NCBI GenBank assembly: GCA_905480575.1
Contig: CAJQQZ010000110.1
Span: 1 to 64,000, forward strand
Direction: 5' to 3'
Origin: an uncultured Alphaproteobacteria bacterium
GTDB lineage: Bacteria; Pseudomonadota; Alphaproteobacteria; UBA7985; CAJQQZ01
DNA: 64,000 nucleotides
Part shown: positions 1-64,000 of the stretch, in pieces
Layout: every line of letters begins with the position of its first letter
How positions within the stretch are numbered: position 1 is the first letter of the stretch
Program-made: the position numbers and the translations under genes
The notes under the pieces: model-generated
Seen by the model: the letters and a program-made list of their open reading frames with translations, nothing else
Told to the model about the DNA's origin: nothing
Databases searched by the model: none

Positions 1-90
1 GGTTGCCGACCACACATCCTATTTCAAAATTTAAAATTGTTTTTCGCTTTCCAATATGTCTAAATACTCTCTTTGAGGCTTAGATAGCAT

Positions 91-861
91 ATGGGACAAG
101 TTGAGACTTCGATGAACACGATCATTGCATCGGGGGAATTCGGCTTCAATGAATTGCGCTTCACATTATCTGCTGTTCACAAATTGACTGAAAAGATGGG
201 TTACAAGAGTTTGGATTTGGACTTTTCCAATTTGAGAAAAGTTAATGCACCAGATATCTTGCCTTTGTGCGCGCACGTACGCGGAAAGCTTCATGAGGGA
301 GTGGACACCACGCTCACACTCCCTGAAGAACCTAAACTGAAAAGGCTGTTTGAAAAAACCAATTGGGCGTATATCTTGGACCCAAGATCATTCAGCAAAT
401 CTGAAAGAGATTCCAATGTTCATCTTCCCGCAATGATTTACAAAAATGGTGAAGAACAACATCAAGCGGTTGAACGAATTCTTGAAATATTGCTGAAATC
501 TCTTAAAGACGTTACCAGAGCGCAATTATCTGCCCTAGAATGGTCGGTGAATGAAATCACAGATAACGTTCTAAACCACTCCGACAGCGATATTGGCGGA
601 ATAGTTCAAGCAACATCACGTAAAAAGGGTGAAATAGTTGAATTTGTAGTGTGTGATTCAGGCAGAGGAATTCCAACGACCTTGAAGGAAACACATCAAA
701 TTTCCTCAGATTCTGAAGCCCTCGATCGTGCAATACGTGAAGGTATTACACGAAATAAAAATACTAACATGGGTAACGGATTATATGGTTCTTATAGAAC
801 AGCCCAAGTATCAGAGGGAGCGTTTATTATTTACTCCGGATATGCATCGTTAAAATTTTAA
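91..861 (+). CDS. GHKL-type ATP-binding protein, N-terminal part (interrupted)
   Basis: The predicted protein has 256 residues. Residues 1-100 resemble a STAS-like alpha/beta domain. Residues 145-250 carry a GHKL/HATPase fold: the N-box NEITDNVLNHS, the G1 motif DSGRGIP and the G2 motif NMGNGLYG are all readable, so ATP binding is likely. No histidine phosphoacceptor domain is seen, so it is not a classical sensor kinase; it resembles serine-kinase/anti-sigma-like regulators. The frame ends at TAA 859-861, just before the last beta strand expected of the fold. That strand (FNGTMVMCSV) follows in the same frame after the stop, so this is probably the 5' part of one gene spanning 91-1314. Base composition is visibly more AT-rich than in the atp genes next door. 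An ATG at 112 is an alternative start. Confidence 0.7.
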   Translation: MGQVETSMNTIIASGEFGFNELRFTLSAVHKLTEKMGYKSLDLDFSNLRKVNAPDILPLCAHVRGKLHEGVDTTLTLPEEPKLKRLFEKTNWAYILDPRSFSKSERDSNVHLPAMIYKNGEEQHQAVERILEILLKSLKDVTRAQLSALEWSVNEITDNVLNHSDSDIGGIVQATSRKKGEIVEFVVCDSGRGIPTTLKETHQISSDSEALDRAIREGITRNKNTNMGNGLYGSYRTAQVSEGAFIIYSGYASLKF

Positions 862-873
862 AAGAAGAGAGGA

Positions 874-1314
874 ATGCACGCTCAACTTGAAAACATTCCG
901 TTCAATGGAACTATGGTTATGTGCTCAGTTAACTGCTCGAAACCGCAAGTCCTTGAAGAAGCCCTCGTTTTCAAGGGCCAAAAACATGTCCCACCATACT
1001 CCTATTTTGATCGACTAGATGAAGGAACAGTAATCGTCAAAATCATAGAGGAGACCAACTCGTTTGGCTCACGGGTTTCTTCAGCTCCTGTAAGAACAAA
1101 AATTGAAAATTTGCTTAATAACACCGACGGAATGATTGAAATCAACATGTCAGAGGTTGAACTGATCAGTAGTAGCTTCGCCGATGAAATATTTGGAAAA
1201 ATCTTTGCTTCTCTAGGGCCAATCAATTTCATGCAACGCATCAAAATTACAGGCATGAATCGATTGGTCACTCAATTGGCTAATCGGGCTATTCAACAAA
1301 GAATGTCAAATTGA
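874..1314 (+). CDS. STAS-like domain protein (DUF4325 type), C-terminal part
   Basis: This frame is in phase with the ATP-binding gene upstream and is separated from it only by TAA 859-861 and four codons. Residues 1-25 look like the closing strand of the upstream HATPase domain. Residues 50-140 resemble the STAS-like DUF4325 domain: FGSRVSSAPVRTKI, then a strand-helix segment IEINMSEVELISSSFADEI, then IKITGMN. Such domains are found at the C-terminus of ATP-binding proteins or beside them, probably in phospho-switch signalling. The ATG at 874 has a purine-rich stretch ending only about two bases before it, too close for a good ribosome-binding site, so independent initiation is doubtful. Either the gene is a recent pseudogene, or readthrough or reinitiation occurs, or the stop is a sequence error. 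Confidence 0.6.
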   Translation: MHAQLENIPFNGTMVMCSVNCSKPQVLEEALVFKGQKHVPPYSYFDRLDEGTVIVKIIEETNSFGSRVSSAPVRTKIENLLNNTDGMIEINMSEVELISSSFADEIFGKIFASLGPINFMQRIKITGMNRLVTQLANRAIQQRMSN

Positions 1315-1398
1315 TTGCCCCATAATTCAAGTATCAAATCCAGAAGCTGTGGTACTAGACAGAATTTGAAAGACTTCATTGAAGACGGCTTATTCAAC

Positions 1399-1428
1399 AA
1401 AAAAGGGCCACCCGAAGGCAGCCCTTTT
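1399..1428 (-). terminator. Rho-independent terminator of the atp operon
   Basis: Read on the minus strand, arms AAAAGGGC (1428-1421) and GCCCTTTT (1408-1401) pair. Two wobble pairs and CC/GG extend the stem to a UUCG tetraloop, and a run of six T follows. It lies 23 bases after the atpC stop. The A-rich other side could also stop transcripts of the plus-strand signalling gene. Confidence 0.85.
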
Positions 1429-1450
1429 GAATTCAGTTTGTCGTCTTAGC

Positions 1451-1858
1451 TTAAACGGCAGCAGATACCATCGCATTCGCAATAGCCAACTCTCTTACGG
1501 CAGCGTTCTTTTCGCCGTCGCTTGAGGCAGAGCTCAGGGCGCTTTCGGCGGCTGAGAGGCGATCTTTGGCGGCAGCGGCGTCGAGGTCAGAAACCGCGAC
1601 GGCTTCTTCTGCCAACACTGTACAGCGATCACCAACCACTTCGGCGAAGCCACCAGCAACAAAGATCTTGCTGGAGACGTTGGTCGTGTCGTTGGAATAA
1701 ATGGAGATGACACCTGGGCGGATGGTTGAGATCATTGGGCTATGCTGTGGCAGCACACCAAAGTCACCTTCCGCACCAGGAACAACAACCATGGCAACCT
1801 GCTCGGAAGCGACCAGGCGCTCTGGGGATACCAGTTCGAACTCGGTTGTATCAGCCAT
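1451..1858 (-). CDS. atpC: F1 ATP synthase epsilon subunit
   Basis: The 135-residue protein matches the epsilon subunit of F1F0-ATP synthase, part of the central rotor stalk, which couples catalysis to the c-ring and can inhibit ATP hydrolysis. The N-terminal beta-sandwich is clear (FELVSPERLVASEQVAMVVV, GAEGDFGVLPQHSPMIS, GGFAEVVGDRCTVLAEEA), followed by a short helical tail typical of alphaproteobacterial epsilon. It is the last gene of the atpHAGDC operon, three bases after the atpD stop, and is followed by a strong terminator. Confidence 0.95.
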   Translation of the reverse strand: MADTTEFELVSPERLVASEQVAMVVVPGAEGDFGVLPQHSPMISTIRPGVISIYSNDTTNVSSKIFVAGGFAEVVGDRCTVLAEEAVAVSDLDAAAAKDRLSAAESALSSASSDGEKNAAVRELAIANAMVSAAV

Positions 1859-1861
1859 GGA

Positions 1862-4215
<2,354 letters not shown>

Positions 4216-4246
4216 AGTTTTTCTTCCTGATCTTCCGGATCAAATC

Positions 4247-5773
4247 TTAAGCGAAGTTCTTCGCGAAGTCAGCGAGCAAGCCTTTCAAAGCTTCTTCACT
4301 GTCTGCGCTCAGCTCTTTGCTGCTCTGGATTGTGGCCAAAACGCTAGCGCCTTTGTCACGCATCATTGCAAGCAAACCGCTCTCGAAGCGACCAACATCA
4401 GCAACAGGAACATTATCAACATAACCACGTGTACCGGCATAGATAACAGCAACCTGTTCAGCCACAGTCAATGGGCTATACTGCGCTTGCTTCAAAAGCT
4501 CAGTCAAACGAGCACCCCGTGCAAGCAAGGCCTGAGTAGAAGCATCAAGGTCAGATGCGAACTGTGCGAAAGCTTCCATTTCGCGGAACTGAGCCAGTTC
4601 AAGCTTAATAGAACCAGCAACTTTCTTCATTGCTTTTGTCTGAGCGGCAGAACCAACACGAGACACTGACAAACCAACGTTCACAGCAGGGCGAACACCC
4701 TTATAGAACAGACCTGTCTCTAGGAAGATCTGACCATCTGTAATCGAAATCACGTTTGTCGGAATGTAAGCGGACACGTCGTTCGCCTGAGTTTCAATAA
4801 CAGGCAGAGCTGTCAATGAACCAGAACCCATTGCGTCTGACATTTTCGCCGCACGCTCGAGAAGACGAGAGTGAATGTAGAAAACGTCACCAGGATAAGC
4901 TTCACGGCCTGGTGGGCGACGAAGAAGAAGTGACATTTGACGATAAGCAACAGCCTGCTTGGACAAATCATCAAAAATGATAAGAGCGTGGCGACCGTTA
5001 TCACGGAAGTGCTCGCCCATCGCAGAGCCTGTGTAAGGTGCAAGGAACTGAAGAGGAGCAGCATCAGATGCAGTTGCAGCAACAACAGTTGTGTACTCCA
5101 TTGCGCCGTTTTCTTCGAGTGTCTTAACGATCTGAGCAACCGTAGAACGCTTCTGACCGATAGCAACGTAGATACAGTGAAGCTTCTCACTGTCGTTGTT
5201 CTCAGCAAAGGCTGTCTTCTGGTTAAGGATCGCATCAATCGCAACAGCAGTCTTACCAGTTTGGCGGTCACCAATGATAAGTTCGCGCTGACCACGACCG
5301 ATTGGAATCAATGTGTCAATTGACTTGAGACCAGTTTGAACGGGCTCGTGAACTGACTGACGTGGGATAATGCCAGGGGCTTTAACTTCAGCGCGCTTAC
5401 GCTCGCCATCGATTGGGCCCTTGCCGTCGATTGGATTACCAAGCGCGTCAACAACGCGGCCCAGCAAACCATCACCAACAGGAACGTCCACAATCGCGCC
5501 TGTACGCTTGACTGTGTCGCCTTCCTTAATGCCACTATCGCTACCAAAGATAACGACACCAACATTGTCAGTTTCGAGGTTCAGCGCCATTCCCTTAACA
5601 CCGCCAGGGAATTCAACCATTTCACCGGCTTGAACTGAGTCGAGGCCATAAACGCGGGCAACACCATCACCAACGGATAGAACCTGTCCAACTTCAGCCA
5701 CATCGGCTTCAGAACCAAAATTTTCGATTTGTTGCTTGAGAATCGAGGAGATCTCAGCGGCGCGGATTTCCAT
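4247..5773 (-). CDS. atpA: F1 ATP synthase alpha subunit
   Basis: This is the non-catalytic nucleotide-binding subunit of the F1 head. The P-loop GDRQTGKT is at residues 168-175, and the alpha-type segment [20 protein letters not shown] is present. I take the ATG at 5773, which overlaps the atpH stop by one base (TGATG), giving 508 residues and suggesting translational coupling. A GTG one codon earlier would add a single residue. The C-terminal helical region is complete ([13 protein letters not shown]). Confidence 0.96.
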
Positions 5774-6333
5774 CACGCAACCCCTTTCATTGCAAATTTC
5801 AGCTTTTGTAGCTTGGTACGAAGAGAGCTATCGACCATGCGAGAGCCCACGCGAACGATTAGACCGCCCAGGATAGACGGATCAACCTGCATTTCCAAAT
5901 TAACATCGGAACCGTAGGATTTCTTGAGCGTTGCCATCAAAGCTTCTTCTTGCTTCTTTGTCAGCGCTTTTGCGGCCGTGACGTTTGCCGTCATTTCACC
6001 GCGACGACGAGCAAGCTCATCTTGGAAAACTTTGATCATAGTAGGCAGAACGGCGAGGCGTGCGTTGCTAGCGACCACTGAAACAAACTGAGCGGTGAGA
6101 CCACCAATCTTAGCTTTCTTCAGGATCGCTGCCATGGCTTTGCCTTGGTCTTCGCTGTTGATAACCGGAGAAGCGATCATTCGGCGAAGATCGTCAGAAC
6201 CATCCAACAGATCTTTGATATTTTCAAGATCGCTTGCAACTGCATCCAGATTGCTCTGCCCGTCTGCGAGCTCAAGCAAAGCTGCTGCATATCGTTCGGC
6301 GAGGTTTTCAGAACCTTTGTTGTCAGCCGCCAC
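5773..6333 (-). CDS. atpH: F1 ATP synthase delta subunit
   Basis: The 186-residue delta subunit (OSCP homologue) links the F1 head to the peripheral stalk. The N-terminal helical bundle begins [13 protein letters not shown]. The C-terminal half carries [21 protein letters not shown], the conserved delta signature. The start is GTG with GAGGG about eight bases upstream. It is the first gene of the operon. The F0 genes (atpB/E/F) are not here, which is normal in alphaproteobacteria. The 226-base region upstream holds a CCCCA/TGGGG hairpin (6383-6403), but I see no convincing promoter. Confidence 0.93.
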
Positions 6334-6559
6334 TTGCGTTAGCCCTCAATCTTATTACACAGAACCTTAGACAGACTAAAGGCCCCAAACCAGAAGGCTG
6401 GGGACAGCGTGATGAAGAATCATCACTAGCGCCTGTCTTAATATGGGCGCTTAGCTATCATGGAGTGTTTTGCATTTCAAGCAGGTGGTCGGAGATTCCG
6501 CCGAAAACTGTGAAGCCATGATGCCGCACCTATTTCATAATGCCAAACTCTGCCGAATT

Positions 6560-7744
6560 TCATTCAATTGAAACGTAATCTAAAACGCGTTGTTGAAAAA
6601 AGTCCAAAGCCGTCTCTCCGCCTGAACCTTTTGCCAGAAATTCGACCGAATGATGTGACGATTGAAGAGCTCTTTGCATCTTCTCACAAACCCAAACATC
6701 TTCGGTTTGGAAATCACCTGTCTCTAGGGGATGGACCTTCCAATGGGAGGATTTAATCAGGCCGCTTTCTTTGTCATAACCCGGTGCATCCTTGGTGCGA
6801 ACCTTATATGACAGCCATCCTTTTGGAGCCCAATTTCGAACCCGCATCAAAATTTTGTTCGCATTGACGGGTTCGATGATCGAAGTAGAGAAGCCCCAAG
6901 GGTTAGGCGTAATCAAAGTATTGGGGAAGATCGCATAGACACCACCATAGCCTGGCTCTTCTGCATCCTTTACAGTCGTTGCCCCTTTGGAGGCCTTCTC
7001 AACGAACTGTGGGATGCGGTGTTTCACCCCTTCGCGTTCTGTCGACCACCAAACCAGGTGACGGCCAAAAGGTTCCCAGACATTCTTATCGTGAAGAGGC
7101 CCGCCCAAAGTCTCCTTATGAAGATAGGCAAGATGATAGCCATCCAAACCATTTTCCATGAAGACTTTCCAGTTGCAGTTAATCTCGTAGACGAACTCCT
7201 CTGATTCTTCGAGGTCTTCGCTCAGCAAATTATGAGGCCAGGCAACAGAGTCCAAGCCACCCAACCAATCTTCAAATCTTTCTTCAGGTTTCTCCGACGG
7301 GTTCACAAAGACTAGATTGTGAAAAATTCCGATCGAAGCCGGGATCAGGTTGACACCCTTCTTGTCCAAGTCAGGAAAGCAAGCTTTAGCCGCAGGAAGC
7401 CCACGCAAACCGCCATCCAAATTGTAAACCCAATTGTGGTAGGGACACATAATGAAACGCCCGGTATTGCCGCGGCCTTCCAAAAGCTCCGTGCCGCGAT
7501 GTCGGCAGATGTTGTGGAAAGTTTTGAGCTGCCCATCCCCATCCTTAATAACAATCAGCGAATCATTCCCGATTTGTAAAGTTTTGTAGTCGCCGCTTTC
7601 TCTAAAGTCTGAAACGACGCCAGCTAAAGCCCAGTTTTTTGAAAAGAGCTCTTTCTTTTCACGTTCAAACCACTGTTCAGAAACATAGGCTTCTCTTTGC
7701 AACCGCTGAATGGGGCTCTCAGAAATCTCACAATTTTTTGTCAT
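6560..7744 (-). CDS. Rieske non-heme iron oxygenase, alpha subunit
   Basis: The 394-residue protein has an N-terminal Rieske [2Fe-2S] domain (CRHRG at 80-84, CPYHNW at 100-105). A C-terminal catalytic domain has the mononuclear iron motif D201-x2-H204-x4-H209; a third ligand may lie in QTEDVWVCEKMQ near residue 350. The family includes aromatic-ring dioxygenases and demethylases/hydroxylases acting on quaternary amines; the substrate cannot be read from sequence. No ferredoxin reductase or beta subunit lies next to it, so the electron-transfer partner must be encoded elsewhere. It is transcribed away from the small membrane-protein/TetR cassette, with which it shares a 102-base intergenic region. 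Confidence 0.85.
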   Translation of the reverse strand: MTKNCEISESPIQRLQREAYVSEQWFEREKKELFSKNWALAGVVSDFRESGDYKTLQIGNDSLIVIKDGDGQLKTFHNICRHRGTELLEGRGNTGRFIMCPYHNWVYNLDGGLRGLPAAKACFPDLDKKGVNLIPASIGIFHNLVFVNPSEKPEERFEDWLGGLDSVAWPHNLLSEDLEESEEFVYEINCNWKVFMENGLDGYHLAYLHKETLGGPLHDKNVWEPFGRHLVWWSTEREGVKHRIPQFVEKASKGATTVKDAEEPGYGGVYAIFPNTLITPNPWGFSTSIIEPVNANKILMRVRNWAPKGWLSYKVRTKDAPGYDKESGLIKSSHWKVHPLETGDFQTEDVWVCEKMQRALQSSHHSVEFLAKGSGGETALDFFQQRVLDYVSIE

Positions 7745-7778
7745 CTAACTATTCCCGTCTATGATTCTTCACATCATA

Positions 7779-7791
7779 AATAATCATTATT
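7779..7791. promoter_or_regulatory. Palindromic operator candidate
   Basis: AATAAT-C-ATTATT is a perfect 13-base inverted repeat. It overlaps the -35 element of the rightward promoter in the region shared by the Rieske oxygenase gene and the TetR-encoding cassette, a typical place for a TetR-family repressor site. That TetR binds here is inference. Confidence 0.4.
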
Positions 7792-7818
7792 GACAATTTA
7801 TCAAAGACTTTGTTTAAT
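7790..7818 (+). promoter_or_regulatory. Sigma70-type promoter of the TetR cassette
   Basis: A perfect -35 TTGACA (7790-7795) and -10 TTTAAT (7813-7818) are separated by 17 bases. Transcription would start near 7825, about 20 bases before the first gene at 7847. Confidence 0.6.
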
Positions 7819-7846
7819 CTTTTCGAACGAATGAAAGTATTCCGCG

Positions 7847-8140
7847 ATGGCAACCCCGCCAAGAAAGCAAAAGTCCAACTTGTTAAAAAGTTTTGAGAGC
7901 CAGAAATGGGTCACTTTGATAGCACTCCCCATATTGGTAATTGCCACAGTCAATTCGATCTATTGGATCTGGGGGCTTCTCTTTGTTTTTTGGGGCCTAC
8001 AATCGATTTCAAACCGGCAGGTTTTCCTTCTTGAAGAAATCCACCGAGATGAAGATCCGGTACTCTATTGGTTGATTACCGCGTTGTGGATAGGATCCGG
8101 ACTTCTTTATCTGCAAGCCAGTTTCCTTCTTACGCTATGA
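7847..8140 (+). CDS. Small membrane protein of unknown function
   Basis: The 97-residue protein has a basic N-terminus (PPRKQKSNLLKS). Three hydrophobic stretches follow: about 21-38, 40-53 (rich in W, G and F) and 73-96, the last two separated by the acidic loop LLEEIHRDEDP. I do not recognise a named family. It starts the cassette that continues with a DUF2141 protein and a TetR regulator, and its TGA overlaps the next gene's ATG (ATGA), which suggests coupled translation. A role in the envelope is likely, but nothing more can be said. Confidence 0.65.
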   Translation: MATPPRKQKSNLLKSFESQKWVTLIALPILVIATVNSIYWIWGLLFVFWGLQSISNRQVFLLEEIHRDEDPVLYWLITALWIGSGLLYLQASFLLTL

Positions 8141-8607
8141 TAATAAACTTGAGTCGGAAGGCTGTTTCAAATCTGTTGGCTCTCTTTAGCCTGTTCCTCG
8201 CACTTGTTTACATTTACGGGGCTGGATTGGTTTGGGGGCAAACACTGCTCGTTGAAGTAAAGGGAATCAGGACAGATAATGGGTTAGTCTATGTGACGAT
8301 TTATGACGACCCAAAGGCTTTCGAAACAAGCTCCACGACGTCGTACGTCACCTACACTGCGAAGGAAGCAACCGGAAACCCTGTCATTTTTACGTTCAAT
8401 AGGCTGCACGGCGGACCTTTTGCCCTTTCTATCTTCCATGACGAAAACTCGAACGGTATCTTCGACCTTGTAGATCAGCTTCCCAGAGAGGGGTGGGGCT
8501 ATTCTAACAATGTTGGTGCTGATTCTTATCCTTGTTTTCGAGATGCTTCCTTTTCAATGGATGACGAGGACTCTAATATGACGATACAGATGAATTATGC
8601 GAATTAG
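8137..8607 (+). CDS. DUF2141-family exported protein
   Basis: The 156-residue protein starts at the ATG overlapping the upstream stop; the open frame reaches back to 8068 but would then lie inside the previous gene. An N-terminal hydrophobic signal or anchor (about residues 8-33) is followed by a beta-rich domain with LLVEVKGIRTDNGLVYVTIY, FALSIFHDENSNGIFD and GWGYSNN, the pattern of DUF2141. Members are usually periplasmic and of unknown role. HDENSNGIFD resembles a calcium-loop-like segment. The next gene (TetR) starts two bases after its stop. Confidence 0.75.
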   Translation: MIINLSRKAVSNLLALFSLFLALVYIYGAGLVWGQTLLVEVKGIRTDNGLVYVTIYDDPKAFETSSTTSYVTYTAKEATGNPVIFTFNRLHGGPFALSIFHDENSNGIFDLVDQLPREGWGYSNNVGADSYPCFRDASFSMDDEDSNMTIQMNYAN

Positions 8608-8609
8608 CG

Positions 8610-9191
8610 ATGCCCAGACCAAGCCTGAAATCCGTCAGAACTGCCGAATTACTGGAAGCCTTTGAACGCTGCGTGGCGCGTTATGGACTGGACGGATCAA
8701 CATTGGAAAGAATTTCTGAGGAAGCGCACGTCGGCCGCCCTCTCCTGCGCCACTATCTGGGTAACAGAGACCAAATGGTCTCCGCTCTTTTGCAACATAT
8801 TCTCGCGAAATTTGATGACTTGAATGAAGCGCTCGTTGCTGAATTGCCAACAGTTGGGCGCTTTGAGGCTCTCCTGGATCGGCTTTTTAATGACCCTCTT
8901 CACGACGCGAACAACGCTGCTGTTTTCCAAGCGCTCGTTGCATCCTCGAACCGTTATGAAGGCATGGCAGAAAAACTCATGCGGTTTGTGACGAATTTCG
9001 AAGAAATACTCGCGAAAGAGCTGTCTTTGTGGGCACCTGAAGCCAGTCTGCCCGATTGCCAGGTCGCAGCCAGCGGAATTGCGGCTATCTATTTCAGCGT
9101 GGACGGCCTCGCACCTCTCACGCCACCTCGAAGCTGGAAGAACAATCAACGGCAGGCTGTTCAGTGGCTGCTTGATCGCCTTAAATCCTAA
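8610..9191 (+). CDS. TetR/AcrR-family transcriptional regulator
   Basis: The 193-residue protein has an N-terminal TetR helix-turn-helix (about residues 10-58: AFERCVARYGLDGSTLERIS, then GRPLLRHYLGNRDQMVSAL) and an all-helical ligand domain. It starts two bases after the DUF2141 gene and is therefore in the same operon. It may repress its own promoter and the divergent Rieske gene through the AATAATCATTATT palindrome at 7779-7791; this is inferred from position only. The ligand is unknown. Confidence 0.87.
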   Translation: MPRPSLKSVRTAELLEAFERCVARYGLDGSTLERISEEAHVGRPLLRHYLGNRDQMVSALLQHILAKFDDLNEALVAELPTVGRFEALLDRLFNDPLHDANNAAVFQALVASSNRYEGMAEKLMRFVTNFEEILAKELSLWAPEASLPDCQVAASGIAAIYFSVDGLAPLTPPRSWKNNQRQAVQWLLDRLKS

Positions 9192-9207
9192 TCAAGCAGA
9201 TTCACCG

Positions 9208-9235
9208 TTGATCCAGGCGCGACTCCCTTTATAGT
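9208..9235 (+). promoter_or_regulatory. Possible promoter of mutL
   Basis: TTGATC (9208-9213) and TATAGT (9230-9235) are 16 bases apart. The start of transcription would fall near 9242, only a few bases before the mutL ATG, and no Shine-Dalgarno sequence is visible there. This would make the mRNA nearly leaderless. Confidence 0.35.
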
Positions 9236-9244
9236 CTTTCGACT

Positions 9245-11164
9245 ATGTCAAAGCATCCTCATATCCAAGCTAATATTCGCAGGCTTCCCGCCAACCTCGT
9301 TAACCAGATCGCCGCCGGTGAGGTGGTCGAACGACCAGCTGCTGCTGTCAAAGAACTGGTTGAAAACGCTATCGACGCAGGCGCGGACCAAATTGACGTT
9401 ACCTTGAGAGAGGGTGGCAAGAGCCTGATTTCCGTTGTCGACAACGGCCATGGCATGAGTCCAGACGATCTGTTACTGGCCGTCGAACGTCATGCGACCT
9501 CGAAATTGCCTGATGATAATTTGGTTTCCATCAACTACCTGGGTTTCCGGGGTGAGGCTTTGCCCTCAATCGGTTCCGTCAGCCGCCTCGAGATCACCAG
9601 CAGACAAGCGGATAGCGACACAGCTTGGCGAATCTTTGTCGAAGGCGGTGACGTAAAAGAACCCACGCCCTCGTCAGGACAAAAAGGAACGCGCGTTGAT
9701 GTCCGCGACCTCTTTTTTGCAACCCCTGCCCGACTGAAGTTCATGAAATCGACGAGGTCAGAGACCACAGCCGTGCTCGATACCATGACACGTTTGGCGA
9801 TGGCCAATCCCGAAGTTGGATTCAGTTTGAGCGATGGCGCCAAGACCTTGTTGTCTGTACCGCCCGGCGCCTCGGGCCGAGAACAAGGTGATCTCTTTGC
9901 CACGCTGTTATATCGCCTCGGGCGGTTAATGGGCAAGTCTTTTGCCGACAATGCGGTCAAAGTCGACCTTGCTCGCGAAGGCGCGCGTGTCACAGGCTTT
10001 GTCGGGCTACCAACCCTCAACAAAGCCAACTCTCTGTCGCAGTACCTCTTCGTCAATGGCCGCCCGGTCAAAGATAAGATGCTGTACGGTGTGGTTCGGG
10101 GTGCTTATCGGGACTTCCTGGCCTCAGATCGCTTCCCGATGTTGGCTCTCTTCCTCACGCTGCCGCCGCATGATGTTGACGTCAATGTCCACCCCGCCAA
10201 GACGGAAGTGCGTTTTAGGGACGTTCAGGAAATGCGCTCGCTGGCGATCAACTCGATTCGCCAAGCCTTATCGGGCAGTGCGGGGCAGCAAACCTCCTCA
10301 ACCATAGCTGATGCAACCCTCAGAGCCTTTGAGAACGAACCGCAAAGACCCGCGCATTTTAACTATCAGCAGTCTTATGCACCGACGGCTGTGCCGCGTG
10401 GTCTCTCAGAGCAATCTTTTGCCTACCAAGCCCCGAACCCCGGCCATATTCAATCCTCCTTTGGTTCGCTCGGCCAAGCCTCACCCAGAACAGCCGATCA
10501 CCAAACATCCTACACTGGGTTTTCCGATGCCCCTGCCGGCCGTGTTGAAGGCGACGAAGCAGCAGCGAGGGAAAACTTTGACGCCTTTCCACTGGGTGCT
10601 GCCCGGGCACAGCTGCACGAGAACTACATCGTCGCCCAAACCAGCGAAGGCATCGCCATCGTCGATCAACACGCCGCGCACGAGCGTATTGTCTATGAGC
10701 AAATGAAGGCCGACCTCACCGACAGAGGTGTTGCGCGCCAAGGCTTGCTCATTCCTGAAATCATCGATCTCGGCGATCCAGCGGCTGAGACCTTGCTGGC
10801 CAGAGCAGAAGAACTGGAAAAGTTTGGGCTTGTTCTGGAATCTTTTGGGCCCGGGGTTGTTGCGGTCCGCGAAGCACCCGCGATCCTTGGCCAAGGCAAT
10901 ATCGAAAAACTGGTGCGCGATTTAAGTGATGAACTGGCGGAATGGGATCAGTCCCAAACCCTGATCGAGCGCATTCACGAAGTCTGCGCGACCATGGCCT
11001 GCCACGGCTCCGTCCGATCCGGCCGCCGCCTCAACGGCACCGAAATGAACGCCCTGCTCCGCCAGATTGAAAACACCCCCAACACCGGACAATGCAATCA
11101 TGGCCGTCCTACTTACGTGACGCTGAGCCTGAAAGACGTAGAACGGTTGTTTGGACGGCGTTAA
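9245..11164 (+). CDS. mutL: DNA mismatch repair protein MutL (endonuclease type)
   Basis: The 639-residue protein couples mismatch recognition by MutS to strand removal. The N-terminal GHKL ATPase is intact: LPANLVNQIAAGEVVERP, ELVENAIDAGA, DNGHGM, GFRGEAL. After a Q/S/P-rich linker (about 345-445), the C-terminal dimerisation domain has DQHAAHERIVYE near 473, fitting the DQHA-x2-E-x4-E metal-binding motif, plus ACHGSVRSG near 584 and CNHGRP near 617. These are features of nicking MutL proteins in bacteria without MutH. The start ATG has no clear ribosome-binding site. mutS lies 16 kb downstream in the window. Confidence 0.96.
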   Translation: MSKHPHIQANIRRLPANLVNQIAAGEVVERPAAAVKELVENAIDAGADQIDVTLREGGKSLISVVDNGHGMSPDDLLLAVERHATSKLPDDNLVSINYLGFRGEALPSIGSVSRLEITSRQADSDTAWRIFVEGGDVKEPTPSSGQKGTRVDVRDLFFATPARLKFMKSTRSETTAVLDTMTRLAMANPEVGFSLSDGAKTLLSVPPGASGREQGDLFATLLYRLGRLMGKSFADNAVKVDLAREGARVTGFVGLPTLNKANSLSQYLFVNGRPVKDKMLYGVVRGAYRDFLASDRFPMLALFLTLPPHDVDVNVHPAKTEVRFRDVQEMRSLAINSIRQALSGSAGQQTSSTIADATLRAFENEPQRPAHFNYQQSYAPTAVPRGLSEQSFAYQAPNPGHIQSSFGSLGQASPRTADHQTSYTGFSDAPAGRVEGDEAAARENFDAFPLGAARAQLHENYIVAQTSEGIAIVDQHAAHERIVYEQMKADLTDRGVARQGLLIPEIIDLGDPAAETLLARAEELEKFGLVLESFGPGVVAVREAPAILGQGNIEKLVRDLSDELAEWDQSQTLIERIHEVCATMACHGSVRSGRRLNGTEMNALLRQIENTPNTGQCNHGRPTYVTLSLKDVERLFGRR

Positions 11165-11469
11165 GCAAACGGCTTTATTGCACTTAAAATTCTTGTAAAT
11201 ATTTTCCTGCTATCTAATAGTGTGATTCCTGACGTAACGCGAATTTGGGACAAAGAAAAACTGCTGAGCCACAGATCCCGCATTCGCATTACGGCAAGAA
11301 ACATCGCCGTCGAGCCCTCCTTCGCAATGAAGATGAGAGATCGACCGGTGGCAAAAGGGTGAGCGAGGAAAAACACAGAAGTGGAAAGTCGCAAAGACAG
11401 CACTCACGTTGATGAAGCACCCAAACCTGGGTTAAGGGCTGTGGGGCTGGCTTCCCGGCGCTGCCGCTG
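11165..11469. other. 305-base intergenic region before the KAP gene
   Basis: No RNA gene, terminator or convincing promoter was seen. Its right end holds a short open stretch from GTG 11381 ([20 protein letters not shown]) in a frame different from the KAP NTPase gene. It reads like an N-terminal tail and ends at TGA shortly after 11470, which could indicate a frameshift at the 5' end of the KAP gene. Confidence 0.4.
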
Positions 11470-13968
11470 TTGATGGTGGCCGTGCCGCTGATCCTGCTTT
11501 TGGCGCTCTACACCGCTTTCATCCAACCCCTCAACAGCGCCAGCAAAGACGCCAGCTGGCTCAGCCAAGATTTCTGGACCCAACCAAAACAAAGCGACGG
11601 CACACTTTCGAAGGCGCTTGGTTTTTCAACGCCGTTCGCAGCCCAAGAGCAAGACTTTGGCGCTTTCCATCCTGGGCCAGTCAATGCCGTGGATTTTTCA
11701 CCAAACGGCGATCTGATCGCATCCGGCGGAGCAGATGGCAGAGTTCGCCTCTGGGATCTCCAAGGCAAGCAGATCGCCGCCATGGAGGGCCATTCTGGTA
11801 GGGTCTTGTCCGTGGCCTTTTCGCCAGATGGCAAGACCCTCGCATCGGGAGCGGCTTATGACCTGATCCGGCTTTGGGAATTGAAACCTGACCAAAGCTA
11901 CCTGCCCGCACTCTGGACCCTTGTGGCTGTGGTGCTGGCTTTTGCTTTGCTGGCCTTTTGCTTTTGGTTTTACGGCAAATCCTACAGGCGGGCGACAAGA
12001 AAACTCAGAGAGGAACGATGGTCAGGGAAACCAGTGGTTCGCCATGCTGTCGAAACTTTCCTGGAAAGCGACGGTCCTTTGACCGATCCGCGAATGGCGG
12101 GTGTGTCGCTTAATGCCTTGGTTGAACGGCTGGCCAAATTCCTCACTAACAAAAACACCTCCCTGCTCCTGACCATCGCGCTCACTGGCGAATGGGGCAC
12201 TGGCAAATCGTCGGTTATGAATTTGCTGCGCCAGAAACTGCTCGACGACAACAATCCCACCGTTTGGTTCAACGCCTGGCACCATCAAAGTGAGGACCAT
12301 CTCTTTGCTTCACTGATGGAACAAATCCGCCGCGATGCCATGCCCTCCCCATGGAAAAAAACCTTCTACGACCGAGAAAACCTCCAGGTTAGAGGCCGCC
12401 TCATCCGCAGCAGACTTGTTGAACGCCCTCTGCGTTATTTCCTGTCTTTTTTGTTGCTAGCTTTTTTGATTGCCTTGGTGGTTTTTCAGTTTGCCAACGG
12501 CCACATGGAAGTTGACGGCAGTAATGGTGTGCGCCACTTCCTGGAAACCGCCGCTAAACCCGGCGGCATCTTGGTTTCTCTCTTAATTGCTTTCTTCACC
12601 GCGCGTGACTTGTTGAAGCTTTTCAAAATCAGCCCCGCTGAATTGATCAAAGCCGAGAAGGGCTTGTTCTCAACCTCTCGTTTCGTCGACAAGCTCAGCT
12701 TCCGTCACCGCTTCGCCGCCGCCTTCCAAGAGGTCAGTCGCGCCTTTGGCAACAAACGACTGACGATCTTGATTGACGACCTTGACCGTTGCCAGCCCGA
12801 GCATGTCTCTGAGGTTTTAGAGGCGATCAATTTCCTGTCCTCCAGCGGCGACTGCTTTTTTGTCCTCGGCATTGCCGAAACACCGGTTAAGTACGCCGTT
12901 GGGCTCAGTTTTAAGGACATCGCCTATGAGCGTGCTTTGGAATGCGCCCGAACACGACAAACCACCCAGGACGAAAACTCAAAAGTCGACATCTCCAAAA
13001 CCGACGAATTCGAAGCCCGCCAGTCCTACGCCACCGACTATCTGGAAAAGCTGATCAACCTTCGCATCCCCGTACCGCCCTTTGATACTCAAGCTTTGGG
13101 CGAAATACTGAACAACAACGGTGCCGACAAACTCTCACCCACCGAAGAACAAACAAAATCGTCGTGGAGAACCCGAGTACTCCTCTTGCTGTCATTGCTT
13201 CTGCCCACCGCTGCTATGGTTTTCTTTGCCCACATGGTCCAGGGCTTGTTCATGAAAAAAGAAGAGCCGAATTCCAAGGCTAATGAGAAACCTAAAGAAG
13301 GTGACAAGCCTTCGGACGAGGGAAACCTGAACGACGGCACCACTGTTGGCGGCAATGGAGAGACGGGCGTCGCAGGACCAGTGGAAGCGACACCAGCCCC
13401 GACGGACGCTGGCCAAAACCCCGACCAGCTTGATTTGGCTGATCCCAACCGGCTCGACGGCAATGTCGCGCCAGCTCCTGAAAGCTTCGATCTACTCAAC
13501 TACACCGCACCCGCCGCTCTGGCGGTTCTGGCGCTCGCCCTCCTCACCTTGCTTGACCCCAAAATTTGGCGCAAAGTTAAGGACTGGGCCAGAGAAAGCG
13601 AAACAAGAGAAGACAGCCTCGCGTTCACTGAGGCCATGAAGAAACACCTGCCGCTCGTACTCAAAGAAAAGCAGTCGCCCCGGGCCGTGAAACGGTTCAT
13701 CAACCGCATGCGCTACCTGACTGGCGATATGGAGCAGAGAGGCTCAGGCTCGATGGACAAGCTGGTTTTGCTTGGAGCCCTGGATGAGTTGGGCAAAATC
13801 GACATCAGTCAACCGACCTGGTCAGGCGCATTAGCAGCCGACATAAGATTGGAGCAGTTAGGCCTGTCACTGGATGAACATTCTGTCAGTAACGAAGAAT
13901 GGGAAGCCTATCGACAACTCGCAAGCTCGGTCCGTTTCTCAGCCAGCCCTGAAGAAAAAGGCCGATGA
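11470..13968 (+). CDS. Membrane-anchored WD40-KAP P-loop NTPase
   Basis: The 832-residue protein combines parts rarely seen together. It has an N-terminal membrane helix (about 3-20), two WD40 repeats (about 67-143: [30 protein letters not shown], then [27 protein letters not shown]) and a second membrane helix (about 150-172). The KAP NTPase domain follows with Walker [10 protein letters not shown] at 240-248 and Walker [11 protein letters not shown] at about 430-439. Inserted in it are a pair of membrane helices (about 322-342 and 365-383), as is typical for KAP proteins. Two more helices (about 570-592, 675-697) flank an acidic, Pro/Gly-rich linker. The end of the domain has [20 protein letters not shown] proteins include the phage-exclusion protein PifA; a defence or membrane-scaffold role is inference. 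The start is TTG 11470 or ATG 11473, both without a ribosome-binding site. Its TGA directly abuts the stop of the opposing gene. Confidence 0.85.
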
Positions 13969-14472
13969 TTAACGACCCGGTGCCGCGGGCAGATCATTGT
14001 CCAATGCCGTGCTGAGATTCATCATGTTGTTGTAGGTCATGATGCCGATCATCAGCGGAATTTCGATGATCTCCGCTTCGCCGTAACCTGCCGCCTTTAG
14101 GTCCTCGAGATCTTGGTCACTAACGTGGCCCTTTTTTTCTAGAAGCAAGCGCGTATAGGTGAGGAGAGTTTGCATTTTCGGGTCACTGCTTTCGCCTTTT
14201 CTGGCGGCGGCCAAGGCTTCAGCATCAAGCCCGGCCTGCTTACCCAACCCAGCGTGCGCCGAAAGGCAGTAATCACAGCCGTTGTATTCACTCACCAACA
14301 TAGCAATGGCTTCTCGCTCAGCGGCGGTCAAAGTCATCAAGGCTTGGATCTTTTTGCTCTCACCAAAGAAAGCTTCAGTCGCTTTTGAATTCTGGATGAG
14401 GCGGAAGAAATTGAGCTTCATCCCTTTCATGGGGCCATCGGTCGCGACTGGCGGTAACTCAACTCTGCTCAT
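13969..14472 (-). CDS. AhpD-like carboxymuconolactone decarboxylase family protein
   Basis: The 167-residue all-helical protein has the redox motif C-x2-C-x3-H in EYNGCDYCLSAHAGLGKQAG, typical of AhpD-type peroxidase-related proteins. EREAIAMLVSEYNGC and EIIEIPLMIGIMTYNNMMN also fit the family. It probably reduces peroxides or acts in thiol redox balance; the partner is unknown. It is the last gene of the minus-strand run rluB-rsmD-this gene, two bases after rsmD. The stop codons of this gene and the convergent KAP NTPase gene touch, with no terminator between. Confidence 0.82.
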   Translation of the reverse strand: MSRVELPPVATDGPMKGMKLNFFRLIQNSKATEAFFGESKKIQALMTLTAAEREAIAMLVSEYNGCDYCLSAHAGLGKQAGLDAEALAAARKGESSDPKMQTLLTYTRLLLEKKGHVSDQDLEDLKAAGYGEAEIIEIPLMIGIMTYNNMMNLSTALDNDLPAAPGR

Positions 14473-14474
14473 GG

Positions 14475-15035
14475 CTACATTCCTTGGTATCGAAGAAAAT
14501 GGAAGGCTATTCGCCCAATTGATTTCTCTTTTAACAACTCAAACTGATCGGGGAAAACATTCTGTTCTTTGACGTCAGCCTCTGCCACTATCAGGGCACC
14601 CGGTTTCAACCAGCCTTGGGCAACCAACGAACTAAGAGCTTTTGGGAGAAAGCCCTGACCAAATGGCGGATCAAGAAAGACCAAATCATGCTGGGTTTTA
14701 GCCTTTGGTAAGGCCGTTGCGTCGGCCTCCACAACTCGGCATTCAGATTGCAGCTTTGACGCTCGAACGTGGAGCACCAATGTTTTTGGTGATTGTTCGA
14801 CGAAAGTAACACTGTTGGCTCCTCTGGACAGAGCCTCCAGCCCCAAAGCCCCCGTGCCTGCAAAGACATCAACAACCCGCGCGCCATGTATGGGTGATAA
14901 ACCGCCCTCACCCCAACCGGAGTGTGCCAAGATGTTGAACAGCGTTTCCCGCGCACGATCTAGTGTCGGGCGAACATCCTGTCCAACCGGTGCCTCAAGT
15001 TTTAGGCCGCGAAGTTTTCCGCCAACTATTCGCAC
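14475..15035 (-). CDS. rsmD: 16S rRNA (guanine(966)-N2)-methyltransferase RsmD
   Basis: This SAM-dependent enzyme methylates G966 of 16S rRNA in the small subunit. The SAM site VVDVFAGTGALGLEALSRGA and the catalytic DLVFLDPPFGQGF are clear; the N-terminus MRIVGGKLRGLKL and RPTLDRARETLFNIL are typical. I choose GTG 15035 (186 residues), with AAGGGG seven bases upstream, rather than the longer open frame to 15119 that runs deep inside rluB. This still overlaps the rluB 3' end by 41 bases, a normal arrangement for this pair. Confidence 0.92.
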   Translation of the reverse strand: MRIVGGKLRGLKLEAPVGQDVRPTLDRARETLFNILAHSGWGEGGLSPIHGARVVDVFAGTGALGLEALSRGANSVTFVEQSPKTLVLHVRASKLQSECRVVEADATALPKAKTQHDLVFLDPPFGQGFLPKALSSLVAQGWLKPGALIVAEADVKEQNVFPDQFELLKEKSIGRIAFHFLRYQGM

Positions 15036-15936
15036 TGCTGTGCCCCTTCTTGACGTTACTGGTGGCACCAGGCTTGCCTGTTTTAGCTCGGCTATCGCGC
15101 GAATCACTATTGGCGGCATCTGCGTCGCGAACCCTGGGCCTTGGTTTCTGTTTCGGCTTGATGAACTTGCGCTTTGGTTTCGCCCAGGATTCTTTGGGTT
15201 TTAGACCAACACCCGCTGCCGCAAAAAGCTGCTGCTGTGTGACTTCGACCAACCCGCCCTTAGGGATAGCCCCCAAAGAAAAGTCACCATAGACCTGACG
15301 GATCAGGCGGTTAACCTGCAAGCCAAGATGTCCACAAACATTGCGGATTTCGCGGTTTTTACCCTCAGTCAGCGTGAAGATCAGCCAAGAGTTTGCGCCG
15401 GTTTGTTTTTGAATGAAAGCTTCGATCGGACCATAGCGAACACCCTCGACAGTCACGCCTTTCTTGAGGCTCGCTAATGCCGCCTCAGATACGCGCCCGT
15501 GAACACGAACGCGGTAGCGGCGCTTTTGGCCGTTCTGGGGCAGCTCCAATTGCCGCTTCAGCTCACCGTCGTTGGTCAACAACAGCAGGCCTTCGGAATT
15601 GATATCCAGCCGCCCAACAGGCATCACACGCGGCATGTCCCTCGGCAAAACATCATAGATTGTCTCTCGACCCTCGGGGTCTCTTGCCGTCGTCAGAACA
15701 CCGACGGGCTTGTGGAAACGCCACACTCTGACGAGGTCGCGCGCAGGCAAAGGCTTACCATCGACAACAACAGAGTGGTCATCGGATACCGCAAGCGCCG
15801 GGCTAAGCAACGTTTCACCGTTGACCTGAACACGGCCTTCTTCGATCCAGCGTTCTGCCTCGCGGCGGGAACAAAGCCCGGCGCGAGCCATCACCTTGGC
15901 GATACGTTCACCCTTACTGGATTGTTCTTCTGTCAT
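14995..15936 (-). CDS. rluB: Pseudouridine synthase, RluB/RsuA family
   Basis: The 313-residue protein has an N-terminal S4 RNA-binding domain (about 9-60: RIAKVMARAGLCSRREAERW) and a catalytic domain with the aspartate D111 in VGRLDINSEGLLLLTNDG. It isomerises a uridine of large-subunit rRNA, most likely U2605 of 23S rRNA if RluB. The C-terminal 70 residues are very basic (KPKRKFIKPKQKPRPRVR and beyond), a common extension that probably binds RNA. Its ATG overlaps the stop of the DUF3253 gene by one base (TGATG), so the two are likely coupled. Confidence 0.88.
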   Translation of the reverse strand: MTEEQSSKGERIAKVMARAGLCSRREAERWIEEGRVQVNGETLLSPALAVSDDHSVVVDGKPLPARDLVRVWRFHKPVGVLTTARDPEGRETIYDVLPRDMPRVMPVGRLDINSEGLLLLTNDGELKRQLELPQNGQKRRYRVRVHGRVSEAALASLKKGVTVEGVRYGPIEAFIQKQTGANSWLIFTLTEGKNREIRNVCGHLGLQVNRLIRQVYGDFSLGAIPKGGLVEVTQQQLFAAAGVGLKPKESWAKPKRKFIKPKQKPRPRVRDADAANSDSRDSRAKTGKPGATSNVKKGHSSANSWRKTSRPKT

Positions 15937-16235
15937 CAGCTTTTGCGATATCTAAGTTTGTATAGGCCTTTGAAAGGCTTGGACGGATCGATGGCTTCAC
16001 CCTTACGGACAATATCGATCTTGCCTTTGCGCGCCAAACCGATAGCCGCTGACCGGACATGACGAAGCTGGCCACGCCAGGCTTCCCGCCCTTTCGATTC
16101 CTTAATGGACGGCGGCTTCGCGTATTGGGCAACCTCGGCCGGTGTCACTAAGGCTTCTGTCCCCTTACGCTCGGTTAAGCGTATGATGGCTGCAGCCAAA
16201 TCATTGTGCTGTATCGGTTCTTGTTCTTCTGACAT
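15936..16235 (-). CDS. DUF3253-family protein
   Basis: The 99-residue protein matches the DUF3253 pattern: LAAAIIRLTERKG, a predicted winged-helix core (TPAEVAQYAK, WRGQLRHVRSAAIGLARKGK) and IDIVRKGEAIDPSKPFKGLYKLRY at the end. It looks like a small winged-helix nucleic-acid-binding protein, but its role is unknown. It sits five bases after argG and overlaps rluB by one base, so it is probably co-transcribed with rRNA-modification genes; that context hints at RNA or ribosome-linked work only weakly. Confidence 0.78.
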   Translation of the reverse strand: MSEEQEPIQHNDLAAAIIRLTERKGTEALVTPAEVAQYAKPPSIKESKGREAWRGQLRHVRSAAIGLARKGKIDIVRKGEAIDPSKPFKGLYKLRYRKS

Positions 16236-16240
16236 AGATA

Positions 16241-17449
16241 TTAGCGCCTGTTCCGCATTTCCAGGAGGCGCAAACGAAGTGCATTCAACTTGATGAAACC
16301 TTCTGCGTCTTCTTGATCATAAACTGAATCTTCTTCGAAAGTCACGTGCTGCTCTGAATAAAGTGAGTAGGGAGACTTGCGTCCGCAAACAAAGACCGAG
16401 CCTTTATAGAGTTTAAGGCGAACTGTCCCGGAAACGAACTCCTGCGACTTGTCGATCATCGCCTGCAACATCTCACGTTCTGGCGAGAACCAGAAGCCGT
16501 TATAGATGAGCTCTGCGTATTTTGGCATCAGCTCGTCTTTCAAGTGCATAGCACCACGATCAACGCAGATTGACTCGATACCACGGTGAGCCGCCAACAA
16601 GACTGTGCCGCCCGGTGTTTCATAGATCCCACGGCTCTTCATACCGACATAGCGCCCTTCAACCAGATCAAGGCGGCCAATACCGTTAGAACCGCCAAGC
16701 TCGTTGAGCTTTGTCAACAAAGTTGCTGGGCTCATCTTTACGCCGTCGATGGCAACAGGATCGCCCTTCTCAAACTCAATTTCGATGTAGGTCGGCTTGT
16801 CTGGCGCTTCTTCGGGGGATACTGAACGACTGTAGACATAGTCCGGTGCCTCATCCCAAGGATCTTCCAAAACCTTGCCTTCAGCAGAAATGTGCAGCAA
16901 ATTGGCATCGACCGAGAAAGGTGCTTCACCACGCTTGTCTTTGGCAATTGGAATTTGATGTTCTTCGGCAAAAGAAATCAGTTTTGTGCGGCTTGTTAGA
17001 TCCCATTCGCGCCAAGGGGCAATCACCTTAATGCCAGGCTCTAGTGCATAATAGCCCAGCTCAAAACGAACCTGGTCGTTGCCCTTACCTGTGGCGCCAT
17101 GAGACACAGCGTCTGCGCCGACTTGGCGAGCAATTTCTATCTGGCGTTTAGCGATCAACGGGCGTGCGATAGAAGTCCCTAGTAAGTAGACACCTTCATA
17201 AACGGCATTGGCGCGGAACATAGGGAATACAAAGTCACGGATAAATTCTTCACGCAAATCATCGATGAAGATTTCTTTAACGCCAAACATTTCGGCTTTT
17301 TTGCGCGCCGGCTCCAGCTCTTCACCTTGGCCAAGATCGGCTGTGAAAGTAACGACTTCACAATCGTATTCGATCTGTAACCACTTGAGAATGACTGAAG
17401 TATCCAAGCCACCTGAATAGGCAAGCACGACTTTATTGATATCGCTCAT
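16241..17449 (-). CDS. argG: Argininosuccinate synthase
   Basis: The 402-residue enzyme condenses citrulline and aspartate with ATP to argininosuccinate in arginine synthesis. The N-terminal PP-loop [12 protein letters not shown] is at 10-21; conserved segments [31 protein letters not shown] and YETPGGTVL are present. It has normal length and no interruption. It lies downstream of the purine permease, from which it is separated by a strong terminator, so it must have its own promoter in the 100 bases upstream of its ATG. Confidence 0.97.
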
Positions 17450-17552
17450 TTTTTGGGAAACCCGTTTTTAAGAAACTTGAGCCTGCAATACAAGAAAAGA
17501 GACCAGCCCTGCAAGAGTGAAGCTGTGTTATTGCAAGATAGCTGACATGCAC

Positions 17553-17586
17553 AAAAAAAGGCCAGCGAATTCTTCGCTGGCCTTTT
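17553..17586 (-). terminator. Strong rho-independent terminator after the permease gene
   Basis: Ten-base arms GGCCAGCGAA (17560-17569) and TTCGCTGGCC (17573-17582) enclose a three-base loop. Seven A precede and four T follow on the plus strand, so on the minus strand the stem is followed by a run of seven T, ending the permease transcript before argG. Confidence 0.88.
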
Positions 17587-17606
17587 CCAAGTACTCGTGG
17601 GAGTCT

Positions 17607-18926
17607 TTAGTCTTCTTCAGGCAAAACCATATTCAAAACAATCACCAGGATTGCTGCTGGCAACAAGCCGGAAGTCATCAGGACCTTCGCTGTTGCTGGC
17701 AGATGCTGAAGCGCCTCTGGCACCAACTGAAGGCCTAGGCCTAGCGAGACAGACACCGCAAAAATAAGCATGTTTCTGCGGTTCCATTTGACGTCGCTTA
17801 GCATATTGACGCCTGCGGCAGCAACCATACCAAACATGACGATCACACCACCGCCAAGCACTGAAATCGGCATGGAAGAGATGACCGCACCAACTTTTGG
17901 GATGAGACCAGCAATGATAAGGAAAATCGCCCCAATGGTTACGACGTGACGACTCATAACACCTGTCATAGAGATCAAGCCAACATTCTGGCTGAAGGAC
18001 GTGTTCGGTAAGGCACCGAAAACACCAGCGAGCGCGGAACCAACACCATCAGCCATGGTAGCACCACTGACCTCTTTGTCAGTCGCTTCACGGCCCGCAC
18101 CACCTTTCGTGATACCAGAAACATCGCCAACGGTTTCGATAGCGGACACAAATCCCATCAGGCACATAGCTATGATAGCTGCAATATTGAATTCAACACC
18201 AAAATGCATGGGATTTGGCATAGAGAACCAAGCCGCACCCGCGACTTTACCAAAGTTCATGTCGCCGATTAGCCAAGCCACAATACAGCCAGCGATCAGT
18301 CCAATGAGAACTGCAGCCGTCGATAACATGCCTTTTGTGAAGAACTTAAGGCCAAGGGTTACGACAATAACCACTAAAGCGAGCCCCCAGTGATTCATGG
18401 CTCCAAAGCCTTCCTTGCCGATTAATGGCACGCCGCCAGCGGCATACTTGATACCCACTTCAACCAAGGCCAAACCAATCAAGAGTACGATTGTGCCAGT
18501 GACCAGTGGCGGTAACCAATTGCGAATTTTGCCGATGACAGTTCCAAGCAAGAAGTGAAAGATACCGCCAACAATAATGCCACCCATAAGCGCCGCCATG
18601 CCAGCCCCCTTTACGATAGGGATCATAACCGGGATAAAAGCAAAGCTTGTACCCTGAACAATGGGTAGCCTTGCACCGACTGGCCCGGCGCCAATGGTTT
18701 GGAACAGAGTCGCAATGCCAGAAAAAACCATCGCCATCTGTATCATGTAAATCATATTGGATGGATCAGCCGAGCCAAAACCAAAGCCGGCGGCACCGGC
18801 AATTATGATGGCTGGCGTAAAGTTGGATACAAACATTGCCAGGATGTGTTGTATTCCCAGTGGCACCGCTTCTTGCAGCGGCGGTGTATAATTCGGATCC
18901 TTGAGATCCTCTTTGGATGCAGACAT
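17607..18926 (-). CDS. NCS2-family nucleobase (xanthine/uric acid/uracil) permease
   Basis: The 439-residue integral membrane protein has 12-14 hydrophobic segments and the NCS2 signatures QGTSFAFIPVMIP and PNTSFSQNVGLISMTGV. Family members import uracil, xanthine or uric acid with a cation. The glutamate in FVSAIETVGDVSGI corresponds to the substrate-binding segment, and the sequence looks closer to purine transporters than to UraA, so a xanthine or urate substrate is likely but not proven. GGGGGG precedes the ATG and can be masked by an upstream CCCC stretch in the leader. Confidence 0.9.
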   Translation of the reverse strand: MSASKEDLKDPNYTPPLQEAVPLGIQHILAMFVSNFTPAIIIAGAAGFGFGSADPSNMIYMIQMAMVFSGIATLFQTIGAGPVGARLPIVQGTSFAFIPVMIPIVKGAGMAALMGGIIVGGIFHFLLGTVIGKIRNWLPPLVTGTIVLLIGLALVEVGIKYAAGGVPLIGKEGFGAMNHWGLALVVIVVTLGLKFFTKGMLSTAAVLIGLIAGCIVAWLIGDMNFGKVAGAAWFSMPNPMHFGVEFNIAAIIAMCLMGFVSAIETVGDVSGITKGGAGREATDKEVSGATMADGVGSALAGVFGALPNTSFSQNVGLISMTGVMSRHVVTIGAIFLIIAGLIPKVGAVISSMPISVLGGGVIVMFGMVAAAGVNMLSDVKWNRRNMLIFAVSVSLGLGLQLVPEALQHLPATAKVLMTSGLLPAAILVIVLNMVLPEED

Positions 18927-19010
18927 GGATACCCCCCATTTTTGTCCTATCGCTCTTTTTGAGCGCGGCTCGAGTCTATAGACTAAGCACGGGGAGAAAA
19001 AGGGGTATTT
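18927..19010 (-). promoter_or_regulatory. Structured leader of the permease gene (candidate riboswitch)
   Basis: On the minus strand ATACCCC (19008-19002) can pair with GGGGTAT (18935-18929), closing a domain and covering the G-rich ribosome-binding site just before the ATG at 18926. Inside are a hairpin with AGTC-TATA-GACT (18984-18973) extended by GCT/AGC, and a hairpin CGCTC-AAAAA-GAGCG (18965-18951). Xanthine (NMT1-type) riboswitches are known upstream of purine permeases of this class in proteobacteria. I cannot confirm the consensus from memory, so the class is open. Confidence 0.45.
18973..18984. repeat. 12-base perfect palindrome AGTCTATAGACT
   Basis: This perfect inverted repeat lies in the leader of the purine permease gene. 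It can be a hairpin in RNA or an operator in DNA; its position inside a larger foldable segment favours the RNA reading. Confidence 0.45.
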
Positions 19011-19012
19011 TC

Positions 19013-19192
19013 CTAACGGTCTTTCAAGTTTTCTTCGAAAACTGACACCGCTTTCTCAAACTTGTCTTTGCAGCCGGGATTGCAGAACCCTACGACCTTC
19101 TCTTTATAGATCGTCAACGAGTCTTCAGCGATCGGCTTGCCGGACCAAGGGCAATTTTCGTTGATCGCGTCTGAGAGTTTCAATCCAGCCAT
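19013..19192 (-). CDS. Small Cys-rich YHS-like protein (59 residues)
   Basis: This short gene starts at ATG 19192 (MAGLKLSDAINENCPWSGKP) and ends at TAG 19013. It holds C14 in CPWSGKPI and C37/C41 in VVGFCNPGCKDKFEKA. The layout C-P-x-S-G, then F-C-x3-C-x3-F, resembles YHS/TRASH-type metal-binding modules, so it may bind zinc or another metal. Short proteins of this kind occur widely in alphaproteobacteria without a known role. It lies 10 bases after the rlmN stop on the same strand and is probably co-transcribed with rlmN. Confidence 0.75.
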   Translation of the reverse strand: MAGLKLSDAINENCPWSGKPIAEDSLTIYKEKVVGFCNPGCKDKFEKAVSVFEENLKDR

Positions 19193-19202
19193 TATCTTTA
19201 TC

Positions 19203-20375
19203 CTAATTGACCGCAGCTACTTGAGCCGCAAGATGTTGTTCTGAAAGAACCGCGCGTTCTGACTTGCGAAGTCTTTCGCTCTCACTTTTGAGCTGCCCAC
19301 ATGCAGCCAGAATATCCTCGCCTCGCGCTTGGCGAACAGGAGCGGAAAGTCCCGCCGCTGCCAAAATATCAGCAAATTTGCTAATTCGTAGCGGATCAGA
19401 ACATTCATACCCCGACCCTGGCCAAGGATTGAAGGGAATAAGGTTGATTTTAGCCGGTATGCCTTTGAGCAGTTTCACAAGGCCACGAGCATCTGTATCG
19501 CTGTCGTTTATCCCTTTCAGCATCACGTATTCAAATGTGATGCGACGGGCATTGTTGACATTGGGGTAGTCGCGGCAAGCCTGGATCAGTTCTTTCAACG
19601 GATACTTCTTGTTGATCGGCATGATGTCATCACGAATTTCGTCTGTTACAGCATGGAGGCTAACAGCCAGGTTCACATTCAGCTCCTCTCCACATTGGCG
19701 CATTTGAGGAACGACCCCTGATGTGGAAAGCGTGATCTTGCGCTTCGACATAGAGATGCCTTCAGGATCCATGACAATCTTCATGGCCTTTGCAACGTTC
19801 TCGTAATTATAGAGAGGCTCGCCCATGCCCATCAAAACAATGTTCGTGATTTGACGACTGCCATCTGTCGGTGACGGCCATTCGCCAAAAGCATCGCGGC
19901 TCAACATGACCTGACTGACGATTTCCATCGGAGACAAATTTCGCACCAAACGTTGCGTGCCAGTGTGACAGAACTTACAGGTCAGCGTACAGCCGACCTG
20001 TGAAGAAATACAAAGTGTCCCGCGGTCTGCCGCTGGGATATGAACCGTTTCAACTTCATTGCCGTCTTCGAAAGCGAGCAACCATTTTGCCGTGCCGTCA
20101 ACAGACTGAAGAGACTGAGAAACTTTGGGGCGCTCAATAACAAACTGCTCCGCCAATCGTTCTCTCAGGGGCTTGGCAAGGTTGGTCATCGTGTCAAAAT
20201 CAGTGACACCACGATTGTATATCCACTGCCAGACCTGCTTCACGCGAAACTTTGGCAAAGAAAGCTTATCGAACTCAGCCGCCAGCTCCTCTCGGCTCAA
20301 ACCTACAAGGTTGGTTCGTCCATCGGCTCTCACGTCTGAAGCAGCAAAGGCAGCGCTGTGTCCGGTTTGACTCAT
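19203..20375 (-). CDS. rlmN: 23S rRNA A2503 / tRNA A37 C2-methyltransferase RlmN
   Basis: The 390-residue radical-SAM enzyme methylates C2 of A2503 in 23S rRNA and A37 in some tRNAs. The iron-sulfur cysteines are C129-x3-C133-x2-C136 (CTLTCKFC). [12 protein letters not shown] and [11 protein letters not shown] are characteristic, and the second catalytic cysteine lies in [11 protein letters not shown] near 364. The N-terminal helical domain ([20 protein letters not shown]) binds RNA. The first 20 residues are poorly conserved, so the exact start is uncertain. IalB lies upstream behind a hairpin. Confidence 0.95.
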
Positions 20376-20398
20376 GTTCTAATCCCAAAAAAGCAAGA

Positions 20399-20417
20399 AG
20401 GCGGCTCAAGGCCGCCT
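20399..20417 (-). terminator. GC-rich hairpin after the ialB-like gene
   Basis: AGGCGGC (20399-20405) and GCCGCCT (20411-20417) pair around a five-base loop. On the minus strand the T-rich stretch comes about eight bases later (CTTGCTTTTTTGG), so it is a less canonical terminator between the IalB-like gene and rlmN. Confidence 0.6.
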
Positions 20418-20443
20418 CAATAGATTAAACTGCGCAATCTTGT

Positions 20444-20971
20444 CTAGGGCTCGATGCCACAAGCCTTAGACATAGCGCGGTAACTGGCAGTGAAACCCGA
20501 CAAAGAAAAGGTATCCGTCGTCTCTGTGCCTCGGGAAGATGTGCCCTTAACAACCATCGTTGATCCTTTGATCATAGCTTCGGTCATCGCGCGATCATCT
20601 TCGTTACGAGCCCAGGCTGTGTCGCCTTTGGTAAACAACGTAAAGCCTTTATTACCAACGGCAACAGAAACGCGGCTGTCAGCTTTAAAAGTGTAGCCCG
20701 CAACAAATGAATTCTCATCACGAACCTCATCAGCGGCACGGTGAGAAACCAAATAGTGAATTTGGCCGCGGCGGGTATAGTTACCTTCCGCTTTCTTTGG
20801 CTGGCTCGCCATGAAACAAGCTGGCTTACCATTATGGCTATAACGGTATGCCGACCAATCAGTGAACTGTCCCAGTTTCTCAATCTGTTGCGCCACACCC
20901 AAAGACGGGAGGGCAAAAGAGAGAGCTAGAATTAAGGCAAATAATCTAAAAGATTGCTTCAGAATTTTCAT
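20444..20971 (-). CDS. Invasion-associated locus B (IalB) family exported protein
   Basis: The 175-residue protein has a signal peptide (about 1-27: basic MKILKQSFR, hydrophobic core, cleavage near GVAQQ). A mature beta-rich domain fits IalB: FTDWSAYRY, PACFMASQPKKAEG, GQIHYLVSHRA and, at the end, YRAMSKACGIEP with paired cysteines (about 57 and 171). The family is widespread in free-living alphaproteobacteria, so the name does not imply virulence; it is periplasmic or outer-membrane associated. A good sigma70-like promoter lies 65 bases upstream of the ATG and a hairpin follows the stop, so the gene is likely monocistronic. Confidence 0.85.
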   Translation of the reverse strand: MKILKQSFRLFALILALSFALPSLGVAQQIEKLGQFTDWSAYRYSHNGKPACFMASQPKKAEGNYTRRGQIHYLVSHRAADEVRDENSFVAGYTFKADSRVSVAVGNKGFTLFTKGDTAWARNEDDRAMTEAMIKGSTMVVKGTSSRGTETTDTFSLSGFTASYRAMSKACGIEP

Positions 20972-21042
20972 AATAAAAAGGCTCGGGGCTTTCAGCTATA
21001 GTCGCGAACTTATGGGCCGACAACGACTCGAATCTGTCGGCA

Positions 21043-21071
21043 GTTATAATATAATTGCTGCAAGATGGCAA
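21043..21071 (-). promoter_or_regulatory. Sigma70-type promoter of the ialB-like gene
   Basis: On the minus strand, TTGCCA (21071-21066) and TATAAC (21048-21043) are separated by exactly 17 bases, each differing from consensus at one position. The predicted leader is about 65 bases. Confidence 0.6.
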
Positions 21072-21267
21072 AACTGTATTGCAGACACAAGCCCTAGATC
21101 GAATTTTTCTCAGAAAAAGAGCGATTTACGGCATTTTTCTCGACTAAAAACATAAGATATTTGCCTGATTTGTCGAGCAATCGCCAAAATTTCTCTTAGC
21201 CAGGGTCTCCTTGATGCTTTAATGATTCTCTTCAGCAAGGGTAAAAAACACACAAACGAGGGTAAAA

Positions 21268-22527
21268 ATGGCAAGCGATTCTTCACAGAAAGCAAGCAAA
21301 CTGGGCGTCTGGTCATGGGCATTTTACGACTGGGCGAACTCTGCTTTTACGACGGTTATAATGACCTTCATTTTTGCTAAATACATTGAGAGCTTTGCGG
21401 GGACAGCACAGTGGACCCAGATGTTAACTCTCTCTGGGTTAGCGATAGCCTTCTTGGCCCCCATTCTCGGTTCAATCGCTGATCATGGAGGAAGACGGAA
21501 ACCGTGGCTATTTGTACTGACTTGGACAATGGGTATCCTAACATGTTGTCTTTGGTTTGTAGAACCGAACGAAAGCTTTATCCCGATGGCATTGCTATTG
21601 GTTGGGATTGCAAATATCTGTTTTGAACTAGGTGTTGCCTTCAACAATTCGATGTTAACTGACGTTGTTGAAGAAAAGCAAATCGGTCGTTGGTCAGGTT
21701 TGGCTTGGGGATTAGGCTACATCGGTGGCTTACTAATCTTGATCTTGTGCTTAGTTTTCATAAAGTTCGGTGACCCCGCTTCTCTTGGGCTGGATGCTGA
21801 CAAACTTGAACATATCCGAATCATGGGGCCAATTGTTGGTATCTGGGTCATATTGTTTAGCATACCGCTCTTTCTATTTACCCCAGACAAGCCCTCAACT
21901 GGAAAATCTACAATGCAGGCTGTTTCATTAGGTTTGAGCACTCTCTGGCAAACCTTAAAGAGCCTTCGAGAATACAAAAACATCGCCGTTTTTCTGCTGG
22001 GTCGAATGTTTTACGCTGATGGACTGGCTACACTCTTCACAATGGGGGGCATTTTTGCAGCCAAGGCTTACGGTATGAACGACGAAGAAGTACTCACATT
22101 TGCGATTGTTCTGAACATCACCGCTGGCGCTGGCGCGATCGCTTTCGCATGGATTGATGATAAAATAGGCTCAAAGACCACGATCATCATTTCGGTATCT
22201 GCTATTATTGTGCTTGGTTCATTTCTTTTGTTCTTTGAAGCAAAAACAACTTTCTACATTCTCGCAGCATTGTTAGGCATTTTCATCGGACCTGCTCAAT
22301 CAGCTAGCCGCGCACTCATGGCTCGATTGGCGCCAAAAGACATGCAAACGGAAATGTTTGGCCTCTATGCTTTCTCGGGTAAAGCCACCGCTTTTGTAGC
22401 ACCAGCCATCGTTACAATTGTCATGGCGTATACAGACAACATTCGGATAGGTATGGTGGCAATCCCAGTCCTGATGTTGATCGGGTTAATCATCATTCTC
22501 CGCGTTAAAGAACCCGGCAGAGATTAG
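21268..22527 (+). CDS. UMF1-family (Atg22-like) MFS transporter
   Basis: The 419-residue protein has about 12 membrane segments and the UMF1 hallmark near the N-terminus: VWSWAFYDWANSAFTTVIMT. The segments LAPILGSIADHGGRRKPWLF (the MFS loop 2-3 motif) and VAFNNSMLTDVVEEKQIGRW are also typical. Eukaryotic relatives export amino acids from vacuoles; bacterial members have no settled substrate. GAGGG lies about seven bases before the ATG. It is a single gene with a terminator at 22545-22570, and the 296 bases upstream contain only the divergent ialB promoter. Confidence 0.9.
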   Translation: MASDSSQKASKLGVWSWAFYDWANSAFTTVIMTFIFAKYIESFAGTAQWTQMLTLSGLAIAFLAPILGSIADHGGRRKPWLFVLTWTMGILTCCLWFVEPNESFIPMALLLVGIANICFELGVAFNNSMLTDVVEEKQIGRWSGLAWGLGYIGGLLILILCLVFIKFGDPASLGLDADKLEHIRIMGPIVGIWVILFSIPLFLFTPDKPSTGKSTMQAVSLGLSTLWQTLKSLREYKNIAVFLLGRMFYADGLATLFTMGGIFAAKAYGMNDEEVLTFAIVLNITAGAGAIAFAWIDDKIGSKTTIIISVSAIIVLGSFLLFFEAKTTFYILAALLGIFIGPAQSASRALMARLAPKDMQTEMFGLYAFSGKATAFVAPAIVTIVMAYTDNIRIGMVAIPVLMLIGLIIILRVKEPGRD

Positions 22528-22544
22528 ATTTAGAGCACACAGCA

Positions 22545-22570
22545 AAAAGGGCGGTTAAAACCGCCCTTTT
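22545..22570. terminator. Bidirectional rho-independent terminator
   Basis: GGGCGGTT (22549-22556) pairs with AACCGCCC (22559-22566), flanked by AAAA before and TTTT after. It lies between the convergent UMF1 transporter and bactofilin genes and can serve both. Confidence 0.88.
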
Positions 22571-22594
22571 CGAAACTCATATTTTCAAAGAGAT

Positions 22595-23245
22595 CTACGA
22601 CTTATCAGCCGCTTTCTTTGATTTAGGCGCAGGCTTGGCTGGTGCTGCAGCTCTTTCAGCTGAACCAGGTTCATTGACAAGCTCAACATAGCCGACAATT
22701 TGGCCGCCCCGTTCAATTTCCATTTCGCCATAGCGAAGCGCGCCAACAATCTTACCGGTTGAGCGAATGATCAAACGGCCCTGTACAACAAGCTCACCAT
22801 CAACGTTACCGCTGATGTCGGCGGTGTCGACTTCGGCTGTGCCGCGGAACAAACCAGACTCTGCCACTTCGAGGACACGGCAGTCATTGAGCGCCGCTTC
22901 AACGGTGCCTTCAACAATCAGTCTGTCACAGGCGCGAATTTCACCCGCCATCGCGATGTCACGACCAACGATCAACGTGCCTTGCTCACTTGCTGGACGT
23001 CTAGAGCCACTGTCAGCACCCGGTGCAGGTGCTGCGGCTGGAGCCGCTGAAGGTGGCTGAGGTGGTTCAGGCGCCCGTCTAGCCGGTGCATCCGGACGTG
23101 GTGCCGGTTGTGGCGGCGCAGGCTGCCTTGGTGGTAGGGGTGCAGCACCGGAAGAAGCCGGAGGAACCGCCGCTCTCGATCTCAAATCACCTGCTGTATC
23201 GCTGTTATTGTCACTTTCCCCGCTGGAACCGCGCTTGGTGAACAT
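22595..23245 (-). CDS. Bactofilin (polymer-forming cytoskeletal protein)
   Basis: The 216-residue protein has a long Pro/Ala-rich disordered N-terminus (about 1-85), then a bactofilin beta-helix core (about 86-190) with repeated short strands: GTLIVGRDIAMAGEI, DRLIVEGTVEA, LEVAESGLFRGTAEVDTADI, GNVDGELVVQGRLII. A basic Ala/Pro/Lys tail follows. Bactofilins polymerise without nucleotide at the membrane and organise cell shape or peptidoglycan enzymes, as BacA does in Caulobacter. No M23 peptidase gene, a frequent neighbour, is beside it here. Confidence 0.9.
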   Translation of the reverse strand: MFTKRGSSGESDNNSDTAGDLRSRAAVPPASSGAAPLPPRQPAPPQPAPRPDAPARRAPEPPQPPSAAPAAAPAPGADSGSRRPASEQGTLIVGRDIAMAGEIRACDRLIVEGTVEAALNDCRVLEVAESGLFRGTAEVDTADISGNVDGELVVQGRLIIRSTGKIVGALRYGEMEIERGGQIVGYVELVNEPGSAERAAAPAKPAPKSKKAADKS

Positions 23246-23412
23246 TCTCTAACCTCTCTTCGAATAAAATAGCGCAAAAAGCTAAATCAATTAATCTAAT
23301 AAAAGCTAAACCTTAATGATGGCCTTTTGGTGATCAAAATACGCTCACCCACAAAACTATCGGTTCATGCTGGCCGCATCTTACACATTTTAATTAGGTT
23401 GCAAAATGCTTC

Positions 23413-23429
23413 TTTGCCGAATCGGCAAA
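23413..23429. repeat. 17-base perfect palindrome
   Basis: TTTGCCGA-A-TCGGCAAA has perfect eight-base arms around one central base. No T-run follows on either strand, so it looks like a protein-binding site rather than a terminator. It lies between the bactofilin and PfkB kinase genes, more than 100 bases from either start. Confidence 0.5.
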
Positions 23430-23538
23430 AACTATCGAATTTGAGAGTCTAATTCGCAGAAAAGTAGCCCCCAGACAGCTTCTGCAGAATCTTTTAGCAA
23501 CAATCCCCAGAAATATTGACACTCCAGGCTCTTTACCC

Positions 23539-23566
23539 TTGCAGGCAAAACCGCATTTTCTATAGT
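23539..23566 (+). promoter_or_regulatory. Promoter of the PfkB-family kinase gene
   Basis: TTGCAG (23539-23544) and TATAGT (23561-23566) are 16 bases apart, which places the transcription start about 30 bases before the GTG at 23602. Confidence 0.45.
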
Positions 23567-23601
23567 GCGCGTCACTCGACCGAAAGCCATGAGGACCAAG
23601 C

Positions 23602-24597
23602 GTGAATTCCAACCAAAGCGACGTTGTTTGTATCGGTAATGCTATTGTAGACGTCCTCACCCAGGTGGACGAAGGTCAACTGTCTAAGTCAGGAATGCAC
23701 AAGGGCACGATGACGCTTATAGACTCAGATAGAGCGGAGGAACTCTATGCCTCGATGGTCGACGGCATCGAAGCCTCTGGCGGATCTGCGGCGAATACCG
23801 CTGTCGGTATCGCGTCTCTCGGCGGACAAGCCCATTACATCGGCAAGGTGGCCGCTGACAGCCTCGGTGACGCATTTGAAAAAGATATCCAAGAGCAAAA
23901 AGTGACGTACCGGACGGAACGATCTGAAGGCGATTTATCGACAGCACGCTGTTTGATTTATGTCACCCCCGACTCTCAGCGAACCATGAACACTTTCCTA
24001 GGCGCCTGCACAACGCTTGGCCCAAAAGATATCAATTCTGGTGACATCTCTGCCGCTAAAGTTACCTATATGGAGGGTTACCTCTGGGACATGCCAGCGG
24101 CAAAGGAAGCATTCATTAAAGCAATCGATATCTGTCACGCCGCCGGACGCAAAGCATCGCTCACCCTATCAGATCCCTTTTGTGTTGAGCGTTTTCGCTC
24201 AGAGTTCGCTGACCTTGTAACAAACCAAATCGACATCCTTTTTGCCAATGAAGCAGAAATCTGTTCTCTCTACCAGACGAATAGTCTGGAAGATGCCATC
24301 GCTTGTGTGAGAGAAAACTGCGAGCTTTCAGCCATCACTTGTAGCGAGGATGGGTCCATCATCGTCGCTGGCGAAGAAACAATTCGAATTAAAGCCGCAC
24401 CCGTCGAAAAAGTGGTCGACACAACCGGCGCAGGTGATCTCTACGCCGCTGGTTTCCTGTACGGCTATACACAGGGTTTCGACCTAGAGCTTTGCGGAAA
24501 AATTGCATCCCTAGCTGCTGGTGAAATCATCAGTCACTTTGGCGCACGCCCAGCCGTGCCACTGGCAGAACTCGCGAAACCACTGCTCGATAACTAG
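23602..24597 (+). CDS. PfkB-family kinase, adenosine-kinase-like
   Basis: The 331-residue protein has the PfkB fold: the N-terminal VVCIGNAIVDVLTQVDE, the glycine motif GGSAANTAVGIASLGG near 56-71, and the C-terminal signature DTTGAGDLYAAGFLYG near 274-289 containing the catalytic aspartate and anion hole. Relatives of this type in alphaproteobacteria are annotated as adenosine or sugar kinases; the substrate cannot be fixed by reading. The start is GTG with GAGG about eight bases upstream. The gene is convergent with maeB. Confidence 0.88.
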   Translation: MNSNQSDVVCIGNAIVDVLTQVDEGQLSKSGMHKGTMTLIDSDRAEELYASMVDGIEASGGSAANTAVGIASLGGQAHYIGKVAADSLGDAFEKDIQEQKVTYRTERSEGDLSTARCLIYVTPDSQRTMNTFLGACTTLGPKDINSGDISAAKVTYMEGYLWDMPAAKEAFIKAIDICHAAGRKASLTLSDPFCVERFRSEFADLVTNQIDILFANEAEICSLYQTNSLEDAIACVRENCELSAITCSEDGSIIVAGEETIRIKAAPVEKVVDTTGAGDLYAAGFLYGYTQGFDLELCGKIASLAAGEIISHFGARPAVPLAELAKPLLDN

Positions 24598-24619
24598 AAC
24601 TGTAAATTTGAACGGTGCA

Positions 24620-24662
24620 CCACCGGAAACCCGTTGACGTTTCCGGATGATGCTTCCGGTGG
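24620..24662. repeat. Overlapping hairpins between convergent genes
   Basis: CCACCGGAA (24620-24628) can pair with TTCCGGTGG (24654-24662). Alternatively CCGGAAAC (24623-24630) can pair with GTTTCCGG (24639-24646). The two folds exclude each other. There is no T-run, so this may be a bidirectional RNA 3' end that does not need one, or a remnant of a repeat. Confidence 0.45.
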
Positions 24663-24681
24663 TTACTCGCAATCAAGAATC

Positions 24682-26943
24682 TTAAAGATTACTGTGTGCG
24701 CCAATACCGACTGTATTGACGATGTCATTTACGGTCGCATTCATCTGTACAATTTGAACAGACTTTTCCATGCCATTGAGAATTGGCCCAATCACTGTGC
24801 CGCCTGAAAACTCCTGAAGAAGTTTGGCAGAGATGTTTGCCGCATGGAGGCCAGGCATTACCAAGATGTTAGCCGGGCCAGAAAGCTTACAGAACGGATA
24901 GTTGGCTTTCATATGCTCATAGTCGAGGGCCACATTGACTTGCATCTCACCATCGTACTCAAAATCAACCATCTGCTCATCCATGAGTTTCACAGCTTTC
25001 CTACTGGACTCGGTGAACTCTCTCAATGGGTTGCCAAAAGTCGAATAAGATAAAAAGGCGACGCGAGGTTCATGGCCAAGTGTTTTAGCGACTTCGGCGG
25101 TCTGTTTCGCAATTTCAACCAACTCAGAGGCTGAAGGACGCTCGTGAACGGTGGTATCGGTGAGGAACACAGTCCGCCCACGATACATGAAGATGGAAAA
25201 GCCAAAAACACGCTTGCCGGCTTCACGGTCAAAAACATAACGAAGGTCAGCATAGTTAGCACTGAAACTCCGGGTCAAGCCTGTCACCATCATATCAGCT
25301 TCGCCCATCGCCACCATAGCACCAGCATAGATGTTGCGATCGCGGTTAACGAGCAGGTTACAATCTCTCATCAACAAGCCACGTCTTTGTTGACGCGCAA
25401 AGAGAAAGTCAGCATAGCGTTGGTTTGCATCTTGAGTGAGCTTGGCGTTACGGATCTCAAGGAAATCAGCTTCAATTCCCAAAGACTCCATTTGCTCTTG
25501 AATTTTATGTTCACGGCCAACTAAGACAGGGTGCCCCAAACCGGCGTTGTGAATGGCAACAGCCGCTCGAATCGCGCGCTCCTCTTCACCCTCGGCGAAA
25601 ACAATCTTCTTAGGGCGAGAGCGGACGCGCTCGAAAATTTTCTGCAGGCTAGAACTCGTTGGGTCCAACCTTGAGGCCAACTGGGTCTCATAGTTCGTCA
25701 TATCCACGAGGGGACGACGGGCAACACCAGAATCCATGGCCGCTTGCGCGACTGCTTTTGGCACGGCGACGATCAAACGAGGGTCGAAGGGCGCTGGAAT
25801 AAGATAGTCCTTGCCAAATCGAAGGCGGCGACCGTAGGCCTCACCCACTTCATCCGGCACATCTTCCCGCGCCAAAGCAGCGATCGCTTTGGTGGCCGCT
25901 ATTTTCATGGCCTCGTTGATTGTGCTGGCACGAACGTCAAGAGCGCCGCGGAAGATATAGGGAAAGCCAAGGACGTTGTTGACCTGATTTGGATAGTCGG
26001 AACGGCCTGTCGCAATCATTGCATCTTCACGAACAGCAAGCACGTCTTCCGGTAAAATTTCGGGGTCAGGGTTGGCCATTGCAAAGATGATTGGCTGGTC
26101 AGCCATAGACAAAGCCATTTCTTGCGACATGGCTCCTTTCACAGACAATCCAAAGAATGCATCGGCGCCTACAAGAGCTTCTGCCAAAGTTCGGGCATCC
26201 GTTTCAACCGCATTTGCCGACTTCCATTGGTTCATGCCTTCTTGGCGACCTTTGTAAATCACACCTTTGGTATCGCACATGATGATTTTATCCGCTGGCA
26301 TGCCCATGGCGCGCAGCAGCTCCGCACAGGCAATAGCCGCTGAACCAGCACCATTGATAACAAGCTTCGTGTCTTCAAGCTTGCGGCCAGACAGGTAAAC
26401 CGCGTTCAGCAAGCCAGCGGCGGAAATAATGGCCGTTCCATGTTGATCGTCGTGCATGACTGGGATATCGAGCTCTTCGCGAAGAATTTGCTCAATCATG
26501 AAACATTCAGGTGCTTTGATATCTTCCAGATTGATGCCGCCAAACGTGGGAGCCATCAAGCGAACAGCGTCGACAAAACGATCGACGTCTTCGGTTGCCA
26601 GTTCAATATCGATCCCATCGATATCAGCGAACCGCTTAAAGAGAACAGCCTTACCTTCCATGACGGGTTTAGAGGCCAGCGCCCCCAAGTTGCCGAGGCC
26701 AAGAACAGCTGTACCATTTGAGATCACGGCCACCAAATTTCCTTTGGCCGTATAGTCATAGGCAGCGTCCGGATTCTCTTCGATTTTCAAACAGGGAACC
26801 GCTACACCGGGAGAATAGGCCAATGACAGATCACGTTGTGTCGTCAAAGGTTTGGTAGGTGCAATTTCCAACTTACCTGGGCGTCCACTTGAATGGAGAA
26901 GCAGAGCCTCTTTTTCTGTGATCTTAGAGTTATTAGCAGACAT
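24682..26943 (-). CDS. maeB: NADP-dependent malic enzyme, MaeB type with phosphotransacetylase-like domain
   Basis: The protein has 753 residues from ATG 26943, which has AGAGG six bases upstream; the open frame continues to 27147 but without a ribosome-binding site and into the mutS control region. Residues 1-430 form the malic enzyme, which decarboxylates malate to pyruvate (AYSPGVAVPCL, KGNLVAVISNGTAVLGLGN, FGGINLEDIKAPECF, HDDQHGTAII, NGAGSAAIACAELL). Residues 430-753 form a PTA-like domain (EGEEERAIRAA, GADMMVTGLTRS-type segments), which in this fused family is thought to be regulatory, for example sensing acetyl-CoA, rather than catalytic. Confidence 0.95.
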   Translation of the reverse strand: MSANNSKITEKEALLLHSSGRPGKLEIAPTKPLTTQRDLSLAYSPGVAVPCLKIEENPDAAYDYTAKGNLVAVISNGTAVLGLGNLGALASKPVMEGKAVLFKRFADIDGIDIELATEDVDRFVDAVRLMAPTFGGINLEDIKAPECFMIEQILREELDIPVMHDDQHGTAIISAAGLLNAVYLSGRKLEDTKLVINGAGSAAIACAELLRAMGMPADKIIMCDTKGVIYKGRQEGMNQWKSANAVETDARTLAEALVGADAFFGLSVKGAMSQEMALSMADQPIIFAMANPDPEILPEDVLAVREDAMIATGRSDYPNQVNNVLGFPYIFRGALDVRASTINEAMKIAATKAIAALAREDVPDEVGEAYGRRLRFGKDYLIPAPFDPRLIVAVPKAVAQAAMDSGVARRPLVDMTNYETQLASRLDPTSSSLQKIFERVRSRPKKIVFAEGEEERAIRAAVAIHNAGLGHPVLVGREHKIQEQMESLGIEADFLEIRNAKLTQDANQRYADFLFARQQRRGLLMRDCNLLVNRDRNIYAGAMVAMGEADMMVTGLTRSFSANYADLRYVFDREAGKRVFGFSIFMYRGRTVFLTDTTVHERPSASELVEIAKQTAEVAKTLGHEPRVAFLSYSTFGNPLREFTESSRKAVKLMDEQMVDFEYDGEMQVNVALDYEHMKANYPFCKLSGPANILVMPGLHAANISAKLLQEFSGGTVIGPILNGMEKSVQIVQMNATVNDIVNTVGIGAHSNL

Positions 26944-27174
26944 GGGGGACCTCTGTAGAAAGCGTGGATCAGCTTTATTGAACAAAAATTCCCTTCCGAG
27001 AAGGGCTATTTGATTATTGTGAGCTAATTTCATCGAAAACTCGGTCTTAGACACTAGACTTTCCATGCTTTGAAAAATAGCGTTCAAACCTGCTGCATAT
27101 AGGCGCAGATTTTTCAAATTGCCCACAGGCTTTCCAGTGGCAATCATTTGTCGATACCGCTATTCTCCGACGCT

Positions 27175-29868
27175 ATGGCTGGAGCGACGAACAAAGACAA
27201 AGCAAATACCACAGAAGCCCCCCTGACGCCCATGATGCAACAATTCATGGCGCTTAAGGAGGCTCATCCTGATTGCTTGCTGTTTTTCCGAATGGGTGAT
27301 TTTTATGAGCTGTTCTTCGACGACGCGGTCAAAGCGGCCCAAACACTCAATATTACGCTGACACAAAGGGGCCTATACAAAGGCGAACCAATCTCCATGT
27401 GCGGTGTTCCCTTCCATGCTGCAGAAGTTTACCTGGCACGCTTGATCAGGGGCGGGCACAAGGTCGCCATCTGTGACCAGATGGAAAATCCAGCCGAGGC
27501 AAAAAAACGCGGTTACAAAGCCATTGTTCGAAGAGACGTCACGCGTATTGTAACCGCTGGAACACTAACCGAAGATTCCCTGTTGGATGCAGACAGCAAC
27601 AATTTTCTGGCCTGTTTAAGTTCTGTTCAAAACAACTTTGCCATTTCCTGGATGGATTTATCGACCGGCCAGTTCGTTGTTCTTGGCATTAACGCTGATC
27701 AGGTTGAATCCCAACTGTCTCGCATCAATCCCAAAGAGTTCATCGTACCCGACAAATTAGTCGAAAAGCCTGAGTTTTTTGAAACTTTCCGTAATCACCG
27801 CGCCATCCTCACACCACAGCCCAACGCAAGGTTTGACAGTCAGAACGCCATCAAACGCCTGAAAGAACTTTACGGCGTTAATGCAATGGATGCCTTTGGC
27901 GATTTCTCAAGAGCTGAACTTGCCGCCGCCGGAGCCTTGCTTGATTATGTTGAGCTCACACAAAAAGGCAAGATTCCAAGAGTAGCTGCTTTACGTCGGC
28001 CTAGTGCCGGCGATCTGATGGAGATTGACGCCGCTACAAGGCGGAACTTGGAGTTGGTTCAAACGATTTCGGGAGAACGCCGCGGTTCTTTGCTGTCGAT
28101 AATGGATCGCACCGTTACTGGTCCTGGGGCCAGATTGCTGGCTTCATTCTTGTCGTCGCCCCTCACGCGAACCGAACACATTAATGCCAGATTGGATGCC
28201 GTTCATTTTCTGCTCAATGAAAACGGATTGCGACAAGACGTTAGGGAAAAGCTGAAAGGATCCTGCGATATAGCTCGTTCCTTATCTAGGCTCAGTTTGG
28301 GCCGTGGTGGTCCAAGAGATCTGGATGCCATTCGCAAAGGATTGGTCATAGCCGAAGAACTCGCTGACCTACTTGCGAATCAAACGCTGCTTCCCCCGCT
28401 TTTAACTAAGGCGAAAGAGCAGCTTGGTGAAAACGGTCTACAGATTGACCGGCTAGGGTCGGCTTTAGCGGAGGATTTACCTCTTCTTGCCCGCGATGGT
28501 GGTTTCGTCGCCGACAGCTTTGATGCAGATCTCGACGAGCTTAGAAATCTCAAAAACCACAGCAGGCAACTCATAGCGGCTCTGCAGCAAAAATACCGTG
28601 AAGAAACCTCGGTTTCGACACTGAAGATCAAACATAACAACGTACTTGGCTATTTCATTGAAATCTCTGCAGGTCAGGGTGACAAGATTCCGATTGAGGC
28701 GGATTCCGCCTTTATTTACCGGCAAACTTTGGCCAATGCCATACGTTTCACGACTGTTGAGCTGAACGAACTTGACAACAAAGTCTCAACAGCTGGCGAC
28801 AAATCCATTGCCCTCGAACTCCAGATTTTCGAAGCTCTGCGTCAAGAGATCCTCGCGGCTGGCGATTCAATAGCAACGTCTGCCGAAGCTTTGGCAGTGA
28901 TTGATCTCTTTTCTTCGCTGGCCGAATTGTCAGAGAGCCGCGGCTGGTGTCGCCCAATTGTTGATGATAGTTTAGAACTGTCCATCAGTGCTGGTAAACA
29001 TGCCGTTGTTGAACAGGCTGTTGTCCAACAAGACGAAGGGCAGCCTGAGACCTTTATTGCCAACGATTGCCACTTGAACAAAGACGAGCGGATGTGGTTG
29101 TTAACCGGCCCGAACATGGCAGGTAAATCAACGTTTTTGCGCCAGAACGCACTTATCGTTATTTTGGCGCAGATGGGATCATTCGTGCCTGCGGCCAAAG
29201 CACATATTGGGGTTGTTGATCGACTCTTCTCGCGCGTCGGGGCCGCCGATGACTTGGCCAGAGGCCGTTCAACCTTCATGGTCGAGATGGTGGAAACTGC
29301 CATCATTCTCAACCAAGCAACAGAGCGTTCCTTTGTTATTTTGGATGAAATTGGGCGCGGCACCGCGACGTTCGACGGCCTTTCCATTGCTTGGGCGACC
29401 GTTGAAAGCTTGCTCGAAGTCAATCGATCAAGATCGCTCTTTGCTACCCACTACCACGAAATGACGTCACTGGCGGAACAACAGCCCGCCCTCTCCTGCC
29501 ACACAATGAAAATCAAAGAGTGGCAGGATCAGATTGTCTTCATGCATGAAGTTATAGCCGGGACCGCCGACCGATCTTACGGTATCCACGTTGCCAAACT
29601 AGCAGGTCTGCCGACACCAACGGTAAACCGGGCCAATGAAATCCTGAATAAACTCGAGAAGGGCGACGAAGCGTCAACTCTTTCTCTCCTGGCTAACGAT
29701 TTGCCGCTTTTTCAAGTCCAAAATTCGCCCCCTGCACCCGCCAAAGTACCTGAACATTTGATGGTCCTTGAAAGCGCTTTGAGATCAGTGAACCCAGATG
29801 ATCTTTCACCAAAAGAGGCTCTCGAATCTCTTTACCAACTCCGGGCTTTGTTGGATGGGGCAGATTGA
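27175..29868 (+). CDS. mutS: DNA mismatch repair protein MutS
   Basis: The 897-residue protein recognises mismatches. The mismatch-binding motif FFRMGDFYELFFDDA lies near residues 40-54. The ATPase domain has Walker A GPNMAGKSTFLRQ near 645, then STFMVEMVETA and LDEIGRGTATFDG, with the helix-turn-helix dimer region at the end. I use ATG 27175; a TTG at 27148 in the same frame would add nine residues, and neither has a clear ribosome-binding site. The stop overlaps the glnD ATG by one base (TGATG). The order mutS-glnD-murJ-trpS is collinear here. Confidence 0.96.
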   Translation: MAGATNKDKANTTEAPLTPMMQQFMALKEAHPDCLLFFRMGDFYELFFDDAVKAAQTLNITLTQRGLYKGEPISMCGVPFHAAEVYLARLIRGGHKVAICDQMENPAEAKKRGYKAIVRRDVTRIVTAGTLTEDSLLDADSNNFLACLSSVQNNFAISWMDLSTGQFVVLGINADQVESQLSRINPKEFIVPDKLVEKPEFFETFRNHRAILTPQPNARFDSQNAIKRLKELYGVNAMDAFGDFSRAELAAAGALLDYVELTQKGKIPRVAALRRPSAGDLMEIDAATRRNLELVQTISGERRGSLLSIMDRTVTGPGARLLASFLSSPLTRTEHINARLDAVHFLLNENGLRQDVREKLKGSCDIARSLSRLSLGRGGPRDLDAIRKGLVIAEELADLLANQTLLPPLLTKAKEQLGENGLQIDRLGSALAEDLPLLARDGGFVADSFDADLDELRNLKNHSRQLIAALQQKYREETSVSTLKIKHNNVLGYFIEISAGQGDKIPIEADSAFIYRQTLANAIRFTTVELNELDNKVSTAGDKSIALELQIFEALRQEILAAGDSIATSAEALAVIDLFSSLAELSESRGWCRPIVDDSLELSISAGKHAVVEQAVVQQDEGQPETFIANDCHLNKDERMWLLTGPNMAGKSTFLRQNALIVILAQMGSFVPAAKAHIGVVDRLFSRVGAADDLARGRSTFMVEMVETAIILNQATERSFVILDEIGRGTATFDGLSIAWATVESLLEVNRSRSLFATHYHEMTSLAEQQPALSCHTMKIKEWQDQIVFMHEVIAGTADRSYGIHVAKLAGLPTPTVNRANEILNKLEKGDEASTLSLLANDLPLFQVQNSPPAPAKVPEHLMVLESALRSVNPDDLSPKEALESLYQLRALLDGAD

Positions 29869-32588
29869 TGGAACAAATACCAGAAATGCAGTCAAAACTT
29901 GAAGCCATTGCCTCACAACTCAATGCTCGTCTAGAGTCGTCTTCCACAAATGACAGCCCTGCCCAAGCTGATCTGATCCGTTTGATCAAGACAAGCGACG
30001 GTGAGGCCAGGGACCTGATAAAGGAAGCGTTGAACGCGAGCGAGCTTCACGGACTAGACGCCGCCAATTTACTGTCCCTATTCACCGATTTGTTGTTGTC
30101 ATCTTTGTTTTCTTATGCGGTTCGTCGCTTCGCGGTGCCAGAGAAACAACAATTGTCCCTCGTTGCCGTTGGCGGCTATGGCCGTGGCCAACTTGCCCCC
30201 TTTTCAGACTTAGATCTGCTGTTTCTCGTCAAACGTAAAGCTCTCAAGGAAACCAACGATGCGATTGAGTATTTGCTTTATCTCTTGTGGGATTGTGGAT
30301 TCAAAGTTGGGCAGGCAACCCGCACAGTGTCCGAGTGTATGGAATATTCAGAGGCCGATCTGACGGTTAAGACCGCCTTACTTGAAGCACGGTTCATTGT
30401 CGGGTCGGAAAGCCACTGCAATCAGCTTAAGAAAAAATTCCGGTCTGCCAATCCACCTCGCAAAGCTTCTCTCTTCATCGAGGGGAAATTGGGCGAACGC
30501 GCTCTTCGCCACGAGAAAGCAGGGATCAGCCGGTATTCTCTTGAACCAAACATCAAAGAAGGCAAAGGCGGCCTGCGAGATCTGCAAACACTCTTTTGGA
30601 TCGCCCGCTATCTATATGGTGGGCCAGATAGAGAGTTGCTTTCAAAGCACGGCGTATTCACCCTGGCTCAGGGGGCACAGTTCCGAAAAGCCGAGATATT
30701 TCTTTGGACATTGCGCTTTCATCTTCATTACGTTGCGAAACGTGCCGAGGAACGGCTGACGTTCGACCTGCAAGAAGACGTTGCTCAACGCATGCAATAC
30801 AAGGATCATGCTGGAACTCTGGCGGTTGAGCGATTGATGAAACGCTACTTCCTTGTCGCAAAGGATGTTGGTGACTTTACCCGTATTTTGATCGCAGCTT
30901 TAGAAGCCGATCAAACAACGTCGACCTTGACTGAATTGCCCCGACGCTTGTGGGGTCGGAAATCAGTAGAAGGGTTTCTAATCGACAACGGTCGTCTCTC
31001 ATTACGTCATGTAAAAGACGTGAGCCAGAACCCTATCAACCTGCTGAAGATTTTTGCCGTCGCTCAAAAAAATTCGATGTCCATTCATCCAAGGGCACTT
31101 CGCGTCATCACTCAGAACGTTCGTCGCATAGATCGTGATTTTCAGAACGACCCCGAAGCCAATGCCTTGTTTCTCTCAATGCTTTGCTCAAAGAAAGACC
31201 CCTCGAAGACGCTCCGACGCATGAGCGAAGCCGGTGTTCTGGGGCGTTTTATTCCTGATTTCGCAAGAGTTATCGGCCAGATGCAATTTGACCGATATCA
31301 CCATTATACCGTTGACGAACATACCCTGTTTGCATTGGATAATCTGCATCGGATTGAACACGGCACTCTTGCCAATGAAAGTCCCCTGTCAGCCAAACTT
31401 TTCCCATTGGTTCTGTCCCGCAAAGCGCTTTATGTCGCCGTGTTCTTGCACGATATCGCCAAAGGCCGAGGTGGTGACCACTCAATTTTGGGAGCGGAAG
31501 TTGCCAAGCGACTTTGTCCCCGACTAGGTTTAACCGCTCAGGAAACAGATACCGTCTCCTGGCTCATTCTCAACCATTTGGAAATGAGTAAAACGGCCTT
31601 CAATCGCGATTTAGACGATCCACAAACAATCGAAAACTTTGCTGAACTTGTACAGTCTGTCGAGCGGTTACGATTACTCCATATTTTGACAGGCGCAGAT
31701 ATTCGCGCCGTCGGCCCCGGCGTTTGGAATGGGTGGAAGGTCTCGTTACTGAGAGGAATCTACAGCAAAACCGAGCTCTGGCTCAATGGTGGCCTGACGG
31801 GTGAAGCCAGGGCAGCTCTGGTTAAGGATCGTCTCCAACAATTGCGCGAAGAGTTAAGTCACTGGTCTTCAGAAGAATTCAAAGCCTATCGAAGCCTCGG
31901 CGATGATCGCTATTGGCTCGCCTATGATGCACAGACACTGGCGGCGCATGGCGAGCTCGTCAATTCTGCTGAAGCTCAAGACATTATGGTTGATTTCAGG
32001 GTGAACCACGATCGCGCCTTCACGGAAGTTATCGTTTACACGGCAGATCGACCTGGTCTTTTCAGCAAGTTGGCAGGATCCATTGCCCTTGCCAATGGTA
32101 CGATCGATGGCGCACGTATCCACACGTTGAACAATGCCATGGCATTGGACACCTTTTTCATACGCGACGCCTACGGCGGCTCCTATGACGAGCCGCATCA
32201 ATTGGCTTCATTGGAAACAACAATCAAAAAAGTTCTCGCGGACGATGACAAAGCTCTTGGGAAACTGAAAGGACGTCGCTCTCACTTGCCAAAACGCATG
32301 GACGTTTTCCGCATTACGACGAGTGTGCTTTTTGATAACAAATCCAGCCGCTCGTTCACGGTCGTTGAGGTGTCCGGCCGCGACAGGCCAGGCGTTCTTT
32401 ACGCTATTACCAATACACTCCACACCCTAAGCCTGACCATCTCATCCGCCAAGATCACCAACTTTGGCACAAGATTTGTTGATTCTTTCTATGTTAGTGA
32501 CACAGAAGGAGCCAAGATTAAGAATCAAGATCGCCTCGATGAAATACGCGAAGCAGTCTTATCTGCCTTAACACAAATGTCTGGATGA
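29868..32588 (+). CDS. glnD: [Protein-PII] uridylyltransferase / uridylyl-removing enzyme
   Basis: The 906-residue bifunctional nitrogen sensor adds UMP to PII proteins when glutamine is low and removes it when glutamine is high. Domains in order: nucleotidyltransferase with GGYGRGQLAPFSDLDLLFL near 101-119, a helical region, an HD phosphohydrolase domain with HDIAKGRGGDHSILGAE near 528, and two ACT domains (TADRPGLFSKLAGSIA near 724 and GRDRPGVLYAITNTL near 834) that bind glutamine. The start overlaps the mutS stop. It is full length with no lesions. Confidence 0.95.
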   Translation: MEQIPEMQSKLEAIASQLNARLESSSTNDSPAQADLIRLIKTSDGEARDLIKEALNASELHGLDAANLLSLFTDLLLSSLFSYAVRRFAVPEKQQLSLVAVGGYGRGQLAPFSDLDLLFLVKRKALKETNDAIEYLLYLLWDCGFKVGQATRTVSECMEYSEADLTVKTALLEARFIVGSESHCNQLKKKFRSANPPRKASLFIEGKLGERALRHEKAGISRYSLEPNIKEGKGGLRDLQTLFWIARYLYGGPDRELLSKHGVFTLAQGAQFRKAEIFLWTLRFHLHYVAKRAEERLTFDLQEDVAQRMQYKDHAGTLAVERLMKRYFLVAKDVGDFTRILIAALEADQTTSTLTELPRRLWGRKSVEGFLIDNGRLSLRHVKDVSQNPINLLKIFAVAQKNSMSIHPRALRVITQNVRRIDRDFQNDPEANALFLSMLCSKKDPSKTLRRMSEAGVLGRFIPDFARVIGQMQFDRYHHYTVDEHTLFALDNLHRIEHGTLANESPLSAKLFPLVLSRKALYVAVFLHDIAKGRGGDHSILGAEVAKRLCPRLGLTAQETDTVSWLILNHLEMSKTAFNRDLDDPQTIENFAELVQSVERLRLLHILTGADIRAVGPGVWNGWKVSLLRGIYSKTELWLNGGLTGEARAALVKDRLQQLREELSHWSSEEFKAYRSLGDDRYWLAYDAQTLAAHGELVNSAEAQDIMVDFRVNHDRAFTEVIVYTADRPGLFSKLAGSIALANGTIDGARIHTLNNAMALDTFFIRDAYGGSYDEPHQLASLETTIKKVLADDDKALGKLKGRRSHLPKRMDVFRITTSVLFDNKSSRSFTVVEVSGRDRPGVLYAITNTLHTLSLTISSAKITNFGTRFVDSFYVSDTEGAKIKNQDRLDEIREAVLSALTQMSG

Positions 32589-32595
32589 GATTAAC

Positions 32596-34137
32596 GTGAT
32601 ACTGAGAGCTTTTCTAACGGTAGGTGCCTTGACTGGGATGAGCCGCGTTTTGGGGTTCTTACGCGATATCTCCATCGCCTCATTCTTTGGAACTTCCGTA
32701 TTTGCAGACGCCTTTGTTATGGCGTTTAGACTGCCTAACCTATTCCGCCGCCTATTCGCGGAAGGGGCCTACACGGCTGCCTTTGTCCCGATCTATGCCT
32801 CCACTTTGGCCGAAAAAGGGCAGGAAGAAGCAACTCTTTTTGCCAATCGAAGCTCCGCCGTTCTGACAATCTTCCTTAGTTTTTTGAGCATTCTCGCAAT
32901 CCTTTTCATGCCGTGGATTATCAAAGTGATCGCGCCCGGCTTCGTGGAAGACCAAAGCAAATTCGACTTAACGGTCAGCCTATCTAGGATAATGTTTGTC
33001 TATCTGCTGTTCATGGCTTTGACTGCCCACCTTAGTGGTATCTTGAATAGTCATAAAAAGTTCGCAGTTGCTGCCGCCGCGCCAGTTATCCTGAATTTGG
33101 TTTTTCTAATCGCTCTGTTAGTTGTCATTCCCCTGTTTTACAGCTCGGTCTACGTACTAGCTTTTGCTGTATCCGTGGCAGGGTTAGCGCAGTTTTTGCT
33201 CGTATTTTTTGCCGTGTGTCGCATTCCTGTGAAACTGGCCGTAGTGAAGCCAACAATCGATGGTTCGGTTAAGAAGCTTTTCAAATTGATGGGACCAGGG
33301 CTGGTAACCGGTGGGGCACAACAGCTGAACTTGATCGTAGGCTCCGCTATTGCTTCTATGCAGGCAGGTGCTGCGTCTTATCTTTATTATGCAGACCGAG
33401 TATACCAACTTCCCCTCGGTCTTGTCGGTGTCGCCTTAGGCGTGGTTCTCTTGCCACAACTCTCATCACTGTTTCGCAGCAAGGATCAAGAAAAAGCCAA
33501 CAATCTGATGAATTCAGGACTTGAGCTGGCTTTGTTGTTCACGTTGCCTGCAACGGCTGCATTGCTTGTCATTGCGGAACCAGTTGTCATTGGACTTTTT
33601 GAGCGTGGCGCCTTCGATCGCGCTTCTTCTTCAGCAACAGCAGCAGCGCTCATGGCTTATGCCATCGGACTGCCCAGTTTTGTACTCGCCAAGGTAATGG
33701 CGCCGGGGTTCTTTGCTCAACAAAACACCAAGACCCCTATGTACTACGCTCTTTGGACCATCGGCTTAAACTTAATACTGGCTCTAGCGTTTGGGTTTTA
33801 CTGGGGATTTGTCGGGATTGCGTTAGCGACCTCGCTTGCAGGTTGGCTGAATGTATTTCTTCTTGCTGGCGGCCTCTACAAAAGGGGGCTTTGGCGATGG
33901 AGCCAACACCTTTTGTTACAGGCCTGCAAACTGGTGCTGTGCAGTTCTGTTATGGCCAGCCTGCTCCATTGGCTCGCCCCTATATTCGGTCGATGGCTGG
34001 GTGAGAGCCCGTTCGACAAAATCCTCCACCTAACAGTCCTAGTGGGCATCGGCATCGTGTCTTTCTTTTTCCTAACGATCGTCACAAAAACCACCTCACT
34101 TGCGAGATTAAGGACGCAATTGGCCAAAAAGGGTTGA
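32596..34137 (+). CDS. murJ: Lipid II flippase MurJ (MviN)
   Basis: The 513-residue integral membrane protein of the MOP superfamily moves lipid II across the inner membrane for peptidoglycan synthesis. The N-terminal signature is clear: GALTGMSRVLGFLRDISIAS, FADAFVMAFRLPNLFRRLFA, EGAYTAAFVPIY. About 14 hydrophobic segments follow. The start is GTG seven bases after the glnD stop, so co-transcription with mutS-glnD is likely. Confidence 0.95.
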   Translation: MILRAFLTVGALTGMSRVLGFLRDISIASFFGTSVFADAFVMAFRLPNLFRRLFAEGAYTAAFVPIYASTLAEKGQEEATLFANRSSAVLTIFLSFLSILAILFMPWIIKVIAPGFVEDQSKFDLTVSLSRIMFVYLLFMALTAHLSGILNSHKKFAVAAAAPVILNLVFLIALLVVIPLFYSSVYVLAFAVSVAGLAQFLLVFFAVCRIPVKLAVVKPTIDGSVKKLFKLMGPGLVTGGAQQLNLIVGSAIASMQAGAASYLYYADRVYQLPLGLVGVALGVVLLPQLSSLFRSKDQEKANNLMNSGLELALLFTLPATAALLVIAEPVVIGLFERGAFDRASSSATAAALMAYAIGLPSFVLAKVMAPGFFAQQNTKTPMYYALWTIGLNLILALAFGFYWGFVGIALATSLAGWLNVFLLAGGLYKRGLWRWSQHLLLQACKLVLCSSVMASLLHWLAPIFGRWLGESPFDKILHLTVLVGIGIVSFFFLTIVTKTTSLARLRTQLAKKG

Positions 34138-34287
34138 ATCTTCGCTTTCTTGAAACAATGAATCCACTATCAATGAAAAGCCTGAGAATAAGGTGAGTCG
34201 AGGCGCTTTCCGGCCCTTGACCGCAGAAAACTTAAGGCGCATAAGCCCAGAACTTTCTAGCAAATTTTAGTACTTTTTGGCAAAGCT

Positions 34288-35325
34288 ATGACGAACAAAG
34301 GTCGCATTTTTTCGGGTGTGCAACCAACCGGTAACCTGCATCTTGGGAATTACCTTGGTGCAATCCGTAATTTTGTTAATTTACAGCATGATTATGAAGC
34401 GATCTATTGCGTGGTTGACCTCCATGCGATCACAGTGTGGCAAGATCCAAAAGTGTTGCGTGCCAACACAAGAGAAATCGCCGCTGCTTTCCTGGCGGCC
34501 GGCATTGATCCGACGAAATCAATCATTTTCAACCAGAGCCAAGTCAGCGCACACGCTAACCTCGCTTGGATTTTTAATTGTGTCTCGCGCCTCGGTTGGC
34601 TCAACCGTATGACCCAATTCAAAGACAAAGCTGGTAAGAACCGTGAAAACGCTTCCACAGGCCTCTATGCCTACCCCAATTTGATGGCCGCGGACATTTT
34701 GGCTTACAAAGCAACCCACGTGCCAGTAGGCGAAGACCAAAAGCAGCACTTAGAACTGACGAGAGACATCGCCCAGAAGTTTAACAATGATTTTGGCGTC
34801 GATTACTTCCCTTTAACAGAACCCCTCATTCTTGGAACTTCAACGCGCGTCATGAGCTTGCGCGATGGCACCAAGAAAATGAGCAAGTCTGATCCGTCTG
34901 AATATAGCCGCATCTCTTTGATGGATGGACCCGACGAACTGCAGCAAAAAGTCCGCAAAGCGAAGACTGATCCACTGCCAGTACCCGATCTCGAAGCTCT
35001 TGATGATAAGCGTGAAATTACCGCAGACGTGAAAGCCGAACGCCCAGAAGCCGTTAATCTCATTGGGATTTTCTCGACACTGGCCAATCAAACCACAGAA
35101 GAAACAGTCAAGGAATATGGCGGCCAACCCTTCTCTGATTTCAAGAAAGCGCTGACTGATGTTGCTGTTGAACGTTTGGGTCCAATTGGCACAGAAATGA
35201 AACGCCTGATGGCGGATGAAGGGCACGTCGATGCAGTCCTGAAAGACGGAGCCGAGAGAGCCGCTGCAATCGCTGAACCTATTCTAAACGAAGTCCAAGA
35301 TATCGTTGGTTTCCTGAGACCATGA
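34288..35325 (+). CDS. trpS: Tryptophanyl-tRNA synthetase
   Basis: The 345-residue class I synthetase charges tRNA-Trp. The HIGH-type motif is [10 protein letters not shown] near residues 13-22 and the KMSKS motif is KKMSKSDPS near 197-205. [15 protein letters not shown], characteristic of TrpRS, is present. About 150 bases separate it from murJ, so it may have its own promoter, though none is obvious. The next gene (TauE-type exporter) begins 35 bases after its stop. Confidence 0.96.
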
Positions 35326-35360
35326 CCGCTAAACCTCTATCCGCCAGAAACTAAATTCTT

Positions 35361-36278
35361 ATGCAAATCTACCTGCCCATCGCCGAAATGTCGGTTAACT
35401 TCGTACTTATTATTGGGCTGGGTGCGGCAGTAGGCATTCTATCGGGGATGTTCGGCGTCGGTGGTGGGTTCTTAATGACCCCAATCTTGTTCTTTATCGG
35501 CATTCCACCGGCTGTTGCCGTCAGTACAGAGGCTAACCAGATTGTTGCCTCATCCGTCTCAGGCGTCCTCGCCCATTGGCGGCGGGGTAATGTTGATATT
35601 CCAATGGGAATTGTTCTGACGATTGGCGGATTTCTCGGATCGACGACGGGTGTCCAACTTTTCTCTATCCTGAAAGAACTTGGTCAAGTCGATCTCGTCA
35701 TCAAGTTGTGTTATGTAGTCTTCCTAGGGATCATTGGCGGCCTCATGTTGATTGAATCAATCAACGCTTGGCGCCAACAACAAAAAGCCGGTGCAAAGAG
35801 AAAGAAGCTTCATACCCACACTTGGATTCACGGCCTGCCGTTCAAAATGCGCTTCAGAAAGTCCAAGCTCTACATCTCGGCTTTGTTGCCTTTGTTTATC
35901 GGTTTTTTTGTTGGAGTTATCGCAGCGATCATGGGTGTCGGTGGCGGCTTTGTTCTTGTGCCCGCCATGATCTATCTGCTGGGGATGCCAACGGTTGTTG
36001 TTGTCGGAACATCTCTCTTCCAAATCATTTTTGTGATGATCAACGTCACAATCCAACAAGCCTATACAAACCAAACTGTCGATATCGTTCTCGGGATACT
36101 GCTCCTCATTGGTGGCGTTATTGGTGCTCAACTAGGCGCTAAAGTTGGTTCGCGGTTAAAAGCGGAGCAACTGCGGATTTTGCTAGCCTTGATGGTCCTC
36201 GGCGTCTGTGTCAAACTTGGATTGGATCTGGTCATTCAACCCGCTGATCTCTTCTCACTCAGCCAAGGAGGACATTGA
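35361..36278 (+). CDS. TauE/SafE-family permease (putative sulfite/organosulfur exporter)
   Basis: The 305-residue membrane protein has about eight hydrophobic segments in two similar halves, each with a glycine-rich motif: GILSGMFGVGGGFLMTPIL in the first and AAIMGVGGGFVLVPAMIYLL in the second. This is the TauE/SafE pattern; members export sulfite, sulfoacetate or similar anions. The following gene encodes a TIGR02186 protein, a frequent partner of this subtype in alphaproteobacteria, so the two probably act together at the membrane. The stop lies three bases before the partner's ATG. Confidence 0.9.
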   Translation: MQIYLPIAEMSVNFVLIIGLGAAVGILSGMFGVGGGFLMTPILFFIGIPPAVAVSTEANQIVASSVSGVLAHWRRGNVDIPMGIVLTIGGFLGSTTGVQLFSILKELGQVDLVIKLCYVVFLGIIGGLMLIESINAWRQQQKAGAKRKKLHTHTWIHGLPFKMRFRKSKLYISALLPLFIGFFVGVIAAIMGVGGGFVLVPAMIYLLGMPTVVVVGTSLFQIIFVMINVTIQQAYTNQTVDIVLGILLLIGGVIGAQLGAKVGSRLKAEQLRILLALMVLGVCVKLGLDLVIQPADLFSLSQGGH

Positions 36279-36280
36279 TC

Positions 36281-37051
36281 ATGAATCGCCAGCTGTTCTC
36301 CCTTAGTGCTTCGGTAGCCTTTGCCTTTCTTTTGATGTTCTCCCCGGCGAAAACTTTCTCTGCAGACGTTGTTGCGGATCTGAGTAAGCGTTTAGTACCC
36401 ATCACGACCGGTTTTAGCGGTACGGACGTTTTGTTATTCGGCGCTATCGACCCAAGCGACAACCAAGACAAAGACGTCATTGTTACCGTTAAGGGTCCGA
36501 CCGAGGGCGTCCGTATACGCAAAAAGGATCGTGTTGCCGGCGTGTGGATCAATTCTAACTCAGCCCTGTTTAAATCCGCTCCTGGGTTTTATGCGGCTTT
36601 TGCCACCAAGCCGCTAGAAGAAATTATTTCGCCGTTGGAGCTGGAAAGTGCAGAGATTGGCATTGAACAACTGCCATTGAAGACTGCTCATGGTCGGTTT
36701 TCTCCAAACCTTGAACTAGAATGGCGTCAAGCACTTGCCCGAAACATGGAAACAGCCAGTCTTTACCGTACCGATGTAGGTCAGGTGACGATGCTGAGTG
36801 ATCAACTGTTTCGAACAGATCTTCACCTACCAGCGAACGTGCCGACGGGCACTTACACTATCGGTTTCTATACAGTGAAAGATAACCGAGTGGTAGGTGC
36901 GCAGAGCATGCCTCTTATCGTTCGTAAAGCAGGACTTGGTGCTTGGATTTACGATTTTGCACACCATTCCCCAGCCCTTTATGGTATAATCTGTGTTCTC
37001 ATTGCCATCGTTGCGGGCTATGCATCTTACATTGCATTCCGCCGGTCGTAG
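36281..37051 (+). CDS. TIGR02186-family (Alph_Pro_TM) membrane-anchored periplasmic protein
   Basis: The 256-residue protein has a signal peptide (about 1-26), a periplasmic beta-rich domain (VADLSKRLVPITTGFSGTDVLLFGAID, VTVKGPTEGVRIRKKDRVAGVWIN, FYAAFATKPLEEI) and one C-terminal membrane helix (LYGIICVLIAIVAGYASYIA). This matches the TIGR02186 proteins found next to TauE-like permeases. The ATG at 36281 has AAGGAGG nine bases upstream, inside the end of the permease gene, so the pair is tightly linked. The molecular role is unknown; a partner or accessory subunit of the exporter is inferred. Confidence 0.88.
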   Translation: MNRQLFSLSASVAFAFLLMFSPAKTFSADVVADLSKRLVPITTGFSGTDVLLFGAIDPSDNQDKDVIVTVKGPTEGVRIRKKDRVAGVWINSNSALFKSAPGFYAAFATKPLEEIISPLELESAEIGIEQLPLKTAHGRFSPNLELEWRQALARNMETASLYRTDVGQVTMLSDQLFRTDLHLPANVPTGTYTIGFYTVKDNRVVGAQSMPLIVRKAGLGAWIYDFAHHSPALYGIICVLIAIVAGYASYIAFRRS

Positions 37052-37066
37052 AAAAGGGGACTTATC

Positions 37067-37582
37067 GTGACGACGGACCAATCAAAACAAGACAGAGACG
37101 AGCAAGCCGCAGAGACAATAGGCGAACGTATCTTCCTTGTCGTTGTCGACAATTCCGAAGAGATGAACGTCGCTTTGCGGTTTGCCGCTAACAGAGCCAA
37201 AAAAACCAACGGTCGCGTGGCCTTGCTTTATGTCGTCGAGCCATCAGATTTCCAACACTGGCTTTCTGTGGGCAACCTTATGCAAGAGGAAGCTCGTGAG
37301 GAAGCGGAAGAACTGTTGCAGAAGTTTGGGGCTCTTGCCCACGATCTCTCAGGCATCATGCCTGTCCTCTTTCTCAGAGAAGGGGATAGAAAAGACGAGC
37401 TGCTGAGCTTACTTGACGAAGAACCCACTATCTCTGTATTGGTCCTCGGCACCAATACAGAAGGTAAAGGCCCAGGTCCTCTGGTCACTGCCCTATCAAG
37501 CAAGTTCGTTGACCGCCTCCACATCCCATTAACGCTCGTGCCTGGCAATTTGAGTGAAGCTGATATTGACGCAATCACCTAA
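37067..37582 (+). CDS. Universal stress protein (UspA) family
   Basis: The 171-residue protein has a single Usp alpha/beta domain after a charged N-terminus: IFLVVVDNSEEMNVALRFAANRA, RVALLYVVEPSDF, ISVLVLGTNTEGKGPGPLVTAL and LHIPLTLVPGNLS. The ATP-binding G-x2-G-x9-G-S/T motif is only partly matched (GTNTEGKGPGPLV), so nucleotide binding is uncertain. The start is GTG with AGGGG nine bases upstream. It is 15 bases after the TIGR02186 gene and 45 before the Nfu gene. A Usp-Nfu pair at this place is common in alphaproteobacteria. Confidence 0.87.
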   Translation: MTTDQSKQDRDEQAAETIGERIFLVVVDNSEEMNVALRFAANRAKKTNGRVALLYVVEPSDFQHWLSVGNLMQEEAREEAEELLQKFGALAHDLSGIMPVLFLREGDRKDELLSLLDEEPTISVLVLGTNTEGKGPGPLVTALSSKFVDRLHIPLTLVPGNLSEADIDAIT

Positions 37583-37627
37583 AGCCACCATCTAGTGGCA
37601 AAGACACGTTAACCCTTAGGACAAACC

Positions 37628-38185
37628 ATGTTCATTCAAACGGAACAAACCCCTAATCCAGCGACGCTGAAGTTCTTACCAGGTGTCACTGTTCTCAATG
37701 AGGGTACTGCTGATTTTCGCAGTCAGGAAGACGCCGCTCTGTCACCTTTGGCACAACGCATTTTCGCAGTTGAAGGCGTGCAAGGCGTGTTTCTGACAAC
37801 TGATTTCATTACGATTACAAAAAGCGAAGAAAAGGAGTGGTACCTGCTTAAACCTTCCTTGCTGGGTATCATCATGGAACACTTCACTGCTGGACGGCCT
37901 GTATTGGTCGGCACAGGCAGTGAGTCTGAAGTCACTTATGATGACGAAGGTGCTGACGAGGAAGTTGTTAGTCAAATCCGGGAGCTAATCGACACCCGCG
38001 TGCGACCAGCTGTTGCCATGGACGGTGGTGATATCGTTTACCGTGGCTTCCGTGATGGTGTTGTTTTCCTTCACATGCAAGGGGCTTGTGCTGGTTGCCC
38101 AAGTGCCGGTGCAACACTGAAAATGGGCATTGAAAACATGCTGCGCCATTACATTCCTGAAGTACAAGCCGTAGAGCCAGTCTAA
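37628..38185 (+). CDS. Nfu-type iron-sulfur cluster scaffold/carrier protein
   Basis: The 185-residue protein has an N-terminal Nfu domain (MFIQTEQTPNPATLKFLPG, about 1-85) and a C-terminal NifU-like domain (about 110-182) with the cluster-binding C154-x2-C157 in QGACAGCPSAGATLKMGIEN. Such proteins resemble mitochondrial NFU1 and hand [4Fe-4S] clusters to targets such as lipoyl synthase and aconitase. Relevant clients in this window include MiaB and RlmN. It is complete, with normal length. Confidence 0.94.
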   Translation: MFIQTEQTPNPATLKFLPGVTVLNEGTADFRSQEDAALSPLAQRIFAVEGVQGVFLTTDFITITKSEEKEWYLLKPSLLGIIMEHFTAGRPVLVGTGSESEVTYDDEGADEEVVSQIRELIDTRVRPAVAMDGGDIVYRGFRDGVVFLHMQGACAGCPSAGATLKMGIENMLRHYIPEVQAVEPV

Positions 38186-38210
38186 ATTCTCAAGAGTTCA
38201 AGGTCGTTTT

Positions 38211-39266
38211 ATGTCGGGAGTTCTCAGCTTAGGCCTGTCTTTGACCGGGCAGTACTTACGGTTTCTTGCTGTTTGTCTTCTGTTTGCCGTTTTTTCGGGC
38301 TGTAGCCAAACTGGACAAGTTTCAACACCTTCGTCCAGTCCGAAGCAAAAACTAGCAGCGGCGCCCAGCCTCAACGCCCCAACGCCACGTAGCACTCAAT
38401 TTAACCCTTTACCTTTGCCTTTGAGAATCGTTTACCCGATCCGATACGATCAAGGCATCGAACGCAAAGGCGAAATTCTAGCCGTTAGTAATTCAGCGGA
38501 AGAAATCGCCCGTATCTTCAAAAAAGAGAAATATGAAGTCCAGGCTGTCAGAAATGGCACGCCTGTTCCGCCAATTTTTGTCGATCGCATTCCTTTTGAT
38601 CTCAGGCAACGCTCCATTAAGGAAAAGAAAGAACTCTTTTTCAAAATGGTGTTACCTATGGCGTTAGTAGTCAACCTAGAGATCCGCGAAATTCGTGCAC
38701 GGATTGAGGCCAGCGGCTGTAGAGGGGCAACCTATCAATGTACCCAACCCTGGCTCAGGGAACTGGGGGAGAACTATCGAGTTGATACTGTTGATCAACT
38801 TTTAACCAAGATCGATGAAATTCCACCCAGCCTCATGCTCGCGCAAGCCGTCGAGGAAAGTGGATGGGGTAGCTCTCGTTTCAGTCAGGACGGCAACGCG
38901 TTGTTCGGTCAAAGAACCTGGGACTCACAGGACAGTGGTATGATCCCATATGAACGGGAAAACGGCGCAAACTACCGGGTTAGAGCCTTCAACGATATCA
39001 TTGAGAGCCTGCGCGTTTATTCGCGCAACCTGAACCGCCACAAGGCCTATACAGAGTTGCGCCGTCGTCGCGCTGGTTTCAAGCACTCGGGGCAAAGAGC
39101 TGATTCCTACTCTCTCATCAAAGGGCTAACCAAGTATTCCACGACTGGAGATGCCTACGTCAAAAACCTCCGCTCCATCATAGAGAAGAACCGCCTACAA
39201 GACTTTGATCGAGCACGGTTGGACCTCAATCGGCAGCCAAAGCGTGTCCTTGTTTCTACTTACTAG
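38211..39266 (+). CDS. Bax-like glucosaminidase-domain lipoprotein
   Basis: The 351-residue protein has an N-terminal hydrophobic segment ending in a lipobox (VFSGC, C31), so it is probably lipid-anchored. A Pro/Ser-rich linker follows, then a C-terminal glucosaminidase-type domain (about 190-330) with SLMLAQAVEESGWGSSRF (catalytic glutamate in this segment), GNALFGQRTW and ESLRVYSRNLNRHKAYTELR. This is the pattern of E. coli Bax and FlgJ-like GH73 enzymes that cut glycan strands of peptidoglycan. It lies between the Nfu and tsaB genes. Confidence 0.86.
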   Translation: MSGVLSLGLSLTGQYLRFLAVCLLFAVFSGCSQTGQVSTPSSSPKQKLAAAPSLNAPTPRSTQFNPLPLPLRIVYPIRYDQGIERKGEILAVSNSAEEIARIFKKEKYEVQAVRNGTPVPPIFVDRIPFDLRQRSIKEKKELFFKMVLPMALVVNLEIREIRARIEASGCRGATYQCTQPWLRELGENYRVDTVDQLLTKIDEIPPSLMLAQAVEESGWGSSRFSQDGNALFGQRTWDSQDSGMIPYERENGANYRVRAFNDIIESLRVYSRNLNRHKAYTELRRRRAGFKHSGQRADSYSLIKGLTKYSTTGDAYVKNLRSIIEKNRLQDFDRARLDLNRQPKRVLVSTY

Positions 39267-39281
39267 GAAGGCGGACTTCTA

Positions 39282-39980
39282 ATGAAGCCTCAAAGTCGCG
39301 ACATCATTTTATCTTTTGATTCTGCAGGGAAATCTATTTCAGTAGCAGTCGCGAACTTGAACGGCCAACTTCTCTTCGAACACTTCGAAGAGCTCCGCTT
39401 TGGCCATGCGGCAAGGTTGATGCCAGCGATCGACCAAACACTGTCATTGGCTGGAGTCACTTACAAAGATCTAGCCCTCATCGCAACCACACGAGGACCC
39501 GGCGGTTTCACTGGGTTGCGCGTAGGTTTAGCAACGGCAAAAACGCTGGCTCAAGCGCTTTCCATTCCTGTGCTAGGGGTTTCCTCTTTTGACGTTAACC
39601 TTGCGTCGATGTCGCCGAAACAAGCGCCCGACCGTAAACGATTAGTGATTATCGACAGTCACAGAAATGACCTTTATTTCCAATGGTTTAATGTTGATGG
39701 CACGCCTATTGGTTCCCCTTCTATTTCGGAAGTATCTGCAATCAAAGACAGGATCGAAAAGGAGAGCCCTCTTGTCCTCGGAAACGGAATAGCCCTGTTT
39801 GCAGACTGGCCGCTCGCCCAAGAATTCAAGCCAGATGCACCCGTCAATTTGGCCAATTCTTTGGCTTCACTTGTTAATGAAGCCTCACACTTGAAGCCAT
39901 TGCCCGAACTTCCAACCGACTTCTCATGCGAGCCTATCTATTTGCGATCTGCAGACGTCACCCTTACTTCTAAGACTTAA
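39282..39980 (+). CDS. tsaB: tRNA threonylcarbamoyladenosine biosynthesis protein TsaB
   Basis: The 232-residue ASKHA-fold protein is the non-catalytic partner of TsaD in making t6A at position 37 of ANN-decoding tRNAs. The N-terminus ILSFDSAGKSISVAVANLNG and the motif TTRGPGGFTGLRVGLATAKTL (near 69-89) are diagnostic. It is followed 30 bases later by the RimI-type acetyltransferase gene, the usual tsaB-rimI pair. TsaD and TsaE are not in the window. Confidence 0.93.
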   Translation: MKPQSRDIILSFDSAGKSISVAVANLNGQLLFEHFEELRFGHAARLMPAIDQTLSLAGVTYKDLALIATTRGPGGFTGLRVGLATAKTLAQALSIPVLGVSSFDVNLASMSPKQAPDRKRLVIIDSHRNDLYFQWFNVDGTPIGSPSISEVSAIKDRIEKESPLVLGNGIALFADWPLAQEFKPDAPVNLANSLASLVNEASHLKPLPELPTDFSCEPIYLRSADVTLTSKT

Positions 39981-40010
39981 AAAAATGTCTTCCCCATTGG
40001 ACAATTTTGG

Positions 40011-40484
40011 ATGGTGAAAACAGAAAATTCTGTCGTCATAACTAAAAGCTTAGGCCCAGAATTCGGTGCCATCTTAGCCACTCTGCACCAACAATGCGTG
40101 GCGCACGGGGCTTGGTCGAGCAACTCTTACCAGCAGATGATGGGCCTACATACAAGCTCTGCCTTAATCGCGATGGTTGACCAGGAACCCGTCGGTTTTC
40201 TACTTTCTTCCTCGACATCGCTCGAATCTGAGATCCTGATGCTTTGCGTCGCTCCAAAAGTACGCCGCCTTGGAATAGGGTCCAAATTGCTGCTTTCACT
40301 TGTCGAAGATCTCGCTGTTCAAGGCACCTGTGATTTGTTGTTAGAAGTCGCTGAAGACAATCACGAAGCCATCAACCTTTACGGTAAAAACGGTTTCTTG
40401 GAAGTTGGCAAAAGGCCCAATTATTACGAATCACCTGAAGGAAAAAAGACTTCCGCGTTGATCATGAAGCGAATCATTACATGA
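40011..40484 (+). CDS. rimI: GNAT acetyltransferase, ribosomal protein S18 alanine N-acetyltransferase-like
   Basis: The 157-residue protein has a GNAT fold with the acetyl-CoA loop in LCVAPKVRRLGIGSKLLLSLVEDLA and the segment LLLEVAEDNHEAINLYGKNGF, both typical of RimI. RimI acetylates the N-terminal alanine of ribosomal protein S18 in E. coli; in other bacteria it may have wider targets. Its place right after tsaB supports the assignment. It is followed by a 197-base AT-rich control region before mucR. Confidence 0.87.
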   Translation: MVKTENSVVITKSLGPEFGAILATLHQQCVAHGAWSSNSYQQMMGLHTSSALIAMVDQEPVGFLLSSSTSLESEILMLCVAPKVRRLGIGSKLLLSLVEDLAVQGTCDLLLEVAEDNHEAINLYGKNGFLEVGKRPNYYESPEGKKTSALIMKRIIT

Positions 40485-40616
40485 GTTTTATCTATTTTTG
40501 CAAAGATTTAGAGATTAGATTTACGGTGAATTGGAAACGACTCTACTGTCGAATCCGTTCATTTATCACACCCCAAATAAAAGTGACTTCATTTAGCTAT
40601 TTACCCAATTAGGGAT

Positions 40617-40645
40617 TTGATAGGACTTGGTTCATTTACTATAGA
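40617..40645 (+). promoter_or_regulatory. Sigma70-type promoter of mucR
   Basis: TTGATA (40617-40622) and TATAGA (40640-40645) are separated by 17 bases. The start of transcription would be near 40652, about 30 bases before the ATG at 40682. The surrounding AT-rich region is the kind of DNA that MucR proteins bind, so autoregulation is plausible. Confidence 0.5.
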
Positions 40646-40681
40646 TTTGCGCTAATCTGATTAATACTGTGAGAGTAAGAA

Positions 40682-41092
40682 ATGTCTGCACCTGAATCAA
40701 AAGACCGATTGCTAGAACTTACGTCGCAAATCGTCTCCGCTCAGGTTGCCAACAATACTGTCCAGGCAGCAGAGCTCCCCGGCCTCATCAAAGAAGTGTA
40801 TCAAACGCTTTCTAAAGTCGGTGACGTCAGCGACATCTCCGATGACAGGATCGCGCCTGCAGTGCCAATCCGCAAGTCGGTTACTCCTGACTACTTGGTT
40901 TGCCTCGAAGATGGCAAGAAGTTGAAGATGCTAAAGCGTCACCTTAAAACCTCTTTCAATTTGACACCTGAAGAATATCGCAGCCGTTGGGGCCTTCCAT
41001 CTGACTACCCTATGGTTGCGCCCAATTACGCCAAGCAACGCAGTGCGCTTGCTCGCGAGATCGGCCTAGGCACGACAAGAGGCCGTGACTAA
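40682..41092 (+). CDS. mucR: MucR/Ros-family transcriptional regulator
   Basis: The 136-residue protein has the C-terminal Ros/MucR zinc-finger region (about 60-125) with PAVPIRKSVTPDYLVCLEDG, KMLKRHLKTSFNLTPEEYR and GLPSDYPMVAPNYAKQRS. This family binds AT-rich DNA and acts as a global H-NS-like regulator of surface polysaccharide, motility and cell-cycle genes in alphaproteobacteria. The N-terminal part (KDRLLELTSQIVSAQVANN) mediates oligomerisation. It is a stand-alone gene with its own promoter between rimI and fur. Confidence 0.93.
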   Translation: MSAPESKDRLLELTSQIVSAQVANNTVQAAELPGLIKEVYQTLSKVGDVSDISDDRIAPAVPIRKSVTPDYLVCLEDGKKLKMLKRHLKTSFNLTPEEYRSRWGLPSDYPMVAPNYAKQRSALAREIGLGTTRGRD

Positions 41093-41123
41093 TCTTTGCC
41101 ACGCTTCACCTTGTTGTTTTACA

Positions 41124-41135
41124 GAGAATATTCTC
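41124..41135. repeat. 12-base perfect palindrome upstream of fur
   Basis: GAGAATATTCTC is perfectly self-complementary. It lies eight bases upstream of the -35 element of the fur promoter and just downstream of mucR. It is not followed by T, so an operator is more likely than a terminator. Confidence 0.45.
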
Positions 41136-41138
41136 AGA

Positions 41139-41150
41139 CGACTTGAGTCG
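41139..41150. promoter_or_regulatory. Inverted repeat overlapping the fur -35 element
   Basis: CGACT-TG-AGTCG has perfect five-base arms and covers the TTGAGT -35 hexamer. A protein bound here would block RNA polymerase; Fur itself or MucR are candidates, but the site is not a classical Fur box. Confidence 0.4.
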
Positions 41151-41171
41151 ATTAAACTGCCCAACTATAAA
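41143..41171 (+). promoter_or_regulatory. Sigma70-type promoter of fur
   Basis: TTGAGT (41143-41148) and TATAAA (41166-41171) are separated by 17 bases. The predicted leader to the ATG at 41248 is about 70 bases. Confidence 0.55.
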
Positions 41172-41247
41172 CTATCCTCGAACAAATGCCGCGCATTACA
41201 ATCAAACCGTAATGATCGCGCGTTAATCTGGTAGTGGGCGGATCGAC

Positions 41248-41661
41248 ATGATTGCATCAATTGCAGAACGTTGCATTGACAAAGGGTTGAAAATGACAGG
41301 GCCTCGCAAAGTCATTGCGAAGGCTCTCTCACAATCTGATGACCACCCAAACGCCGACACACTTTTCCAGAGAGTCCAAGCTTTGGATGCCAGTGTATCA
41401 TTGGCAACTGTCTACCGAACATTAAAGCTCTTTGAAGAACGCGATATCATCGCTAAATTGGATTTTGGCGATGGGAGATCACGGTTTGAGCAAGCGCCAA
41501 GAGAGCATCATGATCATTTGATCGACGTGCAGACCGGTGAAGTGATAGAGTTTCAAAACGACAAGATTGAGCAACTCCAAAAGGAGATTGCTACTGAATT
41601 AGGGTACGAATTGACCGATCATAGGCTGGAACTGTTTGGCCGCAAGATCGAAGGAAAATAG
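41248..41661 (+). CDS. fur: Fur-family transcriptional regulator
   Basis: The 137-residue protein has a winged-helix domain (about 1-80: GLKMTGPRKVIAKAL, HPNADTLFQRVQA, SLATVYRTLKLFEE) and a dimerisation domain with the metal-site cluster REHHDHLIDVQTGEVIEF (H87, H88, H90). The C-terminal cysteine pairs of E. coli Fur are absent, as in many alphaproteobacterial Fur/Mur proteins, so it may respond to iron or manganese. An Irr-type heme motif is not evident. The plsC-like gene starts two bases after its stop and uses AAGGA inside the fur 3' end, so they are coupled. Confidence 0.92.
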   Translation: MIASIAERCIDKGLKMTGPRKVIAKALSQSDDHPNADTLFQRVQALDASVSLATVYRTLKLFEERDIIAKLDFGDGRSRFEQAPREHHDHLIDVQTGEVIEFQNDKIEQLQKEIATELGYELTDHRLELFGRKIEGK

Positions 41662-41662
41662 C

Positions 41663-42475
41663 ATGAGTCTCAGCTCACCCATTATCTCATCGGTTCGATT
41701 GACTGTTTACGTCTTGCTCACAATCGCCCTTATTCCCGCTCAAGCTCTTGCGATCAAGGTCAACAAGAGATGGGCAAAAGCTGTTCCTTTGTACTACCAT
41801 CGCCTCTGTTTGAAGGCGCTGCGAATCAGAGTCATAAAGCGCGGTCGCATTTCCAATGTTGAGCCGACCCTTTTTGTCGCCAATCACGCCTCTTATATCG
41901 ACATCTCTATTCTCGCTAGCCTTCTCAAAGCCTCCTTCGTTGCAAAAAATGACATTGAACGCTGGCCTTTCTTTGGGTTGCTGGCCCGCCTACAACGCTC
42001 GATTTTCATTGATCGGAAATCCAGGAATGTAAACTCACACGTTGATCAGATGAGGGAGCGGCTGGAGGCTAATGATTCCATCATCGTCTTTCCTGAGGGA
42101 ACGTCTGGCGACGGTAATTCAGTCATTCCCTTTAAATCTGCACTGTTCAAAACCGCTGAGATTAGACCGCATGGCGAAGCCCTTACGGTCCAGCCGATCT
42201 CAATAGCTTACGCTCGTTTAGACGGCATAGCCTTGGGGAGGTCTCTAAGGCCTTACTATACTTGGTTCGGTAAAATGGGACTTGTTTCACATATCTTTAA
42301 AGCGGCTGGATTAGGCCGCCTGACCGTCATCGTCGAATTTCACCCAATGGTCACTATTGATGACTTCGAAAACCGCAAAGCGCTGAGTGAATGGTGCCAC
42401 CAGGAAGTAACAGAAGGCTTGGCCGAGGGGCTGGCCGGGCGACCACAACGCAAACCAAAAATGCTTCCTGCCTAA
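41663..42475 (+). CDS. plsC: 1-acyl-sn-glycerol-3-phosphate acyltransferase (PlsC family)
   Basis: The 270-residue protein has an N-terminal membrane segment (about 10-30), the acyltransferase motif I NHASYID (H75-x4-D80) and motif III VFPEGTSGDG near 146-155. It transfers an acyl group to lysophosphatidic acid to form phosphatidic acid, the precursor of phospholipids. I use ATG 41663 because the longer open frame lies inside fur and AAGGA is eight bases upstream of this ATG. A short hairpin-rich gap separates it from miaB. Confidence 0.9.
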   Translation: MSLSSPIISSVRLTVYVLLTIALIPAQALAIKVNKRWAKAVPLYYHRLCLKALRIRVIKRGRISNVEPTLFVANHASYIDISILASLLKASFVAKNDIERWPFFGLLARLQRSIFIDRKSRNVNSHVDQMRERLEANDSIIVFPEGTSGDGNSVIPFKSALFKTAEIRPHGEALTVQPISIAYARLDGIALGRSLRPYYTWFGKMGLVSHIFKAAGLGRLTVIVEFHPMVTIDDFENRKALSEWCHQEVTEGLAEGLAGRPQRKPKMLPA

Positions 42476-42545
42476 AGCTAATCATGCTAGGAGGCGTTTT
42501 CGGCGAAAACTTCGCCAATAGAACGTAAAATCAAGGACTTATCTT

Positions 42546-43922
42546 TTGCCGAAGAAACTTTTCATCAAGACCTATGGCTGCCAGATGAACGTCTATGATT
42601 CTGCCCGGATGACGGACACCCTTGCCCCAATCGGCTACGAACCCACTGACAGCCCAGACGGCGCCGATATGGTGATCTTAAATACCTGCCACATTCGTGA
42701 AAAAGCAGCAGAAAAGGTCTATTCGGACATCGGTCGCCTGAAACCCTTTAAGGAAAAGAAGACCGCCGAAGGCGAGCAAATGATTTTGGCGGTAGCCGGT
42801 TGCGTGGCTCAGGCCGAAGGTGCAGAAATCATGCGTCGCGCACCCGCTGTCGATATGGTTTTTGGACCGCAAACCTATCACCGTCTCCCCGAGTTAGTGG
42901 CTAAAGCTACCCGCGAGAAGGCAATCGGCAAGTCCGCTGTTTTGGACACCGATTTCCCATTGGAATCAAAATTTGACCTTTTACCAGAAGAGTCCCGCTC
43001 GCAAGGGCCAGCAGCCTTCCTGACAATCCAGGAAGGTTGTGACAAGTTTTGTACCTTCTGCGTAGTGCCTTACACTAGAGGCGCTGAGTTCTCTCGCTCC
43101 GTTGAAGAAATCGAAAACGAAGCCCGCCGAATGGTGGCGCTGGGCACCAAAGAAATCACGCTGCTGGGCCAAAATGTTAATGCCTTTCACGGTGAAAAAT
43201 CAGGCCGCGAAATAGGTCTTGGCGACCTGATTCGCTACCTCAGTGAAATCGACGGTTTGGAACGTATTCGTTTTACAACCTCACACCCCAGCGATATGGC
43301 CGACGACTTGTACGAAGCTTTCGCAAATGAGCCTAAGTTGATGCCCTATTTCCATCTGCCGGTTCAGGCTGGATCGGATAAAATTTTGGCCGCCATGAAC
43401 CGCACGCACACGGCAGACGAATACCGACGGATCGTAGACCGTTTGAGAGCAGCCTGCGAAGACCTCGCTATGTCCGGTGATTTCATTGTAGGCTTTCCTG
43501 GCGAAACCGACCAAGATTTTGCCGAGACATTGCGCCTGGTAACCGACATCAATTATGCCGCCGCCTATTCCTTCAAATACAGCCCGCGTCCGGGCACACC
43601 GGCGGCGTCCAGCGAGTTGCAAGTGGATGAAGCGGTAAAAAGCGAACGGTTGGCGATGTTACAAACCCTATTGAACGAACAACAGCTTGCTTTCAATTTA
43701 AGTAAAGTTGGCACCCGCATGTCAGTCTTGTTAGAAAGAGAAGGCAAACGCCCTGGCCAGTTGGTTGGACGCAGTCCTTTCATGCAGTCCGTTCATTTGG
43801 AAGCGCCGAGTCGTCTAGTCGGTTCAATTGCAGAGGTTGAAGTCATCGATGCCAAGGCCAATTCGATAGAAGCCAAAGTAATCACTGGCGAGTGGGAGAC
43901 ATCGGTTGTTGATGCTGCTTAA
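42546..43922 (+). CDS. miaB: tRNA-2-methylthio-N6-dimethylallyladenosine synthase MiaB
   Basis: The 458-residue radical-SAM methylthiotransferase adds the methylthio group at A37 of tRNAs. The N-terminal UPF0004 domain carries C12 ([10 protein letters not shown]), C48 ([12 protein letters not shown]) and C86 ([11 protein letters not shown]) for the auxiliary cluster. The radical-SAM cluster is C165-x3-C169-x2-C172 ([15 protein letters not shown]), and a TRAM domain closes the protein. The start is TTG with AAGGA about ten bases upstream. It heads the run miaB-phoH-ybeY. Confidence 0.96.
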
Positions 43923-43946
43923 TCGCCCGTTAAAGGAGCGCCTTTC

Positions 43947-44963
43947 TTGAGCGGTTTTGACCCCTTGCACGCTGACCAAGCCCCACAAAAAAGCGAACAG
44001 CTGTTACTGATTTTCGATGACGCTAGACGTGTGCCTTTATTATTTGGCCAGCACGACGAAAATCTTGTTCGTTTGGAACAAAGGCTTGAAGTCAAACTGG
44101 CTTCACGCGGCAATCAGGTGGCGATTACCGGCACGGAAGAAAATCTAGAGCAGGCCCGTCTGGCCTTAAAGTCACTCTATGACCAGCTGGAAAAAGTAGA
44201 CAGTCTGACACTAGCAGATATCGACGCCTCTTTGCGCTTTGCATCAATTGGCGAGACTTCGAATGGCATTTCAAAAAGCCGGGAACTTCGGACACGCCGC
44301 AAGCAAATCTCGCCTAGAACACCAGGCCAAGCAGAATACCTCGATTTACTCTCGAACAATGAACTCGTGTTTTGTTTAGGGCCAGCGGGGACAGGGAAAA
44401 CCTATCTCGCCGTTGCCTATGGGGTCTCACTGTTCCTCACGGGCGAAGTTGACCGTATTATCCTTTCTAGACCAGCGGTCGAAGCCGGTGAGCGACTTGG
44501 TTTTCTGCCAGGCGATCTAAAGGAAAAAGTCGATCCTTATTTGCGGCCTCTTTACGACGCTATGCATGATATGATGCCCGGTGAAATGGTCAGCAAAAAA
44601 CTAGAAAGCGGGGAAATTGAAGTTGCCCCGCTAGCCTTCATGAGGGGACGGACGCTTTCCAATGCTTTTGTCATTCTTGACGAGGCTCAAAACACGACAG
44701 CCGTTCAAATGAAGATGTTCTTGACCCGCCTGGGCGAGGGCAGTCGTATGGTTGCGACTGGTGACCTCAGTCAGGTTGATTTGCCGTCTGGCGTGCGATC
44801 TGGGCTAAGAGATGCTATTTCGACGCTTGAGAAGGTAAAAGGCATAGGTATCAAACGCCTCAACGCCAAAGACGTTGTGCGCCACGACTTGGTTGCCAGG
44901 ATCGTTCAAGCTTATGATAACCGCGTCAAAGATATCGACACCGCCAAAAAACCCAATGAATAA
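43947..44963 (+). CDS. phoH: PhoH-like ATPase (YbeZ)
   Basis: The 338-residue P-loop protein has Walker A GPAGTGKT at 145-152 and Walker B AFVILDEAQN near 236-245. LSRPAVEAGERLGFLPGDLKEKVDPYLRPLYDA is diagnostic of PhoH (quoted here only as a segment spanning about 171-203). It is thought to work with the endoribonuclease YbeY in rRNA and ribosome maturation. The start is TTG with AAAGGAG about ten bases upstream. It overlaps ybeY by eight bases, supporting joint function. Confidence 0.94.
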   Translation: MSGFDPLHADQAPQKSEQLLLIFDDARRVPLLFGQHDENLVRLEQRLEVKLASRGNQVAITGTEENLEQARLALKSLYDQLEKVDSLTLADIDASLRFASIGETSNGISKSRELRTRRKQISPRTPGQAEYLDLLSNNELVFCLGPAGTGKTYLAVAYGVSLFLTGEVDRIILSRPAVEAGERLGFLPGDLKEKVDPYLRPLYDAMHDMMPGEMVSKKLESGEIEVAPLAFMRGRTLSNAFVILDEAQNTTAVQMKMFLTRLGEGSRMVATGDLSQVDLPSGVRSGLRDAISTLEKVKGIGIKRLNAKDVVRHDLVARIVQAYDNRVKDIDTAKKPNE

Positions 44964-45489
44964 GGCACTCTCCTCAATCAACGTCGACTGTCTTATTACG
45001 GATGCTCGGTGGCAAAAAAAACTGTCTGATCCGGGGAGCCTTTGTTCAAAATTGGCGGCAGCTGTGTTGGGTAAAGAGAATCTCCCGCTTGAACCCAATC
45101 AGCAGATGGAAATTTCAGTCACTCTTTCCAATGACTCCGAAATGCGAGACCTCAATCGGGACCATCGGGATAAAGACAATGCAACGAATGTGCTGTCTTT
45201 TCCCACATATGAACCTGATGAGTTGGACGACGTCGAGCAATTGGGCTTGCCTGAAAATATGCCACTGGTACTCGGTGATATTATCGTTGCGCTGGAAACA
45301 ACCGAGCGCGAAGCAGGGCAAGAGAACAAATCCTTTACCGATCATTTTGCGCATCTTTTTGTGCACGGTTGTCTGCACCTCCTCGGGTACGACCATGAGG
45401 TTGACGAAGAAGCTGAAGAAATGGAATCTCGCGAGATTGAGCTGCTCAGCGAACTAGGAATTGCCAACCCGTATAAAAGCGGGCTATGA
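44956..45489 (+). CDS. ybeY: Endoribonuclease YbeY (rRNA maturation)
   Basis: The 177-residue metalloprotein has the zinc motif H137-x3-H141-x5-H147 in HGCLHLLGYDH. The family segment RDLNRDHRDKDNATNVLSFP is also present. It takes part in 16S rRNA 3' end processing and ribosome quality control. I choose ATG 44956 (MNKALSS), which overlaps the end of phoH by eight bases; a longer frame from 44875 would lie deep inside phoH and lacks family similarity. Confidence 0.95.
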   Translation: MNKALSSINVDCLITDARWQKKLSDPGSLCSKLAAAVLGKENLPLEPNQQMEISVTLSNDSEMRDLNRDHRDKDNATNVLSFPTYEPDELDDVEQLGLPENMPLVLGDIIVALETTEREAGQENKSFTDHFAHLFVHGCLHLLGYDHEVDEEAEEMESREIELLSELGIANPYKSGL

Positions 45490-45517
45490 TCTTGAAACAA
45501 CAACATAATTTTAGATA

Positions 45518-46447
45518 ATGCCAGACCCTTCATCCGACAGTAGAACGACCCGTCAGTCGACGAGCAATGGCTCTAAGAAGACGAACGGGTCCCCTATCAC
45601 CGAGAAAATCAAGGCCCTTTTCGGCCGTAAACCCAACGATCAAAGTCTACGCGATACGTTGGAAGTTTATCTCGAAGAAACAGCCAGTGACGGCGATACC
45701 AGTTCAGAGGTCGATCAAGACGAACGAGCCATGCTCGTTAACATCTTACGATTTAAAGAATTAACTGCCGATGATGTGATGGTTCCTAGGGCCGACATCC
45801 TCGCCGTGCAGAACTCAGCGACGCTGCAAGATATTGTTGCCCTGATAAACAAGGAACAACATTCTCGTTTCCCAGTGTACAGCGATAACTTGGATGACGT
45901 CAGTGGCATGATCCACGTGAAGGACCTCCTAACTTTCTTCGACAAACCAAGTTCCTTTTCAATCGGATCAATTCAAAGGGAAATTCTTTTTGTGGCCCCG
46001 TCCATGCCGGTCAGTGACTTGCTGTTGAAGATGCGGCTGACACGCATCCATATGGCGCTGGTTGTGGATGAATATGGCGGCATTGACGGTCTTGTCACCA
46101 TCGAAGATCTGGTTGAACAAATCGTCGGGGAAATTGAAGACGAGCACGACATCGATAACGATCCCGAACTCATTGAACTAGCTGAAGGTGAATGGGTGAC
46201 AGATGCTCGTATGAAGATCGAAGACTTTGAAGCACTCACATGCGTTATTTTGACGGAAGAAGAAAGAGAAGAAGACATCGACACACTCGGTGGGTTGGTT
46301 TTCTCAGTTGCTGGGCGCGTTCCAAGCCGAGGAGAAGTCGTAAGGCATGATTCAGGCATTGATTTCAAAGTCTTAGAAGCCGACCCCCGTCGCATCAAAC
46401 GATTAAGACTAACCAACCTACCCGTTGTTCCACAACAGGACGCCTAA
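45518..46447 (+). CDS. Hemolysin-family CBS-domain protein (CorC/TlyC-like)
   Basis: The 309-residue protein lacks the membrane domain found in longer relatives. It has two CBS domains (MVPRADILAVQ, HSRFPVYSDNLDDVSGMIHV, then MRLTRIHMALVVDEYGGIDG, LVTIEDLVEQIVGEIEDEHD) and a C-terminal CorC_HlyC domain (VTDARMKIEDFE, GGLVFSVAGRVPSRGEVV). Such proteins bind adenine nucleotides and are linked to magnesium and cobalt efflux. Its place between ybeY and lnt is standard in proteobacteria. The acidic charged N-terminus (about 1-60) is poorly conserved. Confidence 0.92.
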   Translation: MPDPSSDSRTTRQSTSNGSKKTNGSPITEKIKALFGRKPNDQSLRDTLEVYLEETASDGDTSSEVDQDERAMLVNILRFKELTADDVMVPRADILAVQNSATLQDIVALINKEQHSRFPVYSDNLDDVSGMIHVKDLLTFFDKPSSFSIGSIQREILFVAPSMPVSDLLLKMRLTRIHMALVVDEYGGIDGLVTIEDLVEQIVGEIEDEHDIDNDPELIELAEGEWVTDARMKIEDFEALTCVILTEEEREEDIDTLGGLVFSVAGRVPSRGEVVRHDSGIDFKVLEADPRRIKRLRLTNLPVVPQQDA

Positions 46448-46453
46448 GTCGTC

Positions 46454-48028
46454 ATGGCGAGCTCACTTCTGACGAATCTAGATCGGTCGAGGATCTGGTT
46501 GGAACGCCTCTCTGATTCAAAGCGATTGATCGTTGCATTTCTGGCGGGTTGTTTGGGCGCTCTTGCCTTTCCACCCGTTAACTTGGTCTTCGTCATTTGG
46601 ATCAGTTTTCCAGTGCTGCTAATGTTAATCCAGCCAGGATTGTCGACCAAGATGCTGTTTGGCCTGGGGTGGATTTTCGCCTTTGGCTTTTTCCTTGTGG
46701 GCCTCTATTGGGTCGGGATCTCTGCAACGGTTGATTTAGCGACTTTCTGGTGGTTCGTGCCGATTGCTTCCACGGGCTTGCCTGCCATTCTCGCCTGCTT
46801 CGTTGCGCCCATCCCATGGATCATTGTGAAGGTCTCGCGCCAACCTAAAGAGAAAGTTGTGCTCTTTATTGGGCTTTGGCTTCTGCACGAGTGGCTCAGG
46901 TCCTGGATGTTCAATGGCTTCCCTTGGAATTTGGTTGGCTATGCCAGTTCCGTTAATCTAGCAATGACACAGCTAGCATCGGTAGGGGGTGTCTGGCTGT
47001 TATCACTGCTTATCTTAATCTCCGCCTCATTGCCTTTCCTTTGGTGGAGCAATATCAGTCGAAAATCGGCAGGATACCTCTTGCTGTCATTGGCGATTCC
47101 TCTAGCCATGTGGGGCTATGGCACTCTGCGTTTGGGCCAACCCACCAGTTTTGTGCAAGGTATCGGTTTGAATCTCGTTCAAGCCAATATTCCCCAAAGT
47201 CTCAAATGGGATCCAAAGGCTGCGGAAACCAATTTCAAAAAGCACTTTGAGCTTTCCGCGTTCAAGCCCTCAACTTCTGACACAGAGTTAACCATTTGGT
47301 CCGAAAGTGCGGTTCCTTATCTCATAGGCGAAGACCCTAACCTGCGCACATACTTCGCTGATTCGATCCCAGAAGGTAACCTGCTGATTACCGGCGGAAA
47401 CCGTCGAGACATCGATACAGAAGGTGTACGACAGTATTTCAACAGCCTTTTCGTTTTAGATGACGAGGGCAAAACGGTTGGACTCTACGACAAAAAACAC
47501 TTGGTGCCTTTTGGCGAATATGTACCGCTTGGCAGCCTCCTGCCGATTAAAAAACTAACGGCTGGCTTGATTGATTTCCAAAGCGGTTCGGCTGAACGCA
47601 GGGTTACACACGACCCTATACCAGCTTTCGTCCCTCTAATTTGCTACGAGATCATCTTCCCGGGTCGCATAATCCCAAAGAGCCAGCCACGGCCAAGTTG
47701 GTTGCTGAACATAACGAACGATGCCTGGTTCGGAAAGAGCAGTGGCCCCTACCAGCATTTTGCTATTTCACGCATGAGAGCGATTGAAGAAGGCCTCCCT
47801 CTCGTCAGAGTTTCAAACCCTGGGATCACAGCAATCGTGGATCCTTTCGGGCGAATGGTATCGTCGACAAACCACGACGAAGACGCAGTTGTTCGTGGGT
47901 CACTGCCCAAAGCTTTGACACACCCGCCGATTTTTGCCTCGTTAGGCAACCGCGTGATCACTTTATACCTGTTAATGATTTTACTCGCCTTTGTTCTGAT
48001 TCGCCTTTGCGGTCTAAAGCAAAAGTGA
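46454..48028 (+). CDS. lnt: Apolipoprotein N-acyltransferase
   Basis: The 524-residue inner-membrane enzyme adds the third acyl chain to lipoproteins. About seven membrane segments flank a nitrilase-like domain with the catalytic triad readable as Glu in WSESAVPYL, Lys in DKKHLVPFGEYVPLG and Cys in FVPLICYEIIFPG. NITNDAWFGKSSGPYQHFAI is a strong family segment. The final membrane helix is present. It starts six bases after the CBS gene and ends before the structured metK leader. Confidence 0.94.
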   Translation: MASSLLTNLDRSRIWLERLSDSKRLIVAFLAGCLGALAFPPVNLVFVIWISFPVLLMLIQPGLSTKMLFGLGWIFAFGFFLVGLYWVGISATVDLATFWWFVPIASTGLPAILACFVAPIPWIIVKVSRQPKEKVVLFIGLWLLHEWLRSWMFNGFPWNLVGYASSVNLAMTQLASVGGVWLLSLLILISASLPFLWWSNISRKSAGYLLLSLAIPLAMWGYGTLRLGQPTSFVQGIGLNLVQANIPQSLKWDPKAAETNFKKHFELSAFKPSTSDTELTIWSESAVPYLIGEDPNLRTYFADSIPEGNLLITGGNRRDIDTEGVRQYFNSLFVLDDEGKTVGLYDKKHLVPFGEYVPLGSLLPIKKLTAGLIDFQSGSAERRVTHDPIPAFVPLICYEIIFPGRIIPKSQPRPSWLLNITNDAWFGKSSGPYQHFAISRMRAIEEGLPLVRVSNPGITAIVDPFGRMVSSTNHDEDAVVRGSLPKALTHPPIFASLGNRVITLYLLMILLAFVLIRLCGLKQK

Positions 48029-48148
48029 CCGCTAAATCGGACTAAATCTGATTTAGTGGACAGCAATATCCAAGTTCTGCTTGACGCTTGGCCCTTGACC
48101 TCTAAAAGCTTTTAACGAAATTCAAGTCAGTTCAAGACAGGGCAAGCC
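48029..48148 (+). promoter_or_regulatory. Structured, repeat-rich leader of metK
   Basis: The lnt-metK gap holds a ten-pair hairpin (48029-48038 with 48050-48059, one wobble pair), a CCAAG/CTTGG hairpin (48070-48091), the perfect palindrome TAAAAGCTTTTA (48103-48114) and two tandem ten-base repeats TTCAAG(T/A)CAG (48121-48130, 48131-48140) ending eight bases before the ATG. No T-run follows the hairpins. I do not recognise a known SAM riboswitch. Control of metK by structure or a bound factor is inference. Confidence 0.45.
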
Positions 48149-49312
48149 ATGAGTCAGCGTGATTATCTCTTCACAAGTGAATCTGTTTCCGAAGGTCATC
48201 CAGACAAAGTCTGCGACCGAATCTCCGATGCAATCGTTGATACTTTTCTAGCCGCTGACCCCTACTCCCGCTGTGGTGTCGAGACCCTAACAACAACCAA
48301 TCACATCACGCTCGCTGGCGAAGTGAGAGGGTCGAGTTCAATCACGGCTGAGGTGATGGAAGAGGTTGCTCGCCAAGCCGTCAAAGACATCGGTTATGAA
48401 CAGGATGGTTTCCACTGGAAGAATAACAAGGTTGAAGTGTTAGTTCACGAGCAGTCAGTCGATATCGCCCAAGGCGTCGATTCTGGTGAAGACAAAGATG
48501 AGGGCGCTGGTGATCAGGGCATCATGTTTGGTTACGCTTGTAAAGAAACCGAGAGCCTCATGCCGGCTCCCATCGCCTATTCGCACGAGATTCTTCGAAC
48601 CATGGCTGAAGCTCGTCATGGCGGGCAAAACAAGTTCGGCCCAGATGCCAAGAGCCAGGTCACATTGAAGTATGTCGATGGTAGACCGGTTGGCTGTACC
48701 TGCGTTGTAGTTTCGACTCAGCACAGTGAAGGCGTGTCCACGGACGAAGTCAGGGAACTTGTTCGTCCATTCGTTGAAAATGTTTTGCCTGAAGGTTGGA
48801 TGCCGCCAGAAAATGAATTCTACGTCAATCCTACTGGGCGGTTTGTTATTGGTGGCCCCGATGGTGATGCCGGTCTCACTGGCCGTAAGATCATTGTTGA
48901 CACTTACGGCGGTGCAGCTCCTCACGGTGGCGGTGCTTTCTCTGGTAAAGATCCAACAAAAGTTGACCGCTCAGCCGCCTATGCTGCACGCTATCTGGCA
49001 AAGAACGTTGTTGCCGCTGGCTTGGCCGACTACTGCACTATCCAGCTGTCTTATGCAATTGGCGTGTCCAAGCCATTGTCAGTGTTCATTGACACACGTG
49101 GCACATGCAAAGTCGACGAGCACAAGCTTTCAGCTGCTCTGCAAGAGATGGTCAATCTCAGCCCTCGTGGCATTCGGGAGCACTTGCAAATGAACCGCCC
49201 GATCTATGCTAGAACCGCAGCTTATGGCCACTTTGGCAGAACGCCAGACGCCGACGGTGGTTTTTCCTGGGAAAAGACAGATCTCGTCGATCAACTCAAA
49301 GGGCTGCTTTAG
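48149..49312 (+). CDS. metK: S-adenosylmethionine synthetase
   Basis: The 387-residue enzyme makes SAM from methionine and ATP, feeding the methyltransferases in this window (RsmD, RlmN, TrmB, MiaB). Motifs are clear: [15 protein letters not shown] near 8-22, [13 protein letters not shown] near 118-130 and [19 protein letters not shown] near 260-278. Many alphaproteobacteria carry an HTH regulator gene between lnt and metK; here that space is only 120 bases of leader. The trmB gene starts 16 bases downstream. Confidence 0.97.
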
Positions 49313-49327
49313 CCGTCTTCTGAACCG

Positions 49328-50020
49328 ATGGACATCCCCAGAGAACAGAATATCTATGGGCGGCGTTCTGGCCGGCCCCTGAAAGACATCCAGAAGAAAC
49401 GCCTTGAAGAGCTTTTACCCCAGGTTGCAATCACGCTTCCTGAGACAAACCACAGCCTTGATCCTAAACCACTCTTTGATCCCTCTGTGCAAGAAGTATG
49501 GCTTGAGATCGGGATTGGTGGTGGTGAACACTTGGCATACCAAGCACGGCACAATCCAACTGTCGGGCTCATAGGCGCTGAATTTTTCATCAACGGTATC
49601 GCTAAGACTTTGGCTTATGTTGATGAAGAGAACCTAAGCAACATCCGATTGCAACACGGTGATGCCCGTGAACTGTTGGACGCTTTGAAAGACGATTGCC
49701 TTGATCGTGCGTTCATTCTTTTCCCTGATCCTTGGCGCAAACGCCGTCATAACTTCCGCCGCATTGTCAATTTAGAGACCCTTAACCATATGGTGCGGAT
49801 TCTCAAAGTTGGCAGCGAGCTCAGAATAGCGACGGACCATTTTGACTACCTAACTTGGATCTTGCGCTTTTGTCAGCAACATCCAAATCTCGAATGGCAC
49901 GCCGAAAATCGATCCAACTGGATCGATCCTCCAAAAGACTGGATCACCACCCGATATCAGGAAAAAGCAATCAGAGAAGGAAGGGTTCCAGCCTTCCTTT
50001 CTTACAAAATAGTGAAATAG
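49328..50020 (+). CDS. trmB: tRNA (guanine-N7-)-methyltransferase
   Basis: The 230-residue SAM-dependent enzyme methylates G46 of tRNA. The SAM site EVWLEIGIGGGEHLAYQA, GAEFFINGIAK and the catalytic region FILFPDPWRKRRHNFRRIVN are diagnostic. The N-terminus IYGRRSGRPLKDIQKKRLEE is the alphaproteobacterial form. It is probably co-transcribed with metK; the rimP leader follows after its stop. Confidence 0.94.
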   Translation: MDIPREQNIYGRRSGRPLKDIQKKRLEELLPQVAITLPETNHSLDPKPLFDPSVQEVWLEIGIGGGEHLAYQARHNPTVGLIGAEFFINGIAKTLAYVDEENLSNIRLQHGDARELLDALKDDCLDRAFILFPDPWRKRRHNFRRIVNLETLNHMVRILKVGSELRIATDHFDYLTWILRFCQQHPNLEWHAENRSNWIDPPKDWITTRYQEKAIREGRVPAFLSYKIVK

Positions 50021-50055
50021 ACCTAATAAAGCTTTCAATTCTCACGAACTTCCCC

Positions 50056-50134
50056 TATATACCGGCTCAACTATAGGCCCTGAGACGAACTCAGGATCGT
50101 TTGAAAAAATCCGGGCCTTCATGGCCCTTTTTTT
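50056..50134 (+). promoter_or_regulatory. rimP-nusA leader with terminator and antiterminator pairings
   Basis: A -10-like TATATA (50056-50061) is followed by hairpin CCTGAG-ACGAA-CTCAGG (50079-50095), then the terminator GGGCC-TTCAT-GGCCC plus seven T (50113-50134). GGCCC at 50076-50080 is complementary to the left terminator arm (50113-50117), so an alternative pairing would break the terminator. Leaders controlling rimP-nusA-infB by termination are known in enterobacteria, where NusA regulates itself. The lay-out here suggests similar attenuation. Confidence 0.6.
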
Positions 50135-50168
50135 ATGCCTGAGTGAAGGCAGCCTCGAGGAAGCAGAC

Positions 50169-50741
50169 TTGCAAGACTTTTTAGACAGTGAAGTTTTGGA
50201 AATAGCCGGCGGTCTGAATGATCGTGTTCGGCAGATCATTGCGCCCACTATCGAAGATATGGGCTTCGATCTCGTGCGCGTCCTGGTAACAGGCGGTCGC
50301 AAACCGAAGCTACAAATTATGGTCGAACCACTCGAAGACAGAATAATGACAGTGGAAGATTGTGCAATAATCAGCCGTCAGGTTTCTGTCTTGTTAGACG
50401 TTGAAGACCCAATCACAGATGCCTACGACCTAGAAGTCAGCTCTCCTGGCCTTGACCGCCCTCTAATGAAGCTGGAAGACTTTCAGCGGTTCATGGGGTT
50501 CGAAGCCCGTGCCGAAACACGCATTCCTAAGGAAGGCCAGCGCCGTTTTAAAGGCCTCATCACCAAAGCGGAAGACGACGGTGAAATCGTTTTGCAAGAA
50601 CGCGATGATTTGGAACACAAATTGAATTTTTCAGAGTTTGCGAAAGCCAAACTCGTACTATCCGATGCGTTGGTTGAAGCGGCTCAAAATGGCACTCTTC
50701 CAACAAAAAACAACGACACAAAGAAGAATAGCCTCAACTAG
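50169..50741 (+). CDS. rimP: Ribosome maturation factor RimP
   Basis: The 190-residue protein helps assemble the 30S subunit. The N-terminal domain (LNDRVRQIIAPTIEDMGFDL, VEDCAIISRQVSVLLD) and the SH3-like C-terminal domain (YDLEVSSPGLDRPLMKLEDF) are clear. I choose TTG 50169, preceded by GAGGAAG at a spacing of about six, over ATG 50121. That ATG lies in the loop of the leader terminator and would encode an odd MALFLCLSEG tail. It heads the rimP-nusA-ylxR-infB-rbfA-truB-rpsO-pnp cluster. Confidence 0.9.
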   Translation: MQDFLDSEVLEIAGGLNDRVRQIIAPTIEDMGFDLVRVLVTGGRKPKLQIMVEPLEDRIMTVEDCAIISRQVSVLLDVEDPITDAYDLEVSSPGLDRPLMKLEDFQRFMGFEARAETRIPKEGQRRFKGLITKAEDDGEIVLQERDDLEHKLNFSEFAKAKLVLSDALVEAAQNGTLPTKNNDTKKNSLN

Positions 50742-50771
50742 TCTGAGGCTCAACGGGATTGACACAAGACT

Positions 50772-52325
50772 ATGCAGACAACAACCGCTCCAAGACCAGA
50801 AATGATTCAAGTAGCCGATGCCGTCGCGCGCGAAAAAGGCATCGACAAAGAAGAAGTTCTGGAAGCCATGGAACAGGCCATTCAAAAGGCCGGTAAAGCC
50901 AAGTACGGCCCTGAGCATGACATTCGTGCTGATATCAACCGAAAGACAGGCGAAATTGGCCTATCACGCTACCGTGAAGTGGTCGAAGAAGTCGAAGACG
51001 ATGAGACACAAATGTCTCTCAAAGATGCAAACGTGTTCCAGCCTGGTCTCGAGATCGGTGAGTTTCTAGTAGAGCCTTTGCCGCCAATCGACCTCGGCCG
51101 TATTGCAGCACAGAGTGCGAAGCAGGTTATCGTTCAAAAAGTTCGTGATTCCGAACGCAAGGTTCAATACGAAGAATTCAAAGACAAGAAAGGCGAAATC
51201 GTCACCGGCCTTGTTAAGCGTGTCGAATATGGCAACGTGACCGTTGACCTGGGCCGTGCAGAAGCCATTCTTCGTCGTGACGAAGTTATCCCCCGCGAAA
51301 ATCTCCGCAACGGCGACCGCGTCCGCGCCTACATCTATGATGTTCGCGAAGAGCCACGCGGCCCACAAATTTTCCTTTCACGTACCCATCCGATCTTCTT
51401 AGCCAAACTCTTTGCGCAAGAAGTTCCAGAAATCTACGACGGTATTATTGAGATTAAGTCAGTTGCTCGTGACCCAGGCAGCCGTGCGAAGATCGCGGTT
51501 ACAACCCAGGACTCTGCCGTCGATCCCGTCGGTGCTTGCGTTGGTATGCGCGGCTCCCGTGTTCAGGCTGTTGTTGGTGAATTGCAGGGTGAGAAGATTG
51601 ACATCATTCTTTGGTCAAATGAACCTGCTACCTTCTTGGTGAACGCATTGGCACCTGCAGAGGTCGCTAAGCTTCTGCTGGATGAAGAAAACCACCGTAT
51701 CGAAGTTGTTGTTCCAGATGACCAACTAAGCCTCGCTATCGGTCGCCGTGGTCAGAATGTCCGTCTGGCTTCTCAACTTTCCGGTTGGGAAATCGACATT
51801 ATGACAGAAGCGGAAGAGTCCGATCGTCGTTCTGAAGAATTCAAGACCAGATCACAACGCTTCATCGAAGCTCTTGATGTTGAAGATGTTATTGCCCATC
51901 TGTTGGTTTCAGAAGGCTTCACAGCTGTTGAAGAAGTTGCTTATGTCGATAGCGGCGAGCTTACACAGATTGAAGGCTTTGACGAAGAGATCGCAGAGGA
52001 ATTGAAAGCGCGTGCTGTTGACGCTCTCGAAGCAGAACAGCAAGCGATCCTTGATCAACGTCGTGCCCTCGGTGTGACAGACGATCTCTCTCAATTGCCA
52101 CACATCAACGATGATATCTTGCTGCGTTTCGGCGAAAACAAGATTTTGACTTTGGATGATGTTGGTGACCTCGCGAGCGACGAGCTGCTCGAATTGTTGC
52201 AAGGTTTCGAGATGAGCGAAGATCACGCAAACGAAGTTATTATGGCGGCTCGCGCCCATTGGTTCGACGACGAACCAGTCGCGGAAACACCAGAAGCAGA
52301 AACTAGTGAGACAACAGGGGGCTGA
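50772..52325 (+). CDS. nusA: Transcription termination/antitermination protein NusA
   Basis: The 517-residue protein has an N-terminal RNA-polymerase-binding domain (VADAVAREKGIDKEEVLEAM), an S1 domain (KGEIVTGLVKRVEYGNVTVDL), two KH domains (DPVGACVGMRGSRVQAVVGE, VVPDDQLSLAIGRRGQNVRL) and acidic C-terminal repeats (about 360-500). The Pro/Thr-rich first ten residues make the second methionine (MIQVADAV) an alternative start. It may bind its own operon leader to set the terminator described upstream. Confidence 0.96.
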   Translation: MQTTTAPRPEMIQVADAVAREKGIDKEEVLEAMEQAIQKAGKAKYGPEHDIRADINRKTGEIGLSRYREVVEEVEDDETQMSLKDANVFQPGLEIGEFLVEPLPPIDLGRIAAQSAKQVIVQKVRDSERKVQYEEFKDKKGEIVTGLVKRVEYGNVTVDLGRAEAILRRDEVIPRENLRNGDRVRAYIYDVREEPRGPQIFLSRTHPIFLAKLFAQEVPEIYDGIIEIKSVARDPGSRAKIAVTTQDSAVDPVGACVGMRGSRVQAVVGELQGEKIDIILWSNEPATFLVNALAPAEVAKLLLDEENHRIEVVVPDDQLSLAIGRRGQNVRLASQLSGWEIDIMTEAEESDRRSEEFKTRSQRFIEALDVEDVIAHLLVSEGFTAVEEVAYVDSGELTQIEGFDEEIAEELKARAVDALEAEQQAILDQRRALGVTDDLSQLPHINDDILLRFGENKILTLDDVGDLASDELLELLQGFEMSEDHANEVIMAARAHWFDDEPVAETPEAETSETTGG

Positions 52326-52350
52326 TCTTTAGATTAGCTCCAGCAAAACA

Positions 52351-52950
52351 ATGGAAGAAAAGGAGACAAGGACTCTCAAGAAATTACCGGAAAGGCGTTG
52401 TCTGGTTACAGGCGAGACCAAAGAGAAAGCTCTCTTGTTGCGTTTTGTCATTGGACCAGAAAATGAAGTTGTTCCTGATTTTGCCAACAAACTGCCCGGT
52501 AGAGGGCTTTGGTTGACAGCTGATCGACAGTCTTTGGAAACAGCGCTCAAAAAGAAGGCTTTCTCGCGAGCAGCAAAGCAGAATGTCAAAGCGACTGAAG
52601 CTTTGATTGACCTTGTTGTGACGGGGCAAAAAAGCCGATGCCTTCAACTGATAAGCCTGGCTCGCAGAGCCGGGGCAACAGTCGAAGGAACCGAAAAAGT
52701 AGGGCAGTTGGTTAAGAAGGGTCGTGCCAAGGCAATGGTGTTGGCGAACGATCTTTCAAACAACAGCAGAGCCAGACTGGTAAAAGGTGATGAGAGGTAC
52801 AGAGTTTGTGACATCTTTTCTTCAGACGAATTGGGGCCTTTGTTTGGCAGAGATCAAACGAGGGCAATAGCTATAGAAGACGCAGTTTGGGCCAAAAGAC
52901 TCGGTTTTGAGTTGGAACGGCTTGCAAAATTGATCGGAATGCCCGAATAA
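52351..52950 (+). CDS. YlxR-family RNA-binding protein with L7Ae-like C-terminal domain
   Basis: The 199-residue protein has an N-terminal YlxR (DUF448) domain (about 10-90: [53 protein letters not shown]). Its C-terminal domain is like ribosomal protein L7Ae (about 105-165: [37 protein letters not shown]). The fusion is usual in alphaproteobacteria between nusA and infB. It likely binds RNA or RNase P components; a precise role is not settled. Confidence 0.9.
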
Positions 52951-52976
52951 CGGCGGGCAAGACAGACAGGAAAAAA

Positions 52977-55571
52977 ATGACTGATAACAAAGACCAGGAT
53001 CAGAAGAGCAAATTGCGCTTGTCGCGCCCTGGTGGAAAACTAGGGCTCAAACAGCCAGTTGGTGATGCCGGCGCAAACACAATGCGCGGACCGGCTCCGG
53101 GTGGTCGCTCCAAGACCGTGACCGTAGAGGTCAAAAGAAAGCGGACCTTCGATCCAAGTGCCAAGGCCCCTGCTACGCGCGGTGGCCCAATCATCGAAGA
53201 AAGACCAACCATCGATGTTGCAGGCAGGAAGAAGGAACCAGCACCCGCTGAGACGTTGGTTTTTGCTGACGACAAGCTGACTTCCGAAGAACGTGGCGCA
53301 CGCCTCAAAGCTCTTGAAGCAGCGAGGCTCGAGTCCGAACGTAAAGCAGCGTTGGAAGAGGAGGCCCAAAGACGTGCTGAGGAAGAAGCAAGGATCGCTG
53401 CTGAAAAAGCCGCTATTGAAGCTGAAATTGCAGCCAAAGCGGCCCAAGAAGCAGCTGATGCAGCTGCACCCTCTGGTGCTGCAGCAACACTTACGCCAGC
53501 GCCTGCGCCAACTGTAGCGGTAGCGGCCCCAGCGAAGCCGGCGCCAGCAGCAACTGCTGCTCCTGCTGCGCCAACAGCGCCTCAAGTTCGTACTGAAGCG
53601 CCCATTGAAGGCCGCGTTAAGAAAGCCAAAGGCGGCACTAAACAACCACCGAGAGAATCGAAACGACAGGAACCGCGTCGCCGCCCAAGTAAAATTACAA
53701 TTACAAAGGCGTTGGAAGAGGATGAAGGTCGCATGCACTCACTGGCGTCCATCAAACGTCGGAGAGAAAAAGAGAAACTTCAGTCCCAGCAATCTCGCGA
53801 GTCGGGTTCTAAAGTTATTCGTGACGTCATTGTTCCTGAAACAATCGCCGTCCAGGAACTTGCCAATCGTATGGCTGAACGTTCTGGCGAAGTCATTAAG
53901 TCACTCATGAAAATGGGCGTCATGGCGACCATTAACCAAGTGATTGATGCTGATACGGCAGAATTGATTGTTGAAGAGTTTGGTCACAATATCCGTCGTA
54001 TTTCGGACGCTGACGTAGAACAGGGTGCGATTGAAGTTGAAGAAAATGAGAGCGCCAAAGTTGCGCGCTCACCAGTTGTGACGGTGATGGGTCACGTTGA
54101 CCACGGTAAAACTTCATTGCTCGACGCTCTTCGCAAGACTGACGTTGCTGCCGGTGAAGCTGGCGGTATCACACAGCATATTGGTGCCTATCAGGTTGAA
54201 ATGACCAGCGGCGACAAGATCACATTTGTTGACACGCCTGGTCACGCAGCCTTTACAGAAATGCGTGCCCGTGGTGCGAACACAACCGATATCGTGATAT
54301 TGGTTGTCGCAGCGGATGACGGTGTCATGCCACAGACAATTGAGGCCATTAGCCACGCTAAAGCAGCTGATGTTCCAATCATTGTTGCGGTCAACAAAAT
54401 CGACAAGCCAGATGCCGATCCAACACGCGTTTACACAGAACTCCTTCAGCATGAGCTTGTTGTGGAACAAATGAGCGGTGACGTGTTGGCGGTTCCTGTT
54501 TCAGCGATCAAAGGCACCGGCCTGGACAAGATCGAAGAAGCGATCATGCTCCAAGCAGAGCTCCTTGAGTTGAAAGCCGATCCAACGACATCTGCACAAG
54601 GTGTTGTTGTGGAAGCCAAACTCGAAAAAGGTCGCGGCTCTGTTGCAACTGTCCTGGTTCAAAAAGGGACATGCCAAGTTGGTGACATTTTCGTTGCCGG
54701 TAAAATTTGGGGCCGTGTTCGTGCGCTTGTTAACTACTTAGGTGAACAAGTCGAAGAAGCTGGACCTTCCACGCCGATTGAAGTGCTCGGTCTTAATGGA
54801 ACACCACAAGCGGGTGACGACTTTGTTGTTGTTGCCAACGAAGCGAAGGCACGCGAGATTGCTGAATTCAGAACTGCGAAAGCAAGAGATGCTATCGCGG
54901 CAGCCAGAAGCAAAACCTCTCTCGATCAAATGTTCTCAGCTATTCAAGCGGGTGAAGTTAAAGATCTGCCTGTTATCGTCAAATCTGACGTGCAGGGATC
55001 TTTGGAAGCCATTTCCGGCGCACTAGAAAAACTCGGCAATGACGAGGTGAATGTTCAGGTTATCCATGCTGCGGTTGGCGGTATCACTGAATCCGACATT
55101 ACGCTCGCCAAAGCATCTGAGGCGATCATCATCGGTTTCAACGTTCGTGCAAACCCACTAGCCAGAGACATCGCGCGTCGTGATGCCATCGACATTCGTT
55201 ACTACTCAATCATCTATGAAGTTGTAGATGACGTGAAGGCAATGTTGTCTGGTCTCTTGAAACCTGAACAGCGTGAAAACTTCCTGGGTTACGCAGAGAT
55301 TCTCGAAGTCTTCCAAGTTACCAAAGTTGGTAAGGTTGCCGGTTGTAAGATCACATCTGGCCTTGTAAAACGGGGTTCTGGTGTTCGCTTGTTGAGAGAC
55401 AACGTTGTTGTTCACGAAGGCAAGCTTAAGACACTGCGCCGCTTCAAAGACGAAGTTCGTGAAGTCAAAGACGGTTACGAGTGCGGTATGGCGTTTGAGA
55501 ACTACGACAACATTCAAGTCGGCGATCAAATCGAATGCTTCGAAGTTGAAGAGATTGCAAGAGAGCTATAG
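52977..55571 (+). CDS. infB: Translation initiation factor IF-2
   Basis: The 864-residue GTPase brings fMet-tRNA to the 30S subunit. The long N-terminus (about 1-280) is Ala/Pro/Glu-rich with coiled-coil-like stretches ([20 protein letters not shown]); residues 280-350 hold the IF2-N module. The G domain has GHVDHGKTS near 372, DTPGHAAF near 418 and NKIDKPDAD near 473; beta-barrel and C-terminal fMet-tRNA-binding domains follow ([20 protein letters not shown]). The stop overlaps the rbfA GTG by one base (TAGTG). Confidence 0.97.
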
Positions 55572-55966
55572 TGGGCAGTTCAAAACCTCCCTCACAGCGA
55601 CAATTGCGGGTCGGTGAGCAAATCCGGCATTCGATTGCCGAGATCTTGATGCGAGGAGAGGTTCGTGAGCCTCTCCTCGCCGATCAACCGATTACGATCA
55701 CTGAAGTACGAGTTAGTCCTGATCTGAAGAATGCAACCGCCTTTTTCCTCCCGCTCGGTGGGGAATCGGCGCTAGAGGTTGGTGCTGCCTTAGGGCGGGC
55801 ATCCCCCTTCATTCGCTCGCGCCTGGCGTCAATGCTTCGATTGCGTTACGTACCGAAGATTATCTTTGAGATGGACAAAACCTTCGACTACGCAAGCTCC
55901 ATCGACCGTCTGTTGAACAGTCCAAAGGTTCAACAAGACATTCAAGCACCAGAAGAAACCGAATAA
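55571..55966 (+). CDS. rbfA: Ribosome-binding factor A
   Basis: The 131-residue KH-like protein binds the 30S subunit during late 16S rRNA maturation and cold adaptation. SQRQLRVGEQIRHSIAEILM and ITITEVRVSPDLKNATAFFL are typical, and RSRLASMLRLRYVPKIIFEM carries the core. The start is GTG, overlapping the infB stop, so translation is coupled. truB follows 25 bases downstream. Confidence 0.94.
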   Translation: MGSSKPPSQRQLRVGEQIRHSIAEILMRGEVREPLLADQPITITEVRVSPDLKNATAFFLPLGGESALEVGAALGRASPFIRSRLASMLRLRYVPKIIFEMDKTFDYASSIDRLLNSPKVQQDIQAPEETE

Positions 55967-55991
55967 CGGTTCTTCTCAGCGGTAAATATCC

Positions 55992-56912
55992 ATGGCAAAA
56001 AAACGCAAAGGCCTACCGGTTCACGGCTGGGTGGTCTTGGACAAACCTTCTGAGATAGGGTCCACCCCCTGCGTCGGCAAAGTTCGCTATGCCTTCCAGG
56101 CTCAAAAAGCTGGGCATGCAGGAACCTTAGACCCGCTCGCCAGTGGCATCTTGCCGATCGCACTGGGGGAAGCCACCAAAACCGTCCCCTTTATCATGGA
56201 CGGTACAAAGGAATATGACTTTACCGTTACCTGGGGCACCGCGACAGACAGTCTTGATTCAGATGGAAAGGTAACCGGTGAAAACGACAGGCGCCCGACC
56301 GAAGAAGCTATCATCGAAGCCCTACCTTCATTTGTTGGCACCATCTCACAGAAACCACCCGAATTTTCAGCCATCAAAGTCCAAGGCCAACGTGCCTATG
56401 ACCTTGCAAGACTTGGTGAGCTCGTTAAACTCGCTGCACGCAACGTCGAAGTGTTCGATCTTCAGCTCATTGGACATTCAGAAAACGAATCATCGTTTAG
56501 AACTTCCTGTGGCAAAGGCACCTACATTCGCTCTATCGCAAGAGACATGGCAGAAAAGCTGGGGTGTTTGGGCCACATTTCGGTTCTGCGTCGAACGAGA
56601 GTTGGACCATTTTCGCTTAAAGATGCGATTTCACTGGAAACTTTAACATCTTTAGGCCATATAGGCGCCGATCACGGCTGTTTACTGCCTGTTTCGACCG
56701 CGCTGGACGACATCTCGGCGTTGGCCATTTCAGAATCAGAAGCCAGATCACTGCGAAACGGGCAGACGCTTTCACTGGCACATCGTCCTCTTTACGACAA
56801 GGTTCAAAACCTTGGCTCCAACGTCTGTTGGGCCAAAGTCGGAAGAACACCGATTGCTATGTGTGAAGTCATCCCTGGAGCAGTAAAATCAACGAGAGTC
56901 TTTAATCTTTAG
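55992..56912 (+). CDS. truB: tRNA pseudouridine(55) synthase TruB
   Basis: The 306-residue enzyme makes pseudouridine 55 in the T-loop of all tRNAs. The catalytic aspartate D47 is in [40 protein letters not shown] and [16 protein letters not shown] are also diagnostic. The N-terminus has a basic stretch ([18 protein letters not shown]). The TAG stop leads straight into a small hairpin before rpsO. Confidence 0.95.
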
Positions 56913-56932
56913 AGGCATTAAGCCTCTGTTTT
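56911..56932 (+). promoter_or_regulatory. Small hairpin between truB and rpsO
   Basis: AGAGGC (56911-56916) and GCCTCT (56922-56927) pair around ATTAA, followed by GTTTTA. It overlaps the truB stop and ends 15 bases before rpsO. It could be a weak terminator or attenuator, or part of a site for S15 autoregulation. Confidence 0.45.
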
Positions 56933-56946
56933 ACAAGGAAAAAGCG

Positions 56947-57216
56947 ATGTCGATCACACCAGATCGTAAGCAAGAACTCATTAATGAGTATGGCCTGAAG
57001 CCAGGCGACACAGGTTCACCAGAAGTCCAGGTAGCTATCCTGACTGAAAGAATCAAAAACCTGACCGAACACATGAAAGAGCATAAGAAAGATTTCCACT
57101 CACGTCGTGGTCTTCTGATTATGGTTGGTCAGCGTCGTCGATTGCTAGACTACACGCGGAAAAAAGAACAAGCACGCTACGAATCATTGATTAAGCGTCT
57201 TGGCATTCGCCGCTAA
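56947..57216 (+). CDS. rpsO: 30S ribosomal protein S15
   Basis: The 89-residue protein binds 16S rRNA early in assembly. [35 protein letters not shown] and [19 protein letters not shown] cover the family pattern. The normal length is 89. AAGGAA lies before the ATG. It lies between truB and pnp in the conserved order; a strong hairpin follows its stop. Confidence 0.98.
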
Positions 57217-57224
57217 AAAGACAA

Positions 57225-57254
57225 GCAGCCGCTAGTTTTCGGATTAGCGGCTGC
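57225..57254 (+). terminator. Strong hairpin after rpsO
   Basis: Ten-base arms GCAGCCGCTA (57225-57234) and TAGCGGCTGC (57245-57254) enclose a ten-base loop, followed by ACTTCGTTTTGTTT. It is a likely terminator or processing site between rpsO and pnp; in E. coli this junction has both a terminator and an RNase III site. Confidence 0.7.
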
Positions 57255-57414
57255 ACTTCGTTTTGTTTGAAGGCTTAGCGAGCCAAAAGATGCCGCGGGC
57301 CCACGCATAAACAGCCAAGAAATCGGCTTTTTCTGTGTTGGTCCGTAGACCTCAGAAGCTTCAAACGAAAGAAAAAGTAACAGTGTTCAGTTAACTCGCG
57401 ACTGAGCGCTTTCT

Positions 57415-57431
57415 AGCACCGAATCGGTGCT
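57415..57431 (+). promoter_or_regulatory. Hairpin next to the pnp ribosome-binding site
   Basis: AGCACC (57415-57420) and GGTGCT (57426-57431) pair around GAATC. The right arm ends directly before TGGAG, the ribosome-binding site for ATG 57442. E. coli pnp is autoregulated through its leader, so this may be a control site. Confidence 0.45.
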
Positions 57432-57441
57432 TGGAGATTAT

Positions 57442-59562
57442 ATGTTTGAAGTAACTCGTAAAGAAATCGAGTGGGGCGGCCGCCCCCTAATCCTGGAAAC
57501 AGGTAAAGTAGCGCGCCAAGCCGACGGTTCCGTCATGGCACAATACGGCGATACAGTTGTGCTCTGCACAGCGACCGCCTCTAAAACACCCAAGCCAGTG
57601 GATTTCTTCCCACTAACAGTGAACTATCAGGAAAAGACAGCCGCTGTTGGCAAAATTCCCGGTGGCTTCTTTAAACGCGAAGGTCGTCCCAGTGAGAAAG
57701 AAACACTCACTTCACGTTTGATCGACCGTCCTATTCGCCCACTGTTCCCATCCAACTACCGTCATGAGACACAAGTCATTTGTACTGTGCTCAGCTATGA
57801 CCTTGAGAACGATCCAGATATGGTTGCTATGATTGGCGCTTCTGCAGCACTGACCATTTCAGGCTTGCCGTTCATGGGTCCGATTGGTGCAGCACGTGTT
57901 GGTTACATCAACGACGAGTACGTCTTGAACCCAACAAAAGATCAAATGGAAGAAACCGATCTCGATCTCGCTGTTGCTGGCACACAAAGTGGCGTCATGA
58001 TGGTTGAATCAGAAGCAAGCGAACTTTCAGAAGCAACTATGCTCGGCGCGGTTAAGTTCGGTCATGAAAGCATTATGCCAGTGATCGACATGATCATCGA
58101 TCTTGCTGAAGACTGCGCGAAAGAGCCTTGGGACCTTCCTGGTAAGCCAGAAGGTTACGACGCTGTGGAAGCCAAGGTTCGTGAGCTGGCAACCGAAAGC
58201 ATCACTGCTGCCTATGCAGAGCGTGACAAGCAAACTCGTCGCGGTCTGATTGACGACGCCAAGAACGCTGCTTTGGAAGCCATGGACCCTGAAGAGTTCG
58301 ATCACGGCATTGCTGGCAAGCTTCTCAAAGGTATTGAGAGCGAGATCCTTCGTGGCCAGGTTTTGGACACAGGCATCCGCATCGATGGTCGTGACACAAA
58401 AACTGTCCGCCCAATTGTTTCAGAAGTTGACGTTCTGCCTAGAACACACGGCTCTGCGCTTTTCACACGTGGTGAAACACAGGCACTTGTGACAACAACA
58501 CTCGGCACTGGCCAAGACGAGCAGATCATCGATGCGCTTGAAGGTGAGTACCGTGAGAGCTTTATGCTGCACTACAACTTCCCTCCCTACTCTGTTGGTG
58601 AAGCTGGCCGCGTTGGTTCACCTGGTCGCCGTGAAATCGGCCACGGTAAATTGGCTTGGCGTGCGATTAACCCAGTATTGCCTCGCGGTGAGGACTTCCC
58701 TTACACCATTCGTTTGGTGTCAGAAGTCACTGAGTCAAACGGTTCGTCATCCATGGCGACTGTTTGTGGTTCATCTCTTGCCTTGATGTCTTCTGGTGTT
58801 CCACTGCCACGCCCGGTCGCTGGTATCGCCATGGGCCTCATTAAAGAAGAAGACGGCCGCTATGCAGTCTTGAGTGATATTCTTGGTGACGAAGATCACC
58901 TCGGTGACATGGACTTTAAGGTTGCTGGTACAGAAGACGGTATTACTGCTCTGCAGATGGATATTAAGATTACTTCTGTCACACACGAGATCATGGAAGT
59001 TGCCCTTGATCAAGCGCGTGACGGTCGTTTGCATATCTTGGGTGAGATGGGCAAAGCAATCGCAACACCTCGCTCTGAGCTGTCCGACAATGCACCACAG
59101 ATCACAACGATCAAGATCAACAAAGACAAGATCCGTGACGTCATTGGTTCTGGCGGTAAGGTGATCCGTGAGATTACTGAAGTTACTGGCACTAAGATTG
59201 ACATCGAAGAAGATGGTACAATCAAGGTTGCTTCTACTGATGCTGAATCAGCGAAGAAAGCCGTTGAGTGGATTGAGTCCATCACTGGCGAACCTGAGTT
59301 GAACAAGATCTACAAGGGTAAAGTCGTTAAGTGTGTTGATTTCGGTGCATTCGTGAACTTTATGGGCGCAAAAGACGGCCTGGTTCACATCTCTGAAATC
59401 GCACCAACACGCATCAATAAAGTCACTGACGTGATCAACGAAGGCGAAGAAGTCTTTGTTAAAGTCATCGGCTTTGATGATCGCGGCAAAATCAAACTTT
59501 CCATGAAACGCGTTGACCAGGAAACTGGCGAAGAGATCGTGGAAGAGAAAAAAGACGACTAA
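57442..59562 (+). CDS. pnp: Polyribonucleotide nucleotidyltransferase (PNPase)
   Basis: The 706-residue enzyme degrades RNA by phosphorolysis in the degradosome. It has two RNase PH domains ([40 protein letters not shown]; then [20 protein letters not shown] and [18 protein letters not shown]), a KH domain ([20 protein letters not shown]) and an S1 domain ([20 protein letters not shown]). I use ATG 57442 with GGAG six bases upstream; GTG 57427 is in frame but part of the leader hairpin. A terminator follows. Confidence 0.97.
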
Positions 59563-59587
59563 GTCTGAATTCTTTTAAAAACTACGG

Positions 59588-59619
59588 AAAAGCGGCCCCT
59601 TAAAAAGGCCGCTTTTTTT
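59588..59619 (+). terminator. Rho-independent terminator of the pnp cluster
   Basis: AAAAGCGGCC (59588-59597) pairs with GGCCGCTTTT (59607-59616), followed by more T. It closes the long translation cluster 25 bases after the pnp stop. Confidence 0.88.
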
Positions 59620-59660
59620 GTGTCTTGTATTTTTTGTTTATCATTTGTCAGGAATTTGAA

Positions 59661-60209
59661 ATGCTAAAATACTCCAGCATTGTTGCCCTCTCACTTATTA
59701 TCCTCTTCAGCGCATTCGGTGGGCCATTATTTGCGCAGACTCCACAACTGCCTGTTCGTGAAACGGCTATACCTAAAACAACCAACAGCGTTCCTCACGT
59801 CCAGTTGGGCGTACAAGTTGACCCTGACCTTGCGGCAAAGTTCTTAGGTCGTGTTGCCAGTCTCCCCGACGTAGAAGTTCGGGAAACAGTGGTATCACTG
59901 CCCGGAGCAAAAGGGTTTTGGTTGAATGATGCCCTTGTGCTTGCGCGTCCTGACGTGATTGTTGGCGGTCGAGAATTTGCCCATATGCATCCAGATGGCA
60001 GTCTGCACGCCTCATTGCGCCCAGCAACCGCACGCGCGGCCGTCAAGACTGGATGGGCAACACCTCACCCTTGGGCCAACCAACGTCCGGGCTGGGAAGG
60101 ATTTGTGATGGTTTACACACCAATGAACGACAAAGAGTTGGAAGTTGTATTCAGCCTTGTTGTTGATTCTTACGAATTTGTAACCGGTCGGCGTGTCATT
60201 TACCAATAA
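59661..60209 (+). CDS. Exported luciferase-domain (DUF5519-type) protein
   Basis: The 182-residue protein has a signal peptide (about 1-27, cleavage near LFAQTP) and a domain with FWLNDALVLARPDVIVGGRE, FAHMHPDGSLHASL, TPHPWANQRPGWEGFVMVYT and NDKELEVVF. This matches the small luciferase-like family found in fungi and bacteria, whose real activity is unknown; light emission should not be assumed. I choose ATG 59661, with AGGAA upstream, because a longer frame from 59625 would begin in the terminator T-run. It is a single gene. Confidence 0.78.
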   Translation: MLKYSSIVALSLIILFSAFGGPLFAQTPQLPVRETAIPKTTNSVPHVQLGVQVDPDLAAKFLGRVASLPDVEVRETVVSLPGAKGFWLNDALVLARPDVIVGGREFAHMHPDGSLHASLRPATARAAVKTGWATPHPWANQRPGWEGFVMVYTPMNDKELEVVFSLVVDSYEFVTGRRVIYQ

Positions 60210-60287
60210 ATGGCGAAATACAATTGGCTTCCTGATCGGCTGAAGCTGGGCTAAGGAGTTAAGAAGTAACTATCCAGGCCGAACCAC

Positions 60288-61151
60288 ATGACCCGTGCGT
60301 TTCTCGTCACACTTTTTCTTGAAGCGGCCCTTGTCATTTGTTGGAGCTCTGGATTCATCGGCGCTAAGTTAGCATCTGAGACGCCAGCGGTTTTTGTTTT
60401 ATTATTTTGGCGGTTCCTCTTCACCACTATTGGTCTTTCGCCTTATATCTGGATGGCGTTTAAGTCTGGCCTTACCGTGTCGTCCTTTGCTATCCAGCTC
60501 CTCGTTGGTCTGTTGGCCATGGGGCTGTTTCTAGCTTTTGGCGTTAAGGCGATTGACCTTGGAGTACCAGCGGGGACTTCCGCGCTTATATCGACCCTCC
60601 AACCGCTAGCAACTGTCGCTGCAGCTAGTGTGATCTTGAAAGAAGATATCTCTTACAAACAGTGGCTTGGGTTGATCATTGGGTTGATTGGCGTTTCAGT
60701 AGCCGTCGGTGGATCTTCGGGAACAGCACCAATCGTAGCATTCGCCCTGGCCTTTATTGGGGTTCTCGCGATTGTGGTTGCAACAATTATCTCGAAGAAG
60801 GTCGCCACCCCCCTGCCCCTTCTGCCTACTCTGGGGGTCCAATCCTTAGCGGCAACCGCCTTGTTCCTTCCGCTCGCGATCCATGAAGGCACCTTGGTTC
60901 CAACAATAACTTACGACTTCATTTTCGCGATCGTCTGGTTCATTCTTTTGTCGACATTAGGCGCATATGGTTTCTTTTGGCTGTGTTTACGCCGAAGTTC
61001 TACAGCAAGAGTTTCGAGCTTGATCTACCTCACACCACCCGTAACCGCTATCTGGGCATGGCTCATGTTCTCAGAACCCATCACAGCGTTTATCTTGGTC
61101 GGCTTTGCTATCTGTTTTGTTGGAGTAATTCTTGCCGCAAAGTCCGATTAA
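60288..61151 (+). CDS. EamA/DMT-family transporter
   Basis: The 287-residue protein has ten hydrophobic segments in two EamA repeats (WSSGFIGAKLASETPAVFVL and the later VFNSHIYLTPP-like region around RRSSTARVSSLIYLTPPVTA). Members export metabolites or amino acids across the inner membrane; the substrate is not readable. An upstream GGAG lies about 30 bases away, so the ATG at 60288 is not strongly supported by a ribosome-binding site. It is followed 45 bases later by the phosphodiesterase gene. Confidence 0.87.
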   Translation: MTRAFLVTLFLEAALVICWSSGFIGAKLASETPAVFVLLFWRFLFTTIGLSPYIWMAFKSGLTVSSFAIQLLVGLLAMGLFLAFGVKAIDLGVPAGTSALISTLQPLATVAAASVILKEDISYKQWLGLIIGLIGVSVAVGGSSGTAPIVAFALAFIGVLAIVVATIISKKVATPLPLLPTLGVQSLAATALFLPLAIHEGTLVPTITYDFIFAIVWFILLSTLGAYGFFWLCLRRSSTARVSSLIYLTPPVTAIWAWLMFSEPITAFILVGFAICFVGVILAAKSD

Positions 61152-61196
61152 AATTAGAACGACGGAACGAGCAACCCTCTTAAACAAGACAGCACC

Positions 61197-61949
61197 ATGC
61201 TAACTAACGTATTCGATTCCCCTATCGGCCCCCTAATCGGCCATCGTGGCGTCACGGAAACAGCGCCAGAGAACACCCTGGTTGCAATCGAGAAGGCCGC
61301 TGAGTACGGCTGTAAATGGATTGAAATAGATGCGCAGCTGACCAAAGATCTCATCCCCGTTCTCATGCACGACGATGATTTGGACAGGACAACCAGCACG
61401 ACTGGGCGTCTAGCAGACAGAAATCTGAAAGAGCTTGCTTTGGTCGATGCTGGTGCTTGGTACGATCCGCCTCACCCCGGCGAAAAAATTCCGACCCTCA
61501 TAGAATGCCTGAAGCTTTGTTTTGAACTGGATCTGCGGATCAATGTTGAGATCAAACCCACCGAAAGCCTCGACGAAATTACCGCCGAAAAAGTCATGGA
61601 AACTCTACTGGAGTTTTGGCCAGAAGATCGAGACCCTCCTCTGATCTCAAGCTTTTCTAGACCAGCTATGAAGATTGCTCATGCAGCGGCTCCTCATTGG
61701 CCTAGAGGTATGCTCTATCATGGCTTGGACGAAGATTGGCTCGAGTTCGCCGAGGAGATCGAAGCCTGGTCACTTCACGTTTGGGACGAGGATCTCACCC
61801 AAGAGCAGGTCGACGACATGCATTCAAAGGGTTATCCTGTTTTGGTTTACTCTGTAGATGACTTGCAAACTTCCCAGCGCATGAAGGACCTCGGAGTCGA
61901 TGCCATCTTCACAGGCGCACCAGAGATTATGGGAGGTATTTGGGGATAG
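61197..61949 (+). CDS. Glycerophosphodiester phosphodiesterase
   Basis: The 250-residue TIM-barrel enzyme has the GDPD motifs IGHRGVTETAPENTLVAIE (catalytic His and Arg near 15-18), WIEIDAQLTKDLIPVLMHDD (Glu/Asp metal ligands and the second His) and DLRINVEIKPT. It releases glycerol-3-phosphate from deacylated phospholipids, giving phosphate and carbon. No signal peptide is visible, so it is probably cytoplasmic, like UgpQ. No ugp transporter genes are next to it. Confidence 0.9.
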   Translation: MLTNVFDSPIGPLIGHRGVTETAPENTLVAIEKAAEYGCKWIEIDAQLTKDLIPVLMHDDDLDRTTSTTGRLADRNLKELALVDAGAWYDPPHPGEKIPTLIECLKLCFELDLRINVEIKPTESLDEITAEKVMETLLEFWPEDRDPPLISSFSRPAMKIAHAAAPHWPRGMLYHGLDEDWLEFAEEIEAWSLHVWDEDLTQEQVDDMHSKGYPVLVYSVDDLQTSQRMKDLGVDAIFTGAPEIMGGIWG

Positions 61950-62022
61950 CTTTTGGCTCGGAAACTGACTCTCCTTTTCCGAACAGTCGGATGATGTTTC
62001 AAGTCGTTACCAAAGACAAAAA

Positions 62023-62163
62023 TTATGGCTGCTCCGCAAGAGCATAGGCAACAAACATCTCTCCGATAAGAAATAGCCAATAATCTCCACAAAGGTCAAC
62101 TCGGTATGTTTGAGGCTCTAGACTTTGCCCCGGCCATAGCTGCTCTCCGCTTTCTACCCATTG
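62023..62163 (-). other. Startless protein-like open stretch (possible gene remnant)
   Basis: A 46-codon open stretch after a TAG reads QWVESGEQLWPGQSLEPQTY, then continues with DYWLFLIGEMFVAYALAEQP at the end. It overlaps the 3' end of the four-helix membrane protein gene in another frame and has no start codon before an internal ATG. It looks more protein-like than chance but I recognise no family. It may be a fragment of an older gene or a frameshifted tail. Confidence 0.2.
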
Positions 62164-62575
62164 CTAGACCGTCGCGAATGCTGAGTGCCATAAGCGATAA
62201 ATTGACTGCTCCGGCGATCAATTCAAAGACCTGAACTAGGTAAAAGGCTGTATCAAACGTTCCAACACTGGCTCTCGACTCAAGAAAGAAAGCAGCAGGT
62301 AGGAGGATAACCAAACCGTTGGCAGCAATGAAAGGCATCCGCTTTTTCTTTGCCCGTGCAGGAGCATCTTTGCGGTGGCGACCCATCGATATACCAGATG
62401 CACCAACGATAACCATGGATGGGATCAAGATGAACATACCATTCAAGATCATGGCTTTAACGGCCGCAATACTTTCCAGAGAACCGAACAATTCGCTGCA
62501 AGCAGTGGCAGTCCAGAATGTAAGAATAGTTAGAAACCCAATGATACCCGCTATGGGGTGAATTTTTTTTAGCAT
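62096..62575 (-). CDS. Four-helix membrane protein of unknown function
   Basis: The 159-residue protein has four hydrophobic segments (about 7-24, 40-62, 82-98 and 108-132) with a basic cytoplasmic loop (GRHRKDAPARAKKKRMP) and a basic tail (MGRKRRAAMAGAKSRA). I do not recognise a named family. It starts 20 bases after the ABM-type monooxygenase gene on the same strand, so it is probably in the MarR-controlled unit. It could be an accessory to export or detoxification, but that is guesswork from position. Confidence 0.7.
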   Translation of the reverse strand: MLKKIHPIAGIIGFLTILTFWTATACSELFGSLESIAAVKAMILNGMFILIPSMVIVGASGISMGRHRKDAPARAKKKRMPFIAANGLVILLPAAFFLESRASVGTFDTAFYLVQVFELIAGAVNLSLMALSIRDGLAMGRKRRAAMAGAKSRASNIPS

Positions 62576-62595
62576 CTGTCTTCTCCGCTAATTTG

Positions 62596-62964
62596 TTACG
62601 CAATACAGTGATTTTCAACAGCCAACTTCTTGAACAGATGAGGCCGCGCTACAGCGCTGGCCGGGTAATCAGCTATGCGGCGTTGAAATTCGGGGTTTAC
62701 AAAGGCATCGCGAAAACTCTTCACATCCTGCCAAACCGCGTAATTCACGAAGGTCGAGCTACCAGCGATGCCTTTATGAAGCTGGGTTGAGATATATCCT
62801 GGCTGAGCCTTCATGAAATCAGCATCATACGCCCAAGCTTTCAGCAACGCTTCTTCATCACCTGCATCAACCGTAAAGAGGTTGATCAAGACAATAGGTC
62901 CTTCATCTGCCTGCATTTGATCAGCGATTGTGACCATCGCATCTAGATTTTCGAAGCCTGACAT
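62596..62964 (-). CDS. Antibiotic biosynthesis monooxygenase (ABM) domain protein
   Basis: The 122-residue protein has a ferredoxin-like dimeric alpha/beta fold: GPIVLINLFTVDAGDEEALL, KAQPGYISTQLHKGIAGSST, FVNYAVWQDVKSFRDAF and the FQRRIADYPASAVARP segment. ABM proteins oxidise polyketides, quinones or heme without added cofactors; the substrate is unknown. I use ATG 62964, which has AAGGAAA about eight bases upstream, rather than the longer frame from 62985. Its promoter overlaps two palindromic operators and it is divergent from a MarR gene. Confidence 0.82.
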   Translation of the reverse strand: MSGFENLDAMVTIADQMQADEGPIVLINLFTVDAGDEEALLKAWAYDADFMKAQPGYISTQLHKGIAGSSTFVNYAVWQDVKSFRDAFVNPEFQRRIADYPASAVARPHLFKKLAVENHCIA

Positions 62965-62990
62965 AACAAATTTCCTTTCATACATTAATA

Positions 62991-63000
62991 TAGCTTGCTA
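62991..63000. promoter_or_regulatory. MarR operator candidate O1
   Basis: TAGCTTGCTA sits in a longer inverted repeat ATATAGC-TT-GCTATAT (62988-63003). It overlaps the -10 element and start site of the leftward promoter. The same ten bases occur inverted at O2, centred 22 bases away, about two DNA turns. Confidence 0.6.
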
Positions 63001-63027
63001 TATATTATTGAGTAGCAAGCTATGCAA
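62999..63027 (-). promoter_or_regulatory. Promoter of the ABM-monooxygenase unit
   Basis: On the minus strand, TTGCAT (63027-63022) and TATATA (63004-62999) are separated by 17 bases. O2 lies in the spacer and O1 at the -10/start region, so bound MarR would block transcription. Confidence 0.5.
63013..63022. promoter_or_regulatory. MarR operator candidate O2
   Basis: TAGCAAGCTA is the exact reverse complement of O1 and is itself TAGC-AA-GCTA. It lies 20 bases upstream of the marR-type ATG and inside the spacer of the leftward promoter. Confidence 0.6.
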
Positions 63028-63042
63028 GTGCAAATGTAACAT

Positions 63043-63474
63043 ATGAAATTTGATAAAGATGAATCAGCCGGATACCTGGTCAATCACATGGCCCGGTTAT
63101 TCGCAAAGGGATTGCAGGAACGGATTGCCCCGCTCGGGATTGTTATCGGCCAGTTCCCAATCTTACTTGAGCTATGGCAAAAGGACGGCGTTTCACAAAA
63201 GGAGCTGTTGGAAAACCTTGACGTTGAGCAAGCGACGTTAGCAAACACACTCAACCGCATGGAACGCGATGGGCTGATCAAGAGAACGAAACATCCAGCG
63301 GACGCGAGGATACAACAGATTTGGTTAACAGATCTCTCGAAGCAGATTCAAGGTGACGCCTATCAGGCTGCGCATACCCAAAACGAGGTATCACTTGCGG
63401 TTCTAGAAGAGGCTGAGCGATCCCAACTCATGCATTTAATGCGACGGATTATTGACGGAATGCGGACTAAATAG
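63043..63474 (+). CDS. MarR-family transcriptional regulator
   Basis: The 143-residue protein has the MarR winged helix: ITEL-like recognition region QKDGVSQKELLENLDVEQAT, LANTLNRMERDGLIKRTKHP and the wing ADARIQQIWLTDLSKQ. Flanking helices form the dimer interface. It is divergent from the ABM-monooxygenase gene, and two identical palindromes lie between. It likely represses both directions until a small phenolic or oxidant ligand binds; the ligand is unknown. The ATG has no clear ribosome-binding site. Confidence 0.88.
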   Translation: MKFDKDESAGYLVNHMARLFAKGLQERIAPLGIVIGQFPILLELWQKDGVSQKELLENLDVEQATLANTLNRMERDGLIKRTKHPADARIQQIWLTDLSKQIQGDAYQAAHTQNEVSLAVLEEAERSQLMHLMRRIIDGMRTK

Positions 63475-63491
63475 TGTTTTCGGGCAAACCG

Positions 63492-64000
63492 TTAAAGGAA
63501 CAACATCACAAGTGAACCAATAAGCAAAGCTGCCATGCTCAAGTTGAAGACCCGCAAGGTTTTCGGATTCTTGAGAAAACGGGAAATCCCCGCTCCAATC
63601 AAGGTCCAGATCGATCCAGAAACGAATCCAGCCGCGATATAGACAGAGGCAACGACAACCACTTGCCAATGGAAATTTCCTGCCTCTGAGGACGTGAAAG
63701 TCGTCAACGTCGAAGTGCCGGCAGCCCAAGACTTCGGATTGATCCATTGAAACCCTGCAGCCTGCAGGAAGGTTAGTGGCTTATCATCAGTATTCGATCC
63801 GATAGAAGAGGCCGTAGCCAACTTGTAGGCCAACCATAACAGATAAGCGATACCCAGCACCTTCATCACAGTATGGAGCCAGGGGTAAGCGTCAAAGATA
63901 AAGCCTAGACCGAAACCCACCATAGCAATCATGACTGGGAAGCCGATTGTCAACCCCATGATGAAAGGGATCGTCCTCATGTAACCGTAGTTCACGCCAG
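63492..64000 (-). CDS. LysE/RhtB-family amino acid exporter (5' end beyond window)
   Basis: At least 169 codons are visible; the frame is open to the window edge (VNYGYMRTIPFIMGLTIGFP) and the usual N-terminal first helix of about 35 residues is missing, so the gene is cut by the window. Five hydrophobic segments remain, with GLGFIFDAYPWLHTVMKVLG, YLLWLAYKLATA and FQWINPKSWAAGTSTLTTF, the last being a LysE-family signature region. It exports amino acids such as homoserine or threonine; the substrate is unknown. It converges with the MarR gene, with 17 bases between the stops. Confidence 0.88.
   Translation of the reverse strand, partial: GVNYGYMRTIPFIMGLTIGFPVMIAMVGFGLGFIFDAYPWLHTVMKVLGIAYLLWLAYKLATASSIGSNTDDKPLTFLQAAGFQWINPKSWAAGTSTLTTFTSSEAGNFHWQVVVVASVYIAAGFVSGSIWTLIGAGISRFLKNPKTLRVFNLSMAALLIGSLVMLFL

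Follow-up and report, generated by a model that had tools for sequence, protein, structure and literature searches.

A WD40–KAP membrane NTPase with two predicted blades per chain, and a family of ecto-propeller KAP proteins around it

The window, i.e., the whole stretch of DNA analyzed here, spans 64,000 nucleotides of an uncultured alphaproteobacterial genome. Positions 11,470–13,968 of its forward strand hold a single open reading frame (ORF) of 832 amino acids without an internal stop, terminated at 13,966–13,968 and with an uncertain start codon, which encodes a WD40–KAP membrane NTPase. KAP P-loop NTPases (PF07693) include Kidins220/ARMS and PifA, and their founding paper reportedly appeared in Genome Biology in 2004. 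In Pfam, the protein matches KAP_NTPase with 102.4 bits (cut-off 20; E = 3.6e-29) and WD40 (PF00400) in two stretches with 71.2 bits (cut-off 27; E = 6.3e-20), while PF14870 (YCF48) is absent among the best 25 of its 42 Pfam matches. No other KAP gene was found in the same genome.

The protein is built in the order TM1, two WD40 repeats, TM2, and KAP P-loop NTPase, with exactly six hydrophobic segments in a hydropathy scan. TM1 (residues 1–19; positions 11,470–11,526), whose N-terminus is predicted to lie inside, is followed by WD40 repeat 1 (residues 67–107; 11,668–11,790; model strands 71–76, 82–87, 91–96, and 101–106), repeat 2 (residues 108 to ~142; 11,791–11,895), and TM2 (residues 147–165; 11,908–11,964). 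Both WD40 units, 41% identical to each other, thus sit in the ~127–128 residues between TM1 and TM2 (residues 20–146), giving two blades per chain, below the four or more that we took as the test of a closed propeller. The Walker A motif GEWGTGKSS (residues 240–248; 12,187–12,213) and the Walker B motif ILIDDLDRC (residues 433–441; 12,766–12,792) include columns invariant in an alignment of 27 rows. Two transmembrane hairpins belong to the KAP part, one within the NTPase domain between Walker A and B (TM3, residues 324–342, 12,439–12,495; TM4, residues 367–385, 12,568–12,624), the other after Walker B (TM5, residues 570–588, 13,177–13,233; TM6, residues 675–693, 13,492–13,548). Near the C-terminus lies a conserved SPRAVKRF motif (13,675–13,698), in which the proline and the first and second arginines are invariant in the 27 rows. 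All 32 columns invariant over these rows are present in the window protein, including W-G-x-G-K-x-S, FNAWHxQ, DDxDRC, and PRxxxRxxNxxR. In the membrane subset of KAP NTPases, transmembrane helices interrupt the stretch between Walker A and Walker B. The window protein shares this arrangement and differs from KAP NTPases in adding an N-terminal TM–WD40–TM receptor part and a second, C-terminal hairpin. A preliminary description of the locus had proposed a KAP P-loop NTPase with about six membrane helices and two WD40 repeats between the first two; this architecture is borne out, with a Pfam assignment for each domain, two of the helices being placed between Walker A and B and two after them.

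Membrane topology was assigned using the positive-inside rule. Basic residues are found next to those TM ends that are predicted to lie inside, and the 15 residues after TM2 contain six K/R and no D/E. TM2 therefore most likely ends inside, which would place the WD40 part outside the membrane. The 5′ end of the gene is less clear. The listed start (TTG/ATG at 11,470/11,473) falls inside TM1, which begins at residue 1, and by eye the TTG lacks a clear ribosome site. An in-frame GTG at 11,359 is cut off from the ORF by two consecutive TGA codons at 11,410–11,415. Between 11,359 and 11,470, another frame encodes a basic stretch of 18 residues, of a kind that would fit where TM1 ends on the inside. 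The gene start may be misplaced, or there may be a frameshift at the 5′ end.

The gene lies between mutL (9245–11,164, forward strand) and a carboxymuconolactone-decarboxylase-like (CMD) gene (13,969–14,472, reverse strand) that abuts its 3′ end, followed by an rsmD-like gene (14,475–15,119, reverse strand; named by eye). Four relatives of the same order have contigs that cover the site, and in all four mutL abuts rsmD; the two genes are convergent and no more than ~60 bases apart, as inferred from matches, with the rsmD match in one of them (L062) ending 57 residues short of the end of rsmD. The congener G001 keeps CMD, rsmD, and rluB in the same order as the window, at 83%, 70%, and 78% identity, respectively. 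The segment from 11,165 to 13,968 is lineage-specific: it was not found at the same place in the congener, where the KAP gene is missing and other DNA follows mutL, in an assembly that is 84% complete and splits the site over two non-overlapping contigs. At the place of the KAP gene, the congener (L156, 1–275) has a different ORF with a lysine-rich C-terminus that ends beside CMD, so variable cargo may have a hot spot between mutL and CMD. In family f3, rsmD was not found near mutL in the stretches fetched (L060 and L061), and the mutL neighborhood differs there.

A profile search of 11 genomes of the order returned only the window's own genome; the family was not found in any of the 10 relatives, six of which are 63–86% complete. 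At E = 1e-30, the family was matched in one of 398 genomes drawn from the phylum, the window's own, and in three of 385 genomes of the class, two at more than 500 bits and one (G209) with a weaker, partial match; only two of the 385 fall below E = 1e-100. Base composition gives weak support to acquisition. The GC3 of the KAP gene, 0.624, is the highest of 34 window genes measured (CMD, 0.623; mutL, 0.603; mean 0.514, s.d. 0.044, over 20 genes of at least 350 codons), and its codon distance ranks fourth among those 20. Apparently, one lineage gained the gene between two housekeeping genes. This agrees with the suggestion in the preliminary description that the gene was acquired, and universal presence at mutL in all relatives, which it had named as contrary evidence, is not what the 10 relatives show. 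Its picture of a gene standing alone among housekeeping genes holds as regards defense neighbors, which are missing, but not literally, with the CMD-like gene directly at the 3′ end.

What that description overlooked is the family of the protein, in which a full propeller is the usual ectodomain. A scan of a genome collection of 84,980 species produced 403 pattern matches. From the 176 relatives obtained, 80 were kept, and 30 of these were read (L087, a twin of L086, was omitted). Six of the 80 served as an outgroup, and L092 is both one of these six and one of the 30 read. For the tree, L080, L084, and L099 were dropped, L092 was moved to the outgroup, and six of 12 outgroup candidates gave a usable frame. 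In the resulting 33-row tree, the window protein and 26 other propeller–KAP rows form one group (support 100/100) against six other KAP proteins. Members share the layout TM1–ectodomain–TM2–KAP, and most carry one or two complete propellers between TM1 and TM2, mainly of the YCF48/BNR type. At least two copies of a DGGxxW-type repeat motif precede Walker A in 26 of the 30 rows read, the exceptions being L066 (a WD40 protein), L076, L085, and L092. The two helices that precede Walker A could be recognized in 17 of the 30 rows, spaced by 307–436 residues in six and 579–721 in eleven, which we read as one or two propellers; the ~127-residue window ectodomain is shorter than the minimum among these 17. 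Pfam searches of seven members detected PF14870 in four and WD40 in one, while the remaining two matched neither model (L076 and L085; their YCF48 label in the tree means only "not WD40", as neither has PF14870 at 1e-5).

Individual members illustrate the ectodomain diversity. As modeled, the ectodomain of L071 is a propeller with a helix on either side (pLDDT 88.7, pTM 0.83), with seven blades when strands are counted by hand, and its best PDB matches are YCF48 with D1 peptide. In L090 (5955–10,097; also L042), YCF48-type repeats are combined with an OmpA-type domain (E = 8.4e-14 in Pfam), which supports a periplasmic location. The full-length homologue L042, from another alphaproteobacterium, lies on the contig of L090, judging from length and coordinates. 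Between its TM1 and TM2 is an extended ectodomain, and its KAP part aligns from end to end, at 32% identity; just upstream of the KAP gene, at 11,368–12,147 of L042, lies a gene that looks FecR-like when judged by eye. Acidicapsa dinghuensis has two family members (L083 and L081) with ectodomains of very different lengths, and the ectodomain of a Bradyrhizobium ivorense member (L076, 4388–7711) matches no Pfam family at 1e-5. YCF48-type proteins such as L071, L086, and L090 thus share domain order and KAP clade with the window protein and differ from it in carrying one or two full YCF48/BNR-type propellers instead of two WD40 blades.

The only other WD40 member found is L066, an alphaproteobacterial homologue with four blades of 17–67% pairwise identity. 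Its pairing with the window protein has support of 100/98, the two share 34% identity across 552 columns, and the first blades of both begin with HPGPV; the 5′ end of L066 lies at a contig edge, and no TM1 is present in any of three frames. By sequence, the two form a supported sub-branch with what appears to be a short WD40-type propeller. The branch setting the other members apart from this pair is weak (69/31), so a replacement of YCF48-type repeats by WD40 and an early split are both possible. Elsewhere in the family, blades are near-identical: L077 has ~14 YCF48-type repeats in one gene (5730–10,445), and 13 units compared have a median identity of 79% (protein) and 85% (nucleotide), with a nucleotide maximum of 98%. 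Near-identical blades in L077 and several relatives point to ongoing or very recent amplification, a process described for propellers generally (PMC6805158).

An AlphaFold model of the window protein has a mean pLDDT of 70.4 and a pTM of 0.62, with a well-modeled KAP core in which many ten-residue blocks exceed 90. Six strands form in the WD40 region (residues 71–127), so a missing WD40 fold, the other contrary outcome raised in the preliminary description, is not what the model gives; the last strand of blade 2 is unformed in this monomer (pLDDT ~43). In Foldseek, the WD40 part matches the WRAP and PkwA propellers, as well as 6r5x_B, a chain of a two-blade tetramer, with an rmsd of 1.1 and 51% identity over 53 columns (E = 2.1e-3). 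No solved KAP structure was matched by sequence in a profile search at E = 0.01. By structure, the NTPase part resembles RdrA (Z = 14.8, rmsd 4.8, 257 residues aligned, 12% identity), the next non-RdrA row being a WD40 row at 10.0. RdrA is the ring-forming protein of the RADAR defense system, and its rings are heptameric. A ring-forming KAP protein is therefore possible. We know of no TM helices or propeller in RdrA, unlike the window protein.

The preliminary description also placed the gene in a defense-type setting, which the neighborhoods do not bear out. Among the 59 other ORFs of the window's 60, only DrmA (two members) and mad2 (one member) models were matched at 1e-10. We surveyed up to three ORFs on each side of 26 family loci (137 ORFs, 135 scanned after two longer than 1050 residues were dropped); no neighbor family recurred (the top family has five of the 135 proteins) and PADLOC matches were scattered only. 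Defense-island association was rejected on these grounds. Carriage by mobile elements was likewise rejected: there were no relatives in 50,697 phage records, 12 plasmid matches that are all weak (four annotated as QatA), and four weak loci in IMG/VR. QatA has the partners qatB, qatC, and qatD, none of which lies beside the KAP gene among the 59 ORFs scanned, and identity with QatA itself was dismissed at 96.7 bits against the 600 required by the NCBIfam equivalog. The PADLOC PifA model, which has no curated cut-off, gave 58.8 bits with its best stretch limited to residues 198–288. None of the 10 PADLOC matches of the window protein is a Tmn-named model. Tmn is described as a membrane KAP-family defense NTPase with two TM helices and an unexplored mechanism (PMC11846954). 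Like the window protein, it is a KAP NTPase in the membrane; the passages describing it mention no ectodomain propeller. Among the papers searched, one, on DGR targets (PMC10907252), names both KAP NTPase and WD40, and none was found to join KAP with Ycf48 or a propeller.

How might such a protein work? It is very probably an NTPase with an outer propeller receptor. The WD40 ectodomain would be held by TM1 and TM2 on the outer side of the inner membrane, with TM2 leading into a cytoplasmic KAP ATPase anchored by the two further hairpins. In this protein, a two-blade WD40 unit would be either a substitute for the usual YCF48-type propeller of the family or a shortened version of the ectodomain, and this unit most likely pairs with those of neighboring copies into a closed ring; that the unit self-associates is, in our judgment, an evenly balanced proposition. 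A precedent exists in designed WD40 fragments (6R5X and 6R5Y), in which two-blade chains, in both sets reported, assembled as tetramers and four-blade chains as dimers, both giving eight-bladed rings (PMC6805158). These fragments resemble the window protein and L066 in having two or four blades per chain, a suggestive match in numbers for two proteins only. The favored count would be four copies and eight blades. RdrA heptamers are a poor fit to four copies, and seven times two, i.e., 14 blades, is a further possible count. Two observations weaken self-closure: the last strand of blade 2 is unformed in the monomer model, and the repeats of this natural, membrane-tethered protein are 41% identical, whereas the engineered, soluble tetramers have identical blades. 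When a ligand binds or the ring closes on the outer side, the KAP domains would come together and ATP turnover would follow, a coupling from the ectodomain via TM2 that we infer, and the inserted hairpins would then move, disturbing the membrane or a membrane complex. Membrane disturbance as the output, and phage or another envelope attack as the trigger, are guesses. Overall, we read the protein as a membrane receptor NTPase that stands alone, was acquired horizontally, and completes its half-built propeller by associating with further copies of itself, a reading that we offer tentatively, at slightly less than even confidence.

The chances of a defense or conflict role seem to us about equal either way. 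Tmn is an example of a membrane KAP protein that acts in defense (PMC11846954). Phage defense by the window protein is plausible, although scattered PADLOC matches and the lack of a recurrent family at the 26 loci leave it without neighbor support. The same missing neighbors, at these loci and in the window, would suit a protein of envelope quality control with no part in defense, whose ectodomain binds exported or unfolded segments while the KAP ATPase remodels inner-membrane complexes. PF14870 as the commonest Pfam ectodomain and the match of L071 to YCF48 with the D1 peptide, which YCF48 binds, speak for such a function. We consider it rather unlikely, as a patchy spread, absence from close relatives, and blade amplification are ill-suited to a housekeeping chaperone.

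The two blades themselves could be read differently. They may be a reduced sensor, a monomeric stub or one that pairs with another protein, that builds no propeller by itself, in keeping with an ectodomain far below the family spacing of 307–721 residues and with the unfinished blade 2 of the monomer model. The tetramers formed by both sets of two-blade fragments (PMC6805158) and the four blades of L066, also a divisor of eight, make this unlikely. It is more doubtful still that the protein has, or recently had, a full propeller, with blades lost by decay or collapsed as identical copies in a short-read assembly. Relatives do contain blades similar enough for an assembler to collapse (L077), and the two TGA codons that separate the start from a possible upstream start at 11,359 would fit this reading. 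On the other hand, the 41% identity of the blades that remain would require a collapse that erased other, identical ones without trace, and 832 codons are open with every conserved ATPase position kept.

The boldest reading is that of a natural split-propeller receptor, in which four membrane-tethered copies with two blades each would make an eight-bladed ring on the outer side, closure would itself be the switch that assembles the KAP NTPase on the inner side, and the sister protein L066 would do likewise with two copies of four blades. This is a long shot, but, if true, blade number would set receptor stoichiometry within a family that otherwise carries complete propellers. The chief new finding is the family of ecto-propeller KAP proteins around the window protein. 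KAP NTPases include defense proteins of unknown trigger and mechanism, such as Tmn (PMC11846954), and this family joins a recognizable outer-side receptor domain and an NTPase in one chain, which offers a way into the question of how KAP proteins are switched. Its two- and four-blade WD40 forms offer a natural test of partial-propeller self-assembly, so far backed by designed fragments.
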